A stretch of 64,000 nt of DNA, taken from assembly GCA_001796335.1 (NCBI GenBank), contig MGMF01000001.1, positions 186,001 through 250,000 of the forward strand, in the 5' to 3' direction. The DNA is from Chloroflexi bacterium GWB2_49_20. GTDB taxonomy: Bacteria > Chloroflexota > Anaerolineae > Anaerolineales > Villigracilaceae. Numbering within the stretch: position 1 is the stretch's first letter; every line of letters starts with the position of its first letter. This document shows positions 1-64,000 of the stretch, in pieces. The notes beneath the pieces are model-generated. The model made no database searches. It saw nothing but the letters and a program-made list of their open reading frames with translations, and was not told where the DNA came from. Position numbers and translations under genes: made by a program.

Positions 1-930
1 GCAGCCTCCAATTACCGCAACATGTGGCACATGGAAGAAAGAATTTCCTCTTTCCAGGAAGCGACTAAATCCATGCCTGTGGAAAGCCTGGATCCCGCTC
101 TGCTGGTCTATCATCGTGCTATGGAATTCGTATCTGCTGGCTCTGACAAAGAATCCTTCGTGAATGAATTGGAAACCTTCCAGCCCTTACCTGCCCGCAT
201 GCCAAATACTCCACCCTCCGGTGTTAACCACAAGCTGCGCAAACCTTTGGAATTCACCATTGCAGAACCTGCCTCCAAGCCTGAGCTTCCAGTTGAAAAA
301 ATCTTCAAAGAAAGCCAATCTTTGGAAAGCTCACCAGCCTCACCCCCCACGATCATCCGAGTTCCTGCGTTACAAAGGAAAATTGAGCCCGGCAAGATCG
401 AGAGTGACATCCTCATCTACAAGAAAGTGACCGGGATCAATCCAAAGAATGCACGGGCCTGGCATTCCCTGGGAAACCTGCAACGTTTAACCGGACAATT
501 TGACGAAGCGGCAAACTCGCTTGAAAAAGCAATCGAGCTCGATCCACGCCAGGAAGTCTTCCATTATCATCTTGGCCTGGTATACGCCGCCCAACGAAGG
601 TTTGCAGATGCCATTGAAACTTTCAAAAAGGTTATCAGCATCAATCCTGAGTACAATCTGGCACATGCCACCCTGGCCGGTTATTACAGCAAACTGGGTA
701 AAACAAAAGAATCTCAATATCACATGGCAATTGCCCAGCGTACCATGCAGGAAGAAAAGGAATATAACCAGGCCTGTTTTGAAGCCATCTGTGGAAACGC
801 AGAGGGAGCCATAGAATTGCTGCAAATAGCCTTGAAACAGAACCAGACCACGCTGGATTGGGTGCGTCGTGATCCAGACTTTGATAATATTCGCACTGAT
901 GCACGCTTCCAGGCCCTGACAGCAGGCTGA
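1..930 (+). CDS. TPR-repeat protein, 5'-truncated by window edge
   Basis: The reading frame is open from the first base, so the real start lies upstream; the first ATG inside the window is at 22. The C-terminal half holds clear tetratricopeptide repeats: segments such as ARAWHSLGNLQRLTGQFDEA and the following FHYHLGLVYAAQRRFADAIE have the W/L-G-Y-A-P spacing of TPR helices. The N-terminal part is proline- and serine-rich and probably a linker. TPR arrays mediate protein-protein contacts; no catalytic motif is visible, so the partner is unknown. A strong hairpin terminator follows the stop codon, so this gene ends its transcription unit. Confidence is high for a TPR protein and low for any specific role. 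Confidence 0.8.
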   Translation, partial: AASNYRNMWHMEERISSFQEATKSMPVESLDPALLVYHRAMEFVSAGSDKESFVNELETFQPLPARMPNTPPSGVNHKLRKPLEFTIAEPASKPELPVEKIFKESQSLESSPASPPTIIRVPALQRKIEPGKIESDILIYKKVTGINPKNARAWHSLGNLQRLTGQFDEAANSLEKAIELDPRQEVFHYHLGLVYAAQRRFADAIETFKKVISINPEYNLAHATLAGYYSKLGKTKESQYHMAIAQRTMQEEKEYNQACFEAICGNAEGAIELLQIALKQNQTTLDWVRRDPDFDNIRTDARFQALTAG

Positions 931-974
931 AAGCGCCACCCGGCTCTCTCGTAGGGAGAGGAATAATGTTACCC

Positions 975-1010
975 AAAATCAGGCCTCAAGGATTCTTGAG
1001 GCCTGATTTT
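975..1010 (+). terminator. Rho-independent terminator after TPR gene
   Basis: The arm at 975-990 (aaaatcaggcctcaag) pairs with 995-1010 around a 4-nt loop. An A-run leads and a T-run follows, so the structure could work in both directions. Confidence 0.8.
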
Positions 1011-1127
1011 TATCAGAAACAGTCAGTATTTTGAGACTACCGGATTACAAATTCTGGAATTGGAGTTGCTAAAGCGTATCCTGTGTTTCCGAATGGCGTT
1101 TAAATAATAGGATATTCGTATTGCGGG

Positions 1128-1133
1128 TATAAT
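1128..1133 (+). promoter_or_regulatory. Putative -10 element upstream of korDABC
   Basis: A perfect TATAAT lies about 100 nt before the korD start, in the gap after the previous terminator. No good -35 hexamer is visible at 17 nt spacing, so the assignment rests on the -10 match and position only. Confidence 0.35.
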
Positions 1134-1235
1134 GACGCTTGGTACTACCCGCCCTCTGAAGATATAGGTTTAATCACCACGGGTGGATAATTGTGCCCTG
1201 TATTATCCAATTTATCATATAAGGAGGCAAAATCC

Positions 1236-1487
1236 ATGCCTGCAAGAGGATGGATCGAAGTTAACAACATGTACTGCAAGGGGTGTGAACTTTGCATTAA
1301 TGCCTGCCCCCAGGATGTCTTACGCCTGGATATGGAATCTCTCACACCCAAGGGCTTTCACCCGGCAAAACTGTATAAAGACGGCTGCACAGGCTGCGCA
1401 ATTTGTTCCCTGGTTTGCCCGGATGCTGCCATCACTGTTTACCGCGAAGTAATCAAAAAGCCCGCAATCGTAACAGGAGGCGCATAA
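1236..1487 (+). CDS. korD: 2-oxoacid:ferredoxin oxidoreductase, delta (ferredoxin-like) subunit
   Basis: An 83-residue dicluster ferredoxin. It has two CxxCxxCxxxCP motifs (Cys14/17/20/24 and Cys51/54/57/61), each expected to bind one [4Fe-4S] cluster. In KorABCD/VorABCD complexes this subunit passes electrons from the thiamine-diphosphate site to soluble ferredoxin. I chose the ATG at 1236 over an upstream in-frame start because AAGGAGG lies a few bases ahead of it. The stop codon abuts the ATG of the alpha subunit, so the two are translationally coupled. The order delta-alpha-beta-gamma matches four-subunit Kor/Vor operons. The substrate (2-oxoglutarate or branched-chain 2-oxoacids) cannot be set from this subunit. 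Confidence 0.9.
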   Translation: MPARGWIEVNNMYCKGCELCINACPQDVLRLDMESLTPKGFHPAKLYKDGCTGCAICSLVCPDAAITVYREVIKKPAIVTGGA

Positions 1488-2606
1488 ATGGCACGTGAAT
1501 TGCTCAAAGGCAATGTTGCCATGGCCGAAGCCGCAGTGCGGGCTGGCCTGGAAGCCTATTTTGGTTACCCGATTACCCCACAAACCGAAGTTCTTGAACA
1601 CCTGTCCGCACGTTTGCCCGAACTGGGACGTACATTCGTTCAAGCCGAAAGCGAAGTAGCTGCCATTAACATGGTGTACGGCGCGGCCTGTACCGGGACA
1701 CGCGTAATGAGTTCATCCTCCAGCCCGGGAGTATCTTTGATGATGGAGGGCATATCCTACATCTCGGGTACCGAAATCCCGGCAGTTTTGGTCAACGTGA
1801 TGCGCGGCGGGCCGGGACTGGGAAATATCGCCCCCTCGCAGGGAGACTATAATCAGGCAGTTCACGGCGGCGGTCACGGCGATTACAACATGATCGTCCT
1901 GGCACCTTCCACTGTGCAGGAATCAATTGACCTCATGGTGCTGGCATTTGACCTGGCAGAAAAGTACCGCATGATCACCATGCTTTTGACGGATGGATCG
2001 ATTGGGCAGATGATGGAACCGGCTGAATTACCCGAAATGCGCCCTGTGGTTCGCAAGGATTGGGATTGGGCCACCAATGGCGCCATCGGTCGTGAGCGCC
2101 GCATCCTCTCGTCAATTTACATCAACCCGCCTTTGGAAGAAGAAACCAACCTGCGCCTGATGAAAACATGGCAAAAGGTTCAGGCCAATGAGGTACGCTA
2201 CAAGGAATATTACCTGGATGACGCTGAGTTTATTGTGGTTGGTTTTGGAACTTCCGGACGTGTGGCTCTTTCTGCCGTGCGGGCTGCCCGTGCCCAGGGC
2301 ATCAAGGTGGGCTTGTTCCGTCCGATCAGCCTCAACCCATTTCCCTATGCCATGATCGATGAACTGGCAAACAAGGCCAGCGCCTTCCTGGTGGTTGAAA
2401 TGAACTCCGGACAGATGCTGGAGGATATCCGCCTGGCTGTGCGCGGACGCGTCCCGGTTGAGTTCTACGCACGCCTGGGAGGCATCGTCCCCTTCCCGGA
2501 CGAGGTTCTTTCCGAGATCCAGCGTGTGGCTACCACCAAACTGAATACGGACCAGCATCCACGCGATGCCTGGCTGGCACGCTTTACAGCACAAAGTGAG
2601 AGGTAA
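1488..2606 (+). CDS. korA: 2-oxoacid:ferredoxin oxidoreductase, alpha subunit (KorA/VorB type)
   Basis: A 372-residue alpha subunit. The N-terminal pyrimidine-type thiamine-diphosphate domain carries the family signature GNVAMAEAAVRAGLEAYFGY followed by PITPQTEVLEH. The C-terminal transketolase-like domain II contains FGTSGRVALSAVRAARAQGI. Together with KorB it decarboxylates a 2-oxoacid to the acyl-CoA while reducing ferredoxin, or runs in reverse as a carboxylase. Length and motifs fit VorB/KorA of four-subunit enzymes. It starts directly after the korD stop and is followed within 3 nt by korB, a tight operon. Such enzymes are oxygen-sensitive, which supports an anaerobic lifestyle. Assignment as 3-methyl-2-oxobutanoate rather than 2-oxoglutarate oxidoreductase is open. 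Confidence 0.9.
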   Translation: MARELLKGNVAMAEAAVRAGLEAYFGYPITPQTEVLEHLSARLPELGRTFVQAESEVAAINMVYGAACTGTRVMSSSSSPGVSLMMEGISYISGTEIPAVLVNVMRGGPGLGNIAPSQGDYNQAVHGGGHGDYNMIVLAPSTVQESIDLMVLAFDLAEKYRMITMLLTDGSIGQMMEPAELPEMRPVVRKDWDWATNGAIGRERRILSSIYINPPLEEETNLRLMKTWQKVQANEVRYKEYYLDDAEFIVVGFGTSGRVALSAVRAARAQGIKVGLFRPISLNPFPYAMIDELANKASAFLVVEMNSGQMLEDIRLAVRGRVPVEFYARLGGIVPFPDEVLSEIQRVATTKLNTDQHPRDAWLARFTAQSER

Positions 2607-2609
2607 GAA

Positions 2610-3389
2610 ATGATAAGCCTTGCTGTCCCTGAAAACCTGGTCTACTCCCGGCCAGAAAGCCTGACCTCAGTTCACAATCATTATTGCCCCGGCTGCACCC
2701 ACGGAGTGGCTCACCGCCTGATCGCTGAAGTGTTGGACGAGATGAATGTTAGAGACCACACCATTGGGGTTGCCCCGGTTGGTTGTTCAGTTTTTGCCTA
2801 CAATTATTTCAATTGCGACTTTGTTGAGGCAGCTCATGGGCGCGCCCCCGCCATGGCGACCGGTATCAAGCGTGTCCTGCCTGACCGGGTTGTCTTTACC
2901 TACCAGGGTGACGGTGACCTGGCATCCATCGGCATGGCAGAGATCATGCATGCTGCGGCTCGAGGTGAAAATATCACCGTTATCTTCATCAACAACGCCA
3001 TCTATGGCATGACAGGCGGGCAGATGGCTCCCACCTCCCTGCCCGGACAGAAAACCACATCATCACCCAACGGCCGGGATGTGGAAACAGCCGGTTACCC
3101 CATCCGCATGGCCGAGATCCTTGCCAATATGGATGGAGCCGGGTATATTGTACGCCGCAGCCTGCACGACCCTAAGAACATCCGCATGGCAAAGAAAGCC
3201 ATTCGTATGGCCTTTGAAACCCAAATGCACGGCCTGGGCTTTTCCATGGTTGAACTGCTTTCCACTTGCCCGACCAACTGGGGCATCACACCCATCGAAT
3301 CCTTAACCTGGTTGGAAGACCACATGATCCCGGCCTACCCGCTCGGTGATTACAAGGTTTCCGAACACCTGGCTGCCATCAAATTCTAA
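2610..3389 (+). CDS. korB: 2-oxoacid:ferredoxin oxidoreductase, beta (TPP-binding) subunit
   Basis: A 259-residue thiamine-diphosphate-binding subunit. The N-terminus has the conserved [20 protein letters not shown] element. The TPP motif runs from [20 protein letters not shown] to the [16 protein letters not shown] segment, including the conserved TGGQxSPTT-like stretch. It forms the active site with KorA. The start at 2610 lies 3 nt after the korA stop, with GAGAGGTAAGAA as ribosome-binding site. A long perfect hairpin separates it from korC downstream, so korC expression may be uncoupled from korDAB. Confidence 0.9.
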
Positions 3390-3426
3390 TCAACCAGGGA
3401 GAACCTTCTCAAAAAAATGGGGCTTT

Positions 3427-3463
3427 GGGGTGTGAAAGCGAGTTTCGCTCGCTTTCACACCCC
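3427..3463. other. 16-bp perfect hairpin between korB and korC
   Basis: The arm 3427-3442 (ggggtgtgaaagcgag) is perfectly complementary to 3448-3463 around a 5-nt loop. No T-run follows, so it is not a classical terminator. It lies inside what should be one operon, about 40 nt after the korB stop and 40 nt before the korC start. It may be an mRNA-processing or stability element, or an inserted palindromic repeat. Confidence 0.75.
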
Positions 3464-3505
3464 AACCTTACCCGAATTATTGAAAAGAGATTCACAGGAG
3501 AATCC

Positions 3506-4066
3506 ATGCAAAAAGAGATCTTGATCGCTGGTTTTGGCGGGCAGGGCGCCCTGTTTGCCGGTCAGGTCATGGCCTATGCCGCCATGGACAACGGCAAGGA
3601 AGTCACCTGGATCCCTTCCTACGGGCCGGAAATGCGCGGCGGCACAGCCAACTGCACAGTAGTAATTGCAGATGATGAGATCGGCTCACCCCTGGTTAAA
3701 AATCCACCTGCCGTCATCGCCTTCAACCTGCCTTCGTTTGACAAATATGAAGAACTGGTTCAGCCTGGCGGGGTATTGATCGTCAATCAATCCATGGTGG
3801 ATCGCGGCGCATCACGAACGGACATCATCACCATATTTGTACCCGGTAACGAGCTGGCTGAAGAGATCGGCGACCGTCGCTTGCTCAACATGGTCATGGT
3901 CGGCGCCTTGCTTACCCGCCTGCCCGAGTTAAGCATCCAGGATATCGAAACCGCCCTGAACGCCCACCTGCCCGAACGCCACAAAAAACTGCTGCCCCAA
4001 AATCGCCTCGCCCTGCAACGCGGCTACGATTATGCACAGAAGGAACTGGAGAAGCAGATTATATAG
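3506..4066 (+). CDS. korC: 2-oxoacid:ferredoxin oxidoreductase, gamma subunit
   Basis: A 186-residue gamma subunit. It opens with the Rossmann-like [20 protein letters not shown] and carries the family motif [16 protein letters not shown] near residue 45. In four-subunit enzymes this domain contributes to CoA binding and activation at the active site. An upstream in-frame start exists at 3425 but would run through the hairpin, so I prefer the ATG at 3506, which is preceded by CAGGAGAATCC. It completes the korDABC set. A strong palindromic terminator follows at 4099-4134. Confidence 0.9.
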
Positions 4067-4098
4067 CTTACTAATCCGGCGTTTATCACACCATGACC

Positions 4099-4134
4099 AG
4101 ACCTGACAGGTTTTTTGTGAAACCTGTCAGGTCT
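4099..4134. terminator. Terminator-like palindrome, copy 1 (acctgacaggt family)
   Basis: The arms agacctgacaggttt (4099-4113) and its complement (4120-4134) flank a 6-nt loop, after korC. The same palindrome recurs at 4831-4866, on the other side of the next gene. It can act as a terminator, but its repetition suggests a dispersed palindromic element. Confidence 0.7.
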
Positions 4135-4162
4135 TCTATAATATGCAGAGCCCTCATTTTGG

Positions 4163-4837
4163 ATGTACAATAATATAAGTGGCTTAACCTGGATCTATCA
4201 GGATATATTCGCAATCAATGATCTTATGATCCACACCTACAGCATCGACGGGCTGCCCGTCCAAACTGGTGACATCCTCTGCACCATGAACGGGAAACCC
4301 GACATCCTGCCAGGCGAGTTCTGGCGCCTGGTCGGGCGCCTGGTTCCTGGTGACGTGGATCATTGCGCCATTTACCTCGGCCCCGAAGGCAGATGCATGG
4401 AAGCCGGTGCACTGGGTGTGATCGTCTTCGATGTGATGGACAACATCTGGGAAACTGGGCGCATGTCTCGCCAGCGCGGCCTGCTGCTGGATACCTTCTA
4501 CGGTGTGGCTTGCCCCTTGGAAGGTCTGGAGCTTTCAGAAGACGAGGAGTTCCACATGCGCGCCCGGTTGGCCGAATATTGCCTGGCACAGATCGGCAAA
4601 CCTTACAATCTAAATTTCCTGAACTCCGAAACGGAAGAAGCTTTTTACTGCAGCCAGCTGGCCTACAAAGCTTACCAGCAGCTGGGCATCAATCTGAATA
4701 CCGGTATGGAAATGGAACGTTTTCCGGGTTCCAACAAGATCGTATTCCCACAGGAGATCTGGATCGGCAGCAGCCACAAAATCTTATGTCATTCAAATCC
4801 ACCAAACATATCAACATCCCAACTTAACCAGACCTGA
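4163..4837 (+). CDS. Permuted NlpC/P60-like (YiiX/YebB-type) cysteine hydrolase
   Basis: A protein of up to 224 residues. It shows the circularly permuted papain-like layout of YiiX/YebB proteins: a His-bearing strand GDVDHCAIYLGPEG near residue 75, and later the nucleophile-bearing helix FYCSQLAYKAYQQLG near residue 163. Members are amidase- or peptidase-like; the substrate here is unknown. The start is uncertain: ATG 4163 has no clear ribosome-binding site and ATG 4226 (MIHTYSIDG) is an alternative. The stop codon lies inside the downstream palindrome. The gene stands alone, bracketed by two copies of the same terminator-like palindrome, so it may be a small independent cassette. Confidence 0.65.
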   Translation: MYNNISGLTWIYQDIFAINDLMIHTYSIDGLPVQTGDILCTMNGKPDILPGEFWRLVGRLVPGDVDHCAIYLGPEGRCMEAGALGVIVFDVMDNIWETGRMSRQRGLLLDTFYGVACPLEGLELSEDEEFHMRARLAEYCLAQIGKPYNLNFLNSETEEAFYCSQLAYKAYQQLGINLNTGMEMERFPGSNKIVFPQEIWIGSSHKILCHSNPPNISTSQLNQT

Positions 4838-4866
4838 CAGGTTTTTTCAAAAAAACCTGTCAGGTC
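4831..4866. terminator. Terminator-like palindrome, copy 2 (acctgacaggt family)
   Basis: The arms gacctgacaggttttt (4831-4846) and its complement (4851-4866) are followed by a short T-run. The core is nearly identical to the palindrome at 4099-4134. The stop codon TGA of the upstream gene (4835-4837) lies within the left arm. Confidence 0.75.
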
Positions 4867-4897
4867 TTTTGGCCAGTTATCCCAGTCTCAATAATGC

Positions 4898-4903
4898 TAT
4901 AAT
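4898..4903 (+). promoter_or_regulatory. -10 element implying leaderless epimerase mRNA
   Basis: A perfect TATAAT ends 9 nt before the ATG at 4913. Transcription would start at or next to the start codon, and no Shine-Dalgarno sequence is present between them. Confidence 0.5.
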
Positions 4904-4912
4904 GCGCACACT

Positions 4913-5842
4913 ATGAATTTTCTCATCACCGGTGCAGCCGGTTTTCTGGGTTCAGCCTTGGCCAACCAGCTTGCGCGCGAAGGCCATCAGGTGCGCGCGC
5001 TGGATGATCTTTCCACCGGTGATCCGCAGGCACTCTCCCCGGATGTTCACTTTACGCGCGGCGATGTCAATGACCGTCCCAAGTTATGGACACTGTTGCA
5101 GGAAGTGGATTGCGTTTACCACATGGCCGCGCGCGTCTCGGTTCAGGAATCCATCTTGTATCCACGTGAATACAACGCTGCCAATGTCGGCGGAACAGTA
5201 AGCCTGATGGAAGCCATGCGGGATGTGGGTGTACATCGTGTCGTTTTGGCATCCTCCGGAGCAATTTACGGTGACCAGCCTACCCAGCCTCTCACAGAGA
5301 ACACACAACCCGCGCCGCATTCCCCCTACGCTGTCTCCAAACTGGCAGCTGAATATTACATCCGCACCATTGGTGGTTTGTGGGGCATCGAAACCACCAG
5401 CCTGCGCATCTTCAACGCCTATGGACCCGGACAGCACATCCCGGCTTCGCATCCCCCCATAGTTGCGCATGCCCTGCGCCAGGCATTGCGGGGAGGCACG
5501 CTGGTCGTGCACAGCGATGGACAACAGACCCGTGATTATATTTACGTAGACGATGTCACCTCTGCCATGGTGGCCGCCGCCACCGCTCCCAACATCAACG
5601 GTCTGGTCATTAATGTTGGCAGCGGCACTGAAACCAGTGTGCGCAGCCTGATCAACCTGGTTTTGAGCGCATCCGGAAGCCGGGCAAATGTGATCTATAA
5701 CCCCAAGATCGCAGGCGGGGTCTCCCGCATGTGCGCCGATCTGACCCTGGCTGCCCAAAAATTGAATTACAAACCATCCATTTCGCTTGAAGAAGGCCTG
5801 CGCCTGACCCTGAAGCGCGACCCGCGCCTGCAGGCGGCATGA
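4913..5842 (+). CDS. NAD-dependent sugar-nucleotide epimerase/dehydratase
   Basis: A 309-residue extended short-chain dehydrogenase. The N-terminal NAD-binding motif is TGAAGFLG (residues 6-13), followed by the acidic DDLSTGD turn typical of NAD specificity. The active-site YxxxK appears in SPYAVSKLAAEYYIRTI near residue 141. The family includes UDP-glucose 4-epimerase and dTDP-glucose dehydratase-like enzymes, acting on nucleotide sugars for surface glycans; the exact substrate is not readable. A -10-like TATAAT 9 nt upstream and the lack of a ribosome-binding site suggest a leaderless transcript. Its last bases overlap the next gene (ATGA), so the two are co-translated. Confidence 0.85.
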   Translation: MNFLITGAAGFLGSALANQLAREGHQVRALDDLSTGDPQALSPDVHFTRGDVNDRPKLWTLLQEVDCVYHMAARVSVQESILYPREYNAANVGGTVSLMEAMRDVGVHRVVLASSGAIYGDQPTQPLTENTQPAPHSPYAVSKLAAEYYIRTIGGLWGIETTSLRIFNAYGPGQHIPASHPPIVAHALRQALRGGTLVVHSDGQQTRDYIYVDDVTSAMVAAATAPNINGLVINVGSGTETSVRSLINLVLSASGSRANVIYNPKIAGGVSRMCADLTLAAQKLNYKPSISLEEGLRLTLKRDPRLQAA

Positions 5843-6441
5843 TTCCTCCCGTCGGTTCCATCCTCTCTCCCGAATTTTACAACCGCCCCACCCTGCGTGT
5901 CGCCCGTGAGCTGTTGGGGATGCGCCTGGTGCGAGCCCTGGATGGCATCCGCCTGGCAGGCATTATCACCGAAACCGAAGCTTATGTGGGCGAGCAGGAT
6001 CTGGGCTGCCATGCTAAGGCCGGTCGTACCGGGCGCACCGCGGTCATGTACGGTACGGCCGGGCATGCCTATGTCTATTTCACGTATGGCATGCATTGGA
6101 TGTTGAATGCCGTCACCGAAGCGGAAGGTTTTCCGGGAGCGGTTCTGCTGCGCGCCATTCAGCCGCTGGATGGGTTGGAGGTCATCTCCGCCAACCGCCA
6201 GGGCCGGGATACGAATGGACCGGCCAAACTGACCCAGGCGCTGGGGATCCAGAAAGACTCCAACAATTGTAACCTTTGCAGCTCCTCCGCTGGCTTGTGG
6301 ATCGAGATGGGTTATCCCATTCCAGATGAAAGCGTGACGATTGGGCCTCGTGTGGGGTTATATACTGTACCGGAGCCCTGGAAATCCAAACCCTGGCGCT
6401 TCCGGGTAAATAGTTCTTTACCAAAATCGTGGTCTGGGTGA
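5839..6441 (+). CDS. 3-methyladenine DNA glycosylase (AAG/MPG family)
   Basis: A 200-residue alkyl-adenine DNA glycosylase that removes alkylated purines such as 3-methyladenine from DNA. It shows the signature ITETEAYVGEQDLGCHA with the catalytic Glu, then GRTGRTAVMYGTAGHAYVYF and the YGMHWMLNAVT segment. Length matches bacterial MPG enzymes (about 190-210 residues). The start codon overlaps the epimerase stop as ATGA, so it is translated from the same message even though the functions are unrelated. Confidence 0.9.
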   Translation: MIPPVGSILSPEFYNRPTLRVARELLGMRLVRALDGIRLAGIITETEAYVGEQDLGCHAKAGRTGRTAVMYGTAGHAYVYFTYGMHWMLNAVTEAEGFPGAVLLRAIQPLDGLEVISANRQGRDTNGPAKLTQALGIQKDSNNCNLCSSSAGLWIEMGYPIPDESVTIGPRVGLYTVPEPWKSKPWRFRVNSSLPKSWSG

Positions 6442-6508
6442 AAAAACTATCAACGCAAAGCCGCAATGTCCCAAAGGGTTTTAAGGTATTAACAATTTGA
6501 TTGTACTG

Positions 6509-6618
6509 AAAAGACTTCATCACGATCCCCAAAAAGCGGGGACCCGAGTCACCGGTCACAAAGCTTTATTATTAAAGAATCTTGGTGCCTTTGTGTCATG
6601 GTGGTGAAACATTTTTTT
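6509..6618 (-). repeat. MITE-like intergenic repeat R1, copy A (reverse orientation)
   Basis: On the minus strand it reads caccaccatgacac... through cccgctttttggggatcgtg, matching the R1 family at 10105, 17911, 42142 and 43394. The middle is diverged. It fills most of the gap before fabI. Confidence 0.7.
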
Positions 6619-6655
6619 GCAGCAGAGATATACATAAATATTATTGGAGGTCGAA

Positions 6656-7444
6656 ATGGGTTTATTGGAAGGTAAGAACGCACTAATTTTCGGTCTGGCC
6701 AACGACCGTTCCATAGCCTGGGGCATCACCCAGGCTATGCGTGCCCAGGGCGCGCGTATTGGCTTGAGCTATGCCGGGGAGGCCCTCGAGCGTCGCGTCC
6801 GCCCGCTGGCCGAATCCATTGGCTGCACATTCGTAGAGGAGTGCGATGTATCCAAAGATGATGCCATCCAATCCGTTGCGGAAAAAGCCGCCCTGGAATT
6901 CGGAAAGATCGACATCCTGGTGCACTCCATCGCCTTCGCCAACCGGGACGAATTGACAGGTCCCTTCTACAACACCAGCCGGGCAGGTTTCCACCTGGCC
7001 CTGGACATCAGCACCTATTCCTTTGTGGCGCTGGCGCGTGCTTTTCAACCCTTCATGCCCAGGGGCAGCGCCATGGTTTGCATGACCTATCATGGCTCCG
7101 TAAAGGTGGCTCCGCACTACAATGTCATGGGGGTTGCCAAAGCCGCCCTGGAAGCCTCCACCCGCTACCTGGCTTACGACCTGGGGCCGCAGGGAGTACG
7201 CGTCAACGCCATCTCGGCCGGCCCCATCCGCACCCTGGCTGCGGCTGGCGTGAGCGGATTCAAGGACATGCTGCGTGCTTTTGCAGATATGTCCCCCCTG
7301 CGTGAGAACGTCACCACCCAGGATGTCGGCAATGCCGCCGTCTTTTTATGCTCGGATATGGCCGCTCACACCACCGGTGAAGTCTTCTATGTCGATTCGG
7401 GTTACAACATCATGGGCGTGGCCGGGCCGGAGGAAAAAGTTTAG
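6656..7444 (+). CDS. fabI: Enoyl-[acyl-carrier-protein] reductase (NADH), FabI
   Basis: A 262-residue FabI that reduces trans-2-enoyl-ACP in the last step of each fatty-acid elongation cycle. The nucleotide-binding start [20 protein letters not shown] is the FabI variant of the glycine-rich loop. The active-site region [20 protein letters not shown] carries the Tyr-x6-Lys pair (near residues 157 and 164) plus the upstream Tyr. Length equals the family norm. I chose ATG 6656 because TTGGAGG sits at the right distance; the in-frame ATG at 6644 would place that site inside the gene. Bactofilin follows closely. Confidence 0.93.
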
Positions 7445-7454
7445 CAGAAGATGA

Positions 7455-7460
7455 TAAAAT
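7455..7460 (+). promoter_or_regulatory. -10 element implying leaderless bactofilin mRNA
   Basis: TAAAAT, preceded by TGA as in an extended -10, ends 6 nt before the ATG at 7467. No ribosome-binding site is visible. Confidence 0.45.
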
Positions 7461-7466
7461 AAGTGC

Positions 7467-7898
7467 ATGTTCAAACGAAACACACCTCAAAACTCCACCC
7501 CCACCGTGCAGGCCGTCGAACGCGTCACCTCTGTGCTGGGGGCGGGTATCATCTGGCAGGGCAGCCTGGCCGGCTCGGGCGGCGTGCGTATTGAAGGCAC
7601 CTACGAAGGCCAGATCGGTCTGAATGGCATGCTGGTGATTGGCGAGACCGGCCGCGTCACCTGCGAAGACCTGCGCGCCGGGACGGTCATTGTGGCCGGG
7701 TCCGTGCGCGGCAACATCACCGCCCAAAAGGTGGAGATCCGTTCCACTGGCCGCATCTGGGGGGATGTGGTCACCGTTTCCTTTGCCACCGAAGAGGGCG
7801 CCTTTTTGCGTGGTCAGATCCGCATGGAAGAGCAAATTGATCTCGGCCTGGTGACCATCAGCGAGCCCGCCGCAGACGCCTCACCCAAAGCCGGATAA
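7467..7898 (+). CDS. Bactofilin (polymer-forming cytoskeletal protein)
   Basis: A 143-residue bactofilin. A short flexible N-terminus is followed by a central right-handed beta-helix of six-residue-like rungs (GGVRIEGTYEGQIGLNGMLV, then VRGNITAQKVEIRSTGRIWG), the DUF583 signature. Bactofilins self-assemble without nucleotide into filaments used for cell shape, envelope modification or positioning. The short Pro/Ala-rich C-terminal tail is usual. It follows fabI by 22 nt and precedes the aminotransferase by 4 nt. The upstream -10-like hexamer suggests its own leaderless transcript besides read-through from fabI. Confidence 0.88.
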   Translation: MFKRNTPQNSTPTVQAVERVTSVLGAGIIWQGSLAGSGGVRIEGTYEGQIGLNGMLVIGETGRVTCEDLRAGTVIVAGSVRGNITAQKVEIRSTGRIWGDVVTVSFATEEGAFLRGQIRMEEQIDLGLVTISEPAADASPKAG

Positions 7899-7902
7899 CC
7901 CT

Positions 7903-9084
7903 ATGGATCAAATCAACCAACCCATCCCCATGTCTTCCCCTGACCTGGGTGAAGCCGAGCGCCAGGCAGTTTTGGATGTTCTCAACACACCCGACCTGAG
8001 CATGGGACCCAGGATCAGTCAGTTTGAAGAAGCCTTCTGCCAGTGGACAGGCAGCCAGCATGCCATTGGGGTGAACTCCGGCACGGCTGGATTGCACCTG
8101 TGCGTGCGTGCCGCTGGAATAAGCACAGGTGATTACGTCATCACCACGCCTTTCTCCTTTGTAGCCTCCACTAACGTGCTCCTGTTCGAAAACGCCGTCC
8201 CGGTCTATGTGGATGTTGATCCACGCACCGGTAACATTGACACGCAAATGGTCGCAGCCGCGGCCCATGACCTGATGGCCGGCGGCGAAAAAGCCCGTCA
8301 GTGGTTGCCACCTCGTGGGATAGAAACCGGCCGCTCCCTTAAAGCCATCCTGCCCGTGGATGTGTTCGGGCAGCCAGCCGATCTCGACCCGATCCTGGAG
8401 GTTGCCCGCCAGTACCAGCTCCAGGTCATTGAAGACTCATGTGAAGCCCTCGGGGCGGAATACAAAGGCCGCCCGGCCGGTTCTGTGGGCGATTTCGGTG
8501 TCTTCGCCTTCTATCCCAACAAACAAATCACCACCGGTGAGGGTGGGGTCATTATCACGAATGACGATGCCGCCGCAGATTTCATGCGTTCCTTGCGCAA
8601 CCAGGGCCGCGCGGTTGGTGATACCTGGCTGCAGCATACCCACCTGGGCTACAATTACCGCCTGGATGAGATGTCCGCCGCCCTGGGTACGGTGCAGATG
8701 TCCCGGCTGGATGAACTGATCGCCAAACGCGTCCAGGTGGCTGACTGGTATGCAGAACGCCTGTCAGAGATCCCGGGGGTTGAAACCCAGGTCATCGAAC
8801 CATTCACCACACGTATGTCCTGGTTTGTATATGTCATCCGCTTTGCCCCCGGCATCCATCGTGACCGGCTGGCAAAAAAGATTGGCGAGCTGGGCATCCC
8901 GGCCCGGCCTTATTTTGCCCCCATCCACCTGCAGCCCTACATGGTTGAGCGTTTTGGTTACCGCCCGGGCGACTTCCCTGTCACCGAAGACCTGGGCAAC
9001 CGCAGCCTGGCGCTGCCTTTCTCAGGCGTGATGAGTGAAGCCCAGGTGGAAACAGTCTGCCGTATCATCCACCAATCCCTGTAA
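7903..9084 (+). CDS. DegT/DnrJ/EryC1/StrS-family PLP-dependent sugar aminotransferase
   Basis: A 393-residue fold-type I aminotransferase acting on nucleotide-linked keto-sugars. It shows NSGTAGLHLCVRAAGISTGD near residue 58, the Asp-bearing VIEDSCEALGAEYKGRPAGS near 175, and the PLP-lysine segment FAFYPNKQITTGEGGVI with Lys207. The C-terminal half has the LGYNYRLDEMSAALGTVQM signature. With the nearby epimerase it suggests amino-sugar synthesis for surface polysaccharides. It starts 4 nt after bactofilin, so the two probably share a transcript. Confidence 0.9.
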   Translation: MDQINQPIPMSSPDLGEAERQAVLDVLNTPDLSMGPRISQFEEAFCQWTGSQHAIGVNSGTAGLHLCVRAAGISTGDYVITTPFSFVASTNVLLFENAVPVYVDVDPRTGNIDTQMVAAAAHDLMAGGEKARQWLPPRGIETGRSLKAILPVDVFGQPADLDPILEVARQYQLQVIEDSCEALGAEYKGRPAGSVGDFGVFAFYPNKQITTGEGGVIITNDDAAADFMRSLRNQGRAVGDTWLQHTHLGYNYRLDEMSAALGTVQMSRLDELIAKRVQVADWYAERLSEIPGVETQVIEPFTTRMSWFVYVIRFAPGIHRDRLAKKIGELGIPARPYFAPIHLQPYMVERFGYRPGDFPVTEDLGNRSLALPFSGVMSEAQVETVCRIIHQSL

Positions 9085-9093
9085 GAGGATACC

Positions 9094-10002
9094 TTGAAAC
9101 CACGAAGTTATCCCCCCCTCCGGCAGCGCGGCTATTCATTGCATAGCATCTTGATGCTCGTGTTGTTGATCATCCTGGCCGCCTGCATCTGGCAGGCATC
9201 CACCTTCGGCAGTGGTTCCGGTTTGATCCTGTGGAGCCTGGGAGGATTGTTCGCTTTCTTTCCTCTACCGTTCCTGGTTTACAGGATGTATGCACTCAAC
9301 CGCGGCAATTACCTGTTGGACCGGGAGACTCTGACCATCCGCTGGGGGTTACGCCTGGAACAGATCCCGGTTACCGACGTGGAATGGGTACGTGATGCTC
9401 TCGACCTTACCCATCCCCTGCGTATGCCGCCGTTTTCAATGCCCGGCGCCATACTGGGCATCCAGCATCACCCGGACCTGGGGACAGTCGAATTCCTGGC
9501 GAACAACGCTTCTAAATTGCTTTTGGTCGCCACCGCCCGGAGAGTATTTGCCATCTCTCCGGATGATCCGGTCGCATTTGCTCAGGATTTTCAACGGACT
9601 GTGGAAATGGGCAGTTTGGCGCCGGTTCCCTCGCAATCCATCTACCCATCCTTCGTTGTAGGCCAGGTCTGGAAAAGCCGGCTGGCACGTTTTTTATGGT
9701 TGACAGGTTTATTCCTGAATATCGGTCTGCTGGTGTGGGTCAGTCTGCTGGTTCCAGGCCTGAAATCCGTACCAATGGGATTTCTGACATATGGTGTACC
9801 AAAGAATGCAGTACCCGGCGTGCAGCTTTTCCTGCTGCCGGTCATCAGCATTATGTTCTACATTATTACCTGGCTGGCTGGCATCTATTTTTTTCGCCGC
9901 CCAACCCAACGTTTACTGGCTTTCTTCACCTGGGGCTTTAGTACATTATCAGGTTTGCTCTTCCTGATGGCAGTTTTGTTCATCGTCTCCACACCCGTGT
10001 AG
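9094..10002 (+). CDS. Membrane protein with PH-like domain, function unknown
   Basis: A 302-residue integral membrane protein starting at TTG 9094 behind AGAGGAT. Two hydrophobic segments lie near residues 18-60. A soluble part follows (LDRETLTIRWGLRLEQIPVT and onward) that resembles the bacterial PH-like domains in which a Tyr/Thr-ITx-R-like strand precedes an 'IPxxxI' element. Three to four further transmembrane segments lie after residue 200. No catalytic motif is visible. It is 9 nt behind the aminotransferase and may be co-transcribed. The PH call is by analogy only. Confidence 0.6.
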   Translation: MKPRSYPPLRQRGYSLHSILMLVLLIILAACIWQASTFGSGSGLILWSLGGLFAFFPLPFLVYRMYALNRGNYLLDRETLTIRWGLRLEQIPVTDVEWVRDALDLTHPLRMPPFSMPGAILGIQHHPDLGTVEFLANNASKLLLVATARRVFAISPDDPVAFAQDFQRTVEMGSLAPVPSQSIYPSFVVGQVWKSRLARFLWLTGLFLNIGLLVWVSLLVPGLKSVPMGFLTYGVPKNAVPGVQLFLLPVISIMFYIITWLAGIYFFRRPTQRLLAFFTWGFSTLSGLLFLMAVLFIVSTPV

Positions 10003-10104
10003 GCACTTTTGGCCGGTATCCTGTGGAAAGTATTAGTAGGGACAGACTTGGGTGTCTGCCCGGGTTTCATATTTGTTCAATGTTATCTCATGAACCTAAA
10101 GCAA

Positions 10105-10245
10105 AAGAACTTTTCATCACCAGGACACCAAGCCACGAAGGCACCATGATTCCTAAATAATTAACCTTCGTGACTTCGTGCCCCCCATGTTCAAGGGGGG
10201 TGTGACTCGTGTCCCCGCTTTTTGGGGATCGTGGTAAAGCTTTTA
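10105..10245 (+). repeat. MITE-like intergenic repeat R1, copy B
   Basis: It contains the full R1 core: ccacgaaggcacc, cctaaataattaaccttcgt, the small hairpin ccccccatgttcaagggggg and the second hairpin tccccgctttttgggga, ending in gtggtaaag. Confidence 0.85.
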
Positions 10246-10320
10246 ATATATACTGTAATTTTGTAACTGCTCGGCCAGGTTGTCTTTCTCCCGAATGACA
10301 TCGAGGTGCAGTGATCACAA

Positions 10321-10453
10321 TTGTCATCCTCCCGAAAGACACCGGGACGGTGCCCTGGAAGAACATCGGGATTTTATGAGCGTAGCGAAGGATCCCTTGG
10401 AAGCGCGGAAGAAGACCCTTCTGTCGTTCTAAACACTCCGCAGGGTGACAAGT
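10321..10453 (+). repeat. Dispersed intergenic repeat R3 (gtcat-ctcccgaaagacaccgggacgg type)
   Basis: The text cctcccgaaagacaccggga, then gtagcgaaggatccctt and finally gcagggtgaca recurs in part at 32196-32262 and 57248-57411. It lies in-frame ahead of the DUF92 gene and makes that frame look longer than it is. Confidence 0.6.
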
Positions 10454-10509
10454 TTAGCAGTTTTTTTAAACCTTGCGCTGTACTACTAGGTAATTATGGA
10501 TTTTTTACA

Positions 10510-11313
10510 ATGACCCAATTACTTTATGGTTTCCTTTTAGCCGTCATCGTAGCGTTCGCAGCTTACCGGGCACACAGCTTGAGCACCAGCGGCGCACTGG
10601 CAGCCGTACTGATAGGGACAGTCATATTTGGCCTGGGGGGTTGGCAATGGGCTGTCATTTTGCTGGTTTTTTTCATTTCATCCAGCCTGCTTTCGCGCCT
10701 GTTCGCAAAACGTAAATCCAGTTTGAACGAAAAATTTGATAAGGGCGGTCAACGGGATGCCGGTCAGGTTCTGGCAAACGGTGGCATTGCGGCCTTGTTT
10801 GCAGGCTTGCATTTCTTCCTGCCATCTGCATCCTGGCCCTGGCTGGCCTTCACTGCCTCCCTGGCAGCGGTTAACGCGGATACCTGGGCTACCGAGTTGG
10901 GAGTTCTCAACCCCACACCGCCGCGTTTGATCACCACAGGTCATTTGGTGGAGAAGGGTACCTCCGGTGGCATCTCCTGGGGTGGGACGCTGGCCGCCCT
11001 GGCCGGGGCAGGACTGGTAGCCGCCTGTGCGCAACTGGTCAGGCCGGGTTCAGGCTTTTTGCTGACCTTCAGCTTCACCACCCTGGCGGGTCTGCTGGGA
11101 GCCTTCTTTGATTCCTTTCTCGGAGCTACTTTCCAGGCTATTTACACCTGCCCTCATTGCAACAAGGAGACCGAACGCCACCCTGTGCACACCTGCGGTA
11201 CAGCCACCACGCATCTGCGAGGCTTTAAGTGGTTGAACAATGATCTCGTCAATGTCGGCTGCGCCCTGGCTGGATCCCTGCTGGGATTGGCCTTTTTAAG
11301 GATGGTTGGTTGA
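10510..11313 (+). CDS. DUF92 family integral membrane protein
   Basis: A 267-residue DUF92/TMEM19-type protein with about six transmembrane segments. Family marks include LSTSGALAAVLIGTVIFGLG near the start, the loop SSLNEKFDKGGQRDAGQVLA, the AAVNADTWATELGVL motif, and GTSGGISWGGTLAALAGAGL. Many plant and bacterial members are annotated as phytyl-phosphate or related prenol-phosphate kinases (VTE6 type), so a polyprenyl-lipid role is possible. The frame is open back to 10321, but that stretch is repeat R3; ATG 10510 begins the conserved hydrophobic N-terminus. A CxxC...C cluster near residue 215 is an unusual loop feature. Confidence 0.85.
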   Translation: MTQLLYGFLLAVIVAFAAYRAHSLSTSGALAAVLIGTVIFGLGGWQWAVILLVFFISSSLLSRLFAKRKSSLNEKFDKGGQRDAGQVLANGGIAALFAGLHFFLPSASWPWLAFTASLAAVNADTWATELGVLNPTPPRLITTGHLVEKGTSGGISWGGTLAALAGAGLVAACAQLVRPGSGFLLTFSFTTLAGLLGAFFDSFLGATFQAIYTCPHCNKETERHPVHTCGTATTHLRGFKWLNNDLVNVGCALAGSLLGLAFLRMVG

Positions 11314-11453
11314 ATATAATTGTGTAGATTCTGATAAATATTCAAAACCCATCTCCCAGAAATGGATTTATGACATATAATCGCCCTATTCTACGGAATC
11401 GACCCTCAGTGGGTTTAAAATCACAAATAGCAATATTAAATCAAGGAGAAAAA

Positions 11454-11810
11454 ATGTCATCAAAAGAAAACACGTCGCTGCTCTTCCATAACCCAAATGC
11501 GGTTTCCCGCATCGCTTTATGGGCCACGATCGTAGCCTGGATTTTACTGGGGCTGGGGGTGATTACCTTCGCCAACCAGGCCTATTCCATCATCACCAAT
11601 TGGGCTTCCATCGCAATGTCCTTGCCCGCCTCCCTTTTTGACAAGATCTCCGCATTTGCCAAGTTATTTGCGGATTCCTTCGTTCCAGTTGTTTACTTCC
11701 TGGTATTGCGCGGCGTATCCGTTGGATTGAATTTGCTCCAGGATCTGTTCTACGGCAACACCGAAGAAGGAGACTTCGAAGAACTCGTGGAAGTGGAAAC
11801 AGCCAACTAA
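11454..11810 (+). CDS. Small membrane protein, unknown
   Basis: A 118-residue protein with two hydrophobic segments (WATIVAWILLGLGVITFANQ near residue 25, and FVPVVYFLVLRGVSVGLNLL near 80) and an acidic C-terminal tail. The start ATG 11454 is set by AAGGAGAAAA just upstream; an in-frame ATG at 11370 lacks such a site. I recognise no family. A strong hairpin separates it from the convergent mntP gene. Confidence 0.7.
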   Translation: MSSKENTSLLFHNPNAVSRIALWATIVAWILLGLGVITFANQAYSIITNWASIAMSLPASLFDKISAFAKLFADSFVPVVYFLVLRGVSVGLNLLQDLFYGNTEEGDFEELVEVETAN

Positions 11811-11839
11811 AAGCTGGCACAATATCGCAGACAAAAAAG

Positions 11840-11880
11840 TCTTCCTGCCTCCATAATGATTGGAGGTGGGAGATTTTTTT
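11840..11880. terminator. Bidirectional terminator between convergent genes
   Basis: An imperfect stem pairs 11840-11853 with 11861-11873, with an A-run before it and seven T after it. It sits between a plus-strand gene ending at 11810 and a minus-strand gene ending at 11903. Confidence 0.75.
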
Positions 11881-11902
11881 AAGACCTGTATCCAGTGGCA
11901 TG

Positions 11903-12460
11903 CTATATTAGATGTGAGAAGACGATGCGCAAACCGATCAGGATCAGCACGATTCCCCCGATTATTTCCATCCTTTTACCAAATTTCTTGCCCAGGCTGT
12001 TTCCCAAACGCAGACCCAACAGGGAAACCAGCCCCGTCACCAGGCCGATCACTACCGCCGGGTACCAGATGTCAACATTAACCATTGCCAGGCTCAAACC
12101 GATGGCCAGGGCATCAATGCTCACAGCCACCGAAAGCAGCACCATGTTCCAGCCGCGTGTAGGGTCACTTTTATGAGTTTCTTCTTCACCATTAAAACCA
12201 GAGTGGATCATCCGCCCGCCAACAAATGCCAATAGAAGAAAAGCCACCCAATGATCATAAGCTTCTATGTAGTGTACCACCGTCATGCCGGCAAACCAGC
12301 CTACAACTGGCAGCAGGAATTGGAACAGCCCAAAATGAAATGACAATCGAAAGGTGGGTCTGGGTCCCTCACTCTGATGGGCAGCTCCCACTCCCAGGCA
12401 TACCGCAAAAGCATCCATCGCCATACTCAAGGCAATGAAGAGGATCTCAAAAAAATTCAT
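11903..12460 (-). CDS. mntP: Putative manganese efflux pump MntP
   Basis: A 185-residue, six-helix membrane protein of the MntP (DUF204) family, which exports Mn2+. The two family repeats are visible: ALSMAMDAFAVCLGVG near residue 10, and LLSVAVSIDALAIGLSLAMV near residue 110, each with the conserved Asp in a membrane helix. Length matches E. coli MntP (about 188). No yybP-ykoY-type riboswitch is visible upstream, because the nucleoside kinase gene ends only 1 nt before its start; it is probably co-transcribed with that gene. Confidence 0.88.
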   Translation of the reverse strand: MNFFEILFIALSMAMDAFAVCLGVGAAHQSEGPRPTFRLSFHFGLFQFLLPVVGWFAGMTVVHYIEAYDHWVAFLLLAFVGGRMIHSGFNGEEETHKSDPTRGWNMVLLSVAVSIDALAIGLSLAMVNVDIWYPAVVIGLVTGLVSLLGLRLGNSLGKKFGKRMEIIGGIVLILIGLRIVFSHLI

Positions 12461-12461
12461 A

Positions 12462-14174
12462 TCATGCTTTCCAGATCTTGAAATCTTTTAGGATGGAGCC
12501 GCCGATAAACTCCCGGATGAGCGAATTGTCGGGGATCAGCTCGGTATCCACAGGTAGGAACCATTCGAGAAAAGCCAGCAGGCGCTTGGCTTCTATATAT
12601 TCCTTTTTTCCAAAAGGTACCTGGCGCAGCAAAGGTTCAGCCAGACGCACCATGGCAGACAACTCGTAAACCAACGCAGAGTTGAACATCACATCGGCAT
12701 TTTCCTGGTAAGGGAAGATGTTGCGTCCTTCTCCTCGCCCAACCGATTCCCAGCGTTGGATGGTTTGGGCAGCCGAATAGCCTCGCTCGTTGGCATCCCG
12801 CACAATTCGCCGTATCAGGCGCGTATCCGTGGTGGAAACACGGTTATGTCTGTCCAGGTTGATCTGCGTCAGGCAGGAGACATATACACGAAAAGCCCGC
12901 TTTCCAAGAGATGCCGGAATCAGCCGCGGGTTCAAACCGTGGATGCCTTCCAGGATGATGATCTGGTCTTCGCGCAATTGGATCAGATCACCTTGTTCCT
13001 GTCTTCCTTCCTTGAAGTTGTAACGCGGCAGTTGAACAGTTTTTCCCGCCACCAGAAGCTGCAAATGTTCAGCCAATTGACCCAGGTTCAGCGCCTCCAG
13101 GGCTTCAAAATCATACTGACCATTTTCATCTTTTGGGTTCTTGTCACGGTCAACAAAATAATTGTCCAATTCCAGGGCAAATGGGGAAAATCCCAGCGCC
13201 AGGAGTTGAATCGCCAGACGCCGCGAGAAGGTGGTCTTTCCGGAGGAGGATGGCCCGGATATCAGGATCATTCGGACCTGGTTTGAGCGGTCAGCAATTT
13301 GCCCGGCGATGGAGGCAATATTTTGCTCATGCAGCGCCTCAGAGACCAGGATCACCTCACGGGTGCGTCCGGCAGAGATGGCATCATTGAGGGCGCCGAC
13401 ATTGTCTATCCCCAGGCGTTCGAGCCACTCACCATACTGCCGAAAAGTAGCCAGCAATTTGGGATACTCTGGCATGGGCAGCAGATGAGTCGGGGCGCTC
13501 CGTTGTGGAAATCTAAGGGTAAAGCCGCCATTTGTATTCAACAAATTGAACCAGGCCAGGTATCCTGTACTGGGTACCATGTAACCGTGGTGATAATCCA
13601 GGTGGCCTGCCAGTTTGTAAAGGGTCACATAATCCTTATGCCGGTAAGCCAGCAAACGTACTTTATCTGGATAATTTTGTTTTTCAAAGTAAGCCACCGC
13701 CTCATTCAGAGGGTATAAGAAACGCTCAAAAGGCAGGTCCGCCTTAACCAGGGAACGCATTTTCTTTTCCAGATCATCCATTTCATTCTGGCTCAGGGGT
13801 GGATGACCCTGGATGTGGCAGTAATATCCACCCGATGCAACTGAATGATCGATCAACAACCTGGCATCTGGAAAAAGCGCGGAAAAAGCCACTTCCAGCA
13901 GGAAGGTAAGCGAGCGGCGATAGATGCGCGCCCCATCCGCATCTGCCATCGTCACTGCCGATAAATTGGATTCCATCTGGATGGGAAGAGTCAGCTCGTG
14001 CAGTTCCCCATTCACAATGGCAGCCACCACTGGCGCAGGCCGCTTGTCTGCCGCCACTTTCAAGAATTCACCTGCAACCGTTCCACGTGGACCCGATAAT
14101 ACCTGCCCATCTGGAAGATGAACTTCCACTTGGGAGCGCGGTTCTATACTCTCAATTTTCGTTTGCATATTCAT
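12462..14174 (-). CDS. Nucleoside (uridine-type) kinase with TGS and tRNA-synthetase-like N-terminal domains
   Basis: A 570-residue protein. The N-terminus (residues about 1-70) resembles a TGS domain, and residues about 70-260 resemble the second additional domain of threonyl-tRNA synthetase (ASGGYYCHIQGHPPLSQNEM). The C-terminal half is a uridine kinase/phosphoribulokinase-type P-loop domain with ISGPSSSGKTTFSRRLAIQL and the YNFKEGRQEQGD and EGIHGLNP elements. It probably phosphorylates a nucleoside. The fusion is known in Firmicutes, Thermotogae and Chloroflexi. Its ATG overlaps the ketopantoate reductase stop (ATGA), so the two are coupled, with mntP next. Confidence 0.85.
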   Translation of the reverse strand: MNMQTKIESIEPRSQVEVHLPDGQVLSGPRGTVAGEFLKVAADKRPAPVVAAIVNGELHELTLPIQMESNLSAVTMADADGARIYRRSLTFLLEVAFSALFPDARLLIDHSVASGGYYCHIQGHPPLSQNEMDDLEKKMRSLVKADLPFERFLYPLNEAVAYFEKQNYPDKVRLLAYRHKDYVTLYKLAGHLDYHHGYMVPSTGYLAWFNLLNTNGGFTLRFPQRSAPTHLLPMPEYPKLLATFRQYGEWLERLGIDNVGALNDAISAGRTREVILVSEALHEQNIASIAGQIADRSNQVRMILISGPSSSGKTTFSRRLAIQLLALGFSPFALELDNYFVDRDKNPKDENGQYDFEALEALNLGQLAEHLQLLVAGKTVQLPRYNFKEGRQEQGDLIQLREDQIIILEGIHGLNPRLIPASLGKRAFRVYVSCLTQINLDRHNRVSTTDTRLIRRIVRDANERGYSAAQTIQRWESVGRGEGRNIFPYQENADVMFNSALVYELSAMVRLAEPLLRQVPFGKKEYIEAKRLLAFLEWFLPVDTELIPDNSLIREFIGGSILKDFKIWKA

Positions 14175-15244
14175 AATAAGGCCAGTAATTTCTCCGGTTG
14201 TTCGGAAAATTCACTTAATGGTTGCCTGCCCTGTACCAATCCCAACAGGGTATCATTTAACAGGCGATTGATCGGGGTTGGAACACCTGTTTTCTCTCCA
14301 AAGCGCACAACTGCGCCATTCAGGTAATCTACTTCTATTTTTCCACGCCCTGAGTGCAGGTCAATGTGGAAGGATGGCATCTTCGCTCCCCTTCCCCCTC
14401 CTACCATTTTAACCATCAATGGCCGGACAATGAATGACGGAAGGTATCTGACACCCAGTGTCAGCAGGCGCACCGGAACTTTAGGCAGATCTACCGGGTG
14501 GATTCCCTGGGCAGCCATTACTTTCAAGGCTTCACGAAACATGCCCATCTCCAACCCATACAAGCCCGGGTGGCGGAAGACTTCAGCAGGAGTCATATCC
14601 AGGATGGCGGCCGTGGCATTTCCCATCAGGTTGGTTAACATCTTGGACCATTTCATATCCGCTGCACGCGGGAAAAGCCCGGCATTTAATAAGGCCTCGT
14701 TCATGGCTTCCACCAGGCGCCCAGCCAAAGAATTCAAAACAGGGTTGGTTCCAGTGGCGATACCAATGCCGCGCAAACGTTCCAGGACGATATTTCCAGC
14801 GCCCAGCCTGCCTACGGATGAAGTCGTGGTACCGGCCATGACCTTCCCGTCACCCAATACCGCTGCCAGTCTGGATTCGTTCTCCACACCATTTTGCAGG
14901 CAAAGAACAGGGGGCATCTGTTCAACAAAAGGTTTCATCCCCTCCAAAGCCGATGCCGTATCAAAAGATTTCAAAGCAAAAATGGCAGCATCAAAAGGAC
15001 CCTGGGCAAGAGCCTCTTCCAGCGATGCGACACATTTGAACCTGGAAGGAGGCAGGTTGAATGGCTGGTGTGTATTCCGGCGTTCATCCAGGCTCAGATC
15101 CAGGCACATTCCTCGCCGATTTAACTCATCTACAACCGCAGGTTGTTCGATAAAAACAACCTTGTGCCCGGAAAGCGCCAATGAACCGCCCACATATGTG
15201 CCAATTGCCCCGGCACCAAATGTTAAAACGGAAATCTTTTGCAA
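14171..15244 (-). CDS. panE: Ketopantoate reductase family (2-dehydropantoate 2-reductase)
   Basis: About 357 residues. It has the NADP-binding motif TFGAGAIGTYVGGSLALSGH, the LCLQNGVENESRLAAVLGDG segment and the C-terminal KMLTNLMGNATAAILDMTP region of the ApbA/PanE family. The reaction is NADPH-dependent reduction of 2-dehydropantoate to pantoate for CoA synthesis. It is longer than E. coli PanE (about 303), so another 2-keto acid is possible. I place the start at TTG 15244, with GGAGG 9-10 nt upstream; a TTG at 15259 would include that site. coaBC, in the same pathway, is elsewhere in the window (28349). Confidence 0.8.
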   Translation of the reverse strand: MQKISVLTFGAGAIGTYVGGSLALSGHKVVFIEQPAVVDELNRRGMCLDLSLDERRNTHQPFNLPPSRFKCVASLEEALAQGPFDAAIFALKSFDTASALEGMKPFVEQMPPVLCLQNGVENESRLAAVLGDGKVMAGTTTSSVGRLGAGNIVLERLRGIGIATGTNPVLNSLAGRLVEAMNEALLNAGLFPRAADMKWSKMLTNLMGNATAAILDMTPAEVFRHPGLYGLEMGMFREALKVMAAQGIHPVDLPKVPVRLLTLGVRYLPSFIVRPLMVKMVGGGRGAKMPSFHIDLHSGRGKIEVDYLNGAVVRFGEKTGVPTPINRLLNDTLLGLVQGRQPLSEFSEQPEKLLALL

Positions 15245-15342
15245 TTGTTCTGCCTCCAATTATGACTCGTCTTTTGTTGATCTCAAAACACGGGGGAAAG
15301 GAGTGTTTGGGTGGATTCGACACCCACACCCCCCATCTTTCC

Positions 15343-15999
15343 CTAAATATTGAGAAGATCCTTGTCAGGTTTCCAATGGGAATGATCGTTAATGGTATCC
15401 ACCTGCCAGCGGTGTTCATTCGGATAATAAACAAAAGCCGCAAAACCGGTATTTGCAAAACGGAATCGCGCCCCCGAATAGTTCGCCTGGGGTGTGATCC
15501 CCATTATTGTGTACATGGTCTGGTTAAGCAACCCGCCATGTGAAACCACCAGGATACGACCCGCCGGGCGGCTGAGCAAATTGTGCAGAGCCTGTCCAGC
15601 CCGCAGGTATAGCTCCCAATCACCCTCGCCTGTCCCGGCAAAAGGCTGGTAAATATTCGAAAAATCAGGCTGGGGATACATCTTAAAGGCTTCTTCATGC
15701 TTCATGCCAGCCAGGTTGCCATTATCCCTTTCCATCCACAAGGGGTCCAGTTCAACGGGAGCATTCAAGGAATCTGCAATGATCTCTGCTGTCTGGCGTG
15801 CCCGTGAAAGTGGGCTGGCCAGTACCAGGTCAAATTTCACTTTTTCATCCACCCAGCGTTCAGCCAGGGCATGCACCTGTGCCAGGCCGGTTTCATTCAA
15901 CGGGAAATCAGTTTGGCCTTGAAAATATCCATCCGCGTTTCCCACCGACTCGCCATGGCGCAAAAAAGTGATCGCATATACAGGGATATTGGCTTTCAT
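15343..15999 (-). CDS. Histidine phosphatase (phosphoglycerate-mutase-like) family protein
   Basis: A 218-residue enzyme of the histidine phosphatase superfamily. The phospho-accepting motif is FLRHGESVGNADG (RHGE near residue 13), with SPLSRARQTAEIIADSL near 65, a WMERDNGNLAGM segment carrying the acid, and the second catalytic His in ILVVSHGGLLNQTM. Family members include cofactor-dependent phosphoglycerate mutases and broad phosphatases such as CobC; the substrate is not readable. The -10-like hexamer at 16009-16014, with no ribosome-binding site, suggests a leaderless message. Confidence 0.85.
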   Translation of the reverse strand: MKANIPVYAITFLRHGESVGNADGYFQGQTDFPLNETGLAQVHALAERWVDEKVKFDLVLASPLSRARQTAEIIADSLNAPVELDPLWMERDNGNLAGMKHEEAFKMYPQPDFSNIYQPFAGTGEGDWELYLRAGQALHNLLSRPAGRILVVSHGGLLNQTMYTIMGITPQANYSGARFRFANTGFAAFVYYPNEHRWQVDTINDHSHWKPDKDLLNI

Positions 16000-16008
16000 C
16001 AGGCGTTT

Positions 16009-16014
16009 ATTGTA
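16009..16014 (-). promoter_or_regulatory. -10 element implying leaderless histidine phosphatase mRNA
   Basis: On the minus strand, TACAAT ends 9 nt before the ATG whose first base is 15999. Confidence 0.4.
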
Positions 16015-16168
16015 CCAGAATCCATGTGCAGGTTGGGTTGAACGGATTCGTCAAGCATCCTACTTTAATCGGCGAGGGTCTCCAATCCCGCCGACCTTCC
16101 TACCGAATGTCTTGATTGATCAGCGCGGGTCTTGATCGGTGAAGCTCTCCCACTTGTGGTTTCTTCCA

Positions 16169-17845
16169 TCAGAACTCCGCCCCATGCTTATCTGCCAGGA
16201 TAGCCAGTGCGCGTTTGACCTCGGCTTGTTTCTGTCCGGCGTCCCAGCCCAGTCCGGCTCCCACGGCATCAGCCATTTCCTCGATCAGCGGCAGGCTCAA
16301 CTCACCCAGGTATGCCAGCAAGGTGCGGCGCAGTAACAGGTCGTCCAGGTGCAGGATCTTTTCAGTTTGTACCAGGTACAGGATTTCACGATAGGAAAAG
16401 TTAGGCCAGGTGGCAATGGGCGCATCCTTTTCAGCCTCCATGAATGTTGCCACCTGCCTGGCACGCGTTCCATAACGTCTGAACAGGACTTCAACCTGCT
16501 TGCGCGGCAAGCTTGTGGATTTTTCAAACTCATCCAGCCATTTTTGGATCTCTTCCTTGCCGCGTGGGTATTCGCGTCCACCCCCGATGGGCAGATTGTG
16601 GGTGGCAGCCTTGCGGGATAACCCGAGAAACGCCAGGGTTTTATCGGTCACCTGCTCGGAGAAAGCCCGGTAGCTGGTCCATTTGCCTCCCACCAGGGAA
16701 TAGACCGGCAGGTCTGCAAGTCTGTCCTCCTGGATGTGGTGATCACGTGTGATCTGCCCGGCATTTTTGGCCTGGGTATGTGCCAGCGGGCGTACACCCG
16801 AAAAGCGAAAAACAATTTGGGTCGGATCCACCTTGATGCCTGGGTAAACACGTTCGAGCATACCCAGGAAGTAATCGATCTCAGCCTGTGTACAACGTGC
16901 GTCGTCCGGGTCTTCAATAGGCAGGTCGGATGTGCCGATCAAAACCTTGTCCCGCAACGGGAAGATCAGAACAATGCGGCCATCCTTGTTCTCAAAAAAG
17001 ATCTCATTCTCTCCGATGGCCTGGTGCAGTTGGGGATGGTTCAGCACCAGGTGAGAGCCTTTGGTCCCACCAATATAGCGGGTGGAGAGTCCCAGGCCAC
17101 GGTTGGCAAAATCGATCCATGGACCCGCGGCATTGATGATGAGGCGTGGAGATATTTCATAAACATTGCCACTCAATTCATCTTTCAATTTTACGATCTG
17201 TCCGTCCGCGCCTTGCATGGAGACATAATTAAGGGCTTGTGCGTGCTCTCCTTCGGCTTCACCTTCCAACAGCAGTTCAAGTGTGAGGCGTTCAGGCGAG
17301 AGGATCGAGCCATCATAATAGGTGGCAACATACCGGATGTCGGGATTCATATCCGGAAATTCTGCCAGCGCTTTCTTTTTCCCCACAAAACGGTGCGGTG
17401 GGACGGTCTTTTGGGCGCTCGTGAAGGCGTCATAGAAGATCAATCCAATTTTTATAACCAGAGCGCCGCGTTCGGATGGTTTTTCCAGCCATCCCATGAA
17501 TTTAAGCGGGGCATTCAACAAACCGGAAAAGACTTTGAAGATGGGGATGGCGGTCGGCAGGGGGCGCACCAGGTGTGGGGCATTTTCGATCATGCGGTTG
17601 CGTTCCTGCACGGCTTCACGCACCAGATTGAATTCGCCATTTTCCAGGTAACGGATGCCGCCATGTGCCATATGCGAGGAGGCTGCCGAGGCACCCGAGC
17701 AAAAATCAGCCCGCTCCACCAGCAACACGTTCACTCCGTTGAGTGCCAGGTCGCGGAAGGTACCCACGCCGTTGATCCCGCCACCGGCGATGAGCACATC
17801 TGGCGAGTGGATCTTAAGAGAAGTAAGTTTTTCATTTCGATTCAT
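16169..17845 (-). CDS. glpD: Aerobic-type glycerol-3-phosphate dehydrogenase (FAD-dependent)
   Basis: A 558-residue FAD enzyme that oxidises glycerol-3-phosphate to dihydroxyacetone phosphate and passes electrons to quinone. It shows the FAD-binding DVLIAGGGINGVGTFRDLAL at residue 14, the GlpD signature SSHMAHGGIRYLENGEFNLV, the INAAGPW strand near 240, and a C-terminal GlpD-type helical domain. Length is near the family norm (500-560). The start is preceded by GGGATATCCCC rather than a strong Shine-Dalgarno. The glycerol kinase gene lies upstream on the same strand, separated by repeat R1 copy C. Confidence 0.9.
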   Translation of the reverse strand: MNRNEKLTSLKIHSPDVLIAGGGINGVGTFRDLALNGVNVLLVERADFCSGASAASSHMAHGGIRYLENGEFNLVREAVQERNRMIENAPHLVRPLPTAIPIFKVFSGLLNAPLKFMGWLEKPSERGALVIKIGLIFYDAFTSAQKTVPPHRFVGKKKALAEFPDMNPDIRYVATYYDGSILSPERLTLELLLEGEAEGEHAQALNYVSMQGADGQIVKLKDELSGNVYEISPRLIINAAGPWIDFANRGLGLSTRYIGGTKGSHLVLNHPQLHQAIGENEIFFENKDGRIVLIFPLRDKVLIGTSDLPIEDPDDARCTQAEIDYFLGMLERVYPGIKVDPTQIVFRFSGVRPLAHTQAKNAGQITRDHHIQEDRLADLPVYSLVGGKWTSYRAFSEQVTDKTLAFLGLSRKAATHNLPIGGGREYPRGKEEIQKWLDEFEKSTSLPRKQVEVLFRRYGTRARQVATFMEAEKDAPIATWPNFSYREILYLVQTEKILHLDDLLLRRTLLAYLGELSLPLIEEMADAVGAGLGWDAGQKQAEVKRALAILADKHGAEF

Positions 17846-17910
17846 GGGGATATCCCTTCAAAAATATCTGCTAAATCTGTTTCATTATAAATCCCAATAT
17901 TAACCTTACT

Positions 17911-18047
17911 GCAAAAAGGCTTTACCACAAAGCCACGAAGCACCAGGATTCCTAAATAATTAACCTTCGTGACTTCGTGCCCCCCATGTTCAAGGGGGGT
18001 GTGGCTCGTGTCCCCGTTTTTTGGGAATGGTGGTGAAATGGGCTTTT
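17911..18047 (+). repeat. MITE-like intergenic repeat R1, copy C
   Basis: It carries ctttaccacaaagcc at the left end and tggtggtgaaa at the right, with the conserved core cctaaataattaaccttcgt and both small hairpins. It separates glpK from glpD. Confidence 0.85.
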
Positions 18048-18084
18048 AGATGTGGACTCTGTAATGGTACCAATATGGCATTTT

Positions 18085-19566
18085 TTACTCAACCCAATCA
18101 AAAGTGCGCCTCACCGCCTTTTTCCAGCCGGCGTAAAGTTTTTCCCGCTGGGAAGATTCCATGTGCGGCTGCCACTCTTTGTCTATACCCCAATTCTGGC
18201 GCAATTCATCAAAATTCTGCCAGAAGCCCACTGCCAGTCCGGCGGCATAAGCCGCGCCCAGCGCCGTTGTTTCAGCCACCTTCGGGCGGATGACCGGCAC
18301 ATCCAGGATGTCCGCCTGGAACTGCATGAGCAGTTCGTTAAAGACCATACCCCCATCCACCTTGAGGTTGGTTAGTTTCACCCCCGAGTCTTTATTCATG
18401 GCGTCCAGCACTTCTCGGGTCTGGTAGGCACTGGCTTCCAGCACAGCCCGGGCGATGTGGCTGCGCGTAATGTATCTCGTCAATCCCAGGATGGCACCGC
18501 GTGCATCACTGCGCCAGTAGGGTGCAAATAAACCGGAAAAGGCAGGCACGAAATAAATACCGCCGCTATCTTCCACTTCCTGCGCCAGGGTTTCAATGTC
18601 GGAGGATTTTTCGATCATCTTCAGGTTATCGCGCAGCCATTGCACCAGGGCACCGGTTATGGCGACCGAGCCTTCCAGCGCATAAACGGCAGGTTGACCT
18701 CCGATCTTGTAACCCAGGGTGGTCAGCAATCCGCTTGTGCTTGGCACAGGCTCATAACCTGTATTCAGCAGCATAAAGCAGCCGGTACCATAGGTGTTCT
18801 TGGCTTCACCCGGGTTGAAACATACCTGGCCAAACAGGGCAGCCTGCTGATCGCCCAGGTCGCCGGAGACCGGGATGCCGGCGAACAAACCCCGGGCAGT
18901 GGCATAGATTTCGGACGAAGAGCGGATCTCTGGCAGGATGCAGCGCGGAATACCCAACAATCCCAGGATTTCATTATCCCAATCCAGTGTTTTCAGATCC
19001 ATCAGCAGGGTGCGTGAGGCGTTGGTTACATCGGTGACATGCTCACCAGTCAGATTCCAGATAACCCAGGAATCCATATTCCCAAACAAAAGCTCCCCAT
19101 TTTCAACCTTCAGGCGGGCGCCAGGGATGTTATCCAAAAGCCACTTGATCTTTGGCCCGGAAAAATAGGTTGCCAGTGGCAATCCAGTTCGTGCGCGCAA
19201 ACGATCCTGTCCGCCTTCTTTCGCCAGTCCGGTGCATATCTCATCCGTGCGCGTATCCTGCCAGACAATGGCATTGTAAATGGGTTTACCGCTGGTTTTT
19301 TCCCACACAACGGTGGTCTCGCGCTGATTGGTAATGCCGATGGCTGCCAAATCTCCAGGTTGAAGACCGCTTATAGCCAACGCACCCTGCATGACTTCCT
19401 GGGTACGCTCCCAGATTTCCAGGGGATCATGTTCCACCCAGCCCGGTTTTGGGTAGATCTGCCGGTGTTCCTTCTGATCAGCCGCTACGATCCTGCCATC
19501 GTGGTCAAAGATGATAAAACGGGTGCTGGTGGTACCCTGGTCAATGGCTCCAATATAACCTGGCAT
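18085..19566 (-). CDS. glpK: Glycerol kinase
   Basis: A 493-residue FGGY-family kinase that phosphorylates glycerol with ATP. The N-terminal phosphate-binding loop is [20 protein letters not shown]. The family segments [20 protein letters not shown] and [11 protein letters not shown] are diagnostic for GlpK, and the C-terminal domain has the ATPase [20 protein letters not shown] motif. I chose ATG 19566 because GGAGGT lies 5 nt upstream; longer in-frame starts include that site. It begins 17 nt after the fmt stop and is probably in one transcript with fmt and glpD. Confidence 0.93.
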
Positions 19567-19583
19567 GCAGACCTCCATCTTTT

Positions 19584-20510
19584 TTATTTGGAATCCAACC
19601 AACCTCTGGCTCCAGCTAAAAATGCCTTGCCAGGCATGGGCTTCCTGCCAGGTGGCTGCACTTCGTCAAGAACCAAAAAACCATCAGATGTAGAGATGGC
19701 TGGTTTGCCATTTATTATGCTGCGTTTGCCCGCCTGGGAAAATCCCGGCTGGCTGTGCGCAGCATGTACTTTTAGCGGTAATTCATTCATCAAAAAATAC
19801 GTCCCCGGCCAGGGGTTGAAAGCTCGCACCCGCCTTGCCAGGGTTTCGGCAGGTTGGGAAAGATCCAGCAGACTATCCTCTTTTTTTAGCATCGGGGCGT
19901 AGGTTGCCCGGCTGGAATCCTGGGGTTGTGGAAATATTTTCCCGCTCAGGTAATCCGGCAGGGTATCCATCAGCAATTCACCTCCCAGGGCAGCCAGTTT
20001 ATCGAACAACCTGCCGCCTGTATCTTCAGGTTCGATCGGGATGGCTCTCTGGCTGAGGCTGGGTCCGGTATCCATGCCTGCATCCAGTTTCATGATGGTG
20101 ACCCCCGTCTCCGCATCCCCGGCCAGGATGCAGGCTTGGATGGGAGCTGCCCCGCGCCAGCGCGGCAGCAGGGAGGCATGCATATTAATACAGCCGAAGG
20201 GAGCCAGGTCGAGCACATTCTGGCGCAGGATCTGCCCAAAAGCCGCCACCACGATCACATCCGGATTCCAATCGGATAATTGCTGGAACACCTCAGGTTG
20301 GCGGATCTTTTCAGGTTGCAGCACGGGCAATCCCAATTCCAGGGCTGCCACTTTGACCGGAGGCGCCTGTAATTCCCGCCCGCGCCCGGCTGGCCGGTCA
20401 GGCTGGGTGACCACTCCCACAACCGGGTACGCTCCAGCCAACAGTTTCAATGCTGGAACAGCAAAATCGGGAGAACCCATAAAAATTATGCGCACCTGGG
20501 ATGCTTTCAT
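19584..20510 (-). CDS. fmt: Methionyl-tRNA formyltransferase
   Basis: A 308-residue enzyme that formylates initiator Met-tRNA using 10-formyl-tetrahydrofolate. It has the N-terminal [17 protein letters not shown], the catalytic/folate motif [21 protein letters not shown] (Asn, His) and [13 protein letters not shown], followed by a C-terminal OB-like domain. Length equals the family norm (about 310). The start at 20510 gives the usual N-terminus; a minus-strand TAGAAT 7 nt upstream suggests leaderless transcription. In many genomes fmt pairs with def, but here def is at 39291 and fmt leads the glpK cluster. Confidence 0.92.
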
Positions 20511-20517
20511 CGGCTTA

Positions 20518-20523
20518 ATTCTA
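20518..20523 (-). promoter_or_regulatory. -10 element implying leaderless fmt mRNA
   Basis: On the minus strand, TAGAAT ends 7 nt before the fmt ATG (first base 20510). A divergent TATAAT for the plus strand lies at 20556-20561 in the same short gap. Confidence 0.45.
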
Positions 20524-20597
20524 GCACATCTCCCGGAGGGAGGCATAATTCGGGCTATAATTGAATTATCGCATCCAATTTACCCGGGGAGGTCAGC

Positions 20598-20780
20598 TTG
20601 TTAATTATCGTCAGTGATCTGCACCTGCTGGATGGCACCTCCGGAACAGCAATCACCGCCGTTGTTTTTAAGCTCTTTGCTGACCGCATCAAGGAACAAA
20701 AATTTATTCCCTGCCAGGTTTTTCCCTATGTTTCATTTTTCAAGGATGACCAGCACAGCAGGCGGCATTTTTTAGCCTGA
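20598..20780 (+). pseudogene. Truncated metallophosphoesterase (N-terminal remnant)
   Basis: A 60-residue frame starting at TTG 20598 behind GGGGAGGTCAGC. The first 33 residues (LIIVSDLHLLDGTSGTAITA and onward) are the start of a calcineurin-like phosphoesterase with the metal-binding DLH motif. After that, homology to such a fold stops and the frame ends, so most of the metal ligands are missing. It retains a TATAAT at 20556-20561 and a good ribosome-binding site. It is probably a deletion remnant of a gene that once lay divergent from fmt. It is very unlikely to be enzymatically active. Confidence 0.65.
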
Positions 20781-20803
20781 TCGGATCCTTCTCGGAGGTA
20801 CCC

Positions 20804-21097
20804 TTGCCTGATTTTATTTACCTGATCCACCCTCTTCGGGAAGGATTCTTTGAAAACCCAACCGAGGAAGAAAATACGGCCATGGAAGAACACTTCCAAT
20901 ATTTAAAAACCGGTATGCATACCGGGCAGGTGGTATTGGCTGGTCCCTGCCTGGATGATACTTTTGGATTGGTGGTATTCCAGGCGCAGGATGAAACCTC
21001 GGCACACGCCTTCATGATGGAAGACCCTTCCATCCAAAAAAATGTCATGATGGCTGAACTGCACCCGTTCAGGATCTCCCTGCTGGGAACCCGATGA
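20804..21097 (+). CDS. YciI-family protein (YCII-related domain)
   Basis: A 97-residue dimeric alpha/beta-barrel type protein. It has the YCII signature HFQYLKTGMHTGQVVLAGPC followed by DETSAHAFMMEDPSIQKNVM and a C-terminal strand. Conserved His and Asp residues suggest a small-molecule lyase or binding role, but no substrate is known. The start is TTG 20804 behind TCGGAGGT. It overlaps the next gene by ATGA, so the pair is translationally coupled. Confidence 0.8.
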   Translation: MPDFIYLIHPLREGFFENPTEEENTAMEEHFQYLKTGMHTGQVVLAGPCLDDTFGLVVFQAQDETSAHAFMMEDPSIQKNVMMAELHPFRISLLGTR

Positions 21098-22371
21098 CCC
21101 GACCTTATAGCCTGCCTGCCCTGCGAGCCCTGGCTCTGTACACCCAGAGATTGCACGTCCCCCATATTCAAGGGGGGCACGTCCCCCATGTTCAGGGAGA
21201 GCAGACGCAGGGTAAACCCGATGCAGATGCCATCCATGCCCTGGTGGAGCAACTCGGCTGCGTTCAGATCGATACCCTGCAAATGGTTCAACGCAGCCAA
21301 TACCTGGTATTGTGGAGCCGCCTGGGAAACTACGACCCCAACGTTTTTGATGCATTGCTGTTTGGCTCCGACAGGCGTCTTTTTGAAGGCTGGCAGCACG
21401 CCGCCTCCATTATCCCAATGGCAGAATACCGCTACCAGATGCCGCATCAGCGCAGTTTACAGGAACAACCCAACGACTGGTACACCCGCTGGCTGTCAGA
21501 GAATCATAATTCCGAGCTTTTACCTCAAGTCCTGGAGCGTATCCAGCAGGAGGGCGGGCTGCGCGCCAGCGATTTCAAATATGACGGCCCCCGGCGGGGT
21601 AGTTGGTGGGATTGGAAGCCAGCCAAAATAGCCCTGGAATACCAGTATGCTTTTGGCAACTTGATGGTGGCGAATCGCCTCAATTTTCAACGTGTCTACG
21701 ATCTGACCGGTCGTATTTTGCCGGATTGGGTGGACATGAGCGAACCGACCCTGGAGGAACGTGATTGTTTCTGGATCGAACGCGGAGTGAGGGCTTTGGG
21801 TATCTGCAATCCCGCCCAGGCAGCTGATTACACCTGGATGAAATTGGGGCGCGCCAGGTCAGCTGTAGCGTCTCTGCTCAAGGATGGAACCCTGGTTGAG
21901 ATTGAGGCCGGATTGATGAACAGTCGCACCGAAACCATGCTGGTGCATCGTGATAACCTGCCCCTGTTGGAGAAGGCTGCCTCCGGAGAGATCCAGCCTA
22001 GTCGTACAACATTCCTGAGCCCATTCGACTCGCTTTTCTGGGCCCGCCAGCGTGACCAGAAGCTGTGGGGTTTCCGCCAATCCCTGGAGGCCTATCTACC
22101 GGCTATCAAACGCACCTACGGTTATTTTTGCCTGCCCATCCTGCACAAGGACCAGTTGGTGGGGCGTTTTGACCCGAAGCTTGAGCGCAAAGAACACCGC
22201 TTGATCCTCAAAGCCCTCTATCTCGAGCCTGGCATCCAGCCCGACGAAGAGCTGGTAACTGCCATGGCTGACAGCCTGCGCGATTTTATGAGTTTTCACC
22301 AGGCCACCGACCTCTCCATGGAGAAATCCGAACCGGCTGAATTCGGACAGAAGTTGTTGGCTGCCATGTGA
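21094..22371 (+). CDS. YcaQ/AlkZ-like DNA glycosylase (HTH_42, winged-helix)
   Basis: A 425-residue member of the HTH_42 superfamily of DNA glycosylases that unhook interstrand crosslinks. The catalytic Q-hydrophobic-D motif appears as GCVQIDTLQMVQRSQY near residue 55, which resembles the YcaQ branch rather than the QxQ AlkZ branch. Further marks are EGWQHAASIIPMAEY near residue 100 and the C-terminal FLSPFDSLFWARQRDQKLWGF segment. Between the first helix and this motif lies a two-unit 24-bp tandem insert (21154-21201) adding HVPHIQGGHVPHVQGE, which derives from an intergenic palindrome. Its start overlaps the YciI stop. Confidence 0.8.
   Translation: MTRPYSLPALRALALYTQRLHVPHIQGGHVPHVQGEQTQGKPDADAIHALVEQLGCVQIDTLQMVQRSQYLVLWSRLGNYDPNVFDALLFGSDRRLFEGWQHAASIIPMAEYRYQMPHQRSLQEQPNDWYTRWLSENHNSELLPQVLERIQQEGGLRASDFKYDGPRRGSWWDWKPAKIALEYQYAFGNLMVANRLNFQRVYDLTGRILPDWVDMSEPTLEERDCFWIERGVRALGICNPAQAADYTWMKLGRARSAVASLLKDGTLVEIEAGLMNSRTETMLVHRDNLPLLEKAASGEIQPSRTTFLSPFDSLFWARQRDQKLWGFRQSLEAYLPAIKRTYGYFCLPILHKDQLVGRFDPKLERKEHRLILKALYLEPGIQPDEELVTAMADSLRDFMSFHQATDLSMEKSEPAEFGQKLLAAM
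21154..21201 (+). repeat. In-frame 2 x 24-bp tandem repeat inside YcaQ-like gene
   Basis: Two units beginning cacgtcccccat at 21154 and 21178 each encode eight residues. The core cccccatgttcaaggg is shared with the R1 intergenic repeat, so this appears to be an intergenic palindrome captured in a coding region without breaking the frame. Confidence 0.75.
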
Positions 22372-22575
22372 ACATTTAATCTGCAAAATAACTGTCCCGT
22401 CGAAGATACCCAAAGGGTGAAGGTTTGTGTTTCAGGACCTGCCACTTGATAAAAACCTTCGGGACGATATGTTCTTACCTTGTAAATGACTTTGAAAAGC
22501 GGAACTATTCTGTTAAATTGATCGTCATATTTCTTTATCGGTAAATAAGAACCTATCTAAAAATCGATATGCTGT

Positions 22576-22612
22576 GGGGGTGTTGGCGGCGCTGTGCGCC
22601 GCCAACACCCCC
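22576..22612. other. 17-bp perfect hairpin upstream of TolB-like lipoprotein
   Basis: The arm 22576-22592 (gggggtgttggcggcgc) pairs perfectly with 22596-22612 around a TGT loop. No T-run follows. It stands about 70 nt before the next start codon in a 309-nt gap with no other gene. It resembles the korB-korC hairpin in design (GC-rich, no T-run). Confidence 0.7.
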
Positions 22613-22680
22613 AACTCACCATTACTCGGTAATTTACGGATGGAAACTAAATTCATGCAAGAAAAATTCAGGAGATTTTT

Positions 22681-25029
22681 ATGAAAACAACCCGCATCCT
22701 CTTTTTCATACTGGCTATTTTTATGATTACTGTTGCCTGTGGTCTTCCACAGGGCAGTCCTACCTCTACCAGTGCACCAGCCACCGATCTCCCGCTACAG
22801 ACCCTGCCTCCCGAACCGGTCCTGAACCTGCCTGCCGTGGACGGTGAAATTGCATTTGCATCCGACCGTGGTGACAAATGGCAGGTGCTGGTCATGAATG
22901 CGGATGGATCCAACGAAACCAGTCTCACCAGCGATTATGGTGAGTACAGTTACCCGGCCTGGTCACCCGATGGGCAGCGCCTGGCCATGCGCATTGATAT
23001 TGGCACGGGAAGTGGCGTCGCCATCATGGACCTGCAAGGGTCCGGCGACAGTTTGAGCGGATCTCAACCCACTGCCATTACCAGCGCCTTCAGCGATGCA
23101 CCTGACTGGGCACCCGATGGCAGCCAGTTGGTGTTCTTGTCCTCCGGGGCCTTTGGCTGGGACATGATTCACTACACAGTTGGTTCCGGTACCTTGAGCC
23201 AGATCCCCGGATTCTCTCCCTGGGTCAGTGATCCCAATTGGTCACCGGATGGGCGGAAGATATTGTTCGGCGCAGATGTGAACAATGACGGAAACTCGGA
23301 TATTTTCATCGCTAACGTGGATGGCAGCGGTTTAACCCAGCTGACTAAAAACGACTATTACGAAGGCAGTCCGAGCTGGTCTCCAGATGGTCAGAGGATC
23401 GTCTTTTCCGCACAGGCGAATGGGAACCAGGACCTGTTTATCATGAACCAGGATGGCTCCGGACTGACCCAATTGACCACCGACCCGGCTGATGAGTTTG
23501 ATGCCGCCTGGTCACCGGATGGGGGGCGCATTGCCTTCGTGTCCACCCGTAATGAAAACAACGACGGCAATTATGAGATCTATGTCATCAATGCCGATGG
23601 CAGCTCTGAAATGCGCCTCACCAACAACCAATCCACCGACCGCTGGCCAGCCTGGCGGCCAGGTTCCACCGCTGCAGGTCAACAAGCCTGCCAGTCCCAG
23701 GCCGCATATTCTGCCGATGTCACCATCCCGGCCGGAACCCGCTTTGCAACACAGACCAGCTTTACCAAGGTCTGGCGCCTGGAAAACACAGGACAATGCA
23801 CCTTTACCCCCAATACCTTCCGCCTGCGCTTTGTGGATGGCGAGCTCATGGATGCGCCGGTGGTTATCCCCATGCCGGGCGCCATCCAGCCCGGGTCGAG
23901 CGTGGATATTTCAGTCCAATTCACCTCCCCGCCAGCGCCTGGCACATATGGCAGCAACTGGCAGCTCCTGGATGCTTCAGGGATCCCCGTTCCGGATTCT
24001 GGTGGCAACCCACTAACCCTGGCAGTTAACATGGAAGTACTGGCAGGGACAGCAAATGTCTTGCCTGCACCGCTTTTTTACTTGAGGGGTGAGGTAAACA
24101 CCCGGCAAATCTGGCGTATGGATCCCAATGGTTATACGCTGACCCAGCTTACCCAGGAGTCGGCTGGAATTTCCAGCTTTGAAATTAACCCACTGGATAA
24201 CCGCCTGGCTTACATCAGCAACTATCAATTGATCCTGCGCAACCCGGCCAACGCTGATCGCCAGGTATTGGTCACTGGAAGTGAAAACGATGGTCCATAT
24301 AGTCCTGTCTTCTCCAGCAATGGTGCCTTCCTGGCTTATGGACTGGGAGGCATCCACATCTACAACCTTGCCAGCGGGGAAGACCGCTTGATACTTGCGG
24401 ACAATAACACCATGAATTCATCCGACCGCCGCGTTTATTCTCCAAGATCCTGGTCTCCAGATGGTTCTAAACTGGCGGTATCCATCGGCTATTGGGAATG
24501 GGGTGGCTCCGGTATTATTTCCATAACCGACGGCAGTTTGCTTTCAGAATTTGAGTATGGCGATTCAGACGCCTGGAGCCGCGACAGCCAGACTTATTTC
24601 ACAGCCCGCGCCACAGAACCCGGCATGATGAGCACAACTCATGGGCTGTACAGCATTGCTGCCAGCCTCAATGCCAGCCTGCAAACCCTGGTCGCAGATA
24701 CTTTCATCTGGTGGCCGTACCAGGGTGCGGATGGACGCCTGGTCTACTTCCAGGGCACACCAGACCCAACCAATGCCAGCCAGTTTAATATCTCTCTGAT
24801 GGGTCCGGCCGCAGAAAACCTCGGAGAATGGCAGGTTTTGCGCAATAATATATTGCACTTGCCAGCCGGTGGTTTCCCGGAAGCAGTCTGGTCATCGGAT
24901 GGTAATTTCCTGGCAGCCCGCCTGTTCCACCTGCCCAGTAAAACCAGCGAGGTGGTTCTGCTCGGTTTGGAGGATACTCCCATGTTGTACCTGATGCAGG
25001 ATGGCACCAACCTGCGTTTTGGCAGGTAA
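22681..25029 (+). CDS. TolB/PD40 beta-propeller lipoprotein with NBR1-type Ig-like domain
   Basis: A 782-residue exported lipoprotein. A signal sequence with lipobox ITVAC places the lipidated Cys at residue 20. Residues about 55-340 contain repeated PD40/TolB motifs (YPAWSPDGQRLAM, PSWSPDGQRIVFSAQ, DAAWSPDGGRIAFVS), blades of a beta-propeller. Residues about 345-455 form an NBR1-like Ig domain (FTKVWRLENTGQCTF, GSSVDISVQFTSPP). A second set of propeller-like blades follows. It is probably anchored outside the cell membrane and binds protein or glycan partners. The start has GGAGATTTTT as ribosome-binding site. It stands alone. Confidence 0.85.
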   Translation: MKTTRILFFILAIFMITVACGLPQGSPTSTSAPATDLPLQTLPPEPVLNLPAVDGEIAFASDRGDKWQVLVMNADGSNETSLTSDYGEYSYPAWSPDGQRLAMRIDIGTGSGVAIMDLQGSGDSLSGSQPTAITSAFSDAPDWAPDGSQLVFLSSGAFGWDMIHYTVGSGTLSQIPGFSPWVSDPNWSPDGRKILFGADVNNDGNSDIFIANVDGSGLTQLTKNDYYEGSPSWSPDGQRIVFSAQANGNQDLFIMNQDGSGLTQLTTDPADEFDAAWSPDGGRIAFVSTRNENNDGNYEIYVINADGSSEMRLTNNQSTDRWPAWRPGSTAAGQQACQSQAAYSADVTIPAGTRFATQTSFTKVWRLENTGQCTFTPNTFRLRFVDGELMDAPVVIPMPGAIQPGSSVDISVQFTSPPAPGTYGSNWQLLDASGIPVPDSGGNPLTLAVNMEVLAGTANVLPAPLFYLRGEVNTRQIWRMDPNGYTLTQLTQESAGISSFEINPLDNRLAYISNYQLILRNPANADRQVLVTGSENDGPYSPVFSSNGAFLAYGLGGIHIYNLASGEDRLILADNNTMNSSDRRVYSPRSWSPDGSKLAVSIGYWEWGGSGIISITDGSLLSEFEYGDSDAWSRDSQTYFTARATEPGMMSTTHGLYSIAASLNASLQTLVADTFIWWPYQGADGRLVYFQGTPDPTNASQFNISLMGPAAENLGEWQVLRNNILHLPAGGFPEAVWSSDGNFLAARLFHLPSKTSEVVLLGLEDTPMLYLMQDGTNLRFGR

Positions 25030-25140
25030 ATTAACTTGACCCTGATTACCTGTCCTGATTTTTTTGAAATGTCTAACGGAGCAACCGGAGGGAGCGAAGA
25101 ATCCCATCATCAATCGAAAATTAATTAGCAATCGGAGCTT

Positions 25141-25226
25141 CTTTGTCGTTATGCGGTTCACAACATTCCGTTGTCCCCGTGTTCTTTGCTCATTTCCCCG
25201 CTTTTTGAAGATTGTGGTAAATTTTC
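25141..25226 (+). repeat. Degenerate R1 repeat, copy F
   Basis: The pieces tgtccccgtgttc, tttccccgctttttgaaga and ttgtggtaaatttt match the right half of R1 with many changes. It is an old or decayed copy. Confidence 0.4.
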
Positions 25227-25277
25227 TTACAACAGGCATATTTATGATACAAGAAAACATTGACAAGAGGAGATAAC

Positions 25278-26255
25278 ATGCAGATCTTGGAATCGGGTAT
25301 TGGAGAACTGATCCAGCCGTTTGACATGGATGAGTTTCGGGAATGGAACCGCACCCGGAAAAGCCGCAAGCTGGTGGACAAGCGCATGAGCGAACAGGAG
25401 GCCGTCAGCAAGTTTGTATATGATGGCTGTTATATCGGCACCGAGTTGTACGGCACCGTGCGCGCCCCCATGAGCCTGGCACGCGAAGTGGTCCGCCAGA
25501 ACAAAAAAGACCTGCGCGTTTGCGGTCAGGGTGTCCTTGAACTGGACCTCTGGCTGGCAGCCGGTCTCATCAAGAAACTGGATATCACCTACATAGGCCT
25601 GGAGGTCTACGGTATTCCACCCAGCCTGAGACGCGCAGTTGAATCCGGGCAGGTCGAGACCTGTGTGGAATGGTCCAACGCCTCCATCACCTGGCGCATG
25701 AAAGCCGCTGCCATGGGGGTGCCCTTCCTGCCCACCCGCTCCATGCTCGGCACGGATATGCTCAAGTACAGCGCCGCCAAAGTGGTCGAAGATCCGTTCA
25801 CCGGCATCAAGGTGGCCCTGCTGCCCGCCCTGGTTCTGGATGTGGCTCTCATCCATGTCCAGCGCGCTGACATGTTCGGCAATTGCCAGATCGATGGCAT
25901 CACCGGTTTCGCTCTCGAGATGTCCCGCGCCTGCAAGCGCCTGATCATCAGCGCAGAAGAGATCATCCCCACCGAAGATATCCGCAAATATCCCGACCGT
26001 ACCGTCATCCCCTATTACCTGGTGGATGCCGTGGTGCATGCTCCCTTCGGCTCGTACCCCGGTGAGATGGCTTATATGTACGGGCGCGACGAAGCCGGTA
26101 TCAAGGAGTGGGTCGACATGAGCGCCACTGCCGAAGGCGCCAAAGAATACCTGGATAAATATGTATTTGGACTCAAAGATCACGCCGCCTACCTCGACCT
26201 GATTGGAAAAGATCGTCTCGAACAAGCCGTTGAAACCCGCGAAAGGAGGGAATGA
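25278..26255 (+). CDS. Class I CoA-transferase, alpha subunit (GctA-like)
   Basis: A 325-residue subunit of a family I CoA-transferase. Its length and sequence (DGCYIGTELYGTVRAPMSLA, then YIGLEVYGIPPSLRRAVESG) resemble glutaconate CoA-transferase alpha. These enzymes move CoA between carboxylic acids through a gamma-glutamyl-CoA intermediate on the beta subunit. I chose ATG 25278, with AGAGGAGATAAC directly before it; the upstream TTG at 25260 would include that site. The beta subunit gene overlaps the stop, so the two are co-produced. The acid substrate is not readable. Confidence 0.82.
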   Translation: MQILESGIGELIQPFDMDEFREWNRTRKSRKLVDKRMSEQEAVSKFVYDGCYIGTELYGTVRAPMSLAREVVRQNKKDLRVCGQGVLELDLWLAAGLIKKLDITYIGLEVYGIPPSLRRAVESGQVETCVEWSNASITWRMKAAAMGVPFLPTRSMLGTDMLKYSAAKVVEDPFTGIKVALLPALVLDVALIHVQRADMFGNCQIDGITGFALEMSRACKRLIISAEEIIPTEDIRKYPDRTVIPYYLVDAVVHAPFGSYPGEMAYMYGRDEAGIKEWVDMSATAEGAKEYLDKYVFGLKDHAAYLDLIGKDRLEQAVETRERRE

Positions 26256-27022
26256 TGAGCGAGCCGACCTACACCAGGACCGAATTGATGATCTGTGTGG
26301 CCGCCCGCCTGTTTGAGGATGGCGCCACCTGCTTTATCGGTACCGGCATCCCCATGCTGGCTGCCATGCTGGCTGCCAAGACCACTGCCCCCAACCTGGT
26401 GCCCGTTTTTGAATTCGGCGGCACCGGCGCCATCCTGGAAGAACTGCCGCGTGCCGTGGGTGAAGCCCGCACCTTTCACAAGGGCATCTCCGCCCTGGGC
26501 ATCTGTGACACCATGGAAACTGCCCAGCGTGGATTCATCGATTATGGCTTCCTGGGCGGCGCCCAGATCGACCCCTATGGCAACCTCAACAGCGTGGTAA
26601 TTGGCGACCACGATCATCCCAGGGTACGCCTGCCTGGCAGCGGCGGAGGCAACGATGTCGGCAGCTTTTGTTGGAAAACAATTGCCATCATGCAGCACGA
26701 TGCCCGTCGTTTCATCCCTAAAGTGGACTTCCTGACCACGCCCGGTTTCCTGACCGGCCCGGGGACGCGCCAGGCCGCCGGTCTGCCCCCCGGCACCGGT
26801 CCGGCTTATGTGGTCTCCACCCTGGCCCTGATGGATTACGAGCCAGCCTCCTGCCGCATGCGCCTCAAAGCCCTCTACCCCGGTGTGACTGTCGAAGCCG
26901 TTGTTGCCAGCACCAATTTTGAACTTGTCATGCCCACCCACGTCGAAGACATACCCGCCCCCGGCGCCGAAGAACTGCGTCTCCTGCGTGACGAGATCGA
27001 TCCGCTAAAATTTTATATATAA
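26252..27022 (+). CDS. Class I CoA-transferase, beta subunit (GctB-like)
   Basis: A 256-residue partner of the preceding gene. The N-terminal segment ATCFIGTGIPMLAAMLA is the GxGxPxxA-type CoA-transferase signature, and the candidate catalytic Glu lies in LVPVFEFGGTGAILEE near residue 55, as in GctB. The glycine-rich GSGGGNDVGSFCWKTI segment follows. Size agrees with GctB (about 266). The start overlaps the alpha stop (AATGATG). A role in amino-acid or aromatic-acid fermentation would fit the anaerobic setting but is inference. Confidence 0.82.
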   Translation: MMSEPTYTRTELMICVAARLFEDGATCFIGTGIPMLAAMLAAKTTAPNLVPVFEFGGTGAILEELPRAVGEARTFHKGISALGICDTMETAQRGFIDYGFLGGAQIDPYGNLNSVVIGDHDHPRVRLPGSGGGNDVGSFCWKTIAIMQHDARRFIPKVDFLTTPGFLTGPGTRQAAGLPPGTGPAYVVSTLALMDYEPASCRMRLKALYPGVTVEAVVASTNFELVMPTHVEDIPAPGAEELRLLRDEIDPLKFYI

Positions 27023-27094
27023 AGTAGGGGCTCAAGTTTTATACGCAACGTTTGGGCGATGCAAAGTCCCGGCCTCTTTTTCCGGGAAAGTAGT

Positions 27095-27206
27095 AGGAGG
27101 TTGCCCGCTAGGGGAGCGGGTCTGGAACCACCAAAGCCACCTTACAACACAGTGCAGCGTACCCGCCCGTAGGACACCCGATGGGTGCAGGGTGAAACCC
27201 AACAAT
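27095..27206 (+). repeat. Dispersed intergenic repeat R2, copy 1
   Basis: The sequence cgtacccgcccgtaggacac followed by ccgatgggtgcagggtgaaa and cccaacaat is shared almost exactly with 37951-38030 and 43570-43705. The left part aggttgcccgct...gggagcggg is shared with copy 3. Confidence 0.8.
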
Positions 27207-27220
27207 AGGAATGAGAAATC

Positions 27221-28135
27221 ATGGATGTCGTAACCGGTTCGTTTGGATACATCGGCAAATACATAACTCTACACTTGCTTGACCTCGGACGCGAAGTCCG
27301 CACCATCACAACCCACCCGACCAAACCGAACCCTTTTGGAGCCCGGGTACAGGCCTTCCCATACAGCTTTGAAGACCCCGCCAGCCTCATCCAAACTCTA
27401 ACCGGTGCAACCACGCTTTACAACACCTATTGGATCAGATTTGCATATGGCGGTCTGACTTATGAACAAGCCTTGAAGAATACACACACACTGTTTGAAT
27501 GTGCCAGGCAAGCTGGTGTTGGCAAGATCGTACACATCAGCGTCACCCAGGCTTCCATCAATTCAAATCTACCCTATTACAGTGGCAAGGGTTTCCAGGA
27601 AAAAATGCTTGCCGAAACGGGCATACCCCACGCCATCGTTCGCCCGACCCTTGTTTTTGGAAAAGAAGACATCCTGGTCAACAACATCGCCTGGATGATC
27701 CGCAGGTTTCCACTTTTCCCAATTTTCGGTTCCGGGGATTATCGTGTGCAGCCAATCTTCGTGGAAGACCTCGCCCAGATCGCAGTTGCACAGGCAAATG
27801 GAACCAATGGCTCTATAGTTGATGCGATCGGCCCTGAAACCTTTACTTTCAAAGAATTCCTTCAGCTTATCACCACCAGCTTGGGGCGCACAACCAAACT
27901 GATCCACATGCCCTCGCCAGTCGGGATCGCATTTGGAAAAATACTCGGCATGTTCCTTCGGGATGTGGTCCTCACAGAAAATGAGTTACGCGGGCTGATG
28001 CAGGAAATGCTCACCTCCACACAAATGCCCAATGGCCTCACCCGCTTCACCGATTGGTTGGAACAAAACAAAGACACCGTCGGCGCTTCCTATTCCTCTG
28101 AAATCGCCAGGCACTTTAATTGGTCAACCTCCTGA
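27221..28135 (+). CDS. NAD(P)-dependent atypical SDR / NmrA-like protein
   Basis: A 304-residue Rossmann-fold protein with TGSFGYIG (residues 5-12) as nucleotide-binding loop. It resembles NmrA/NDUFA9-like atypical short-chain dehydrogenases: IVHISVTQASINSNLPYYSG in place of the usual YxxxK region, then IVRPTLVFGKEDILVNNIAW and FVEDLAQIAV. A Tyr and Lys are present (YYSGKGFQEK), so catalysis is possible. The substrate is unknown. It is preceded by repeat R2 copy 1, whose end lies 14 nt before the start codon, so that repeat forms part of the 5' leader. Confidence 0.8.
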   Translation: MDVVTGSFGYIGKYITLHLLDLGREVRTITTHPTKPNPFGARVQAFPYSFEDPASLIQTLTGATTLYNTYWIRFAYGGLTYEQALKNTHTLFECARQAGVGKIVHISVTQASINSNLPYYSGKGFQEKMLAETGIPHAIVRPTLVFGKEDILVNNIAWMIRRFPLFPIFGSGDYRVQPIFVEDLAQIAVAQANGTNGSIVDAIGPETFTFKEFLQLITTSLGRTTKLIHMPSPVGIAFGKILGMFLRDVVLTENELRGLMQEMLTSTQMPNGLTRFTDWLEQNKDTVGASYSSEIARHFNWSTS

Positions 28136-28348
28136 ACAAGCGCTCACCGGAGGTGGACACCCAAAAATTTGAGCTTCCATTGTATAATCATGTCATACAC
28201 TTGATATTCACACGCGTTCACAGGAACGCATGGGCGCAATATTTGAAGACCTGTCCATGACATTCAACACAGAAAGCCAGCGCAATTCAACACCTTAAAA
28301 GCCCACGCCAGCCTGGTCAAGGATTTACGACCGAAAGCATCCAAAAAA

Positions 28349-29569
28349 ATGATCACTCTTCTCAAAGATAAACACATCCTTTTAGGTGTCTGCGGTTCCA
28401 TTGCTGCCTACAAAGCTGCTGACCTGGCCTCCAAATTAACCCAGGCTGGTGCACTGGTGGATGTGATCATCACACCCGCCGCCGAAAAATTCATCACACC
28501 GCTCACCTTTCAATCCGTCACCGGAAGAAAAGCCTATACCGAAGCCGATCTGTGGGGCGGTCAGGCTCATATCCTGCACGTCGGATTGAGCCATGCCACC
28601 GACCTTCTGGTGGTGGCTCCCTGCACGGCCAACACCCTCGCAAAAATGGCACATGGCTTGGCGGATAACCTGCTCACCATCACAGCCCTGGCAGCCCGCT
28701 GCCCAATTCTGATCGCTCCGGCCATGGACGTGGGCATGTATACGCACACCGCAACCCAGGAAAACGTGCGCATCCTCACCAGCCGCGGCGTCACCTTTGC
28801 CGGCCCGGACGAAGGTCGTATGGCCTCCGGGCTTATTGGCAAAGGTCGCATGCTCGAACCCGCTGATCTTTTCGGCCATATCCGGCTTATCCTGGGCAAA
28901 ACCGGCCGCCTGGCTGGCAAACATATCACTATTTCAGCTGGGGGCACCCAGGAACCCATCGACCCGGTGCGATTCATCAGCAACCGCTCTTCTGGCAAAC
29001 AGGGCTATGCCCTGGCCCAGGCCGCTCTTGACGCCGGGGCACAGGTCACCCTGGTCAGCGCCCCCACCGGGCTGGTGCCACCCGTTGGCGCAAGCTTCAT
29101 CCCAGTCAATACTGCCCGGGAAATGCTGGCATCTGTGCTGGCCGCTTCACACAACAGCCATGCACTTCTCATGGCTGCCGCCGTGGCCGATTTCAGCCCA
29201 AAAAACACCTCTGATCAAAAAATTAAAAAACGGGATGGTATCCCCACCATCGAGTTGGAAGCTGCACCAGACATCCTGGGAATTCTCAGCACCCCGGGCT
29301 ACACCCAACCCAAACCGAAAGTGATCGTAGGATTTGCCGCTGAAAGTAGGGATTTGTTGGAAAACGCCGCCGAAAAATTGAGAACGAAAAAAATGGATCT
29401 GATCGTTGCCAATGACATCTCGGCCTCCGATGCAGGTTTCGGCGTGGATACCAACCGGGTCACCTTGCTGCACGCAGATGGAAGCTCCGAAGACTTGCCA
29501 CTCCTGAGCAAAGTTGAAGTTTCCGAAACCATCATTGAACGCCTGGCAACTTTGCTGGAAAACAATTGA
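28349..29569 (+). CDS. coaBC: Bifunctional phosphopantothenoylcysteine decarboxylase / phosphopantothenate-cysteine ligase
   Basis: A 406-residue CoaBC, steps two and three of CoA synthesis from phosphopantothenate. The N-terminal flavin domain has GVCGSIAAYKAADLA, the active His in HILHVGLSHATDLLVVAPCT, and the PAMDVGMY segment. The C-terminal ligase domain starts at ISAGGTQEPIDPVRFISNRS and includes LMAAAVADFSP and KIKKRDG. Length equals the family. No clear ribosome-binding site precedes ATG 28349. The 213-nt gap upstream holds a TATAAT at 28183-28188 and nothing else I can identify. The stop overlaps the next gene (TTGA). Confidence 0.92.
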   Translation: MITLLKDKHILLGVCGSIAAYKAADLASKLTQAGALVDVIITPAAEKFITPLTFQSVTGRKAYTEADLWGGQAHILHVGLSHATDLLVVAPCTANTLAKMAHGLADNLLTITALAARCPILIAPAMDVGMYTHTATQENVRILTSRGVTFAGPDEGRMASGLIGKGRMLEPADLFGHIRLILGKTGRLAGKHITISAGGTQEPIDPVRFISNRSSGKQGYALAQAALDAGAQVTLVSAPTGLVPPVGASFIPVNTAREMLASVLAASHNSHALLMAAAVADFSPKNTSDQKIKKRDGIPTIELEAAPDILGILSTPGYTQPKPKVIVGFAAESRDLLENAAEKLRTKKMDLIVANDISASDAGFGVDTNRVTLLHADGSSEDLPLLSKVEVSETIIERLATLLENN

Positions 29570-30300
29570 CAAGAATTCTGGTATTCTCTGATGTACATGC
29601 CAACCTGGCCGCCCTGGAAGCGGTTCTGGCAGATGCCGGAACGGTGGACGAAACCTGGTGCTTGGGCGACGTGGTTGGCTATGGGCCGGATCCAAATGAG
29701 TGCATTAACATCATAAGCAACTTGCCCAACCTCACCTGCCTGATGGGCAATCACGATCTGGCTGCCATCGGCGATATGCTGCTGGATGGTTTTAATAACG
29801 ATGCCCGCAAATCGTTACTCTGGCAAAAGGAAACACTTTCTGAGGAAAGTTTGGAATTTTTGCGGGCTCTTCCCAGGGACATGCAGGTCTGTGGGCAGGT
29901 ATCCCTGGCACATGGCAGTCCGCGTGATCCCATCTGGGAATACGTTCTGAATACTTTGGTTGCCTTAAACAACCTGGATTATTTCCAAACTCCTTGGTGC
30001 TGTGTAGGTCATTCACATTTTCAGGCCATCTTTCAATATCGTCCAAAAGAGCAACAGATCAGTATTGAGATCCCGGAACCCGGTCATGCATATAACCTGG
30101 TAGATCGTGCCATCCTGAATCCCGGATCGGTCGGGCAGCCGCGTGACCGCGACACCCGTGCAGCCTATGCCATCTACGAACCCGAAGCGAACACCTGGCA
30201 GCCAAAGCGAGTCAGATACGATTTTCGTGAGGTGCAAGACCGCATCCTCAAAGCCGGTCTGCCGCTCCGACACGCCGAACGTTTGAGTGGTGGTTGGTAG
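29566..30300 (+). CDS. Calcineurin-like metallophosphoesterase (YfcE/ApaH-type)
   Basis: A 244-residue binuclear-metal phosphoesterase. Metal-binding motifs are intact: FSDVHANLAALEAVL (D-x-H), CLGDVVGYGPDPNECI (GDxxGYG), LMGNHDLAA (GNHD), SLAHGSPRD and the GHSHFQAIF (GHTH-like). It lacks a membrane anchor and is cytoplasmic; the substrate may be a phosphodiester or a phosphoprotein. The start is TTG 29566, overlapping the coaBC stop as TTGA, so the two are coupled. Confidence 0.85.
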   Translation: MTRILVFSDVHANLAALEAVLADAGTVDETWCLGDVVGYGPDPNECINIISNLPNLTCLMGNHDLAAIGDMLLDGFNNDARKSLLWQKETLSEESLEFLRALPRDMQVCGQVSLAHGSPRDPIWEYVLNTLVALNNLDYFQTPWCCVGHSHFQAIFQYRPKEQQISIEIPEPGHAYNLVDRAILNPGSVGQPRDRDTRAAYAIYEPEANTWQPKRVRYDFREVQDRILKAGLPLRHAERLSGGW

Positions 30301-30388
30301 AAGTTTACTGCCCAAAACGGGAACAAATAACAGCAACAGGGCGTCTTTTGAAGGAATACAGCCCTATTCTCTCCAAGGAGGAGACCAA

Positions 30389-31327
30389 ATGAAAAAGCGT
30401 ATCTTATTTGTTCTAATGATTGCCGCCCTGATATTGTCTGCCTGTGCATCCAAGACGGCCTCAACTGACCAGTATTTATCCTACCCTGAATCACCCCCCA
30501 TGGCAGGAGGTGTGGCGCCCTCACCTGTTGACGGGGAAGCCATGCCATCCTCTGATGATATGAACCGAAATACCGTCAAGACGGATGCCAGCAATGCACA
30601 GCTCCAGGAACGCCTGGTCATTCAGAACGCCGACCTGACCATCGTGGTGCCGGACCCGCAGAAAAAACTGGCCGCCATCAGCGCCATGGCCGGTGAGATG
30701 GGGGGGTTTGTGGTTACCTCCAACATTTACCAGAATTATTTGTCCGATGGTAAACCCGTCCCCGAAGGCAGCATCACCATACGCATCCCTGCTGAAAAAC
30801 TGGACAGTGCCCTCAATCAGATCAAATCCGATGCAGTCGAAGTGCGTACTGAAAATCGCAGCGGGCAGGATGTCACCCAGGATTATATCGACCTGAACTC
30901 CCAATTACACTCCCTGCAAGCCGCTGCCGATCAGTTGACCAAGATCATGCAAAGTGCCGAAAAGACCGAGGATGTTCTCAACGTCTTCTCACAGCTCCAA
31001 TCCTACAATCAGCAGATCGAAATGATCAAAGGCCAGATCCAATACTACGAACAGGCCTCTGATCTTTCTGCCATCAGCATCACCCTGATCGCTGAAGAAA
31101 CCATCCAGCCCATCGAGATCGGCGGCTGGAAACCCCAGGGCGTAGCCCGTGACGCCATCCAGACCCTCATCCGCTTCTGGCAGGGATTTGTAGACTTTAT
31201 GATCAACTTCTTCCTGCTGGTCTTGCCAGTCCTGATCACCATCCTGCTGCCCTTCTTCCTGGTCTTCCTGGTCGTGCGAGCCATCTTCCGCCGCCGCCGC
31301 ACCAAGAAAACCCCACCGGCTGCCTGA
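30389..31327 (+). CDS. DUF4349 lipoprotein
   Basis: A 312-residue lipoprotein. The signal peptide has lipobox LSAC with Cys19. A short low-complexity linker leads to the DUF4349 domain: QNADLTIVVPDPQKKLAAIS, GGFVVTSNIYQ, the pattern GSITIRIPAEKLDSALNQIK, and a long coiled coil around residues 185-240. A C-terminal transmembrane helix (near 270-300) and a basic tail follow. It probably spans the envelope side of the membrane; the function is unknown. The ATG at 30389 is set by AAGGAGGAGACCAA. Confidence 0.85.
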   Translation: MKKRILFVLMIAALILSACASKTASTDQYLSYPESPPMAGGVAPSPVDGEAMPSSDDMNRNTVKTDASNAQLQERLVIQNADLTIVVPDPQKKLAAISAMAGEMGGFVVTSNIYQNYLSDGKPVPEGSITIRIPAEKLDSALNQIKSDAVEVRTENRSGQDVTQDYIDLNSQLHSLQAAADQLTKIMQSAEKTEDVLNVFSQLQSYNQQIEMIKGQIQYYEQASDLSAISITLIAEETIQPIEIGGWKPQGVARDAIQTLIRFWQGFVDFMINFFLLVLPVLITILLPFFLVFLVVRAIFRRRRTKKTPPAA

Positions 31328-31367
31328 TAGATCCATCGCAGCCTGCTCATTCATGTAATCCTACCCT

Positions 31368-31397
31368 CAGGGACGGTCCTCAACCGTCCCTGATTTT
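31368..31397 (+). terminator. Rho-independent terminator after DUF4349 gene
   Basis: The arms tcagggacggt (31368-31378) and accgtccctga (31383-31393) are followed by a short T-run. Confidence 0.75.
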
Positions 31398-31445
31398 CCC
31401 ATTTTCCCAACACAGCGAAATTCAACACCCCCATTAAACAGCCTG

Positions 31446-31451
31446 TATAAT
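31446..31451 (+). promoter_or_regulatory. -10 element implying leaderless rsmG mRNA
   Basis: A perfect TATAAT ends 7 nt before the ATG at 31459. The run of G between them is too close to serve as a Shine-Dalgarno. Confidence 0.5.
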
Positions 31452-31458
31452 ATAGGGG

Positions 31459-32175
31459 ATGGAAAAATTAACGTACGAGGCACTCACACTCTTTGGCATT
31501 CACCTTAACAAAAGGCAGATCGCCTCCCTGGAGATATACACCCGCGAACTGCTGGACTGGAACCGGAAATTTAACCTGACAGCCATCCGTGAAGAGGCAG
31601 GCATCCGCACCAAGCATTTTCTGGATTCGTTCTCATGTGTTTTGGCCTGGAAAAACAGCCCCCCATCCCGTCTGATCGACATCGGCACCGGGGCCGGCTT
31701 TCCAGGATTACCGCTCAAGATCCTGTATCCCCATTTGAAATTAACCCTGGTTGAATCGGTAGGCAAGAAAGCCAATTTCTGCAACCATGTCGTCGAGACA
31801 CTCAAGTTATCGGATGTTGAAGTGCTGCAACTGCGCGCCGAGGATGTGGGTCAACTGGTCTCTCACCGTGAAAAATATGATTGGGCCGTGGCGCGCGCTG
31901 TGGCAAACCTGCCTGTCCTGGCGGAATATTTATTGCCCCTGGTGCAGGTGGGGGGAACCATGCTCGCCCAAAAAGGGGAAAGCGGACCGGCTGAGGCGCA
32001 CGGTGCTGAGAAAGTCATCAAATTGCTGGGGGGGCACATCCGCCAGCTAGTGCCGGTCACCCTGCCCGGTGTGGTCGAGGAACGTTACCTGGTGCTGGTG
32101 GACAAAGTGGCCGCCACTCCGCCGGGCTATCCCCGCAAAGCGGGTATACCGGCCAAAAACCCCCTGAAAAAGTAA
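31459..32175 (+). CDS. rsmG: 16S rRNA (guanine-N7) methyltransferase RsmG
   Basis: A 238-residue SAM-dependent enzyme that methylates G527 of 16S rRNA. An N-terminal helical part contains LLDWNRKFNLTAIREEAGIR with the conserved KxNLTAI-like element. The SAM-binding loop is LIDIGTGAGFPGLPLKIL near residue 74, followed by TLVESVGKKANFC. Length equals the family. Transcription is probably leaderless. It is the last backbone gene before the AT-rich island. Confidence 0.92.
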   Translation: MEKLTYEALTLFGIHLNKRQIASLEIYTRELLDWNRKFNLTAIREEAGIRTKHFLDSFSCVLAWKNSPPSRLIDIGTGAGFPGLPLKILYPHLKLTLVESVGKKANFCNHVVETLKLSDVEVLQLRAEDVGQLVSHREKYDWAVARAVANLPVLAEYLLPLVQVGGTMLAQKGESGPAEAHGAEKVIKLLGGHIRQLVPVTLPGVVEERYLVLVDKVAATPPGYPRKAGIPAKNPLKK

Positions 32176-32195
32176 ATATATTTCGCCCACCTATA

Positions 32196-32262
32196 TTGTC
32201 ACTCTCCCGAAGGACACCGGGACGGTGTGAGGAGCATCTTTTCGCGACCGAAGAGTCCCCTC
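32196..32262 (+). repeat. Repeat R3 fragment
   Basis: The text gtcactctcccgaaggacac then cgggacggtg...cgaccgaagagtcccct matches the R3 copies near 10321 and 57248. It marks the left edge of the AT-rich island. Confidence 0.55.
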
Positions 32263-32415
32263 AATTGCCTGCATACAAATGGGTAATTATTTGCTACAAT
32301 AATGATACGAATGGGTTTGCCAGGAGCGATTGGTAAAGGATTACAATACACAATCCAAGCCTTAAGATGCCTGGGGTAGTTTATTAGAAGATTTCTATTA
32401 TTCATGGAGGGAATA

Positions 32416-32481
32416 ATGAAACATACTTTGGTTATTTTTTTAATCCTTACACTATCAGCGTACGTGGGAGCTGGTAATTGA
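32416..32481 (+). CDS. 21-codon signal-peptide-like ORF, possible gene remnant
   Basis: A short frame behind a good site (GGAGGGAATA) encodes a basic-hydrophobic peptide resembling a signal sequence (MKHTLVIFLILTLSAYVGAG plus one residue). It stops just where the unexplained motif at 32487 begins. It may be the cut-off start of an exported protein, or a genuine small membrane peptide. Confidence 0.3.
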   Translation: MKHTLVIFLILTLSAYVGAGN

Positions 32482-32486
32482 TATCA

Positions 32487-32550
32487 AGCGTGCAAGTCCC
32501 ATCGAATGAAGTCCATCCGTGCAGGGTTGGTGTCCCAACAGCAGGTGGTT
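32487..32550 (+). other. Unexplained structured motif, copy 1
   Basis: aagcgtgcaag, then tgaagtccatc and ggttggtgtcccaac form a pattern partly shared with 33841-33912: aagcgt, tgaagtccatc, ttggt and ..acaac in the same order. It contains the short hairpin gttggtgtcccaac. It lies between two genes of the AT-rich island; an RNA element or the trace of a mobile element are both possible. Confidence 0.35.
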
Positions 32551-32636
32551 GTGTGGCAATCCATAAGGCCTTATGCTTCTCAAGTAAGGGATAGTTATGC
32601 GGCTATATAGTAAGATATGAAATTGAGTAGCAGATT

Positions 32637-33134
32637 ATGTTTGTAGATTTTGACCTTGATCTCTTGAAGCAACTCGTTCGTATTATCGATCAACATCTTG
32701 ACATAATGTGTCAAAAAGCGACACAGGAAGATGATCTTGATAGTTTTGGATATTTCGATAGCGCAGAACACATCACTGGTTTAGGGTTTGTTGCCTGCCA
32801 AACTTATATGTCTTCAGTTTACGGTTACCTGAGAATTGAAAAGCAGAAGGCTTTACCCATTGGACCATTTCATTCAAGTGGACAATCAATAGTGCAGATT
32901 ATCAATAATGCAGCAAATTACTGGAAACACAATAGCGAATGGTCTCTTGAAAAAACCGACAAACAAAGGAAATACATAGAGGAAACTTTCGAAATGGTAG
33001 GGTTTCCAGTAAACACTGATTTTCCTCTTTGTGGCGTGTTAACCGAAATCACATTTCCTGAACGTGCCGCTTTCGAACCGATTATCTCCATCCTGGAATT
33101 ATGGAGAGACGAGTTACGAAAAACTGTTGCTTAA
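32637..33134 (+). CDS. Hypothetical protein, unknown family
   Basis: A 165-residue soluble protein with no recognisable motif or signal. It is acidic, with a predicted helical N-terminus (LDLLKQLVRIIDQHLDIMCQ), a central ANYWKHNSEW segment and a helical C-terminus. The 'waiting partner, helical, YWKHxxEW' look recalls small proteins of defence islands, but I cannot name a family. It is the first of four genes in the AT-rich island and clearly differs in base use from rsmG upstream. No strong ribosome-binding site is visible. Confidence 0.6.
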   Translation: MFVDFDLDLLKQLVRIIDQHLDIMCQKATQEDDLDSFGYFDSAEHITGLGFVACQTYMSSVYGYLRIEKQKALPIGPFHSSGQSIVQIINNAANYWKHNSEWSLEKTDKQRKYIEETFEMVGFPVNTDFPLCGVLTEITFPERAAFEPIISILELWRDELRKTVA

Positions 33135-33309
33135 CACCAGCTTTAGAGAATCCCGTTAAGTACGCAGTGGAGGCAGCCAGCTTGTCACTTGTTTGCAGAT
33201 GCCATCGAAGGGAAGTCTTTCGTCTGTGAGGCAATGGGTGATAGAAGTCGTGAGAATGTAAATTGACAACCGAGTACAAAGTTAAACGAAATATTTCAAG
33301 GAGGATGTT

Positions 33310-33819
33310 ATGGAGCTCACAAAGAAAGACCGTCTAATGCTTATAAACCAATATGAAATACTCAAGGTATTGGATAATGATAACAAAAAATTTTATGATG
33401 AATTAATTGAAATATTGAAAAACGGCTTCGAAATGTTCTATTCTAATATAGTTGAATGGCTGTCTGAAGATATGTCACATGACGCTGGACAACTTGTTCT
33501 TGATATACTTTCCATTTATCGAGGTATCGAAACCTATAAAAGAAATAATCCTAGTGATGATGAAATAGCAAATCATTACTGGGGTTATTTTAAAGGGTTT
33601 GATGGAAATAATGAATATGCTTATAGAAATTTCACGTTATTCTTAATCGAGATTCAAGAAAAATTTACAGAACAGAATATATACAAAGCCAAAACCGATT
33701 CATTCAATTCACATGGAATAACATTAGATAAGTACAAAAACATGATCGAGCAATGGAATAATATAGAAAAGGATATTTCTACTCGTGAAAATATTCTATC
33801 TATTCTCGAAGCAGGATGA
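33310..33819 (+). CDS. YfbU family protein
   Basis: A 169-residue protein matching the YfbU family along its length. It shares the start LTKKDRLMLINQYEILKVLD, the middle FKGFDGNNEYAYRNFTLFLI, and the end DSFNSHGITLDKYKNMIEQW with E. coli YfbU. YfbU has been linked to cell death in E. coli, but its biochemical activity is not known. Genes of this family recur in defence and mobile islands, which fits here. The ATG follows CAAGGAGGATGTT, an excellent ribosome-binding site. It lies 127 nt before the ATPase-nuclease gene and may belong to that system or be an independent passenger. Confidence 0.8.
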   Translation: MELTKKDRLMLINQYEILKVLDNDNKKFYDELIEILKNGFEMFYSNIVEWLSEDMSHDAGQLVLDILSIYRGIETYKRNNPSDDEIANHYWGYFKGFDGNNEYAYRNFTLFLIEIQEKFTEQNIYKAKTDSFNSHGITLDKYKNMIEQWNNIEKDISTRENILSILEAG

Positions 33820-33840
33820 GTAATCAGCAAACTACACAAG

Positions 33841-33912
33841 CGTAAACTAACTGATGAAGTCCATCGGGGGGGATTGGTACTCCTGAGGGAGGTACACAAC
33901 AGGTTAGTTCGA
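33841..33912 (+). other. Unexplained structured motif, copy 2
   Basis: aactaac (33845-33851) can pair with gttagtt (33903-33909), enclosing an inner hairpin ctcctgagggag. The interior shares tgaagtccatc and ttggt with the motif at 32487-32550. It lies directly upstream of the ATPase-nuclease gene and could be a structured leader RNA. Confidence 0.35.
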
Positions 33913-33946
33913 ACCTTATAGTGCCTACATAATGAAGGACAAAACC

Positions 33947-36433
33947 ATGAAATCCTTATTTGCCGATCAGCTTTCGTCGTTAAAAGCATTTGGGGAACCT
34001 CTAACAGTTTCTCTCTCAAATGAATTGGTGAAATTATTGTCCGATCAGTTATACCAATCACCCCTAAAAGCTGTGGAAGAATTAGTTGTTAATGCTTATG
34101 ATGCAGACGCAAAAGTATGTCGTGTGTTTGTTCCGGCTCCAAGTGATACCGAAAATGACTTCATCGTAATTTTTGATGATGGCGTTGGGATGGATTATGA
34201 AGGATTAGTAAATCTCTGGCAAATAGGTAGAAGTAATAAAAGAGATGAAAATATTCAAAAAATGCTTAAGAGAAAGCAGATTGGAAAATTTGGGATAGGG
34301 AAATTAGCTTCGAGAACTATCGCCTATAAATTAACCCATATAACAAAAACAGGAAATCGAATTCTGTCAGTAACCGTGGATTTTAGAGATTTTAAAGATA
34401 ATCCTTCTGCCACAACACAACCTGTGATTACTTCTGTTCGTGAAATTGTAGATAAGGATTTTTTCAATACAAATGTACGTCTATCCAAAATGCTTGATGC
34501 TTGTGGTATCAAACCAGAAGAAATCGGTGGGACGAAATATAAAACTTGGACTTTAGCAATTCTAGAGGATTTAACAGAGAAAGCCCGAAAAATAAGACAA
34601 GAAACTCTTCATTGGATATTAAGTACTGCTATGCCTTTGCAGTCAGATTTTGTTTTATTCTTGAACGGTACCAAAGTATTAAGTTCTAAGGAAGTTTATG
34701 AAAAATGGGTTGAATTTAATATTAGTGAATTGCCCGCAGAAAGACTAAAAGCACTTCAAGAATCAACTGGCGAAAAGTGGTCGAATGAAGGAAATTACTT
34801 GAAATCCGCATCCTTCCCATCAGGCGTTAGTGGATCAGTATTTGTAACCAAACCATCGCTCTCGGGGGGAAAAAGTGAAGATCTTATTCGCAGCTATGGT
34901 TTTTTTGTTCGGGTAAGAGGACGGTTAATTAATGACAATGACCCTCTTTTCGGTCTAAAACCGCTTTTTTTTGGTTTGTATTATAGGTTCCATGCAGATA
35001 TTTACGCAGATGATCTAGATGAGGATTTAAAGGCATCTCGGGAAACTATTGAAGATACAACTATTAAAGATAATTTTAGGCATCTTCTACGGGAGATTTT
35101 TAATCATACGAATCATCTTTATGTAAAGGCACAAGCTGCAGAAGATGAAAAAAGAGATAAGAAGGAAGGGGAGAGAAATCAAGTTTCACCTCGGCTAGTA
35201 GAATATCAAGTCGCTGATGTTCTTGTAGAAAATACAAAATCGTTTATTGGTTCGGAAGCTGATGAAAGTTGGTTTTATCTATCTCTTAGTTCCAACGATA
35301 AATTGGACGATCTTATTAAGACTTTATATACTCCTAAACGCGAGAAGTACACTTACCAATATATTAACAATGGACCCACTGCCAGAATAGTGAAATTTGA
35401 TCCTGCAAGCTCGACTTTCTGGATTAATAAGGATCATGAATTCGCAGCAGAGTTTATCAATGAAGGTGTTTCAAGATTGTTACAGGAGGTAGTAACAGCC
35501 GAAGCTTTACTAGAAGTCTATTTAAGAGAAAATCAAGTATCTATTAGTGCAATAGGAAAAATCCTGGAACAGCGGGACGAGCTTCTTCGTAGTTTAATAA
35601 GAGACCACTCATATTCATTTGAAACTATTGCAAGACGTCTTCGTGATGCTGCTACAGATAAATATGAATTGGAAATTTCTTTAGTGGTTGCTGCAAGATC
35701 ACTTGGGTTTACCGCAACGCACATTGCTGGGGCTGGCAATCCCGATGGATTGGCTTTATTCACTGAATACCCTGGTGGCGAAAAGAAAATTACCCTTGAG
35801 GCCAAATCATCTATAGATACCCCATCTCTTGTTGCAATAGATTTTGCATCACTTCAAGAACATGTTATAAACGAAAAAGCCGATGGATGTTTATTGGTAG
35901 CTCCCAATTACCCAGGCGATTCACAAGAACATTATGCTGCCCAACGGCGTGCAAATAACTTGAAAATTTCTTGTTGGACGGTTGAACAGTTAGCGTTATT
36001 TGTGGAATCTGCAGAAAAAAGACAATTCAATGCCAATAACATTTTAGATATTGCACTGACAGCATTCACTCCGGATGAAGTAACGGCGCAAATAAAATCC
36101 TTATTTGAACAACCCATATGGGACAAGAGAAGTTTATATCGAGCAATACTAAATGCATTACGTCATTTAGGGGGCAGGCTAATGGACTCTCCTAGAACTA
36201 TAGACTTAGTGGCAGGTGAAGTTTCCCGAGACAAAGAATTCTTAGGAATAAATAAGGAGAGCATCAAAGAAGCAGCCTCTGAACTTGCTGGAGCAAGTCA
36301 AGGAGGCATGACCTTTCGAGATCCGAATATTATTATGCATGTTTCAGTCGATGAACTTGAACGTAGATTAATTAATCTGACAAAGGGCACTAGTGAACCT
36401 CGTCGCTTGAGCAGCTTCAGTAAACATGAATAA
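33947..36433 (+). CDS. GHKL (Hsp90/MORC-like) ATPase fused to C-terminal Mrr-like nuclease domain
   Basis: An 828-residue protein. The N-terminal GHKL ATPase has all Bergerat-fold motifs: N-box VEELVVNAYDADA (Glu44, Asn48-49), G1 FDDGVGM (77-82), and G2 GKFGIGKLAS (113-122). A transducer-like middle region follows. Near residues 585-640 is a restriction-endonuclease-fold core: GNPDGLALF with Asp600 and TLEAKSS with Glu618 and Lys620, the PD-(D/E)xK signature in Mrr-like spacing. The start ATG 33947 has AAGGAC upstream; ATG 33932 is an alternative. The next gene, a DNA methyltransferase, overlaps it by 8 nt. The pair looks like an ATP-dependent restriction nuclease with its protecting methylase. 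Base use is distinctly AT-rich, indicating horizontal transfer. Confidence 0.8.
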   Translation: MKSLFADQLSSLKAFGEPLTVSLSNELVKLLSDQLYQSPLKAVEELVVNAYDADAKVCRVFVPAPSDTENDFIVIFDDGVGMDYEGLVNLWQIGRSNKRDENIQKMLKRKQIGKFGIGKLASRTIAYKLTHITKTGNRILSVTVDFRDFKDNPSATTQPVITSVREIVDKDFFNTNVRLSKMLDACGIKPEEIGGTKYKTWTLAILEDLTEKARKIRQETLHWILSTAMPLQSDFVLFLNGTKVLSSKEVYEKWVEFNISELPAERLKALQESTGEKWSNEGNYLKSASFPSGVSGSVFVTKPSLSGGKSEDLIRSYGFFVRVRGRLINDNDPLFGLKPLFFGLYYRFHADIYADDLDEDLKASRETIEDTTIKDNFRHLLREIFNHTNHLYVKAQAAEDEKRDKKEGERNQVSPRLVEYQVADVLVENTKSFIGSEADESWFYLSLSSNDKLDDLIKTLYTPKREKYTYQYINNGPTARIVKFDPASSTFWINKDHEFAAEFINEGVSRLLQEVVTAEALLEVYLRENQVSISAIGKILEQRDELLRSLIRDHSYSFETIARRLRDAATDKYELEISLVVAARSLGFTATHIAGAGNPDGLALFTEYPGGEKKITLEAKSSIDTPSLVAIDFASLQEHVINEKADGCLLVAPNYPGDSQEHYAAQRRANNLKISCWTVEQLALFVESAEKRQFNANNILDIALTAFTPDEVTAQIKSLFEQPIWDKRSLYRAILNALRHLGGRLMDSPRTIDLVAGEVSRDKEFLGINKESIKEAASELAGASQGGMTFRDPNIIMHVSVDELERRLINLTKGTSEPRRLSSFSKHE

Positions 36434-37289
36434 TAATAAATTTACTCCAAACTCTATTGTTGTTGGTGATGTCCTAGAAACTCTCCGATCAATTCCAAAT
36501 GATATTATTGATTTGACTGTTACTTCACCTCCTTATAATAAGCGTAATAAATCACATGGCTGGCTTGTTACTAATGAAAAATATAGTCATTTTGATGATC
36601 ATATACCTGAGGAAAAATACCAGCAATTGCAAATAGCCGTTTTGGATGAAATCTTCAGAATAACCAAACCGGGTGGTTCATTGTTTTATAATCACAAACA
36701 TCGCTGGACGAATGGTGTCCTGATTAACCCCTTTAGTTGGTTAGTCAATACTAAGTGGACAATAAAGCAGGAATTAATTTGGGATCGTGTAATTGCTGCT
36801 AACATGCGCGGCTGGAGGTTCTGGCAGATAGATGAAAGGATATATTGGCTTTATAAACCCAAAGATAATTATCTCATCGGAAAAGAATTGGAATCAATGC
36901 ACGCAAAATTTGCTTCAATATGGCACATGAGACCCGAGCACAGAACCAATTCACACCCGGCACCCTTTCCGATAGAATTACCCACACGCATCATATATTC
37001 CATCTTGACTTCCAAAAATTGTATTGTCATGGATCCATTCTGCGGAACTGGTACAACTTTAGTTGCCGCAAAGTTGCTTGGACATAGATATTTTGGAATT
37101 GATGTTTCACCAGAATATGTGAAACACGCTATTGAGAGGTTGGAAAAGTCAGAGGATGAAAAAAATCGCTTGCAAAAAGAAAAATTGAAGCATGTGATAG
37201 AAGATTCATTTGCAGCAAGGAAAAAACGTGGAACGATTAGTTGGCCTTATGGGCCAAAACTTGATAATGACTCAACTAAAAAGAAGTAA
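36426..37289 (+). CDS. Site-specific DNA methyltransferase (class beta, N4-C or N6-A)
   Basis: A 287-residue amino-methyltransferase in the permuted beta order: catalytic motif IV TSPPYN (residues 33-38) comes first and the SAM-binding motif I MDPFCGTGTTL (near 203) last. SPPY is commonest in N4-cytosine enzymes but also occurs in N6-adenine ones. The C-terminus (YFGIDVSPEYVKHAIERLEK) is standard. No long target-recognition insert is visible, so the recognition site cannot be guessed. It overlaps the ATPase-nuclease gene by 8 nt. It probably protects host DNA from that partner. Confidence 0.9.
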   Translation: MNNNKFTPNSIVVGDVLETLRSIPNDIIDLTVTSPPYNKRNKSHGWLVTNEKYSHFDDHIPEEKYQQLQIAVLDEIFRITKPGGSLFYNHKHRWTNGVLINPFSWLVNTKWTIKQELIWDRVIAANMRGWRFWQIDERIYWLYKPKDNYLIGKELESMHAKFASIWHMRPEHRTNSHPAPFPIELPTRIIYSILTSKNCIVMDPFCGTGTTLVAAKLLGHRYFGIDVSPEYVKHAIERLEKSEDEKNRLQKEKLKHVIEDSFAARKKRGTISWPYGPKLDNDSTKKK

Positions 37290-37457
37290 TAATACATCAT
37301 TCCATCATTTTCCTCTTGGCTCATTCTCAGTTGCTTACCTATGCGATAGTGGCCACGAAGAATACGATATCTCCTTGCCTCATCAAGAAGACGCTATTCT
37401 CGGAAAACGGCTATCCCGGGGGCCAAAAAACCACTATTACAATAAAAAACCCGCCCC

Positions 37458-37820
37458 CTAACACCCCTCTGCCACCAGCTTGATCTCATCCGGCTGGTTG
37501 GGGATCATGCACAGAAATTCAAAATTTCCTTTTCCGTTGTTGAAATAGGAATGGGGCACGCCCTCCGGAATGAAAACCACATCTCCCCGCTTTACGAAAT
37601 GAACCTCTTCACCAATTTGGACCCTGGCCTGACCGGTCAGCACATATTGCTCATGCTCCAGCGTATTGGTATGCAGAGGCATACCTCCCCCGGGCTGGAT
37701 CACAAAGCGCCGCATGGCAAAATGCGGGCCTTCCTGCGCCGAGATCAGCACCTGGATGGTTGTGGCTGTTCCGGCAGGCACATTGGCTTCTTTTACATCA
37801 TCAACATTTTTAACGGTCAT
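37458..37820 (-). CDS. Cupin-domain protein
   Basis: A 120-residue single cupin barrel. The metal-binding motifs are PGGGMPLHTNTLEHEQYVLT (His, His, Glu) and the second-strand FIPEGVPHSYFN (His). Such proteins bind a metal and act on or sense small molecules; the substrate is unknown. It lies alone on the minus strand next to the AT-rich island and is back to backbone composition. An AAGGAGAATTTACC ribosome-binding site precedes its ATG on the minus strand. Confidence 0.85.
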   Translation of the reverse strand: MTVKNVDDVKEANVPAGTATTIQVLISAQEGPHFAMRRFVIQPGGGMPLHTNTLEHEQYVLTGQARVQIGEEVHFVKRGDVVFIPEGVPHSYFNNGKGNFEFLCMIPNQPDEIKLVAEGC

Positions 37821-37910
37821 GGTAAATTCTCCTTACAAAATAGGGGCGGGTCTTCTCGTTTGATAAGGCAACTTGGTCAAAAAACAAGACCCGCCCCTGC
37901 TCTTGCCGGG

Positions 37911-37943
37911 AGAATTCCGAAGTCTGCGAGACTTCGGAATTCT
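37911..37943. repeat. Palindrome of the ttccgaagtct family, copy 1
   Basis: Two 15-nt arms (agaattccgaagtct at 37911-37925 and its complement at 37929-37943) flank a 3-nt loop. A related palindrome lies at 45120-45152. Confidence 0.65.
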
Positions 37944-37950
37944 GGTTTAT

Positions 37951-38030
37951 GCTGGCAAAGCCATCTTACAACACAGCACAGCGTACCCGCCCGTAGGACA
38001 CCCGATGGGTGCAGGGTGAAACCCAACAAT
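37951..38030 (+). repeat. Dispersed intergenic repeat R2, copy 2
   Basis: Almost identical to copy 1 at 27143-27206 over about 65 nt (cgtacccgcccgtaggacac and onward). It lies between the cupin and recF genes. Confidence 0.8.
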
Positions 38031-38033
38031 CGG

Positions 38034-39239
38034 TTAAGCAAGGACATGGATCTCCCCTGCCGACACTTCCCAGCGGGTTGCCTGGGCAACAAAATCCGGA
38101 TTGAACAGCGCCAGATCGGTGGTGGTCAACAGGGATTGCTCGCTGTCGCCCAGGTGGTTCAGCAAGTCGATCCTTCGCTGGGCATCCAGTTCAGCCAGCA
38201 CCTCATCCAACAGGATGACCGGCCACTGACCGGTTCGGGCATGCATCCACTCCACTTCGGCCAGCTTGAGCGCCAGCAGCGCGGTGCGGATCTGTCCCCG
38301 TGAGCCATAATCACCCAGGTCCAGGCTGTTGGCCAGAAAGCGTAGTTCATCGCGGTGCGGACCCAGGGTGGTCACCCCGCGGCTGATCTCTTCATTCCTG
38401 ACCTGTTTCAAGCGGAACAGGAATCCCTCCCGGATTTCCTCCAGGCTTAATTTGCTGCGGTCCAATGGGGTGCTCATGGGCAGGGAAATCTGTCCATCTT
38501 TGCGTGGCAGCGGTTCGTACGCAGGCAGGTAATTCAAGCGTAATACTTCGCGGCTGCGTGTCAACTGGTGATGGATGCGGGCAGCCAGTCGTTCCAATTC
38601 CTGGAAGGCCTGGATGCGTTCCAGCATGATAACAGCACCTGTACGGCTGATGACCTCATCCCAGTAGATCAATTGCTCCGGGTCACCACTGCGCTCATTC
38701 AGCAGCTTAAGCAGGGCGTTGCGCTGGCTGATGGCCTGGGCATACTCACTTAGGGCACGCGCATAACTGGGGGCAGCCTGTGCCAGGGCCAGGTTGATAT
38801 ACCGGCGGCGTTCATCCGGCCCGCCTTCAATAATTAACGACATCTGCGGCACAAATACAACCGCATTAAAATGACCAATGACTTCTGCCAGGGGTCGCTT
38901 GAGTCCGTCCAGCAGGATTTCCTTGCGCAGGCGCTGACCATTGATCCCGGTCGGCTCAAGGATCAGGCGCGCCTCCAGCTTGTGAGCGGCGGTACCACGC
39001 CGGTACTCAGCCACCAGGCGCGCCACCGCCAATGGCTCACGCGCCGCCAGAAAATTGACCATCTGCCGGTCAGCGTGAGTCTGAAAAGATGTAAAAGCCG
39101 CCAGGAAATAAATGGCTTCCAAAAGGCTGGTCTTACCCTGGGCATTGCTGCCCACCAGCAAAACAGCCCGCCGGGGTATGTCAATGTCCAGGCGGGAGAA
39201 ATTTCGAAAGTGGGTCAGGGATAGGTGGGTCAGGTACAT
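38034..39239 (-). CDS. recF: DNA replication/repair protein RecF
   Basis: A 401-residue SMC-like ATPase that helps load RecA at single-strand gaps. Walker A is LLVGSNAQGKTSLLEAIYFL (residues about 27-46). The ABC-type signature lies in LDLGDYGSRGQIRTALLALK, and the Walker B PVILLDEVLAELD follows. Length is slightly above the norm (about 360-375). It is often found next to dnaN and gyrB, but here its neighbour is def. On the minus strand, a TTGACA is present 30-40 nt before the start, a possible -35. Confidence 0.92.
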   Translation of the reverse strand: MYLTHLSLTHFRNFSRLDIDIPRRAVLLVGSNAQGKTSLLEAIYFLAAFTSFQTHADRQMVNFLAAREPLAVARLVAEYRRGTAAHKLEARLILEPTGINGQRLRKEILLDGLKRPLAEVIGHFNAVVFVPQMSLIIEGGPDERRRYINLALAQAAPSYARALSEYAQAISQRNALLKLLNERSGDPEQLIYWDEVISRTGAVIMLERIQAFQELERLAARIHHQLTRSREVLRLNYLPAYEPLPRKDGQISLPMSTPLDRSKLSLEEIREGFLFRLKQVRNEEISRGVTTLGPHRDELRFLANSLDLGDYGSRGQIRTALLALKLAEVEWMHARTGQWPVILLDEVLAELDAQRRIDLLNHLGDSEQSLLTTTDLALFNPDFVAQATRWEVSAGEIHVLA

Positions 39240-39290
39240 ATCATTTTGACTGCGGGGAATGAAACAATCCTGTCAAAACGATGAAGCGCA

Positions 39291-39803
39291 TTACACGTTA
39301 TCAACCAATGCTTCATCTGCTTCCGGTTTCCAAATCTTGCTGGCCTTATCGGTAAAGACCACGCCTTCCAGGTGATCTATTTCATGCTGGAAGATACGCG
39401 CCAGCCAACCCTGGGCTTTTATCCGTACCGGTTTGCCTTGCCGGTTCAGGCCTTTGACAATCACCGCCAGGGAGCGATCCACCTCACCCAGCAGGCCGGG
39501 CAGGGACAGGCAGCCCTCCACGCCCGTCTCGGTTTCCTCGTCGGTTATTTTGATCTCGGGGTTAACCACTGCAAAGAGCTTTTTGGGTGCGGTTTCATCT
39601 TCTTCATTGGTAGTGTATTCAACCACGATCACTCTCTGGGAAATACCCACCTGCGGAGCCGCCAGTCCCACTCCTGGCGCAACACGCATGGTCTCGATCA
39701 TATCCGCGATCAACACCTGGAGCTCGTCATCAAATTTCGTCACCGGGTGGGCTTTGCGCCGCAGCACCGGGTTTGGAATAGTAACTATTTCACGCAAGGA
39801 CAT
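39291..39803 (-). CDS. def: Peptide deformylase
   Basis: A 170-residue metalloenzyme that removes N-terminal formyl groups from new proteins. The three motifs are intact: GVGLAAPQVG (residues 45-54), EGCLSLPG (97-104, Cys metal ligand), and HEIDHLEGVVF (two His ligands and Glu, near 139-150). Length equals the family. It is separated from fmt (20510) although the two often pair. Confidence 0.93.
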   Translation of the reverse strand: MSLREIVTIPNPVLRRKAHPVTKFDDELQVLIADMIETMRVAPGVGLAAPQVGISQRVIVVEYTTNEEDETAPKKLFAVVNPEIKITDEETETGVEGCLSLPGLLGEVDRSLAVIVKGLNRQGKPVRIKAQGWLARIFQHEIDHLEGVVFTDKASKIWKPEADEALVDNV

Positions 39804-39859
39804 TGTACATCACCATACCATTAAGATCAGGGCTAGAATCAGCCCGTAAGAATATTTTG

Positions 39860-41587
39860 CTATTGTACATCAAATTCATCCCCTTCAGGGAGATCACTGA
39901 AACCACCTTGCCCTGCCTCCCCCCTGAAGGAGTCTGCATCATTGTGATAGGCGGCAAACCAATCGGCCATACGGTCACGCTCAGCGCGCGTTTCAATCTC
40001 TTGTTTTTGGGATATGCGCGCAATGCGGCGCTCGTCGATATCCTGCTGCACGGCAGGCGGGTCAGAAACATCCTCGAATACGAGTTGCGCGCCGCCCACG
40101 GTGATATACACATTGCCAAAATTCAACAAGACTTGCATGATTCCAATGCGCTTATATTCTGTACTCAAAATATTATCCAGCGGTGCCGCCCGGCGTTCCT
40201 CACGACCCAGTGGTGTTTTATCAATATCAAATATTTGGTCAGGTGTTACCTGATAGATGTCATTATGCCAGTCTAAATACTTGTACAACCACCACACAAA
40301 CGTGATGGCAAAAAACACAAGCATCACCAGGATCAGTGTATCCACCCCTGAACCGGATGGTGTTTTGGGTAGATCAACCGCCGCCAGGTAAAACAAACGG
40401 TAGATAATGGTTGCCAGCAGTAAAAGGAACACTAATACAGGCTGCCATGTCGTCTTCAAAAGCACAAACCAGTGTTTGCGATAAGTTATTGTGCCGCTGT
40501 CTTCAAAACGAACTTTGAAAATATTTGAGAACATCATTTGTAAAACACCTGGTATGCGCGCCGTACTCACCACCGGAGCCTGTTGTGCAGGCTCACCGGG
40601 TTTGCGCTCAACCAATCCCAGCCGTTCGCGGATGGCCTGCTTCATTGCGGAAGCATCCTCCTTTTGGGAAATCTCACGGGAACGTACCCAGTGTTCCTCC
40701 ACCAGTGAAGCGGCCTGGTTTGGACGGCGGACATGGTGGAAAAGGATCCGCCCCACAAATGTCCGCACGATCACATCGCCATAATCCAGAATACGCCCGA
40801 TCTGGTCGGTTTCCACACCAACCGACAGGATGGTATTCAAAGGAGCTTCCTGGCGGCTGTCGTAAATACCGATCACCTTCTCAAGCCAGATGACACGCTT
40901 GTTTGTGACGATATAGTAATCGTTGCCCCAATCCACCCACTTCCACAGTCCCCAGGCACCATCCACCACCAGGAAAATCCAGGCCAGGATGAGAGGAATG
41001 ACAGCCGCACTTGAAATGGAAAACCAAAAAAGGAACAATGCTCCCAATAAAACCAGGAGTGGAGTTGCCAGGCTCTGCCAGAGCAGGATGGGGTGCTTGC
41101 ACGCCAGGAAATAGATCACTTCATCCGGTTGGATCCAGCCAAAATTTGTTTTCCGGATCAAGCGCCGGCTTTCCCTTGCCACCTCAAAATTTGCCTTCAG
41201 CTTGGGGATATGGGCAAATAAGACTTCCAGATGCCGGCGAGGCAAAGCCAGGATGACAGAATCTTCCAGCGTGGTGACACTGGATGTACGGTTACGCTGG
41301 GTCAGGAGTGCTTCCTCACCGAAATAGTCACCTGTCACCAGGCTGGCCAGGTTTTCATTCTTACCCTTCATGGAACGGGTAACCCTGACACTGCCAGAAT
41401 GGATCATATAGATGTATTCCCCCTGGGTCCCCTGTTTTATCAGCACCTTGTCCGCAGGGTAGGGTATTTCATCCATTGCATCGGCCACATTGTCCAGTTG
41501 CTCATCTGTCAGGCCCCGGAACAGGTGGCATTTCTTCAGGAACAAAACTTTCTGGTTTATATCCAGCTTGGATGGTTTGAATTCCAT
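39860..41587 (-). CDS. Cyclic-nucleotide-binding sensor fused to membrane PH-like (bPH2) domains
   Basis: A 575-residue membrane protein. Residues about 10-135 are a CRP-type cNMP-binding domain (YPADKVLIKQGTQGEYIYMI, then VTGDYFGEEALLTQRNRTSS). Two hydrophobic stretches (near 175-225 and 375-430) each precede a PH-like domain with a similar NDxYxVTxxxIxxxxK core (NDYYIVTNKRVIWLEKVIG and NDIYQVTPDQIFDIDKT), so the C-terminal part is an internal duplication. It may link a cyclic nucleotide signal to the membrane; no output enzyme is present. A minus-strand TAAAAT 6 nt before its ATG suggests a leaderless message. Confidence 0.75.
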   Translation of the reverse strand: MEFKPSKLDINQKVLFLKKCHLFRGLTDEQLDNVADAMDEIPYPADKVLIKQGTQGEYIYMIHSGSVRVTRSMKGKNENLASLVTGDYFGEEALLTQRNRTSSVTTLEDSVILALPRRHLEVLFAHIPKLKANFEVARESRRLIRKTNFGWIQPDEVIYFLACKHPILLWQSLATPLLVLLGALFLFWFSISSAAVIPLILAWIFLVVDGAWGLWKWVDWGNDYYIVTNKRVIWLEKVIGIYDSRQEAPLNTILSVGVETDQIGRILDYGDVIVRTFVGRILFHHVRRPNQAASLVEEHWVRSREISQKEDASAMKQAIRERLGLVERKPGEPAQQAPVVSTARIPGVLQMMFSNIFKVRFEDSGTITYRKHWFVLLKTTWQPVLVFLLLLATIIYRLFYLAAVDLPKTPSGSGVDTLILVMLVFFAITFVWWLYKYLDWHNDIYQVTPDQIFDIDKTPLGREERRAAPLDNILSTEYKRIGIMQVLLNFGNVYITVGGAQLVFEDVSDPPAVQQDIDERRIARISQKQEIETRAERDRMADWFAAYHNDADSFRGEAGQGGFSDLPEGDEFDVQ

Positions 41588-41593
41588 GCGATT

Positions 41594-41599
41594 ATTTTA
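41594..41599 (-). promoter_or_regulatory. -10 element implying leaderless mRNA of cNMP/PH protein
   Basis: On the minus strand, TGCTAAAAT (an extended -10) ends 6 nt before the ATG at 41587. Confidence 0.45.
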
Positions 41600-42112
41600 G
41601 CATGAATCGGGAAGATGGCGGACGATCATGCAGCCATAAGGCTGCGTCTGGGTTGGTTCCGGCTCCCGCCCTTCCAACAAGGCTTCCAGGGCAGCTTTCA
41701 AATAATCCTGTCTGGCAGTGCGCTGGCGAAAGCTGACATCATCAAAAGCTCCCTGGTATCGCAGCAAACCATCTCTGTCCACAAGAAAACAATGCGGAGT
41801 GGTCTGGGCTGCATACAGGTCTGCCGTTTTTTGGTGGGCATCCCACAATACAGGTGAGGCGCCGCGTTCAACAGCCGCCAACCGCACTTGTTCATGGGAT
41901 TCATTTATATTGGAAGCGATCCGCAGGACGACAACCTGCCTTCCCCGGGATTCCAGGTAACCCGCCAGTTCCCCATCCACCCGTTCAGACTGCGGGCATT
42001 CAGCCGACCAAAAATTGATAACAACGATTTTTCCACGGTAATCTTTCAAGCAATGATTATTTCCATTCATGTCGGGCAGGCAGAAATCGGGGGCTTTTTC
42101 CAGTATTCGCAT
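41597..42112 (-). CDS. Thioredoxin-like redoxin (AhpC/TSA family)
   Basis: A 171-residue thioredoxin-fold protein. The N-terminus APDFCLPDMNGNNHCLKDYR is typical of peroxiredoxin/TlpA proteins. The active-site region is VVINFWSAECPQSERVDGEL; CPQS holds one Cys in place of the usual CxxC, which suggests a peroxiredoxin-like single-cysteine mechanism. The cis-proline segment TTPHCFLVDRDG carries a Cys. The C-terminus (QTQPYGCMIVRH) matches a Chloroflexi/cyanobacterial redoxin tail. A minus-strand TATAAT 7 nt before its ATG suggests a leaderless message. It ends just upstream of the cNMP sensor gene. Confidence 0.8.
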   Translation of the reverse strand: MRILEKAPDFCLPDMNGNNHCLKDYRGKIVVINFWSAECPQSERVDGELAGYLESRGRQVVVLRIASNINESHEQVRLAAVERGASPVLWDAHQKTADLYAAQTTPHCFLVDRDGLLRYQGAFDDVSFRQRTARQDYLKAALEALLEGREPEPTQTQPYGCMIVRHLPDSC

Positions 42113-42119
42113 GCTTTAA

Positions 42120-42125
42120 ATTATA
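42120..42125 (-). promoter_or_regulatory. -10 element implying leaderless redoxin mRNA
   Basis: On the minus strand, TATAAT ends 7 nt before the ATG whose first base is 42112. Confidence 0.5.
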
Positions 42126-42141
42126 CATTCTTTAAACCACA

Positions 42142-42302
42142 GAAAAAATCCCTTTTCACACGATATAACAGTGTCTATACCACCTAGACACAAAGACACC
42201 AGGATTCCTAAATAATTAACCTTCATGACTTCATGCTCCCCATGTTCAAGGGGGGTGTGACTCGTGTCCCCGCTTTTTGGGGATGGTGGTAAAGTCTTTT
42301 TT
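42142..42302 (+). repeat. MITE-like intergenic repeat R1, copy D (with 5' extension)
   Basis: The extension ccttttcacacgatataaca then gtgtctataccacc is shared only with copy E. The core then follows with cctaaataattaacctt, both hairpins and the end tggtggtaaagtctttt. Confidence 0.88.
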
Positions 42303-42350
42303 CAGTAAAGTCACTCGTATATTATCAAAACTTTTACCTTATTTTTCGGG

Positions 42351-42356
42351 TAGAAT
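42351..42356 (+). promoter_or_regulatory. -10 element implying leaderless flippase-like mRNA
   Basis: TAGAAT ends 8 nt before the ATG at 42365, with no ribosome-binding site. Confidence 0.45.
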
Positions 42357-42364
42357 CATATTAT

Positions 42365-43375
42365 ATGAAACGATGGCAATTTTGGCTGGGCTTGATCGTA
42401 AGTGCTGTTTTCCTCTATTGGGCATTCAGCAAACTGGAATGGCATGATTTTTGGTCATCCATCCAGCAGGCAAACTACTGGTGGCTGATTCCCGGCATCC
42501 TGATCTACTTTGTAGGGGTCTGGATCCGTGCCTGGCGCTGGCATTATCTTCTCGGACCCATCAAGAAGATACCCACCCGCACCATGTTTCCCATCACCAC
42601 CATCGGTTACATGGGCAACAATATCTACCCGGCGCGGGCCGGGGAAGTTTTACGGGCCATCATCCTGAAGCGCAGGGAAGGCGTTTCCATCTCCGCCTCG
42701 TTGGCCACCATCATCGTCGAACGCATTTTTGACGGGGTCGTCATGCTGGCCTTTGTTTTCATCAACCTGCCCGAACTGGCAAAATTATCCGGTTCAGACT
42801 CCGGTTTTGTTGGCAATATTCAATCCCTGGCGTTGTGGGGCACGGCTGCCTTTATGGGAGCCTTGATACTCTTCCTGCTGGCTGCCATGTTCCCCAAACT
42901 ATCCATCAACATCGGGCAATGGTTCATCGATCACCTCCTGCCTGTCAGGCTGCGTGAAAATGCCTCCGGTATCCTGCACAAGTTCCTGGATGGGTTGGCT
43001 TCGCTGCGCTCCCCATTTAATATCCTGATGGTTTTCATCACATCCGTCATCATCTGGCTGCTGGAAACCGGCAAGTACTGGTTTGTGATGCACGCCTTCC
43101 CGTTCAAAGTCAACTTTTTCACACTGATGCTGCTGAACGGGATTGCCAACCTGGCCACCACCATCCCGTCTGCTCCCGGATATGTAGGCACCTGGGAAGC
43201 TGTCACAAAAGCTGTCCTGGTGGCTTACCAGGTACCTGAGGGTGTTGCGCTTGGTTATGCAGTCGTTCTGCATATTGCCCTGTGGCTGCCGATCACTCTG
43301 CTGGGAGCCTTTTACCTTGCCAGGGAAGGCCTCAAGTGGAATGATGCCCTGCGCAAAGAAACCAGGTTATCCTGA
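42365..43375 (+). CDS. UPF0104 / lysylphosphatidylglycerol-synthase-TM-like flippase family protein
   Basis: A 336-residue membrane protein with about eight transmembrane segments. Family features are the GIWIRAWRWHYLLGP-like segment, GYMGNNIYPARAGEVLRAII (the conserved N-x-P-A-R-x-G-E motif near residue 85), VERIFDGVVMLAF and the C-terminal SAPGYVGTWEAVTKAVLV. Such domains flip or modify lipid-linked molecules. It is bracketed by two R1 copies (42142 and 43394) that share a unique extension, and it may act with the oxidoreductase that follows. Transcription appears leaderless. Confidence 0.85.
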   Translation: MKRWQFWLGLIVSAVFLYWAFSKLEWHDFWSSIQQANYWWLIPGILIYFVGVWIRAWRWHYLLGPIKKIPTRTMFPITTIGYMGNNIYPARAGEVLRAIILKRREGVSISASLATIIVERIFDGVVMLAFVFINLPELAKLSGSDSGFVGNIQSLALWGTAAFMGALILFLLAAMFPKLSINIGQWFIDHLLPVRLRENASGILHKFLDGLASLRSPFNILMVFITSVIIWLLETGKYWFVMHAFPFKVNFFTLMLLNGIANLATTIPSAPGYVGTWEAVTKAVLVAYQVPEGVALGYAVVLHIALWLPITLLGAFYLAREGLKWNDALRKETRLS

Positions 43376-43393
43376 GATATCCATGACTTTACT

Positions 43394-43551
43394 GCAAAAA
43401 ACCCTTTTCACACGATATAACAGTGTCTATACCACCAAGTCACGAAGCAATCAAGATTCCTTAAAAGTGAAGCTTCGTAACTTCGTGCCCCCCATGTTCA
43501 AGGGGGGTGTGACTCGTGTCCCCGCTTTTTGGGGATGGTGGTAAAGTCTGT
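43394..43551 (+). repeat. MITE-like intergenic repeat R1, copy E (with 5' extension)
   Basis: Shares with copy D the extension cacgatataacagtgtctat and accacc. It keeps both hairpins and ends in tggtggtaaagtc. Confidence 0.88.
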
Positions 43552-43569
43552 TTGTAGCAAGTTCTTCTG

Positions 43570-43705
43570 TAGGTTGCCCGCCGAAGGTCTCCACAGGAGG
43601 CAGGGGAGCGGGCCTGCAACTTGCAAAACCATCACCCAACACAGCACAGCGTACCCGCAACCCGCCCGTAGGACACCCGATGGGTGCAGGGTGAAACCCA
43701 ACATT
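43570..43705 (+). repeat. Dispersed intergenic repeat R2, copy 3
   Basis: It includes aggttgcccgcc..gggagcggg as in copy 1, then cccgcccgtaggacacccga with a 6-nt duplication (acccgcaacccgccc), and ends gaaacccaacat. Confidence 0.8.
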
Positions 43706-43776
43706 CATAGCTGCCTGGTGGTGAACGAGTCTATCTTCAGTGGGCTCACAGATATTATTGTCAAAATGGAGTATTT

Positions 43777-45072
43777 ATGAAAATTGCGATCATCGGAGCA
43801 GGCTTTGGGGGCATGGCCGCTGCTTATGACCTTGCCAAAGCCGGGCATGACATCACCGTCTTTGAAGCCGAAGACCACGCCGGTGGACTGGCCTCGGGTT
43901 TTAAAGAACCGGGCTGGGATTGGTCGGTGGAGAAGTTCTATCATCATTGGTTCGCCGGGGACAAACACATGCTCGGCCTGGTGGAAGAACTCGGCTGGAG
44001 TGATAAAGTCATCTTCCCGCGCCCATATACCGTCATGCACTACCAGGATAAATGGTATCCATTTGATTCGATCCTCAAGGCCATCCTTTTCCCCGGCCTG
44101 GGCTGGGGATTCAACAAACTCCGCTTTGGGTTGGTCGGATTATTTTTGCGGTTGACGAATAACTGGTATTCCCTCGAAAAAGTGACCGTGGATGAGTGGA
44201 TGCGCAAGTGGGCCGGTGAGAAAGTCTACAGGCTGATGTGGGAGCCCCTCGTCATCGGCAAGTTCGGTGATAAATATTATAAACAGGTCAACATGGCCTG
44301 GATGTGGGCACGCATCAAGGCCCGCACCACCCGCCTGGGTACCTTTGAAGGTGGATTTCAGAATTTCGCGGACCTTTTTGCAGAAAGATTGGTTGAAATG
44401 GGCGTGGAGTTACGCTTCTCCACACGCATCAAACATATCTCACGCCAGTCCGAAACAGGTTCGCTCCTCATCGAGACCGAAACCGCCAGCCAGTCCTTCG
44501 AGCGCGTCCTGGTCACCACCTCCCCCTCCAGCCTCGCCCGGCTGGTAACCTCCCTGCCCGAAAGTTATCTAAAAAATCTTTTGGAACTAAAAAGCATGGC
44601 TGCCCTGGTCATGGTATTTTCGCTCAAGCATCAACTTTCCAACCAGGGCTACTACTGGTTCAACCTGCCCAAGAACGCCGGTTTTCCCTGCCTGGCTTTG
44701 GTGGAACACACCAATTATGTCTCCCCTGAGCATTTTGGCGGGGACCATATCGTCTACATGGGCGATTACCTTGAACCTGACCACGAGTATTTCAAACTCA
44801 GCCAGGCAGAACTGCTTGAGCGTTTTATGCCCGGTCTCAAGCGCATCAACCCGGACTTCCAACCGGATTGGATCAAGAAAACCTGGTTGTTCTCCACCAA
44901 TTATGCCCAGCCGGTTCCCCTGGTGAACCACTCCCGCAACATCCCCCCCATCCAGACACCCCTGCCGGGATTATACTTTGCCAGCATGAGCCAGGTCTAT
45001 CCCTGGGACCGGGGCACCAACTTCGCCGTGGAGATCGGGCGTCGTGCCGCCCGCATGATCCTGGGATCTTGA
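43777..45072 (+). CDS. FAD-dependent oxidoreductase (amine oxidase / protoporphyrinogen-oxidase-like)
   Basis: A 431-residue FAD enzyme of the amine-oxidase superfamily. It shows the dinucleotide loop AIIGAGFGGMAAAYDLAKAG, the second motif VFEAEDHAGGLASGF, and the C-terminal FAD-binding GLYFASMSQVYPWDRGTNFA. It resembles the family of membrane-associated NAD(P)/FAD oxidoreductases often found near lipid or glycan genes. The substrate is unknown. The ATG has TGGAGTATTT as ribosome-binding site. The region upstream is filled by R1 and R2 repeats. Confidence 0.82.
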   Translation: MKIAIIGAGFGGMAAAYDLAKAGHDITVFEAEDHAGGLASGFKEPGWDWSVEKFYHHWFAGDKHMLGLVEELGWSDKVIFPRPYTVMHYQDKWYPFDSILKAILFPGLGWGFNKLRFGLVGLFLRLTNNWYSLEKVTVDEWMRKWAGEKVYRLMWEPLVIGKFGDKYYKQVNMAWMWARIKARTTRLGTFEGGFQNFADLFAERLVEMGVELRFSTRIKHISRQSETGSLLIETETASQSFERVLVTTSPSSLARLVTSLPESYLKNLLELKSMAALVMVFSLKHQLSNQGYYWFNLPKNAGFPCLALVEHTNYVSPEHFGGDHIVYMGDYLEPDHEYFKLSQAELLERFMPGLKRINPDFQPDWIKKTWLFSTNYAQPVPLVNHSRNIPPIQTPLPGLYFASMSQVYPWDRGTNFAVEIGRRAARMILGS

Positions 45073-45119
45073 TGAGGGCATTTTTTCAATAACCCGGGTC
45101 AAGCCCACTACCCCGCAGC

Positions 45120-45152
45120 AGACTTCCGAAGTCTTAAAGACTTCGGAAGTCT
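45120..45152. repeat. Palindrome of the ttccgaagtct family, copy 2
   Basis: Arms agacttccgaagtctt (45120-45135) and its complement (45137-45152) are separated by one base, an almost continuous 33-nt palindrome. It is related to 37911-37943. Confidence 0.7.
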
Positions 45153-45185
45153 CAAGACCCAGCCCGACCTCCAGAACATGTCTTT

Positions 45186-45394
45186 CCATTTCCCGAGGAA
45201 CGAATCCCGGAAAACGATGAGGAACGAACCCCGGAAAAAGAAGCCGGGGCCCCCTGCGGCTCTAATAGCATCCCAAAAAAAATGGGACTTCCTATGGTCG
45301 TGAGCCTCCGGTCGGAGGAACGAATGTCCCGCCTAAATATACGGAGATTGCCACGCCCCCAAAAAGCGGGGGCTCGCAATGACCAGACAACAAG
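45186..45394. repeat. Cluster of short dispersed repeats before terminase module
   Basis: The unit aggaacgaa occurs at least three times within 130 nt. The hairpin-bearing cgcccccaaaaagcgggggc (about 45353-45372) followed by tcgcaatgac recurs in altered form at 45904-45941. No gene is seen in this 322-nt gap. Confidence 0.5.
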
Positions 45395-45829
45395 TCATTG
45401 GATGGGGGCGTTTGGGTCATGGGGGAACTCTTCCATGATGTCGCGAAGCCAATCGTCGTTTTTGCCTATCTGCGCGCTCTTTGCAAGGCTGTCTGCGGGG
45501 GAATTGGCACGCAGACGAACCAGGCTGGTGAGCCTAGCAACTGAAAAGCTGATGACGCGCAAGTCCGTGAGGCTTTCTTCGGGGCTGGCGGCAGGATGAG
45601 CCTGGCGCAACTCAAGATGGCGGGAGATCAAGGTACGAATGAGGCTAATTTCGTTGTCTATGTCCTGGACGTTTGGTACTTCGGCATTTACTGGCGCAAC
45701 CCCGGGCGAGGCAGGACTCGCCCCTACGGTGGCACGAAGAGGGTTTAAACGGGAGGAATAAAAGCCGTGTTTTAAGGCATTGTGGTTGCCAGATTGGCCG
45801 CCGCGCTTACGAGATCGTTTATGGTTCAC
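45395..45829 (-). CDS. Small protein with GNxNALKHGF motif, terminase-associated
   Basis: A 144-residue protein starting with GTG 45829, because AAGGAGCATTCT lies just ahead on the minus strand; longer in-frame starts have no such site. The basic N-terminus RKRGGQSGNHNALKHGFYSS is a motif seen in small proteins that accompany terminase genes, probably DNA-binding. The second half, NEISLIRTLISRHLELRQAH, is helical and resembles TIEITLIRSLIAGFLC of the neighbouring 148-residue protein, so the two appear paralogous. It may be a small-terminase-like partner. The third and last gene of the module. Confidence 0.6.
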   Translation of the reverse strand: MNHKRSRKRGGQSGNHNALKHGFYSSRLNPLRATVGASPASPGVAPVNAEVPNVQDIDNEISLIRTLISRHLELRQAHPAASPEESLTDLRVISFSVARLTSLVRLRANSPADSLAKSAQIGKNDDWLRDIMEEFPHDPNAPIQ

Positions 45830-45948
45830 AGAATGCTCCTTGAAAGACTGACTATTGACGATAGGTTTGTCATGTGTTCCGGTGTTTCGGTGACATGCAT
45901 GGATCGCCACGCCCCAAAAATAATGGGACTTTGCAATGACAGAAAGCC

Positions 45949-46395
45949 CTACGGGGTGATGGTGGTTGGGGGAATATAAGGAGGATCTGGAGGCAAGGGG
46001 TCGAGTGTGCCTGGAGGCAGATCATCCGGAACTGCAAAGCCAGCTTCATACATCTGGCGATAGATACCCAATTTGATGCGAGCACGATGGTAAGCCGCTT
46101 CAAGCTCTTTTTCATATTTAGGGTGGGTGTGTTGATATTCACGCTGGTACTTGATGAGATTGGCAATTGTGCTGGATGCAACACTGACTGCGTAGAGTGA
46201 CTGTAACGAAAGGTCAGGGTCGGTGATGGGCCGGGTTGATGTGGTGCACAGAAACCCAGCAATGAGGGAACGGATAAGAGTGATCTCAATGGTGGCGTCC
46301 TCGATGGGATGATCGAGGATGTTCCGGCGCTCCTGTTCAGTGTAGTAAGGCCAATAGGGGCTGGCCTGGGGGATATGGTTGGGAATTGGGGGCAT
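45949..46395 (-). CDS. Small helical protein paralogous to its neighbour, terminase-associated
   Basis: A 148-residue protein with a proline-rich N- and C-terminus and a helical middle (ATIEITLIRSLIAGFL, then SVASSTIANLIKYQREYQHT). The helical part aligns with the neighbouring 144-residue protein, but it lacks the GNxNALKHGF segment. AAAAGGAGAATCC precedes its ATG on the minus strand. Both lie downstream of the large terminase gene. No clear function beyond this context. Confidence 0.6.
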   Translation of the reverse strand: MPPIPNHIPQASPYWPYYTEQERRNILDHPIEDATIEITLIRSLIAGFLCTTSTRPITDPDLSLQSLYAVSVASSTIANLIKYQREYQHTHPKYEKELEAAYHRARIKLGIYRQMYEAGFAVPDDLPPGTLDPLPPDPPYIPPTTITP

Positions 46396-46539
46396 GGATT
46401 CTCCTTTTAGTTCAAGTGAAAAGAATTAACGCAAAGGCGCTAAGGCGCAAAGGAAATAATTGTGGAATCTGTGAGGGTGGATCATGGTTTTCGTAAATGG
46501 CATGGGGGCTCCTTGGTGAGAGTTGCACGTTTTCACGTT

Positions 46540-46674
46540 GCAGGTTTCAAGTTTCACGTTTCAAGTTTCACGTGTGAGTGATTGACAATAGACAATACGA
46601 TGAGACAGTACCTATGTTGACGATACGGTGAGGCACGATAAAACAGTGTGTATACAGTACCTATGTAGACGATG
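46540..46674. repeat. Short direct repeats in the terminase gap
   Basis: tttcacgtttcaag-type units are tandem near 46545-46575. The 20-mer acagtacctatgttgacgat at 46605-46624 recurs with one change at 46654-46673. The segment aacagtgtgtatac echoes the 5' extension of R1 copies D and E. The 281-nt gap holds no gene. Confidence 0.55.
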
Positions 46675-46676
46675 TT

Positions 46677-48275
46677 TTAATAGTTATGATCCATGAAGTC
46701 GAGGAGGTCGGTGTTGTCGCCGAGGGTGGGCTGAATGTCATTGTCCCGGAAATTGAGGCCGAGGCTTCCTACGGTATTGGGATAGATGATGATGGTGGGG
46801 GAATGGAAGCTCCAATCAAGGGTGTCAAGCTGGGTGACGAGAGAGTCGGCGAGGAGGAAGTCGTCATGTATGAGAGTGCCATCGGAATCTCGTTTGCCCT
46901 CGGGGACACCCCAACGCAGGGTCTTGGTGGGACCGGGCAGGACTTCGGACTGGCAGGTGCGGTACTGGATTTCGACCTCGGGGGTGGAAGAACAATCACG
47001 GAAGCGCCCGGTGTCGATGATGGCAAGGAAGCGGTAGCCGATCTCGCTCTTGGTGGCGGAGGTGAACTTGACGGGGATGACTTTGCCGGGGAAGGATTTG
47101 TCGAGCAAAGCCCAGAGACCTTCACCCACGCCGGTGGCGTCCATGACAATGTAGAGGGGGTTCCAGGATTCGGCGAGGGATTTGAGTTGACCAAAGACGG
47201 TGAGGTGGTTCTGGCCGGTCCATTCAACCCTGTGAAGGATGCGGTAGGTGGGGTAATTGAGGGTGGAGACGGTGGAGGTGTCAACCTCGGCAATGGAAAG
47301 GGCTGCGGAATCACGGGTGGGATTGGCGAGGCGGGAGGCCGGGTCGGCCATGACGGCTTCGTCCTGACCAGCGAGGTCAATGAGGAAAGTGACCCCCCTG
47401 TGGTTCTCCCCAGACTCATCGGCCCCCCTCCAACTCCCCCCAAAATCTCCGATTTTAGGGGGAGTTTTAAGAGGTGAACCTGAAAAAATAAGTGCCAAAC
47501 GTGCTGAATTGAACATGCTGGAGGAGGCGTCGATCTCTTCGTTGAAATACTGGGTTTTGACGAGAGGGTGCTGGCGACCCCAGCGGGCGATGACGGAATC
47601 GACATGGGCTCCATAGTTGGGGAGGACGCGGCGAACATGGTCAGCATCGACCATGAAAAGGCGCTGGCGACCATCCTGTTCCTGGGCATAACGGGCGTGA
47701 CGAATCTCCTGAGAGAGCAGGGTGGAACTGGTCCAGAGGGTGCCGGCAAAGAGGCAGGTGGCTTGGGTGGAGGCGACCATGGGCAGGAATTTGCGCTGGT
47801 AGAGGGCGGGGGAGATGTCCTGGGCTTCGTTGATGATGAGCAGGAGGGAGGCGGTGGCACCGACAACGTTGGAAGATAAGTTGCCGGAGAGGAAGGAGAT
47901 GCGGGCCAGGTTGATGAGGCGCATGAAGCCGCCATGTTTGCGCCAGCGCCCGGCGGTGAGGGGGTTTTTGTTGAGAAGTTGGTCGAAACGGAGGAGGGCA
48001 TTGATGGTCTGGGGTTTGTAGGTGGGGTTGACGGCGACGATGCCGACCGGGAATTTGGAATATAGATCGAGAAGGTAGGCCATGAGATGGATGAGGAATT
48101 CATCCTTACCGGATTGGCGGGGAAAGACGATGACAATGGAATCGCCGCGGTGCTTTTGGATCGAATCGAGCAAGTTGGGGATGGGGTCGAGCTGATAGGG
48201 ACGCAGATGAATCCCGGTGGTGCTCTGGACGTAGTTGGGGGTGGAGGTGAGGAGAGAGTCGATGGGCAGGGTCAT
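46677..48275 (-). CDS. Terminase large-subunit-like ATPase/nuclease
   Basis: A 532-residue terminase-type protein. The ATPase motor has Walker A VIVFPRQSGKDEF (near residues 48-60) and Walker B LLLIINEAQD (145-153). A C-terminal RNase-H-like nuclease follows with FLIDLAGQDEAV, YIVMDATGVGEG and DDFLLADSL carrying the acidic residues. Phage terminases package DNA into capsids, but no portal, capsid or tail genes are nearby. Residues about 270-281 (KTPPKIGDFGGSW) come from an in-frame palindrome. Base composition is like the backbone, not like the defence islands on either side. Long overlapping frames exist on both strands but only this one has motifs. Confidence 0.75.
   Translation of the reverse strand: MTLPIDSLLTSTPNYVQSTTGIHLRPYQLDPIPNLLDSIQKHRGDSIVIVFPRQSGKDEFLIHLMAYLLDLYSKFPVGIVAVNPTYKPQTINALLRFDQLLNKNPLTAGRWRKHGGFMRLINLARISFLSGNLSSNVVGATASLLLIINEAQDISPALYQRKFLPMVASTQATCLFAGTLWTSSTLLSQEIRHARYAQEQDGRQRLFMVDADHVRRVLPNYGAHVDSVIARWGRQHPLVKTQYFNEEIDASSSMFNSARLALIFSGSPLKTPPKIGDFGGSWRGADESGENHRGVTFLIDLAGQDEAVMADPASRLANPTRDSAALSIAEVDTSTVSTLNYPTYRILHRVEWTGQNHLTVFGQLKSLAESWNPLYIVMDATGVGEGLWALLDKSFPGKVIPVKFTSATKSEIGYRFLAIIDTGRFRDCSSTPEVEIQYRTCQSEVLPGPTKTLRWGVPEGKRDSDGTLIHDDFLLADSLVTQLDTLDWSFHSPTIIIYPNTVGSLGLNFRDNDIQPTLGDNTDLLDFMDHNY
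47432..47466. repeat. 16-bp palindrome inserted in the terminase gene
   Basis: Arms aactccccccaaaatc (47432-47447) and gattttagggggagtt (47451-47466) pair with one mismatch around a TCC loop. It resembles an intergenic palindromic repeat, yet the reading frame continues through it. Confidence 0.7.
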
Positions 48276-48610
48276 GGCAGCCTTTTAAGACTTTTGCAGT
48301 TGTGCGACTCTAGCCTGTTATATTATAGTACAAATGTTCTAATATTACAAGAGGCAATTTTTTGAAAAGACCCCTTCAGGCTAGATACTTATTATCAAAT
48401 GTACTACAGCTACTATGATAGTATAATAAAAGTTAATTGAATCCCCCATCTATTGTACATATAGGGGAGTATTTCAAGAGAAACAATGGGGATAAGTGCC
48501 CACTTCTCCTGAAATTATTTTTCTTGTAAATTAAAATCAAACAGAATAAAATTTGCTAAAATTATCATTGGCTCAATATTGTTAAATCGTTTAATTACAT
48601 ATGGTGATTA
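48276..48610. other. AT-rich divergent intergenic region
   Basis: This 335-nt gap between the terminase (minus) and the MORC-like ATPase (plus) is very AT-rich and marks the left edge of the second defence cassette. TATTATAGTA and TATGATAGTATAATAAAAG contain -10-like hexamers. No gene is seen. The plus-strand start at 48611 is preceded by ATATGGTGATT. Confidence 0.5.
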
Positions 48611-50098
48611 ATGACAAATTTTCAATTCAAAACAACTGACCGCGAATATCTTCCCCCAGACGATGGGAAAGTAGGGGATATTTTCTCCAGATTGGGTTAT
48701 GGAATCTCTGATGCAGTTGCTGATCTTGTTGATAACTCGGTCGACGCAATTGCTGACAAAGTTCATATTCGATTCGTCCGAGGAACTGAAGGTATTTATA
48801 GTGTAATTATTGCTGATAACGGGAAAGGGATGAATGGTGATGAATTGCGAGAGGCTATGCGTTTCGGTTCCCGCTCAACCAAATCTGATGCACAACTTGG
48901 TAAATATGGAATTGGTCTAAAATCAGCATCCCTTAGCCAAGCTGAGACTGTAACAGTCTTAACGAAAAAAAATGGATCTACGCTTGGTCGCCGCTGGACG
49001 CTAGAGAATGTAAAGATCGGCTGGTCATGTGAAATTTTATTAGAATCTGATGTTCAAAATGCGTTTACATCTAAATTTGGCGAGTTCAGTATCAAGGATT
49101 CTGGGACCATTATTATATGGGAACGACTCGAACATCTTAAGGCATTACCTAATAACATTAATCAAATATTAGAAAAAACCATTAAAAAGTTGATTACCGA
49201 ACTGGGAATCCGGTTTCACCGCTTCATCGAAGAAGGATGTTTGGAAATTAGTATTGATCAACAATTTGGTTTGGAACCACCCACCGGGATTAATTTATTC
49301 GTTCCTGCATTGAACCCGTTTTCTTACGAACAACCTGGACGTTCAGATTATCCAATTACTTTGAAATTCGAATTGAATAATACTCCCGTAGATGTCCATT
49401 GCCATATATGGCCTCCAAAAACCAAAAGCCTTGGTTATCGATTGGGTGGTGGCAAGGTTGCGCTTCGACAAGGTTTTTACTTTTATCGTAATGACAGGAT
49501 TATCCAAGCTGGTGGATGGAACGGAATTCGAGCTGATGACGGTGAGCCACATTTCTCTTTGGCAAGAGTCAGGGTTGATTTGCCGCCAGCGTTAGATTCA
49601 ATGTTTAAACTAGATGTGACAAAGAGTCGTCTTGATCCATCTCCGAATTTCATCAATGCTCTAAAAACCGCTTCCACCAATGGTATCACTTTTGATAAAT
49701 TCATTGACCATGCTGAGAATGCTTACCGAAAGCAAAAGAAAATAGAGGGTGCACGATTTCCCCTGATACCGGGAAAAGGTATATCAGCCAAAGCACAAAA
49801 GGCAATTGCCAACATTTTGGAAGAAAAGGGAACAGGACGACCCAAAAAAGTTTCGTTTAAATGGTCATCGTTAGATCTTGATGAAATTGTCCGATTAGAC
49901 CCTGAAAATGATGTGATTAATTTGAACTCCAAGTATAAGAAATATCTCGTGGAAGGTTCAAGTGGTGATGCACCAGTACTCAAACTTGTACTGATGTTCC
50001 TGTTTCAAAATCAACTTGAGAAATCGTTTATTACACAGAAAACATTGGATTGGTTGCAATCCATTAACCAAACGCTTTTAGCTTCTATGAAGGAATAA
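48611..50098 (+). CDS. MORC/MutL-like GHKL ATPase of a Z1-type defence cassette
   Basis: A 495-residue GHKL ATPase. The N-box is SDAVADLVDNSVDAIADK (Asp38 where many have Glu, Asn42), G1 is ADNGKGM (68-74), and G2 is LGKYGIGLKSAS (96-107). The C-terminal half has a MutL/MORC transducer-like region ending SKYKKYLVEGSSG. It matches the bacterial MORC-like ATPases that Iyer, Abhiman and Aravind linked to restriction-modification systems. The next two genes, a PD-(D/E)xK protein (3 nt gap) and a Z1 protein (4 nt overlap), form one operon with it. Its likely role is ATP-driven DNA clamping for the nuclease. Confidence 0.85.
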   Translation: MTNFQFKTTDREYLPPDDGKVGDIFSRLGYGISDAVADLVDNSVDAIADKVHIRFVRGTEGIYSVIIADNGKGMNGDELREAMRFGSRSTKSDAQLGKYGIGLKSASLSQAETVTVLTKKNGSTLGRRWTLENVKIGWSCEILLESDVQNAFTSKFGEFSIKDSGTIIIWERLEHLKALPNNINQILEKTIKKLITELGIRFHRFIEEGCLEISIDQQFGLEPPTGINLFVPALNPFSYEQPGRSDYPITLKFELNNTPVDVHCHIWPPKTKSLGYRLGGGKVALRQGFYFYRNDRIIQAGGWNGIRADDGEPHFSLARVRVDLPPALDSMFKLDVTKSRLDPSPNFINALKTASTNGITFDKFIDHAENAYRKQKKIEGARFPLIPGKGISAKAQKAIANILEEKGTGRPKKVSFKWSSLDLDEIVRLDPENDVINLNSKYKKYLVEGSSGDAPVLKLVLMFLFQNQLEKSFITQKTLDWLQSINQTLLASMKE

Positions 50099-50101
50099 GT
50101 A

Positions 50102-51097
50102 GTGGAAACACTTTCATGGGAAGCGTTTGAAAAACATCTGTATGGGTTAAGCCCGAGCATTCTCAATATGGGGGGGACACGCAATGTTAGAGTTGGTTTT
50201 GATCCCATATCCCGAAGTATGTTTATCCGATTACCGATTGATCCGGAAACATCAGTTCCTCCCAGCACTTTCGCTGAACTTGAGAGTGGAGTACTAAAAG
50301 ATGAAACTGGATTTGTTCTTGAGATCAAGACAACAGCAAAACAACTATTTCGCGAATTTCATCGATTTGCAGAAATTATTACTGAAGATTTTGAGCAACC
50401 CGGGCAAACTGCATTTGGGGCATTTGAAACAGCAACCCACCGCTGGCGCGAACTTACATCACGAAAAGAATTATTAACTGAAGACCAGCAACTAGGCCTT
50501 CAAGGTGAACTAGTATTTCTTCGCTCTTTGTTGCAAGTTCAAAGGCCGCAGTCAATTATGGCATGGACAGGCAGAAACAAAGCACTAGCTGAACGTCATG
50601 ATTTCCGAATTAATAAAATTGATATTGAAGTAAAGTCAACAAGAAGTTCTCACCGCCGACATATCATCCACGGAATTGGGCAACTGCAAGCAAGTGAAGG
50701 GCATATACTTTATTTGCTCTCACTAAAATTTGAAGGTGCAGGTTTGGGACTAGGGAGAAGCCTTTGCGATGAGATCGAAGGTATTCGTAAAAGCCTTGCC
50801 AACACAGAAATTGAACGCATGGAATTCGAGAGCCGACTTCTTTCAACCGGATATAACGATAACGATGCACAACACTACCAAGAGAAGTTGATTCTTGCCG
50901 ACCCTCCAGTGCTTGTTATTGTCAACGATAAGTTTCCAAGAATTACAAGAGAAATAATGTCAGAAACAATTTCACCAGAAGTATCAGGTCGAATAGACGA
51001 CGTATCATATCGAGTAGATATTGAAGGCCTTGGTGTGATGCAAGGCTCGGAAGCATTCACAGATGTTCTTGGCAAGCTCAGAATGGAGATTGAATGA
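50102..51097 (+). CDS. PD-(D/E)xK motif protein (DUF4420 type)
   Basis: A 331-residue protein. A Glu-bearing helix (GLQGELVFLRSLLQ, Glu136) is followed by HDFRINKIDIEVKST, giving Asp167 and Glu176-x-Lys178, the core of a restriction-endonuclease fold. It matches the DUF4420 'PD-(D/E)XK motif protein' that accompanies MORC-like ATPases and Z1 proteins. It is probably the DNA-cutting subunit. GTG 50102 is the start, with AAGGAATAAGTA upstream. The stop overlaps the Z1 gene start (ATGA). Confidence 0.82.
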   Translation: METLSWEAFEKHLYGLSPSILNMGGTRNVRVGFDPISRSMFIRLPIDPETSVPPSTFAELESGVLKDETGFVLEIKTTAKQLFREFHRFAEIITEDFEQPGQTAFGAFETATHRWRELTSRKELLTEDQQLGLQGELVFLRSLLQVQRPQSIMAWTGRNKALAERHDFRINKIDIEVKSTRSSHRRHIIHGIGQLQASEGHILYLLSLKFEGAGLGLGRSLCDEIEGIRKSLANTEIERMEFESRLLSTGYNDNDAQHYQEKLILADPPVLVIVNDKFPRITREIMSETISPEVSGRIDDVSYRVDIEGLGVMQGSEAFTDVLGKLRMEIE

Positions 51098-53979
51098 ATT
51101 CAGTTATTGATGGCATAGCGCGATCACTTGATTTAGCCCTCGAAATTCTGGAAAAAACACAACCTGATAATTTAAAAGCAGCGATGAATATGGTTGCTTT
51201 TTACGCCCGTATAGATTTACCTGATAATCTCATTGAATATTTGATTGAACACATTTCAATCTGTGACCTAAATGATCGTATTCTTCATTCACTTACTTTT
51301 GCAATTCAGGCTTGGGATCACGAAGAAACACCGGTATGGGCAAATGGAACATTGCCACATACAAACGAAAGAAGAAGGGAAATTATCAAGAAACTCGGTT
51401 TCAATTCCAATCATCTGACTGTAATCAACAATAAAATCCCGAGATATACTGATGCTGAAATTCCTATCGTAATTTCTAATAATCATGAACCTTGGTACAA
51501 TGATCGTCAAAAAGACATAACAGACTTCTACTGGAAAGATTATAAATCTCACCTTGAAGAATCATGGGATTTTGAGTCAATTGGGATTCTCGACATAAGT
51601 ATTGATGATGTAATCTCCAGATTGTCAGACCCGACCCGCGCAGAAATCTTTCCTGTCAAAGGTCTTGTAATGGGCTTCGTGCAAAGTGGGAAAACTTCAC
51701 ATTTTAGCGGCCTTATTACAAAAGCCGCTGATGCAGGGTATCGATTAATAATTGTTTTGGCTGGCACAATGAATATTTTACGCCAACAAACACAAAGACG
51801 AATCGATAAAGAAATTGTTGGAATTGAATTATTGGACCCCGATGAGTATGGGACGGATGCTGATTGGAAAAATTTTGTTTCTCATGGGGGTCGACCAAGT
51901 TATATTGGTTCATTTGATTGGGAGAGACTAACTGACAAGCACGATGACTATCAACCATTAAGCAAGCACCTTAGTATTTTAGAATTCAAACCAGCAGACC
52001 GCACAAAACCATTTAATCACCCTGATAACCTGAGAACTGCCAGCGCAAAACTTGCAGTAATCAAAAAAGTGCCATCCAGAATCAACAAGTTGTGCAGGGA
52101 TTTAAAGCGGCTGAGCGAGTTAAGAAGTGCACTGATGCATGTTCCCACTCTAATAATTGACGACGAATCCGATCAAGCATCCGTAAACACAATCGACCAG
52201 TCAAAGCCTGGTAAAGAAGGTAAGCGAACTAGTACCAACAAAGCAATTGGAGAGCTTCTCAAGATGTTGCCACGTGCCCAATACGTTGGATATACAGCAA
52301 CGCCATTTGCCAATGTTTTTATTAATCCTTATGATGCTGATGATCTTTTCCCAAAAGATTTCATCATAAGCCTTCCAAGACCAAAGGGGTATATGGGAGT
52401 ATCGGACTTCTTCGATTTTGAAAATGAATTCGAGAAAGGCGATTTTAGGGGAAATTACAATGCTTTCGTACGTGCTGTGGAAGGGGACAACGAAGATCCG
52501 GAAAACCTTCCAATGGCAATTGATTCCTTTGTTCTTTCTGGCGCCATTAAACTTTTTCGCGAAAGCAAAGATCCTGAACGCTTTAAGTATTTTAAACACC
52601 ACACAATGTTGGTTCATCATTCATCAAAACGTATTGTTCATGAGGAAGACAGGGATGTAGTGGAGAATATTTTTAATGGGGGTGTCCGTTATCAACGTCC
52701 GGCTGGTTTGAGTGAGCTTCACAGACTTTTTGAAAACGACTTTGTGCCCGTGTCAAAAATTCGTGCCCCCGATTTTCCTTTTCCTAAGAATTTCGAGGAA
52801 CTGCTCCCGTTTATCTCAAGATGCATTTCAAAAATTTGTGCAGGAAAACCTGTACTGGTAGTCAATGGAGACGATAAACATCGGGATGACACACCTGAAT
52901 TTGAACAAACTTCGGTATGGGCGATTCTGGTTGGAGGTGCAAAACTCTCCAGAGGTTATACAGTTGAAGGATTAACAATTTCATATTACAGGCGACCAAC
53001 AGGCGCCGGAGATACTTTAATGCAGATGGGGCGATGGTTTGGATTCAGAAATGGCTATAAAGATCTAGTTCGACTTTTTATAGGTAGCAGGGAACCAAAG
53101 GGACGAACCACGGTTGATCTTTATGAAGCCTTTGGCGCGGTTTGCCGGGATGAAGAATCGCTTCGTAGTGAACTTCAGAAGTATTCCAAGGGAGGCCTCC
53201 TTCCCAGGCAAGTACCGCCACTTGTTCGACAGCACCTTCCTCTACTCCCACTCACTTCGCGAAACAAAATGTTCAACGCAGAAATATGTTCTCGTGATTT
53301 TGCCGGAGAATGGAAAGAAAAAACATCTGCTCCATCTCAAATCAATCCAATCAAGAGAAATCAAGCTATTACAGCAACCCTACTTTCCTCATGTCAGATT
53401 AGTCCTCTTCTCAAAATATCACATACCAATACGGATAGTAATAGTAAACGCCAGTATGATGCAATGATTGGGCTTGTTTCAGGAGAGAATGTACTCACTT
53501 TTCTTAAGGAATACAGCTGGGCAGATGGAAAGAAGTCAAATTATCTTGAGATAGAATATATTGATATGATGCTCAAGAAGAATAAACTCAATAAATGGCT
53601 TGTTCTTCTCCCTCAATCAAACACGGAAAGAAAATTCACTCCACCAAACACACAACTGAAAGACTTATCGGTTGTCACGCGAAAACGGGTGTCCACTAGC
53701 CGATTTAAGGTTTATTCTGAACCACGGCATCGAGAAGCTGCTATTTATTTAAGCGGGTGTGGTAATGTTCAATATCCATGCCTGTCACTCTTGGAATATC
53801 GAGATCCCGAAGCTCCTGTTCTACTATTGTATTTTGTCCAAGAGGATGCAACCTCCAAAACAGAGATTACTGTTGGTTTTGGAATTCAATATCCAGGACA
53901 AAAAGTGGAAAAGGCAATTATTTGGACGGTAAAGGACCCCGACGATGAGGATGCAGTTGTAATCCAGCAAGAAACATGA
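51094..53979 (+). CDS. Z1-domain superfamily II helicase-like ATPase
   Basis: A 961-residue Z1 protein. The helicase motifs are intact: Walker A GFVQSGKTSH (G194-T201), motif II IIDDESDQA (Asp356-Asp357-Glu358), motif III YTATPFANVF (near 400), and motif VI QMGRWFGFR (from Gln644). An N-terminal helical region (1-180) and a C-terminal domain (700-961) of unknown role flank the helicase. Z1 proteins are the diagnostic component of the MORC-ATPase/REase/methylase systems. It probably remodels DNA together with the two preceding proteins. The start overlaps the upstream stop, and the downstream methylase/Vsr pair is convergent. Confidence 0.88.
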   Translation: MNSVIDGIARSLDLALEILEKTQPDNLKAAMNMVAFYARIDLPDNLIEYLIEHISICDLNDRILHSLTFAIQAWDHEETPVWANGTLPHTNERRREIIKKLGFNSNHLTVINNKIPRYTDAEIPIVISNNHEPWYNDRQKDITDFYWKDYKSHLEESWDFESIGILDISIDDVISRLSDPTRAEIFPVKGLVMGFVQSGKTSHFSGLITKAADAGYRLIIVLAGTMNILRQQTQRRIDKEIVGIELLDPDEYGTDADWKNFVSHGGRPSYIGSFDWERLTDKHDDYQPLSKHLSILEFKPADRTKPFNHPDNLRTASAKLAVIKKVPSRINKLCRDLKRLSELRSALMHVPTLIIDDESDQASVNTIDQSKPGKEGKRTSTNKAIGELLKMLPRAQYVGYTATPFANVFINPYDADDLFPKDFIISLPRPKGYMGVSDFFDFENEFEKGDFRGNYNAFVRAVEGDNEDPENLPMAIDSFVLSGAIKLFRESKDPERFKYFKHHTMLVHHSSKRIVHEEDRDVVENIFNGGVRYQRPAGLSELHRLFENDFVPVSKIRAPDFPFPKNFEELLPFISRCISKICAGKPVLVVNGDDKHRDDTPEFEQTSVWAILVGGAKLSRGYTVEGLTISYYRRPTGAGDTLMQMGRWFGFRNGYKDLVRLFIGSREPKGRTTVDLYEAFGAVCRDEESLRSELQKYSKGGLLPRQVPPLVRQHLPLLPLTSRNKMFNAEICSRDFAGEWKEKTSAPSQINPIKRNQAITATLLSSCQISPLLKISHTNTDSNSKRQYDAMIGLVSGENVLTFLKEYSWADGKKSNYLEIEYIDMMLKKNKLNKWLVLLPQSNTERKFTPPNTQLKDLSVVTRKRVSTSRFKVYSEPRHREAAIYLSGCGNVQYPCLSLLEYRDPEAPVLLLYFVQEDATSKTEITVGFGIQYPGQKVEKAIIWTVKDPDDEDAVVIQQET

Positions 53980-54084
53980 AATCGGCCATCTCAATAAAAA
54001 ACTAATAGATCAGAATTATTTCAGAATTGCATTGAAATTTAAGGTTAGTTTACTGCTAAAACTTTAAGAGGTACAATTCTTTTG

Positions 54085-54492
54085 TTAAATGTTAATAGCA
54101 TCCAAAATTCTTTTTACTACAAGGTCGGGATTAGACAATTCATGTTCCCAAACCCTTATAACTTTCCACCCCATTTTGATTAACTCTTCCGAGACATAAT
54201 CATCACGACTCTTATTACCCAAGAGTTTCTTCTTCCAAAACTCCTGGTTATTTTTTGGCATGGTTGAATGCATAGGACATCCATGCCAGAAACAACCATC
54301 AACAAAAAGAGTGGTTTTATGCTTGAGAAAGACAAAATCAGGCTTCCCAAGCAAGGGCTGATTCCTCCGCCACCCCGAAATATGATTGGAACGCAGGATT
54401 TTAATCATAACCAGTTCAGTATCCTTATTGCCTTTCCCCCGAATATGCGACATTACTTCTGAACGCTTTTCTTTTGTAAAAACATCTGGCAT
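54085..54492 (-). CDS. vsr: Very-short-patch mismatch repair endonuclease (Vsr)
   Basis: A 135-residue Vsr that nicks beside T:G mismatches formed by deamination of 5-methylcytosine. It has the start MPDVFTKEKRSEVMSHIRGK, the catalytic GKPDFVFLKHKTTLFVDGCF with Asp52, and the FWHGCPMHS segment with Zn/His residues at about 70-75. Length matches E. coli Vsr (about 156) minus a short tail. I chose ATG 54492 because it begins 7 nt after the methylase stop and gives the family N-terminus; a longer frame overlaps the methylase. It follows the cytosine methylase as in Dcm-Vsr pairs. Confidence 0.9.
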   Translation of the reverse strand: MPDVFTKEKRSEVMSHIRGKGNKDTELVMIKILRSNHISGWRRNQPLLGKPDFVFLKHKTTLFVDGCFWHGCPMHSTMPKNNQEFWKKKLLGNKSRDDYVSEELIKMGWKVIRVWEHELSNPDLVVKRILDAINI

Positions 54493-54499
54493 GTTAAAC

Positions 54500-56029
54500 T
54501 TATTCCGAGTCTTGTAATACTTTGAAGACAATAGTTGCAATTTTACTCGCCAACATTGGAGGTACGGCATTTCCAACTTGGTGGTATTGTTGAGTTCTTG
54601 TACCTTCAAAGAAATAATTGTCTGGAAATGTCTGCAGACGTGCCGCTTCTCTAACAGTTAAACTGCGACATTGCGAAGTATCATAATGAATGTAGTAATG
54701 ACCATCTTTGCTTATGTGCGAAACTACTGTTGTTGATGGCTTTCCACAGACTTGAACCCGAAAACGGTCATTGAACATTGAACCATCAATGGCTTCCTGT
54801 ACATTCTCGTGGTTGGGAAGCAATTCTTTTGGAAAATCACTTAAGGTAGGGGAACGACCATAAACACGGGCAAATACAGAAGCAAAGAAATATCTATACA
54901 GATCATCACCAATATGTCCTCTGGTTTCATGATTGCAAACTCCAGCTAACGCCCTATCCACATACCATTCCTTGTATTTTTTGGGAGCAACTTGAACATC
55001 CATATAGGTAGATCCACGCGAAATGCTTGCACCGATATTCTTCAACTCATTTTTTATAACATTTTGAAGATCAGGCGCAATGTCTTTTATCCATATTGCC
55101 TTGGAGATTTTCTTTATTGTATTCTGCCATTCTTCGACTGAATCTTCTTTTTTTGAAAGCCCGCTTCGCAATTTAGGTAAATCGCCTATCACATCATCAA
55201 TGGAAACTTGATTGGTTTTTTCCAACAGCCCCATTTCAGATTTGTAAATATCGGATCGAATCCCAAAGATAAAAATTCTATGCCTAGCTTGAGGAATACC
55301 GTATTCTTCCGAGCGTACGATAAAATCTTGTGGCTTCAATTCACCATTTGCAGGGTACTTTTTAGAAAACGAGAATAGTTCATAAGCCAAAAGATTATTA
55401 GTATTAAATCTATTCACATTTAAAGGATTTTTTAAATCAGAAATAATTAAATCAAAAGTATTCTGTTTTTTTACTTTTGATGAAAGCAACCCTTTCACAT
55501 TCTCCATAACAAACACAGGAGGTTGATGATCTGCTAATATTTGCAAGTATTCCTTGTAAAGGAAGTGACGACTATCTGTCGCATATTTCTCCTCGTTTTC
55601 TCCCCGCATTCGGGATCGACCAACCAATGAATAAGCTTGACATGGAGGACCTCCAATTAAGACCCAATTAGTTACCCCATCCAATGCTTTTTTAATTCGT
55701 GACTTAACTGTATCTCGATTAGTATTTCCCAGTTCAGCAAGCCAAGCTTCTGATTTTGCGCTGGATGCTTCAATTGGGTAATTGTTAAAAAGTTCCTCTT
55801 TACTAATATTTCCTCTTAAATATTCATAATAGCTGAATGGAATTGATTTAGGAGTAAATTGGCGAAAAAAAGCTCTTAATTCCAATGTTCGATGGGCAAT
55901 TTCATCTTTCTCAATCGAGAGCTTTACTTTATAATAAGAATCTCCTTTATCTGTTCTTAAAGATGCAAAACCCTCCCCCAAACCTCCGGGGCCGGCAAAA
56001 ATGTCAATGATGGGTATGGGAATATTCAT
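54500..56029 (-). CDS. DNA (cytosine-5-)-methyltransferase
   Basis: A 509-residue C5-cytosine methyltransferase. Motif I is IDIFAGPGGLGEGF (9-22), motif IV GGPPCQAYS with catalytic Cys130, motif VI FVMENVKGLL, motif VIII QARHRIFIFGIR, and the C-terminal QVGNAVPP (motif X). A variable target-recognition region lies between. I favour ATG 56029, which starts just before motif I; ATG 56053 is possible, and neither has a clear ribosome-binding site. It is convergent to the Z1 operon and paired with vsr. It presumably protects host DNA from the Z1/REase complex. Base use is AT-rich. Confidence 0.9.
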   Translation of the reverse strand: MNIPIPIIDIFAGPGGLGEGFASLRTDKGDSYYKVKLSIEKDEIAHRTLELRAFFRQFTPKSIPFSYYEYLRGNISKEELFNNYPIEASSAKSEAWLAELGNTNRDTVKSRIKKALDGVTNWVLIGGPPCQAYSLVGRSRMRGENEEKYATDSRHFLYKEYLQILADHQPPVFVMENVKGLLSSKVKKQNTFDLIISDLKNPLNVNRFNTNNLLAYELFSFSKKYPANGELKPQDFIVRSEEYGIPQARHRIFIFGIRSDIYKSEMGLLEKTNQVSIDDVIGDLPKLRSGLSKKEDSVEEWQNTIKKISKAIWIKDIAPDLQNVIKNELKNIGASISRGSTYMDVQVAPKKYKEWYVDRALAGVCNHETRGHIGDDLYRYFFASVFARVYGRSPTLSDFPKELLPNHENVQEAIDGSMFNDRFRVQVCGKPSTTVVSHISKDGHYYIHYDTSQCRSLTVREAARLQTFPDNYFFEGTRTQQYHQVGNAVPPMLASKIATIVFKVLQDSE

Positions 56030-56174
56030 AATTCGAAGCTGATAATAAAGCATCCTTCATTTTCAAAATATCATACCGCAAAAGAGAACAGTGTCAATAT
56101 ACCATCAAACATATAATGATTTATAAGGGCTGGTGGCTAAATAAGATTGTTTAACGCACAAAATAAATGACAAA

Positions 56175-56194
56175 GGGCGCATGGCAATGCGCCC
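56175..56194. repeat. Short hairpin repeat (gggcgcat family)
   Basis: gggcgcat (56175-56182) pairs with atgcgccc (56187-56194) around a 4-nt loop. It sits in the 379-nt gap at the right edge of the defence cassette, which otherwise holds no gene. Confidence 0.55.
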
Positions 56195-56408
56195 CTACGA
56201 TCTCACCCAAAAGCCCTCATCCCAGCACTCTCCTAATGGGTTATGGGTTTGGAGGCAGACATGCGGGCAGGTCGGAAAAAACCAGACCCGCCCCATCCCG
56301 CCGAAGAATATTGATCAAATCCATTTAACCATATTAAGGTAAAATATTGTCATAAACCGTCCCCGTCGCATTGCGGCGGGTCCTAAACACTTTTAGAGGA
56401 GAAACCCC

Positions 56409-56834
56409 ATGTTCAGTACAGTAATCATCGTCGGCAATGTTGGCAGAGATCCAGAGATGCGCTACACCCCCTCCGGACAGGCCGTCACCAGTTTTTCAGT
56501 TGCCACCAACCGCCAATATACCAACAACAATGGCGAAAGCGTAAAAGAAACCACCTGGTTCCGCGTTTCTGCCTGGGGAAAACAGGCTGAAACCTGCAAT
56601 CAATACCTGCGCAAAGGCAGCAAAGTCCTGGTGGAAGGCCGCCTGACCTGTGATCCGGCCACCGGCGGGCCGCGCATTTGGAAAGCCCAGGACGGCAGCT
56701 CACGCGCCTCCTTCGAAGTGAGTTCCTCAACCGTGCGCTTCCTGTCCTCCCGCAACGAGACGGAAGGCGCGGCTCCTTCCGGAGGCGAGGATGGCGGCTT
56801 TACCGATCAAGCTGAAGATGAAATTCCGTTCTAA
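56409..56834 (+). CDS. ssb: Single-stranded DNA-binding protein
   Basis: A 141-residue OB-fold SSB. The start IIVGNVGRDPEMRYTPSGQA and the strand KETTWFRVSAWGKQAETC are typical. A short glycine-rich linker leads to the acidic tip EDEIPF, which binds partner repair proteins. Size is on the short side of the family (150-180). AGAGGAGAAACCCC is the ribosome-binding site. It follows the AT-rich cassette and precedes a small unknown gene by 17 nt. Confidence 0.93.
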   Translation: MFSTVIIVGNVGRDPEMRYTPSGQAVTSFSVATNRQYTNNNGESVKETTWFRVSAWGKQAETCNQYLRKGSKVLVEGRLTCDPATGGPRIWKAQDGSSRASFEVSSSTVRFLSSRNETEGAAPSGGEDGGFTDQAEDEIPF

Positions 56835-56851
56835 GCGGATGCGAGGCTGAT

Positions 56852-57184
56852 ATGACCGTTCCACTCCCCCCGCCAGCTTCCCCCGCCCTGGAAGCTCCCA
56901 CCGACCTGAAAAGCATCTACTCCAACCTGGCGCGCATCGCCCACTCCCCGGCGGATCTCGTCATCGACTTCGCCCATCTCCTGCCGGGAGAAACCCGCGC
57001 CTGGATCGGCGCCCGCATCCTGATGTCACCCCTGAGCGCCAAGTTATTGCAGCGTGCCTTAAGTGAGAACCTGGCCCGCTACGAAACTGCCTATGGCAGC
57101 ATCAACATTCCCGTAAATTCAACCCTGGCAGACAATCTCTTCCGGCCCCACCAGCCTCCGCCGGAAGATCCACCCGATAAATGA
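56852..57184 (+). CDS. Hypothetical protein downstream of ssb
   Basis: A 110-residue protein with a proline/alanine-rich start, a helical middle (LKSIYSNLARIAHSPADLVI, then LMSPLSAKLLQRALSENLAR) and a proline-rich end. The central part resembles the DUF3467-like proteins (LARIAHSPADLVIDFAHLLPG), which are small proteins of unknown function seen in several bacteria. It lies 17 nt after ssb and may be co-transcribed. Confidence 0.6.
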   Translation: MTVPLPPPASPALEAPTDLKSIYSNLARIAHSPADLVIDFAHLLPGETRAWIGARILMSPLSAKLLQRALSENLARYETAYGSINIPVNSTLADNLFRPHQPPPEDPPDK

Positions 57185-57247
57185 TGCCATTACATAACTT
57201 TTTGGCCATGTTGTTTTTCTCCCATAAGAAGATTGAAACGGCGGGAG

Positions 57248-57411
57248 TGTAATTGTCGTTCTGAGCGACCGTAGGAAGCGAAGGATCCCCTGGCATTGTC
57301 CCGATGTTCTTACGGGGCATTGTCCCGATGTTCTTACGGGGCATCGTCCCGATGTTCTTACGGGGCATCGTCCCGATGTTCTTACGGGACGTCCGTCGGG
57401 AGGGTGACAAG
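57248..57411 (+). repeat. R3-type repeat containing a 4 x 24-bp tandem array (57292-57387)
   Basis: Four perfect or one-base-varied units of ggcattgtcccgatgttcttacgg lie head to tail at 57292, 57316, 57340 and 57364. Flanking text (gcgaaggatccc, gggagggtgacaag) belongs to the R3 family near 10321. Confidence 0.85.
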
Positions 57412-57466
57412 CCTGAGCGATGACCTGATCACTTTATAAGGAAGTGGTTTACCTTGTTCAATCGAG

Positions 57467-58180
57467 ATGATACAAATGATGGATAAATTGGAACAGATCG
57501 CCGAACAGATCCGGCAGACATTTGACACCCAGACCGCCGCCCGAGACCAGGCTCTGACCCAGGCCCGCATGTTAACACGCCATTGTTCGCTGGCAATTCG
57601 CGCCGTCCACCGGGAAGAAACTGATCTGATGCAATCCCACCTGGATGAAGCCGGGAAACTGGCGGCTTGCCTTACCACAGACCTCGAGCAATTCCCCAAC
57701 CTGTATCACACCGGTTACACCCAGGATGCCCTCAAGGAATACGCTGAAGCCCAGATCACCTGCGCTTTGATCCTCAACAGACCCCTGCCATCACCGCACG
57801 AGATACACGTCATCGGCGCCACCTATCTCAAGGGTCTCTCTGAAGTGGTCGGCGAATTGCGCCGGCGCTGCCTGGATATCCTGCGCCAGGGATATTCGGA
57901 TGAGGCAGAACGTTTGCTTAAATCGATGGATGATATCTTTGCTGTACTGGTCACCATGGATTACCCGGATGCCATCACCAACGGGCTGCGCCGGCAGACG
58001 GACATCGCCCGCAGTATCATTGAGCGGACGCGCGGAGACCTGACCTTCAGCCTGAGGGGTGAACACCTGGCGCAGGCCATTGCCGGTCTCAGTAAACAAT
58101 TGCTGTCGGGTGAGCTGTTGCCGGGTGACCTGGCCGGTAATGCCTACCTGCCCGACGAAGAGGGTGGCCCGGATGAATGA
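57467..58180 (+). CDS. Translin-family protein
   Basis: A 237-residue all-helical protein. The central segment LPSPHEIHVIGATYLKGLSEV followed by RRRCLDILRQGYSDEAERLL, and the end DAITNGLRRQTDIARSIIERTRGDL, match translin/TRAX-type proteins, including the conserved GLRR-DxARSLIExTRxDL region. Translin family members bind and process single-stranded RNA or DNA; in eukaryotes they form the C3PO RNase. Bacterial and archaeal members are known but little studied. The start could be ATG 57467, 57476 or 57479. It lies between ssb and a DNPH1-like gene, a nucleic-acid-related neighbourhood. Confidence 0.75.
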   Translation: MIQMMDKLEQIAEQIRQTFDTQTAARDQALTQARMLTRHCSLAIRAVHREETDLMQSHLDEAGKLAACLTTDLEQFPNLYHTGYTQDALKEYAEAQITCALILNRPLPSPHEIHVIGATYLKGLSEVVGELRRRCLDILRQGYSDEAERLLKSMDDIFAVLVTMDYPDAITNGLRRQTDIARSIIERTRGDLTFSLRGEHLAQAIAGLSKQLLSGELLPGDLAGNAYLPDEEGGPDE

Positions 58181-58228
58181 AAGTGGGCACCGCCACCCGT
58201 TGATCATTAATTTATCGAAAAGACTCGA

Positions 58229-58657
58229 ATGAATATCTATTTTGCCTGCTCAATAACCGGTGGAAGACAATTCGAAACTGTATATCAATCCATCACCCAA
58301 ACCCTGCTGGAGTCCGGACATGAGGTCCCTACCGCCCACCTGGCGGAAGCAGATGTAATCGACCTGGAGAATATAGTGAACGCCCGGGATATCTACACCC
58401 GGGATGTAAACTGGATCCAGGCTTGTGATGCCCTGATCGCGGAAGTCAGCACACCGTCACACGGAGTTGGTTACGAGGTGGCATATGCCCTCGGCATTGG
58501 CAAGCCGGTATTATGCTGCTTCCAGGCCGGTCAAAAGGTATCCAAAATGATCACTGGAAATTCGCATAAAAATTTACAGGTGGTTTCATACGCGGATGTG
58601 AACCAGGCTGTTAATTTCGTCCAGGAATTCCTGTATACCCTGAAGCGAAGTTTGTGA
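58229..58657 (+). CDS. Nucleoside 2-deoxyribosyltransferase-fold hydrolase (DNPH1-like)
   Basis: A 142-residue enzyme of the nucleoside 2-deoxyribosyltransferase fold. It has YFACSITGGRQFETVYQSIT at the start, RDIYTRDVNWIQACDALIAE near residue 65, and the active-site STPSHGVGYEVAYALGIGKP. The layout matches 2'-deoxynucleoside 5'-phosphate N-hydrolase (DNPH1/Rcl), which splits deoxynucleotides into base and deoxyribose phosphate. It could clean damaged nucleotides. It lies 48 nt after the translin-like gene. Confidence 0.82.
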   Translation: MNIYFACSITGGRQFETVYQSITQTLLESGHEVPTAHLAEADVIDLENIVNARDIYTRDVNWIQACDALIAEVSTPSHGVGYEVAYALGIGKPVLCCFQAGQKVSKMITGNSHKNLQVVSYADVNQAVNFVQEFLYTLKRSL

Positions 58658-58784
58658 ACATTATCACGATTTATGCATGACATTATTCTCTATCAGAATG
58701 ACACCTTATCGGCTATCATTCGTTTTGGAGACGGGATTAAGACACCTCCAACTTGTGCATAACTGTCTCCTCCTTTGGCGAACG

Positions 58785-58813
58785 CCTCCGCCTGGTGCCC
58801 ACCATGCGGAGGC
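58785..58813. terminator. Hairpin between DNPH1-like gene and convergent histidine kinase
   Basis: gcctccgc (58784-58791) pairs with gcggaggc (58806-58813) around a 14-nt loop, followed by TGTTATT. It lies in a gap of about 215 nt between convergent genes, with no other feature visible. A weak terminator. Confidence 0.45.
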
Positions 58814-58872
58814 TGTTATTAAGCTCATTTATTGCATTTGAGGTATCTTTTCAATAATTCGGGATGATATAT

Positions 58873-60330
58873 TTAGAGATGAGGAGTTTTTCCGACTTTT
58901 ATTAGAGGGAGAACCACCACAAAAGTGGAGCCCTTGCCATAGACCGAATTCACCCAGATACGTCCATGGTGGGTTTCAACAATCGATTTGACAATTGCTA
59001 GACCCAATCCCGAGCCGATCACTTTGGTGGAAACATTGCTGCCCCGGTAGAATTTTTCAAAAATATGCGGTTGATCTGCCGGGGGAATCCCCGGACCCGT
59101 ATCAGAAATCTGAAACAGAAGCTGGTCTCCATCAACTGTGATGCTGATCTTGATATCACCGCCCACCGGAGTGTATTTAAGTGCATTCCCCAGCAAATTA
59201 TCCAACATCTGACGGATCCGGACCGGGTTCCCATAAATAAGAGGTACGTCCACCGGAATGCTGGTTTGCAGATTGATCTTCTTCTCAGCGATTTGAAGAT
59301 TTATTTCATCAAGTGCAAATTTCAAGACTGCATCCAAGGGAACCGTACCAACCAGTCCAGAAATTCCCGCCTCGATCCGTCCCAATTCCAGCAAATCATT
59401 GATCAAAGCGGTGACATTTTGTACGCTGGCCTGCACGCGCTGGATAAAATCTTTTTGCTGCTCATTGACAGGACCCACCCGGTCAAGAAGTTCGACATAC
59501 CCCATAATGGCTGTCAGGGGTGAACGCAGGTCATGCGAAACCGTACTGACAAATTCATTTTTCATGTGTTCAATTTGTTTTAGATAGGTGATATTTTGCA
59601 ATGTCACTGCTATACCAATACCTGGAATGGGAGCATATTGAGCATTAAATACCCGCTCATCCTCAAAGCGTATTTCGTGGTATTGATTTGGATTTGACCT
59701 TCCCATTGAAATCAAACTACGCAAATCTTGATGGGGTATGATATCAAATACATTTTTGCCGCTTATATCCTCTTTGCCAATACCAAATGCCCGTCTTGCA
59801 GCCGGGTTGATAAGCAGTAATTCATCTCTTGAATCCAGGATGATGACTCCGTCTTCAATATGATCTAGAATAGTCTCCAATTTTTGCAGCTCATTGACTC
59901 TTTGCTCCAGTGAAGCCGTTGTTCGTCTAACTTCACGTCGCGTCCAGTCACCGATGCGCAGTGACTTTTTGAGGGCCAATTCCACCGCTTCGGCAATATC
60001 CCCTGATACTAAAGGTGGAAACAAACAACCACTGATTCCAGCTTTTAGTGCATTCTGCAAAATTTCACTGGATTCTCGCGCTGCGAAGAACAACACGGGC
60101 AGCGTGGGGAATCGTTCCATCATCAATTTGGATAATTCCAAACCTGAGTTATCTGAAAAATGCTCTGCAATGATCAACAACGCAGGAGATGTTTCCTGCA
60201 TTGTCTTATCCAATGAAATGCGATCGCGTGCAACAGCGATACGATACGAGGAGGCGGTCAGAGCGCGCTCAAAAAGCTGCAGGATCTGGTAATCATCAAG
60301 GGCTAATAATATCAGATCTGATTCAGGCAT
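58873..60330 (-). CDS. Hybrid sensor: degenerate receiver-PAS-histidine kinase
   Basis: A 485-residue kinase. An N-terminal receiver-like domain (1-125) keeps the acidic pair (Asp12-Asp13) but has Ala55 (PALLIIAEH) where the phospho-accepting Asp should be. A coiled coil and PAS domain follow (LDHIEDGVIILDSRDELLLI and onward). The HisKA box is FVSTVSHDLRSPLTAIMGYV with His266, then the HATPase motifs VRIRQMLDNLLGNALKYTP and FQISDTGPGIPPADQP plus GSGLGLAIVKSIV. The kinase looks active. It is cytoplasmic, without membrane segments. It starts 6 nt after its partner gene. Confidence 0.88.
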   Translation of the reverse strand: MPESDLILLALDDYQILQLFERALTASSYRIAVARDRISLDKTMQETSPALLIIAEHFSDNSGLELSKLMMERFPTLPVLFFAARESSEILQNALKAGISGCLFPPLVSGDIAEAVELALKKSLRIGDWTRREVRRTTASLEQRVNELQKLETILDHIEDGVIILDSRDELLLINPAARRAFGIGKEDISGKNVFDIIPHQDLRSLISMGRSNPNQYHEIRFEDERVFNAQYAPIPGIGIAVTLQNITYLKQIEHMKNEFVSTVSHDLRSPLTAIMGYVELLDRVGPVNEQQKDFIQRVQASVQNVTALINDLLELGRIEAGISGLVGTVPLDAVLKFALDEINLQIAEKKINLQTSIPVDVPLIYGNPVRIRQMLDNLLGNALKYTPVGGDIKISITVDGDQLLFQISDTGPGIPPADQPHIFEKFYRGSNVSTKVIGSGLGLAIVKSIVETHHGRIWVNSVYGKGSTFVVVLPLIKVGKTPHL

Positions 60331-60336
60331 CTTTTC

Positions 60337-61509
60337 CTAAGCCCCAATCAACGCTTGGTCCTGGTGGAGATTTGCGATTTCCATCGATTTTAGAACACAA
60401 TGATTTGCTTCCCGGATATTGGTTAATGCCTGCTGTTGTTCACTTGTCAGCAAACCCATACGCCCAGAAAGTAACGATTCCAACGTATGATTAACAGACT
60501 GCAACTGACTCTTGACCTCTGTCTGGAAAATGGATAAAAGCTTCAAATTGCGTTTTTCGTCTGCCCTGGCAGAATCAGCAGTCTCCTGTAAAGCGCGGAA
60601 AAGGTAAGCGTTTACCAAAGAAATGGAAGCATAATCAGCCACAGCTTCCAGCAAAGAAAGCGTGCCTTTTTCAACAGGAATGTTTTTCGCCCGTACGATC
60701 ACAAACAACCCGATCACCTTGTGGTCCCCTTTGATGGGTACAACTGCAGCGGATTGCCCCAAATTGGCAACATTGAACCGCTTCAAAGCTGTGCCATTAA
60801 TTGCAAGAGTTTCACCAGACAGGGCAACCAGTGAGCTGATACCATCATCCAACGTCTTTCCGAGTTTATTGACCCATACGTCAGGTAGTTTACGGTGAGC
60901 AGCCAGTTCAAACCCTCCGGTTGTCTCGTTTAACAGCATTAACCAGCCAAAATCTGCTTCGGCCACATACACCGCCCCTTCAACCATTTTTTTCAACAAA
61001 GCAGCCTGATCCCGGGTGGAAATAACAGCTTTTCCAACCGCAATTATGGTGGTTAAATCTCGTATCCGATGTTCCAGTTGTTGGTTGGTCACTTTCAGCT
61101 CGGAACCCAGTTGCTGACGGGAACGACTTTCGCGCACCTGTCGTAGAGAACGTTCCACTACAGATACCACTTCTGTATCCCTGGCTGGCCAGAGCAAATA
61201 ATCCTCAGCACCCAGGCGAAAAGCCTGGATGACATCGTTTTCCTGTCCTTTTTCAGCAATCACGATCAGATGGGTTTGCAAGCCTTGTGATGTAAGTGCC
61301 ACTATCAAATCTTTGCCGCTCAAACCGGGCAGGTTAATATTGGATATGATCAAATCCGGTGCAGACTTAACCACCCGTTGAATGGCTTTACTGGCATCTG
61401 ATACCACCTCAACCTGATATCCAAGAGGCTGCAAAGTCTGTCTGGAGATAACGTCGCAAATCTCTGGATCGCTCTCAACTAAAAGGATATGTTCGATGTT
61501 GGTTGTCAT
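60337..61509 (-). CDS. Degenerate receiver-GAF partner of the histidine kinase
   Basis: A 390-residue protein. The N-terminal receiver fold (1-125) has ILLVESDPEI as acidic pocket and PDLIISNINLPGLSG, in which Asn57 replaces the phospho-accepting Asp. A coiled coil leads to a GAF domain (about 165-310; LMLLNETTGGFELAAHRKLP). A C-terminal helical HisKA-like segment (KLLSIFQTEVKSQLQSVNHT) lacks a clear phospho-His and has no ATPase domain. It is upstream in the same operon as the kinase. It probably senses a small molecule and conveys the signal by contact rather than by phosphotransfer. Confidence 0.8.
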   Translation of the reverse strand: MTTNIEHILLVESDPEICDVISRQTLQPLGYQVEVVSDASKAIQRVVKSAPDLIISNINLPGLSGKDLIVALTSQGLQTHLIVIAEKGQENDVIQAFRLGAEDYLLWPARDTEVVSVVERSLRQVRESRSRQQLGSELKVTNQQLEHRIRDLTTIIAVGKAVISTRDQAALLKKMVEGAVYVAEADFGWLMLLNETTGGFELAAHRKLPDVWVNKLGKTLDDGISSLVALSGETLAINGTALKRFNVANLGQSAAVVPIKGDHKVIGLFVIVRAKNIPVEKGTLSLLEAVADYASISLVNAYLFRALQETADSARADEKRNLKLLSIFQTEVKSQLQSVNHTLESLLSGRMGLLTSEQQQALTNIREANHCVLKSMEIANLHQDQALIGA

Positions 61510-61649
61510 GGATTTAGAAATACCCGGTACAATTCACTTTGATCAGATTCCATCATCTTCTCAATAAGTTGGGGATGCCCCCTGTTTTATTGAGTTCATA
61601 TAAATTCCAAGGCTATTGTAACACTTTATACAAAGGAAATATTCCTGAA

Positions 61650-63239
61650 ATGAATGATTATCTTTGGTGGCGGGATGGGGTCATATACCAGGTATATCCC
61701 CGTTCTTTTTCAGATAGCAATAACGATGGTCTCGGTGACCTGCCCGGGATCACTGCCCACCTGGATTACCTGGAGCAACTGGGGATTGATGCAATCTGGC
61801 TTTCACCCTTCTATCCAACTCCGGATGCTGATTTCGGATATGACATTAGCAACCACACCCAGGTGGATGCGCGCTTTGGCACGCTGCAAGATTTTGACAA
61901 CCTGCTCGAGCAGGCCCATGCTCACGGCATACGCATCGTGCTCGACCTGGTTTTAAACCACACTTCCGACCAACATCCCTGGTTCCAGGAATCCCGCTCC
62001 AGCCTTACCAACCCCAAGCGTGACTGGTATCTCTGGCGCGAAAAGAAAAATAACTGGAGATCAATGACTGGAGGCTCCGGATGGAAATTCGATCCACTTA
62101 CCAACCAGTATTACTACCACATGTACCTATCCGAACAACCGGATCTCAACTGGCACAATCCAGAAGTACGCCAGGCCCAGTTGGATGTTATCCGTTTCTG
62201 GCTGGATCGAGGTGTGGATGGCTTCCGCCTGGATGTCTTTAATATCTATTTCAAAGATGAAGGGTATAAGAACAACCCCGTCAAGGTAGGGTTACGCAGT
62301 TTTGACTGGCAAAAACACCTGTATGACTCCAGCCAGCCCGAAATGTACTCTTTGTTAAATGAATTTCGCAACCTGCTAGATACTTACCCACAAAGATATT
62401 CTGTCGGTGAAACCTTCCTTGCAACTGCCGAAAAAGCTGCCAGTTATGTTGGTGATCATCTTTTACATGCGGCTTTTAGTTTTGATTTCACAGCGAGTCA
62501 CCTTATGTTCCCCTGGAACCCGCGCTGGCTGCTCCAGCAAGTTTTTATTCGCGAAAAGACCTTCCAGGGTGAACGTTGGCCGGCAACCGTCATGGGCAAT
62601 CACGATCTGCCTCGCACTGCCAGCAGATATTCCCACGGGGAAAATGACGCCCAAGCCCGGCTCGCCATGACTCTCTTGTTAACTCTGCGAGGCACGCCTT
62701 TTCTTTATTATGGTGAAGAAATTGGCATGCGGGATATCAGCCTGTCTCGCAGGCAGATCATGGATCCGCCAGGGAAGCGCTATTGGCCGATCTACAAAGG
62801 TCGTGATGGCTGCCGCAGTCCCATGCAATGGGATGATTCCGCGTTTTCAGGTTTTTCCAGCATTCAACCCTGGCTGCCTGTACACCCCGATTACCTGACG
62901 CGCAATGCAGTCCAACAGGATCAGGAACCAGCTTCCATGCTCAACTTTACCCGCACGCTGATTGATTTGCGCAAAAAGCATCCTGCCTTGCGCAAAGGCA
63001 ATTTTTCCCCGCTGGTCTCCAAGTCCCGCCATGTGTTGGCTTATCTGCGTCAGATCCCTGGGCAAACCATCCTGGTGGCAATGAATTTCTCTGGGCAGAA
63101 GGTAAAGGCTACTTTCAAACCAAGCATAACCAATCGCGATTGGCAACCTCTCCTTTCCACAGCAGGCTTTAAACCTCCTGAAAATGGGAGCATTGAACTT
63201 TCGCCATATACGATCTGCATACTGGTTGAAAACAATTAA
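61650..63239 (+). CDS. GH13 alpha-glucosidase / oligo-1,6-glucosidase
   Basis: A 529-residue glycoside hydrolase of family 13 acting on alpha-glucosides (maltose, isomaltose or trehalose-like). The classic regions are VLDLVLNHTS (I), DGFRLDVFN (II, nucleophile Asp), YSVGETF (III, acid Glu) and VMGNHDLPR (IV). The N-terminus MNDYLWWRDGVIYQVYPRSF and the C-terminal domain (AYLRQIPGQTILVAMNFSG) are standard. I chose ATG 61650, 10 nt after AAAGGAAAT; upstream in-frame ATGs add a non-homologous tail. It is divergent from the receiver-GAF gene. Confidence 0.92.
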   Translation: MNDYLWWRDGVIYQVYPRSFSDSNNDGLGDLPGITAHLDYLEQLGIDAIWLSPFYPTPDADFGYDISNHTQVDARFGTLQDFDNLLEQAHAHGIRIVLDLVLNHTSDQHPWFQESRSSLTNPKRDWYLWREKKNNWRSMTGGSGWKFDPLTNQYYYHMYLSEQPDLNWHNPEVRQAQLDVIRFWLDRGVDGFRLDVFNIYFKDEGYKNNPVKVGLRSFDWQKHLYDSSQPEMYSLLNEFRNLLDTYPQRYSVGETFLATAEKAASYVGDHLLHAAFSFDFTASHLMFPWNPRWLLQQVFIREKTFQGERWPATVMGNHDLPRTASRYSHGENDAQARLAMTLLLTLRGTPFLYYGEEIGMRDISLSRRQIMDPPGKRYWPIYKGRDGCRSPMQWDDSAFSGFSSIQPWLPVHPDYLTRNAVQQDQEPASMLNFTRTLIDLRKKHPALRKGNFSPLVSKSRHVLAYLRQIPGQTILVAMNFSGQKVKATFKPSITNRDWQPLLSTAGFKPPENGSIELSPYTICILVENN

Positions 63240-63302
63240 GTCATCCCAAGACCAGTCTCCTGCTTGTCTTTTGGCATCAAACCATTATACTGATAGGCAG
63301 AT

Positions 63303-64000
63303 ATGGATATCTTTTCTGCCCATGCATTTATTACCGGGGATTATCCTACCAACCCCGAACCATTGAACCGCTTCCTCCCAATCATCCCGACAGGTGTGGC
63401 TCAGACCTACCTGTCTGATTTAAAAATTCAGCCTGGAAGTTATATCCTGGATCCATTTGGAACCTCCAGCCGCCTGGTCATGGAAATGGCACGCGCCGGT
63501 TTCCGTGTGTTGACCGCTGTTAACAACCCCATCACCCGCTTCCTGATGGAAATGGCAGCCGATCCACCTTCCCGGGCAGACCTTCAATCCGCACTATCCG
63601 AATTGGCCTCCAGCCGCAAGGGGAACGAACGCCTGGAAACCCACCTGCAATCACTTTATCAGACCACCTGCCCGTTTTGCCAACACTTCATCCCTGCCCA
63701 GGCCTTCATCTGGGAACGAGGCGAAAAATTTCCTTCATCCCGCGTTCTGCAATGTCCTCACTGCGGAAATGGAGGTGAATTTGAGGCCATACCCGAAGAT
63801 CATAAAAACATCTCCCAGCTGGCTGGCACAGCTGCCCTGCATAAAGCCCGTGCCCTGGAACGCGTGGCTGCCATGAGCGACCCCGACCGCCCACATGTGC
63901 AGGAAGCGCTCGAATACCACCTGCCACGCGCCATTTACAGCCTGATTACCATCATCAATAAGTTGGACAGCCTGGTCATTACTTCCCGCCAACGGCGAGA
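63303..64000 (+). CDS. DNA-methylase-like protein with zinc ribbon, truncated by window end
   Basis: An open frame of 232 codons that runs off the window. The motif ILDPFGTSSRLVMEMARAGF near residue 50 is like the SAM-binding DPFxG loop of amino-methyltransferases, and TTCPFCQHFIPAQAF then LQCPHCGNGGEF form a zinc ribbon (CxxC...CxxC). The catalytic (N/D/S)PPY motif has not yet appeared and may lie beyond the end. A TATACT at 63286-63291 sits 11 nt before the ATG. It could be a DNA methyltransferase or a domesticated relative. Confidence 0.55.
   Translation, partial: MDIFSAHAFITGDYPTNPEPLNRFLPIIPTGVAQTYLSDLKIQPGSYILDPFGTSSRLVMEMARAGFRVLTAVNNPITRFLMEMAADPPSRADLQSALSELASSRKGNERLETHLQSLYQTTCPFCQHFIPAQAFIWERGEKFPSSRVLQCPHCGNGGEFEAIPEDHKNISQLAGTAALHKARALERVAAMSDPDRPHVQEALEYHLPRAIYSLITIINKLDSLVITSRQRR

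Follow-up and report, generated by a model that had tools for sequence, protein, structure and literature searches.

A five-gene MORC, DUF4420, Z1, methylase and Vsr cassette of Chloroflexi bacterium GWB2_49_20, a probable restriction-modification type system of an AIPR-less branch

Several described systems share part of their gene content with the locus analysed here. In the sections of the 2008 study by Iyer et al. drawn on here (PMC2292703), the third type of MORC operon combines a MORC ATPase with an SFII/Z1 helicase and an RE-fold nuclease, accompanied by Dcm and Vsr. The same sections propose that the DNA between a recognition site and a cleavage site is looped by MORCs, and that the bacterial MORC group, MORC/Z1 restriction systems included, is the source of the eukaryotic MORC proteins. 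MZA (mzaABCDE) is described as a validated anti-phage system in the part of PMC9523054 used here, according to which MzaA is present in only few related systems; the same part presents a putative system, with a Type I and a Type II, predicted by gene-context embedding, whose core combines a Z1 protein with a PD-(D/E)XK nuclease and a cytosine methylase. A modified GCAGC motif has been found in four mza-encoding strains (PMC10687267). N.CglI, a related Z1 protein, is an ATPase whose ATP hydrolysis depends on both unmethylated sites and the partner nuclease (PMC4267653). No experimental work on the AIPR-less branch defined below, and no experimentally derived mechanism for MORC/Z1 restriction systems, was found in the literature.

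The window is a stretch of 64,000 nt from contig MGMF01000001.1 (186,001-250,000) of Chloroflexi bacterium GWB2_49_20, and all coordinates are positions within it. Its cassette consists of five genes, each with a Pfam match above the cut-off, located in a variable slot:

48611..50098, plus strand: MORC-type GHKL ATPase, 495 aa, MzaB homologue (Pfam HATPase_c_3, 3e-27)
50102..51097, plus strand: predicted DUF4420 PD-(D/E)xK nuclease, 331 aa, GTG start, MzaD homologue (Pfam DUF4420, 3.6e-41)
51094..53979, plus strand: Z1-domain SF2-like ATP-driven motor, 961 aa, MzaC homologue (Pfam Z1, 3.3e-53)
54085..54492, minus strand: Vsr-type endonuclease, about 135 aa (Pfam Vsr, 1.8e-18; TIGR00632)
54500..56053, minus strand: DNA cytosine-5 methyltransferase, 517 aa (Pfam DNA_methylase, 2.5e-44; PADLOC DrmMII, 3.2e-95)
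45073..56408, no strand: variable slot with a terminase-like module and the cassette, flanked by the FAD oxidoreductase and ssb genes

Pfam, NCBIfam and PADLOC are concordant on each of the five assignments. An earlier note on this DNA had reported five genes, the trio on the plus strand and the Vsr and methylase genes on the minus strand, and the ORF calls and Pfam matches bear this out. The trio is tightly spaced, with 3 bp between the MORC and DUF4420 genes and a 4-bp overlap (-4 bp) between the DUF4420 and Z1 genes. For the methylase, an alternative start exists at the internal ATG at 56029, where the earlier note had placed the end of the cassette. The Vsr gene is present as described, but its start had to be moved: the open reading frame begins at TTG 54609, and the likely start is ATG 54492, located 7 bp past the methylase stop and matching the residue at which a close Vsr homologue (locus L163) begins.

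Relatives of the locus were placed in a Z1 tree of 100 sequences, composed of the window, 80 loci from a Z1 pair-alignment search, 15 loci of the same phylum and 4 plasmid loci, and the gene neighbourhoods of the Z1 loci were labelled by iterative profiles. The tree contains three groups: the branch of the window (75 loci, window included), an MZA side (18 loci) and a third branch of 7 loci with a short Z1. The strongly supported branch of the window is formed mostly by Actinomycetota with some Alphaproteobacteria. The window Z1, 42-44% identical to its best relatives, pairs there with Stappia and Bradyrhizobium (support 99), on long branches that may attract each other. Among the 75 loci, MORC is found nearby in 73, a C5-methylase in 50, Vsr in 48 and AIPR in none, and their neighbourhoods contain no further gene family of similar conservation. 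AIPR occurs in 14 of the 18 loci on the MZA side, typically in the order MORC-Z1-DUF4420-AIPR. DUF4420 was detected in 38 loci of the window's branch, always upstream of Z1, between MORC and Z1.

Within the branch, 20 further loci likewise hold all five gene types, and therefore the gene arrangement is not a product of chance. These loci show ten other layouts, one of them divergent; among the complete loci of the branch, a Vsr and methylase pair convergent on the trio is seen in the window only. The convergent layout underlined in the earlier note is thus real at this locus, but it is not a feature of the system and carries no functional clue, since the other 20 complete loci are laid out otherwise. 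No close copy turned up when 396 genomes belonging to the same class were scanned. The DUF4420 protein alone as a query recovered no relatives in the genome-contig scan, while the Z1 pair alignment did recover loci.

The nearest experimentally tested kin of the trio is MZA. The earlier note had pointed to PADLOC models, and these identify MzaB, MzaC and MzaD homologues (3.9e-36, 3.8e-76 and 1.3e-10, respectively) and give DrmMII as the best model for the methylase. NCBIfam matches to MZA are significant, although far below the equivalog cut-offs (MzaB, 153 bits vs 850). No AIPR (MzaE) was found in the whole genome, and PADLOC returned no MzaA among the five cassette and three upstream proteins. 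The typical gene order of MZA differs from MORC-DUF4420-Z1 of the window, and the Z1 proteins belong to separate branches. Results obtained with MZA may not transfer to this cassette, because the AIPR protein common on the MZA side is missing here.

With regard to the third MORC operon type, as far as PMC2292703 was consulted, the MORC, SFII/Z1, E-D-ExK, cytosine methylase and Vsr components are common to both and no difference in composition is seen. The match to the MORC-associated type of Iyer, Abhiman and Aravind was thus correctly recognised in the earlier note, and all sequence features given there are present. Assignment of the cassette to the kind predicted in 2008 is supported by the AIPR-less branch, the position of DUF4420 between MORC and Z1, and the 20 five-gene loci. 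The Type I putative system of PMC9523054 has the same core in six genes and is linked to DNA repair endonucleases, with AIPR not described in the part of that source used here; compared by description alone, the window's branch likely corresponds to it. The CglI and NgoAVII R-M systems (PMC4267653) also consist of a Z1-containing SF2 motor, a nuclease and a C5-methylase. In contrast to the PD-(D/E)xK protein and MORC of the window, their nuclease is of the PLD fold with a B3 domain, and MORC is lacking. No such R-protein is seen here, where the nuclease matches DUF4420 only.

The catalytic positions of the cassette proteins are invariant or nearly so in up to 97 homologues, and the motif check agrees with the earlier statement that the key motifs of all five proteins are intact. 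The MORC ATPase, whose closest solved chains are MORC2 and MORC3, contains the motifs DNSVD, DNGKGM and GKYGIGLK, with N42, D69 and K104 kept in every aligned sequence except one that is gapped there. Its signature GFYFYRNDRII (288-298) corresponds to the GhXhhpXXRhl motif, and R296 is invariant in all loci. At the motif-I position, D38 (ADLVDN) is found where MORC2 (AELVDN) and MutL have Glu. The Asp is present in 71 of 72 sequences of the window's branch and 17 of 17 on the MZA side, whereas Glu is present in 7 of 7 of the third branch; D38 is therefore a family trait and not damage.

The Z1 protein carries a Walker A motif (GFVQSGKT, 194-201), DESD (357-360), YTATP (400-404) and DTLMQMGRWFG (640-650), the last of which fits the SFII helicase motif DThhQXuRhFG. 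Its predicted model (pLDDT 80.4) resembles SF2 helicases, including HsdR of EcoR124I. A PDB sequence search gave no relative for either Z1 or DUF4420. In the DUF4420 protein, E136, D167, E176 and K178 are invariant in 62 of 62 homologues and form the E-D-ExK pattern of the RE fold. The predicted model (pLDDT 90.5) has the PD-(D/E)xK helix-strand order around these residues. Foldseek found no significant match for the model in the PDB; a second structural aligner matched residues 123-325 weakly to DpnI (Z 6.7), the SPARDA nuclease, HincII and EcoRV, at Z 4-7, a range flagged as uncertain, and the N-terminal domain to YbjN/secretion-chaperone folds (Z about 5). The model thus supports a nuclease fold, short of structural proof, because the likeness to restriction nucleases comes from these weak matches of the second aligner.

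The methylase has the motifs GGPPCQ, ENVKG and GNAVPP. The Vsr protein reaches 101.4 bits against TIGR00632 (cut-off 97.85), carries the motif FVDGCFWHGC, matches the E. coli Vsr structures 1cw0 and 1vsr, and has E65, D91 and H109 (numbering of the 174-aa open reading frame) invariant in 61 of 61 sequences. The best relatives of the window's MORC, DUF4420 and Z1 proteins are all members of its own Z1 branch, whereas the methylase joins four Chloroflexota methylases of the MZA side (53-55% identity) in a tree group with 100% support. The nearest methylases, 66% (genome G064) and 63% (G005) identical, come from genomes of the same family, and each is followed by Vsr. In G005 (locus L164) the methylase-Vsr pair adjoins a DISARM locus, next to its DrmA and DrmB, and a type III R-M pair is encoded close by; the neighbour of the methylase-Vsr pair in G064 is a gene with a match to the candidate system PDC-M33A, and in G020 such a pair is found downstream of an MZA operon. 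These positions indicate that the pair moves between effector systems, which accounts for DrmMII as the best PADLOC name of the window methylase; no DrmA or DrmB was found among the cassette and scanned upstream genes. In DISARM, DrmMII has CCWGG specificity, which was considered but is not claimed for the window methylase. Judging by these trees, the cassette is chimeric, with a trio from the AIPR-less branch and a methylase from the Chloroflexota methylases. It appears that methylase and Vsr form an exchangeable module, common to other defence systems and not co-evolved with the trio.

The slot is bounded by a conserved oxidoreductase gene (43777-45072) and ssb (56409), which are separated by 11.3 kb here but by 0.8-6.6 kb in eight related genomes. 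The cassette is a recent-looking insertion in this variable slot. Its GC content is 0.40, compared with 0.54-0.58 for the flank genes, 0.54-0.55 for the flanking host genes and 0.58 for the terminase-like module, and from this difference the cassette was probably acquired separately from that module. Membership of the terminase-like gene in the system was considered but rejected, since this gene is found again at other places in the genome and the related loci retain no neighbour of this kind. The promoter scan gave 27 sites, barely more than in shuffled sequences (22.0, sd 4.7). Terminator hits numbered 7, with no excess over the 6.7 expected from shuffles; no regulatory claim is made, since both scans are near the shuffled level. 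The best promoter-like site (11/12) is located at 56097-56070, just upstream of the methylase.

Taken from sequence comparison, the cassette is probably an ATP-dependent anti-phage system of the restriction-modification type; we infer its defence function and all mechanistic steps from homology. The C5-methylase would mark host sites. On unmarked invading DNA, a MORC ATPase dimer and the Z1 motor would clamp, loop or translocate the DNA with ATP and recruit the DUF4420 nuclease, which would cut it, while Vsr would repair the T:G mismatches arising from deaminated methylated cytosine. This scheme presumes that the trio acts as one complex and restricts phages, and likewise presumes the order of events, a recognition site and how DUF4420 and Vsr share the work. 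The methylase would serve as the cognate self-mark of the trio, a role proposed from its position because its ancestry differs from theirs. The restriction-modification reading is favoured by (i) the homology of the trio to MzaB, MzaC and MzaD and the agreement of the MORC and Z1 motifs with those in the consulted sections of PMC2292703; (ii) the invariant DUF4420 residues, and a C-terminal domain of that protein whose alignments to restriction nucleases, though weak, agree with one another; (iii) the likeness of the Z1 model to the EcoR124I motor subunit, the behaviour of N.CglI (PMC4267653) and the modified GCAGC motif (PMC10687267); and (iv) the frequency of MORC, methylase and Vsr in the branch, where no other family is as conserved. 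The missing AIPR, the Streptomyces loci without DUF4420 described below, the methylase ancestry and the motif-I Asp of MORC count against it.

The separate ancestry of the trio and the methylase, together with their opposite strands, would also fit a defence trio that recognises self without a methylase, with a solitary methylase-Vsr module landed beside it. About a third of the branch loci have no methylase within 8 kb, some of these loci being incomplete, and similar pairs neighbour DISARM and one further candidate system. In most loci the trio is nevertheless accompanied by a methylase, drawn from one of several distinct lineages, which suggests that the methylase is a required but replaceable partner, and such independence of the two modules is considered unlikely. 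The adjacent terminase-like module, the variable slot and the lack of the AIPR subunit of MZA could raise the suspicion that the cassette is what is left of a mobile defence island, decayed or no longer functional. That reading is very improbable: the five frames are open, the starts and stops overlap in an operon-like manner, each checked catalytic residue is kept, and absence of AIPR is the rule in the branch (0/75).

The assignment of the cutting step is addressed by a Streptomyces subclade of 24 loci within the window's branch that is without DUF4420, MORC being followed directly by Z1 where inspected, and in which Vsr is nearby in 22 of 24. No DUF4420 was found genome-wide in 14 genomes of this subclade; the control set of that search was also hitless, but the same model gave matches in other genomes. 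These loci are related, so the loss of DUF4420 does not represent many independent events. Such loci and genomes mean that DUF4420 cannot be the nuclease everywhere, and that another nuclease, possibly Vsr, may take its place. In the window, Vsr might accordingly be the working restriction nuclease or a backup of DUF4420, delivered by MORC and Z1 to unmethylated or mismatched sites, with another role for DUF4420; a Caulobacter Vsr-like protein that triggers the DNA damage response upon methylase loss (PMC12907096) offers a parallel. However, the window DUF4420 retains all four catalytic residues, and Vsr has a bona fide score, occupies the classical place after the methylase and travels with it to DISARM and MZA loci, which makes an effector role of Vsr distinctly unlikely here. 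Cutting by DUF4420 remains the preferred reading for the window.

The kind of cassette is itself already known, though little studied; new here are the definition of the AIPR-less branch, the corrected layout and the separate ancestry of the methylase-Vsr pair. As a tentative extension, somewhat less probable than even, the pair might be a portable self-marking cartridge of Chloroflexota serving ATP-driven restriction machines that are not otherwise related, namely DISARM, MZA and the AIPR-less trio, with different effectors that read the same mark. If true, this predicts that different effectors are protected by the same methyl mark. With its compact, defined gene set and separable marking module, the AIPR-less branch would be easier to reconstitute than full MZA.

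The MORC ATPase encoded in the window (48611-50098) has aspartate in place of the GHKL motif-I glutamate at residue 38. Among MZA-type MORCs, 88 of the 89 sequences having a residue at this position carry the aspartate; the glutamate is kept in all seven MORCs of the short-Z1 branch of the Z1 tree. In the model of the window DUF4420 protein (50102-51097), residues 5-107 fold much as YbjN or the chaperones of type III secretion do, at a Z of about 5, and this N-terminal half would perhaps be a docking domain.

Upstream of the cassette lies a terminase-like module:

Window 45395-48275, terminase-large-like gene and two short ORFs (Terminase_6C; PHROG terminase)

Both short ORFs are located 5' of the terminase-large-like gene, and one contains the motif ALKHGFYS. 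Relatives of this gene occur at no fewer than three other sites of the same genome (70%, 52% and, for a fragment, 41%), and in related genomes its copies are scattered only. The region looks like a recurrent solo-terminase module.

Further genes stand out in the compared loci:

L041 1982-5272, sacsin-domain protein of 1096 aa, on the mobilizable Arthrobacter plasmid p2MP
L164, defence island of genome G005 (C1 4334000-4353000): DrmA, DrmB, a methylase resembling DrmMII, Vsr, type III R-M, an IetA-like ATPase
L026 10052-11017, Exo_endo_phos nuclease, short-Z1 relative
L031 9928-10890, HhH-GPD DNA glycosylase, short-Z1 relative

On the plasmid the order is methylase, sacsin-domain protein, then MORC-DUF4420-Z1, and the sacsin-domain protein is a possible second GHKL partner. 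The DISARM locus of L164 includes a Vsr of its own. In the two short-Z1 relatives the listed gene follows DUF4420; the nuclease or glycosylase in this place points to a DNA-repair partner.
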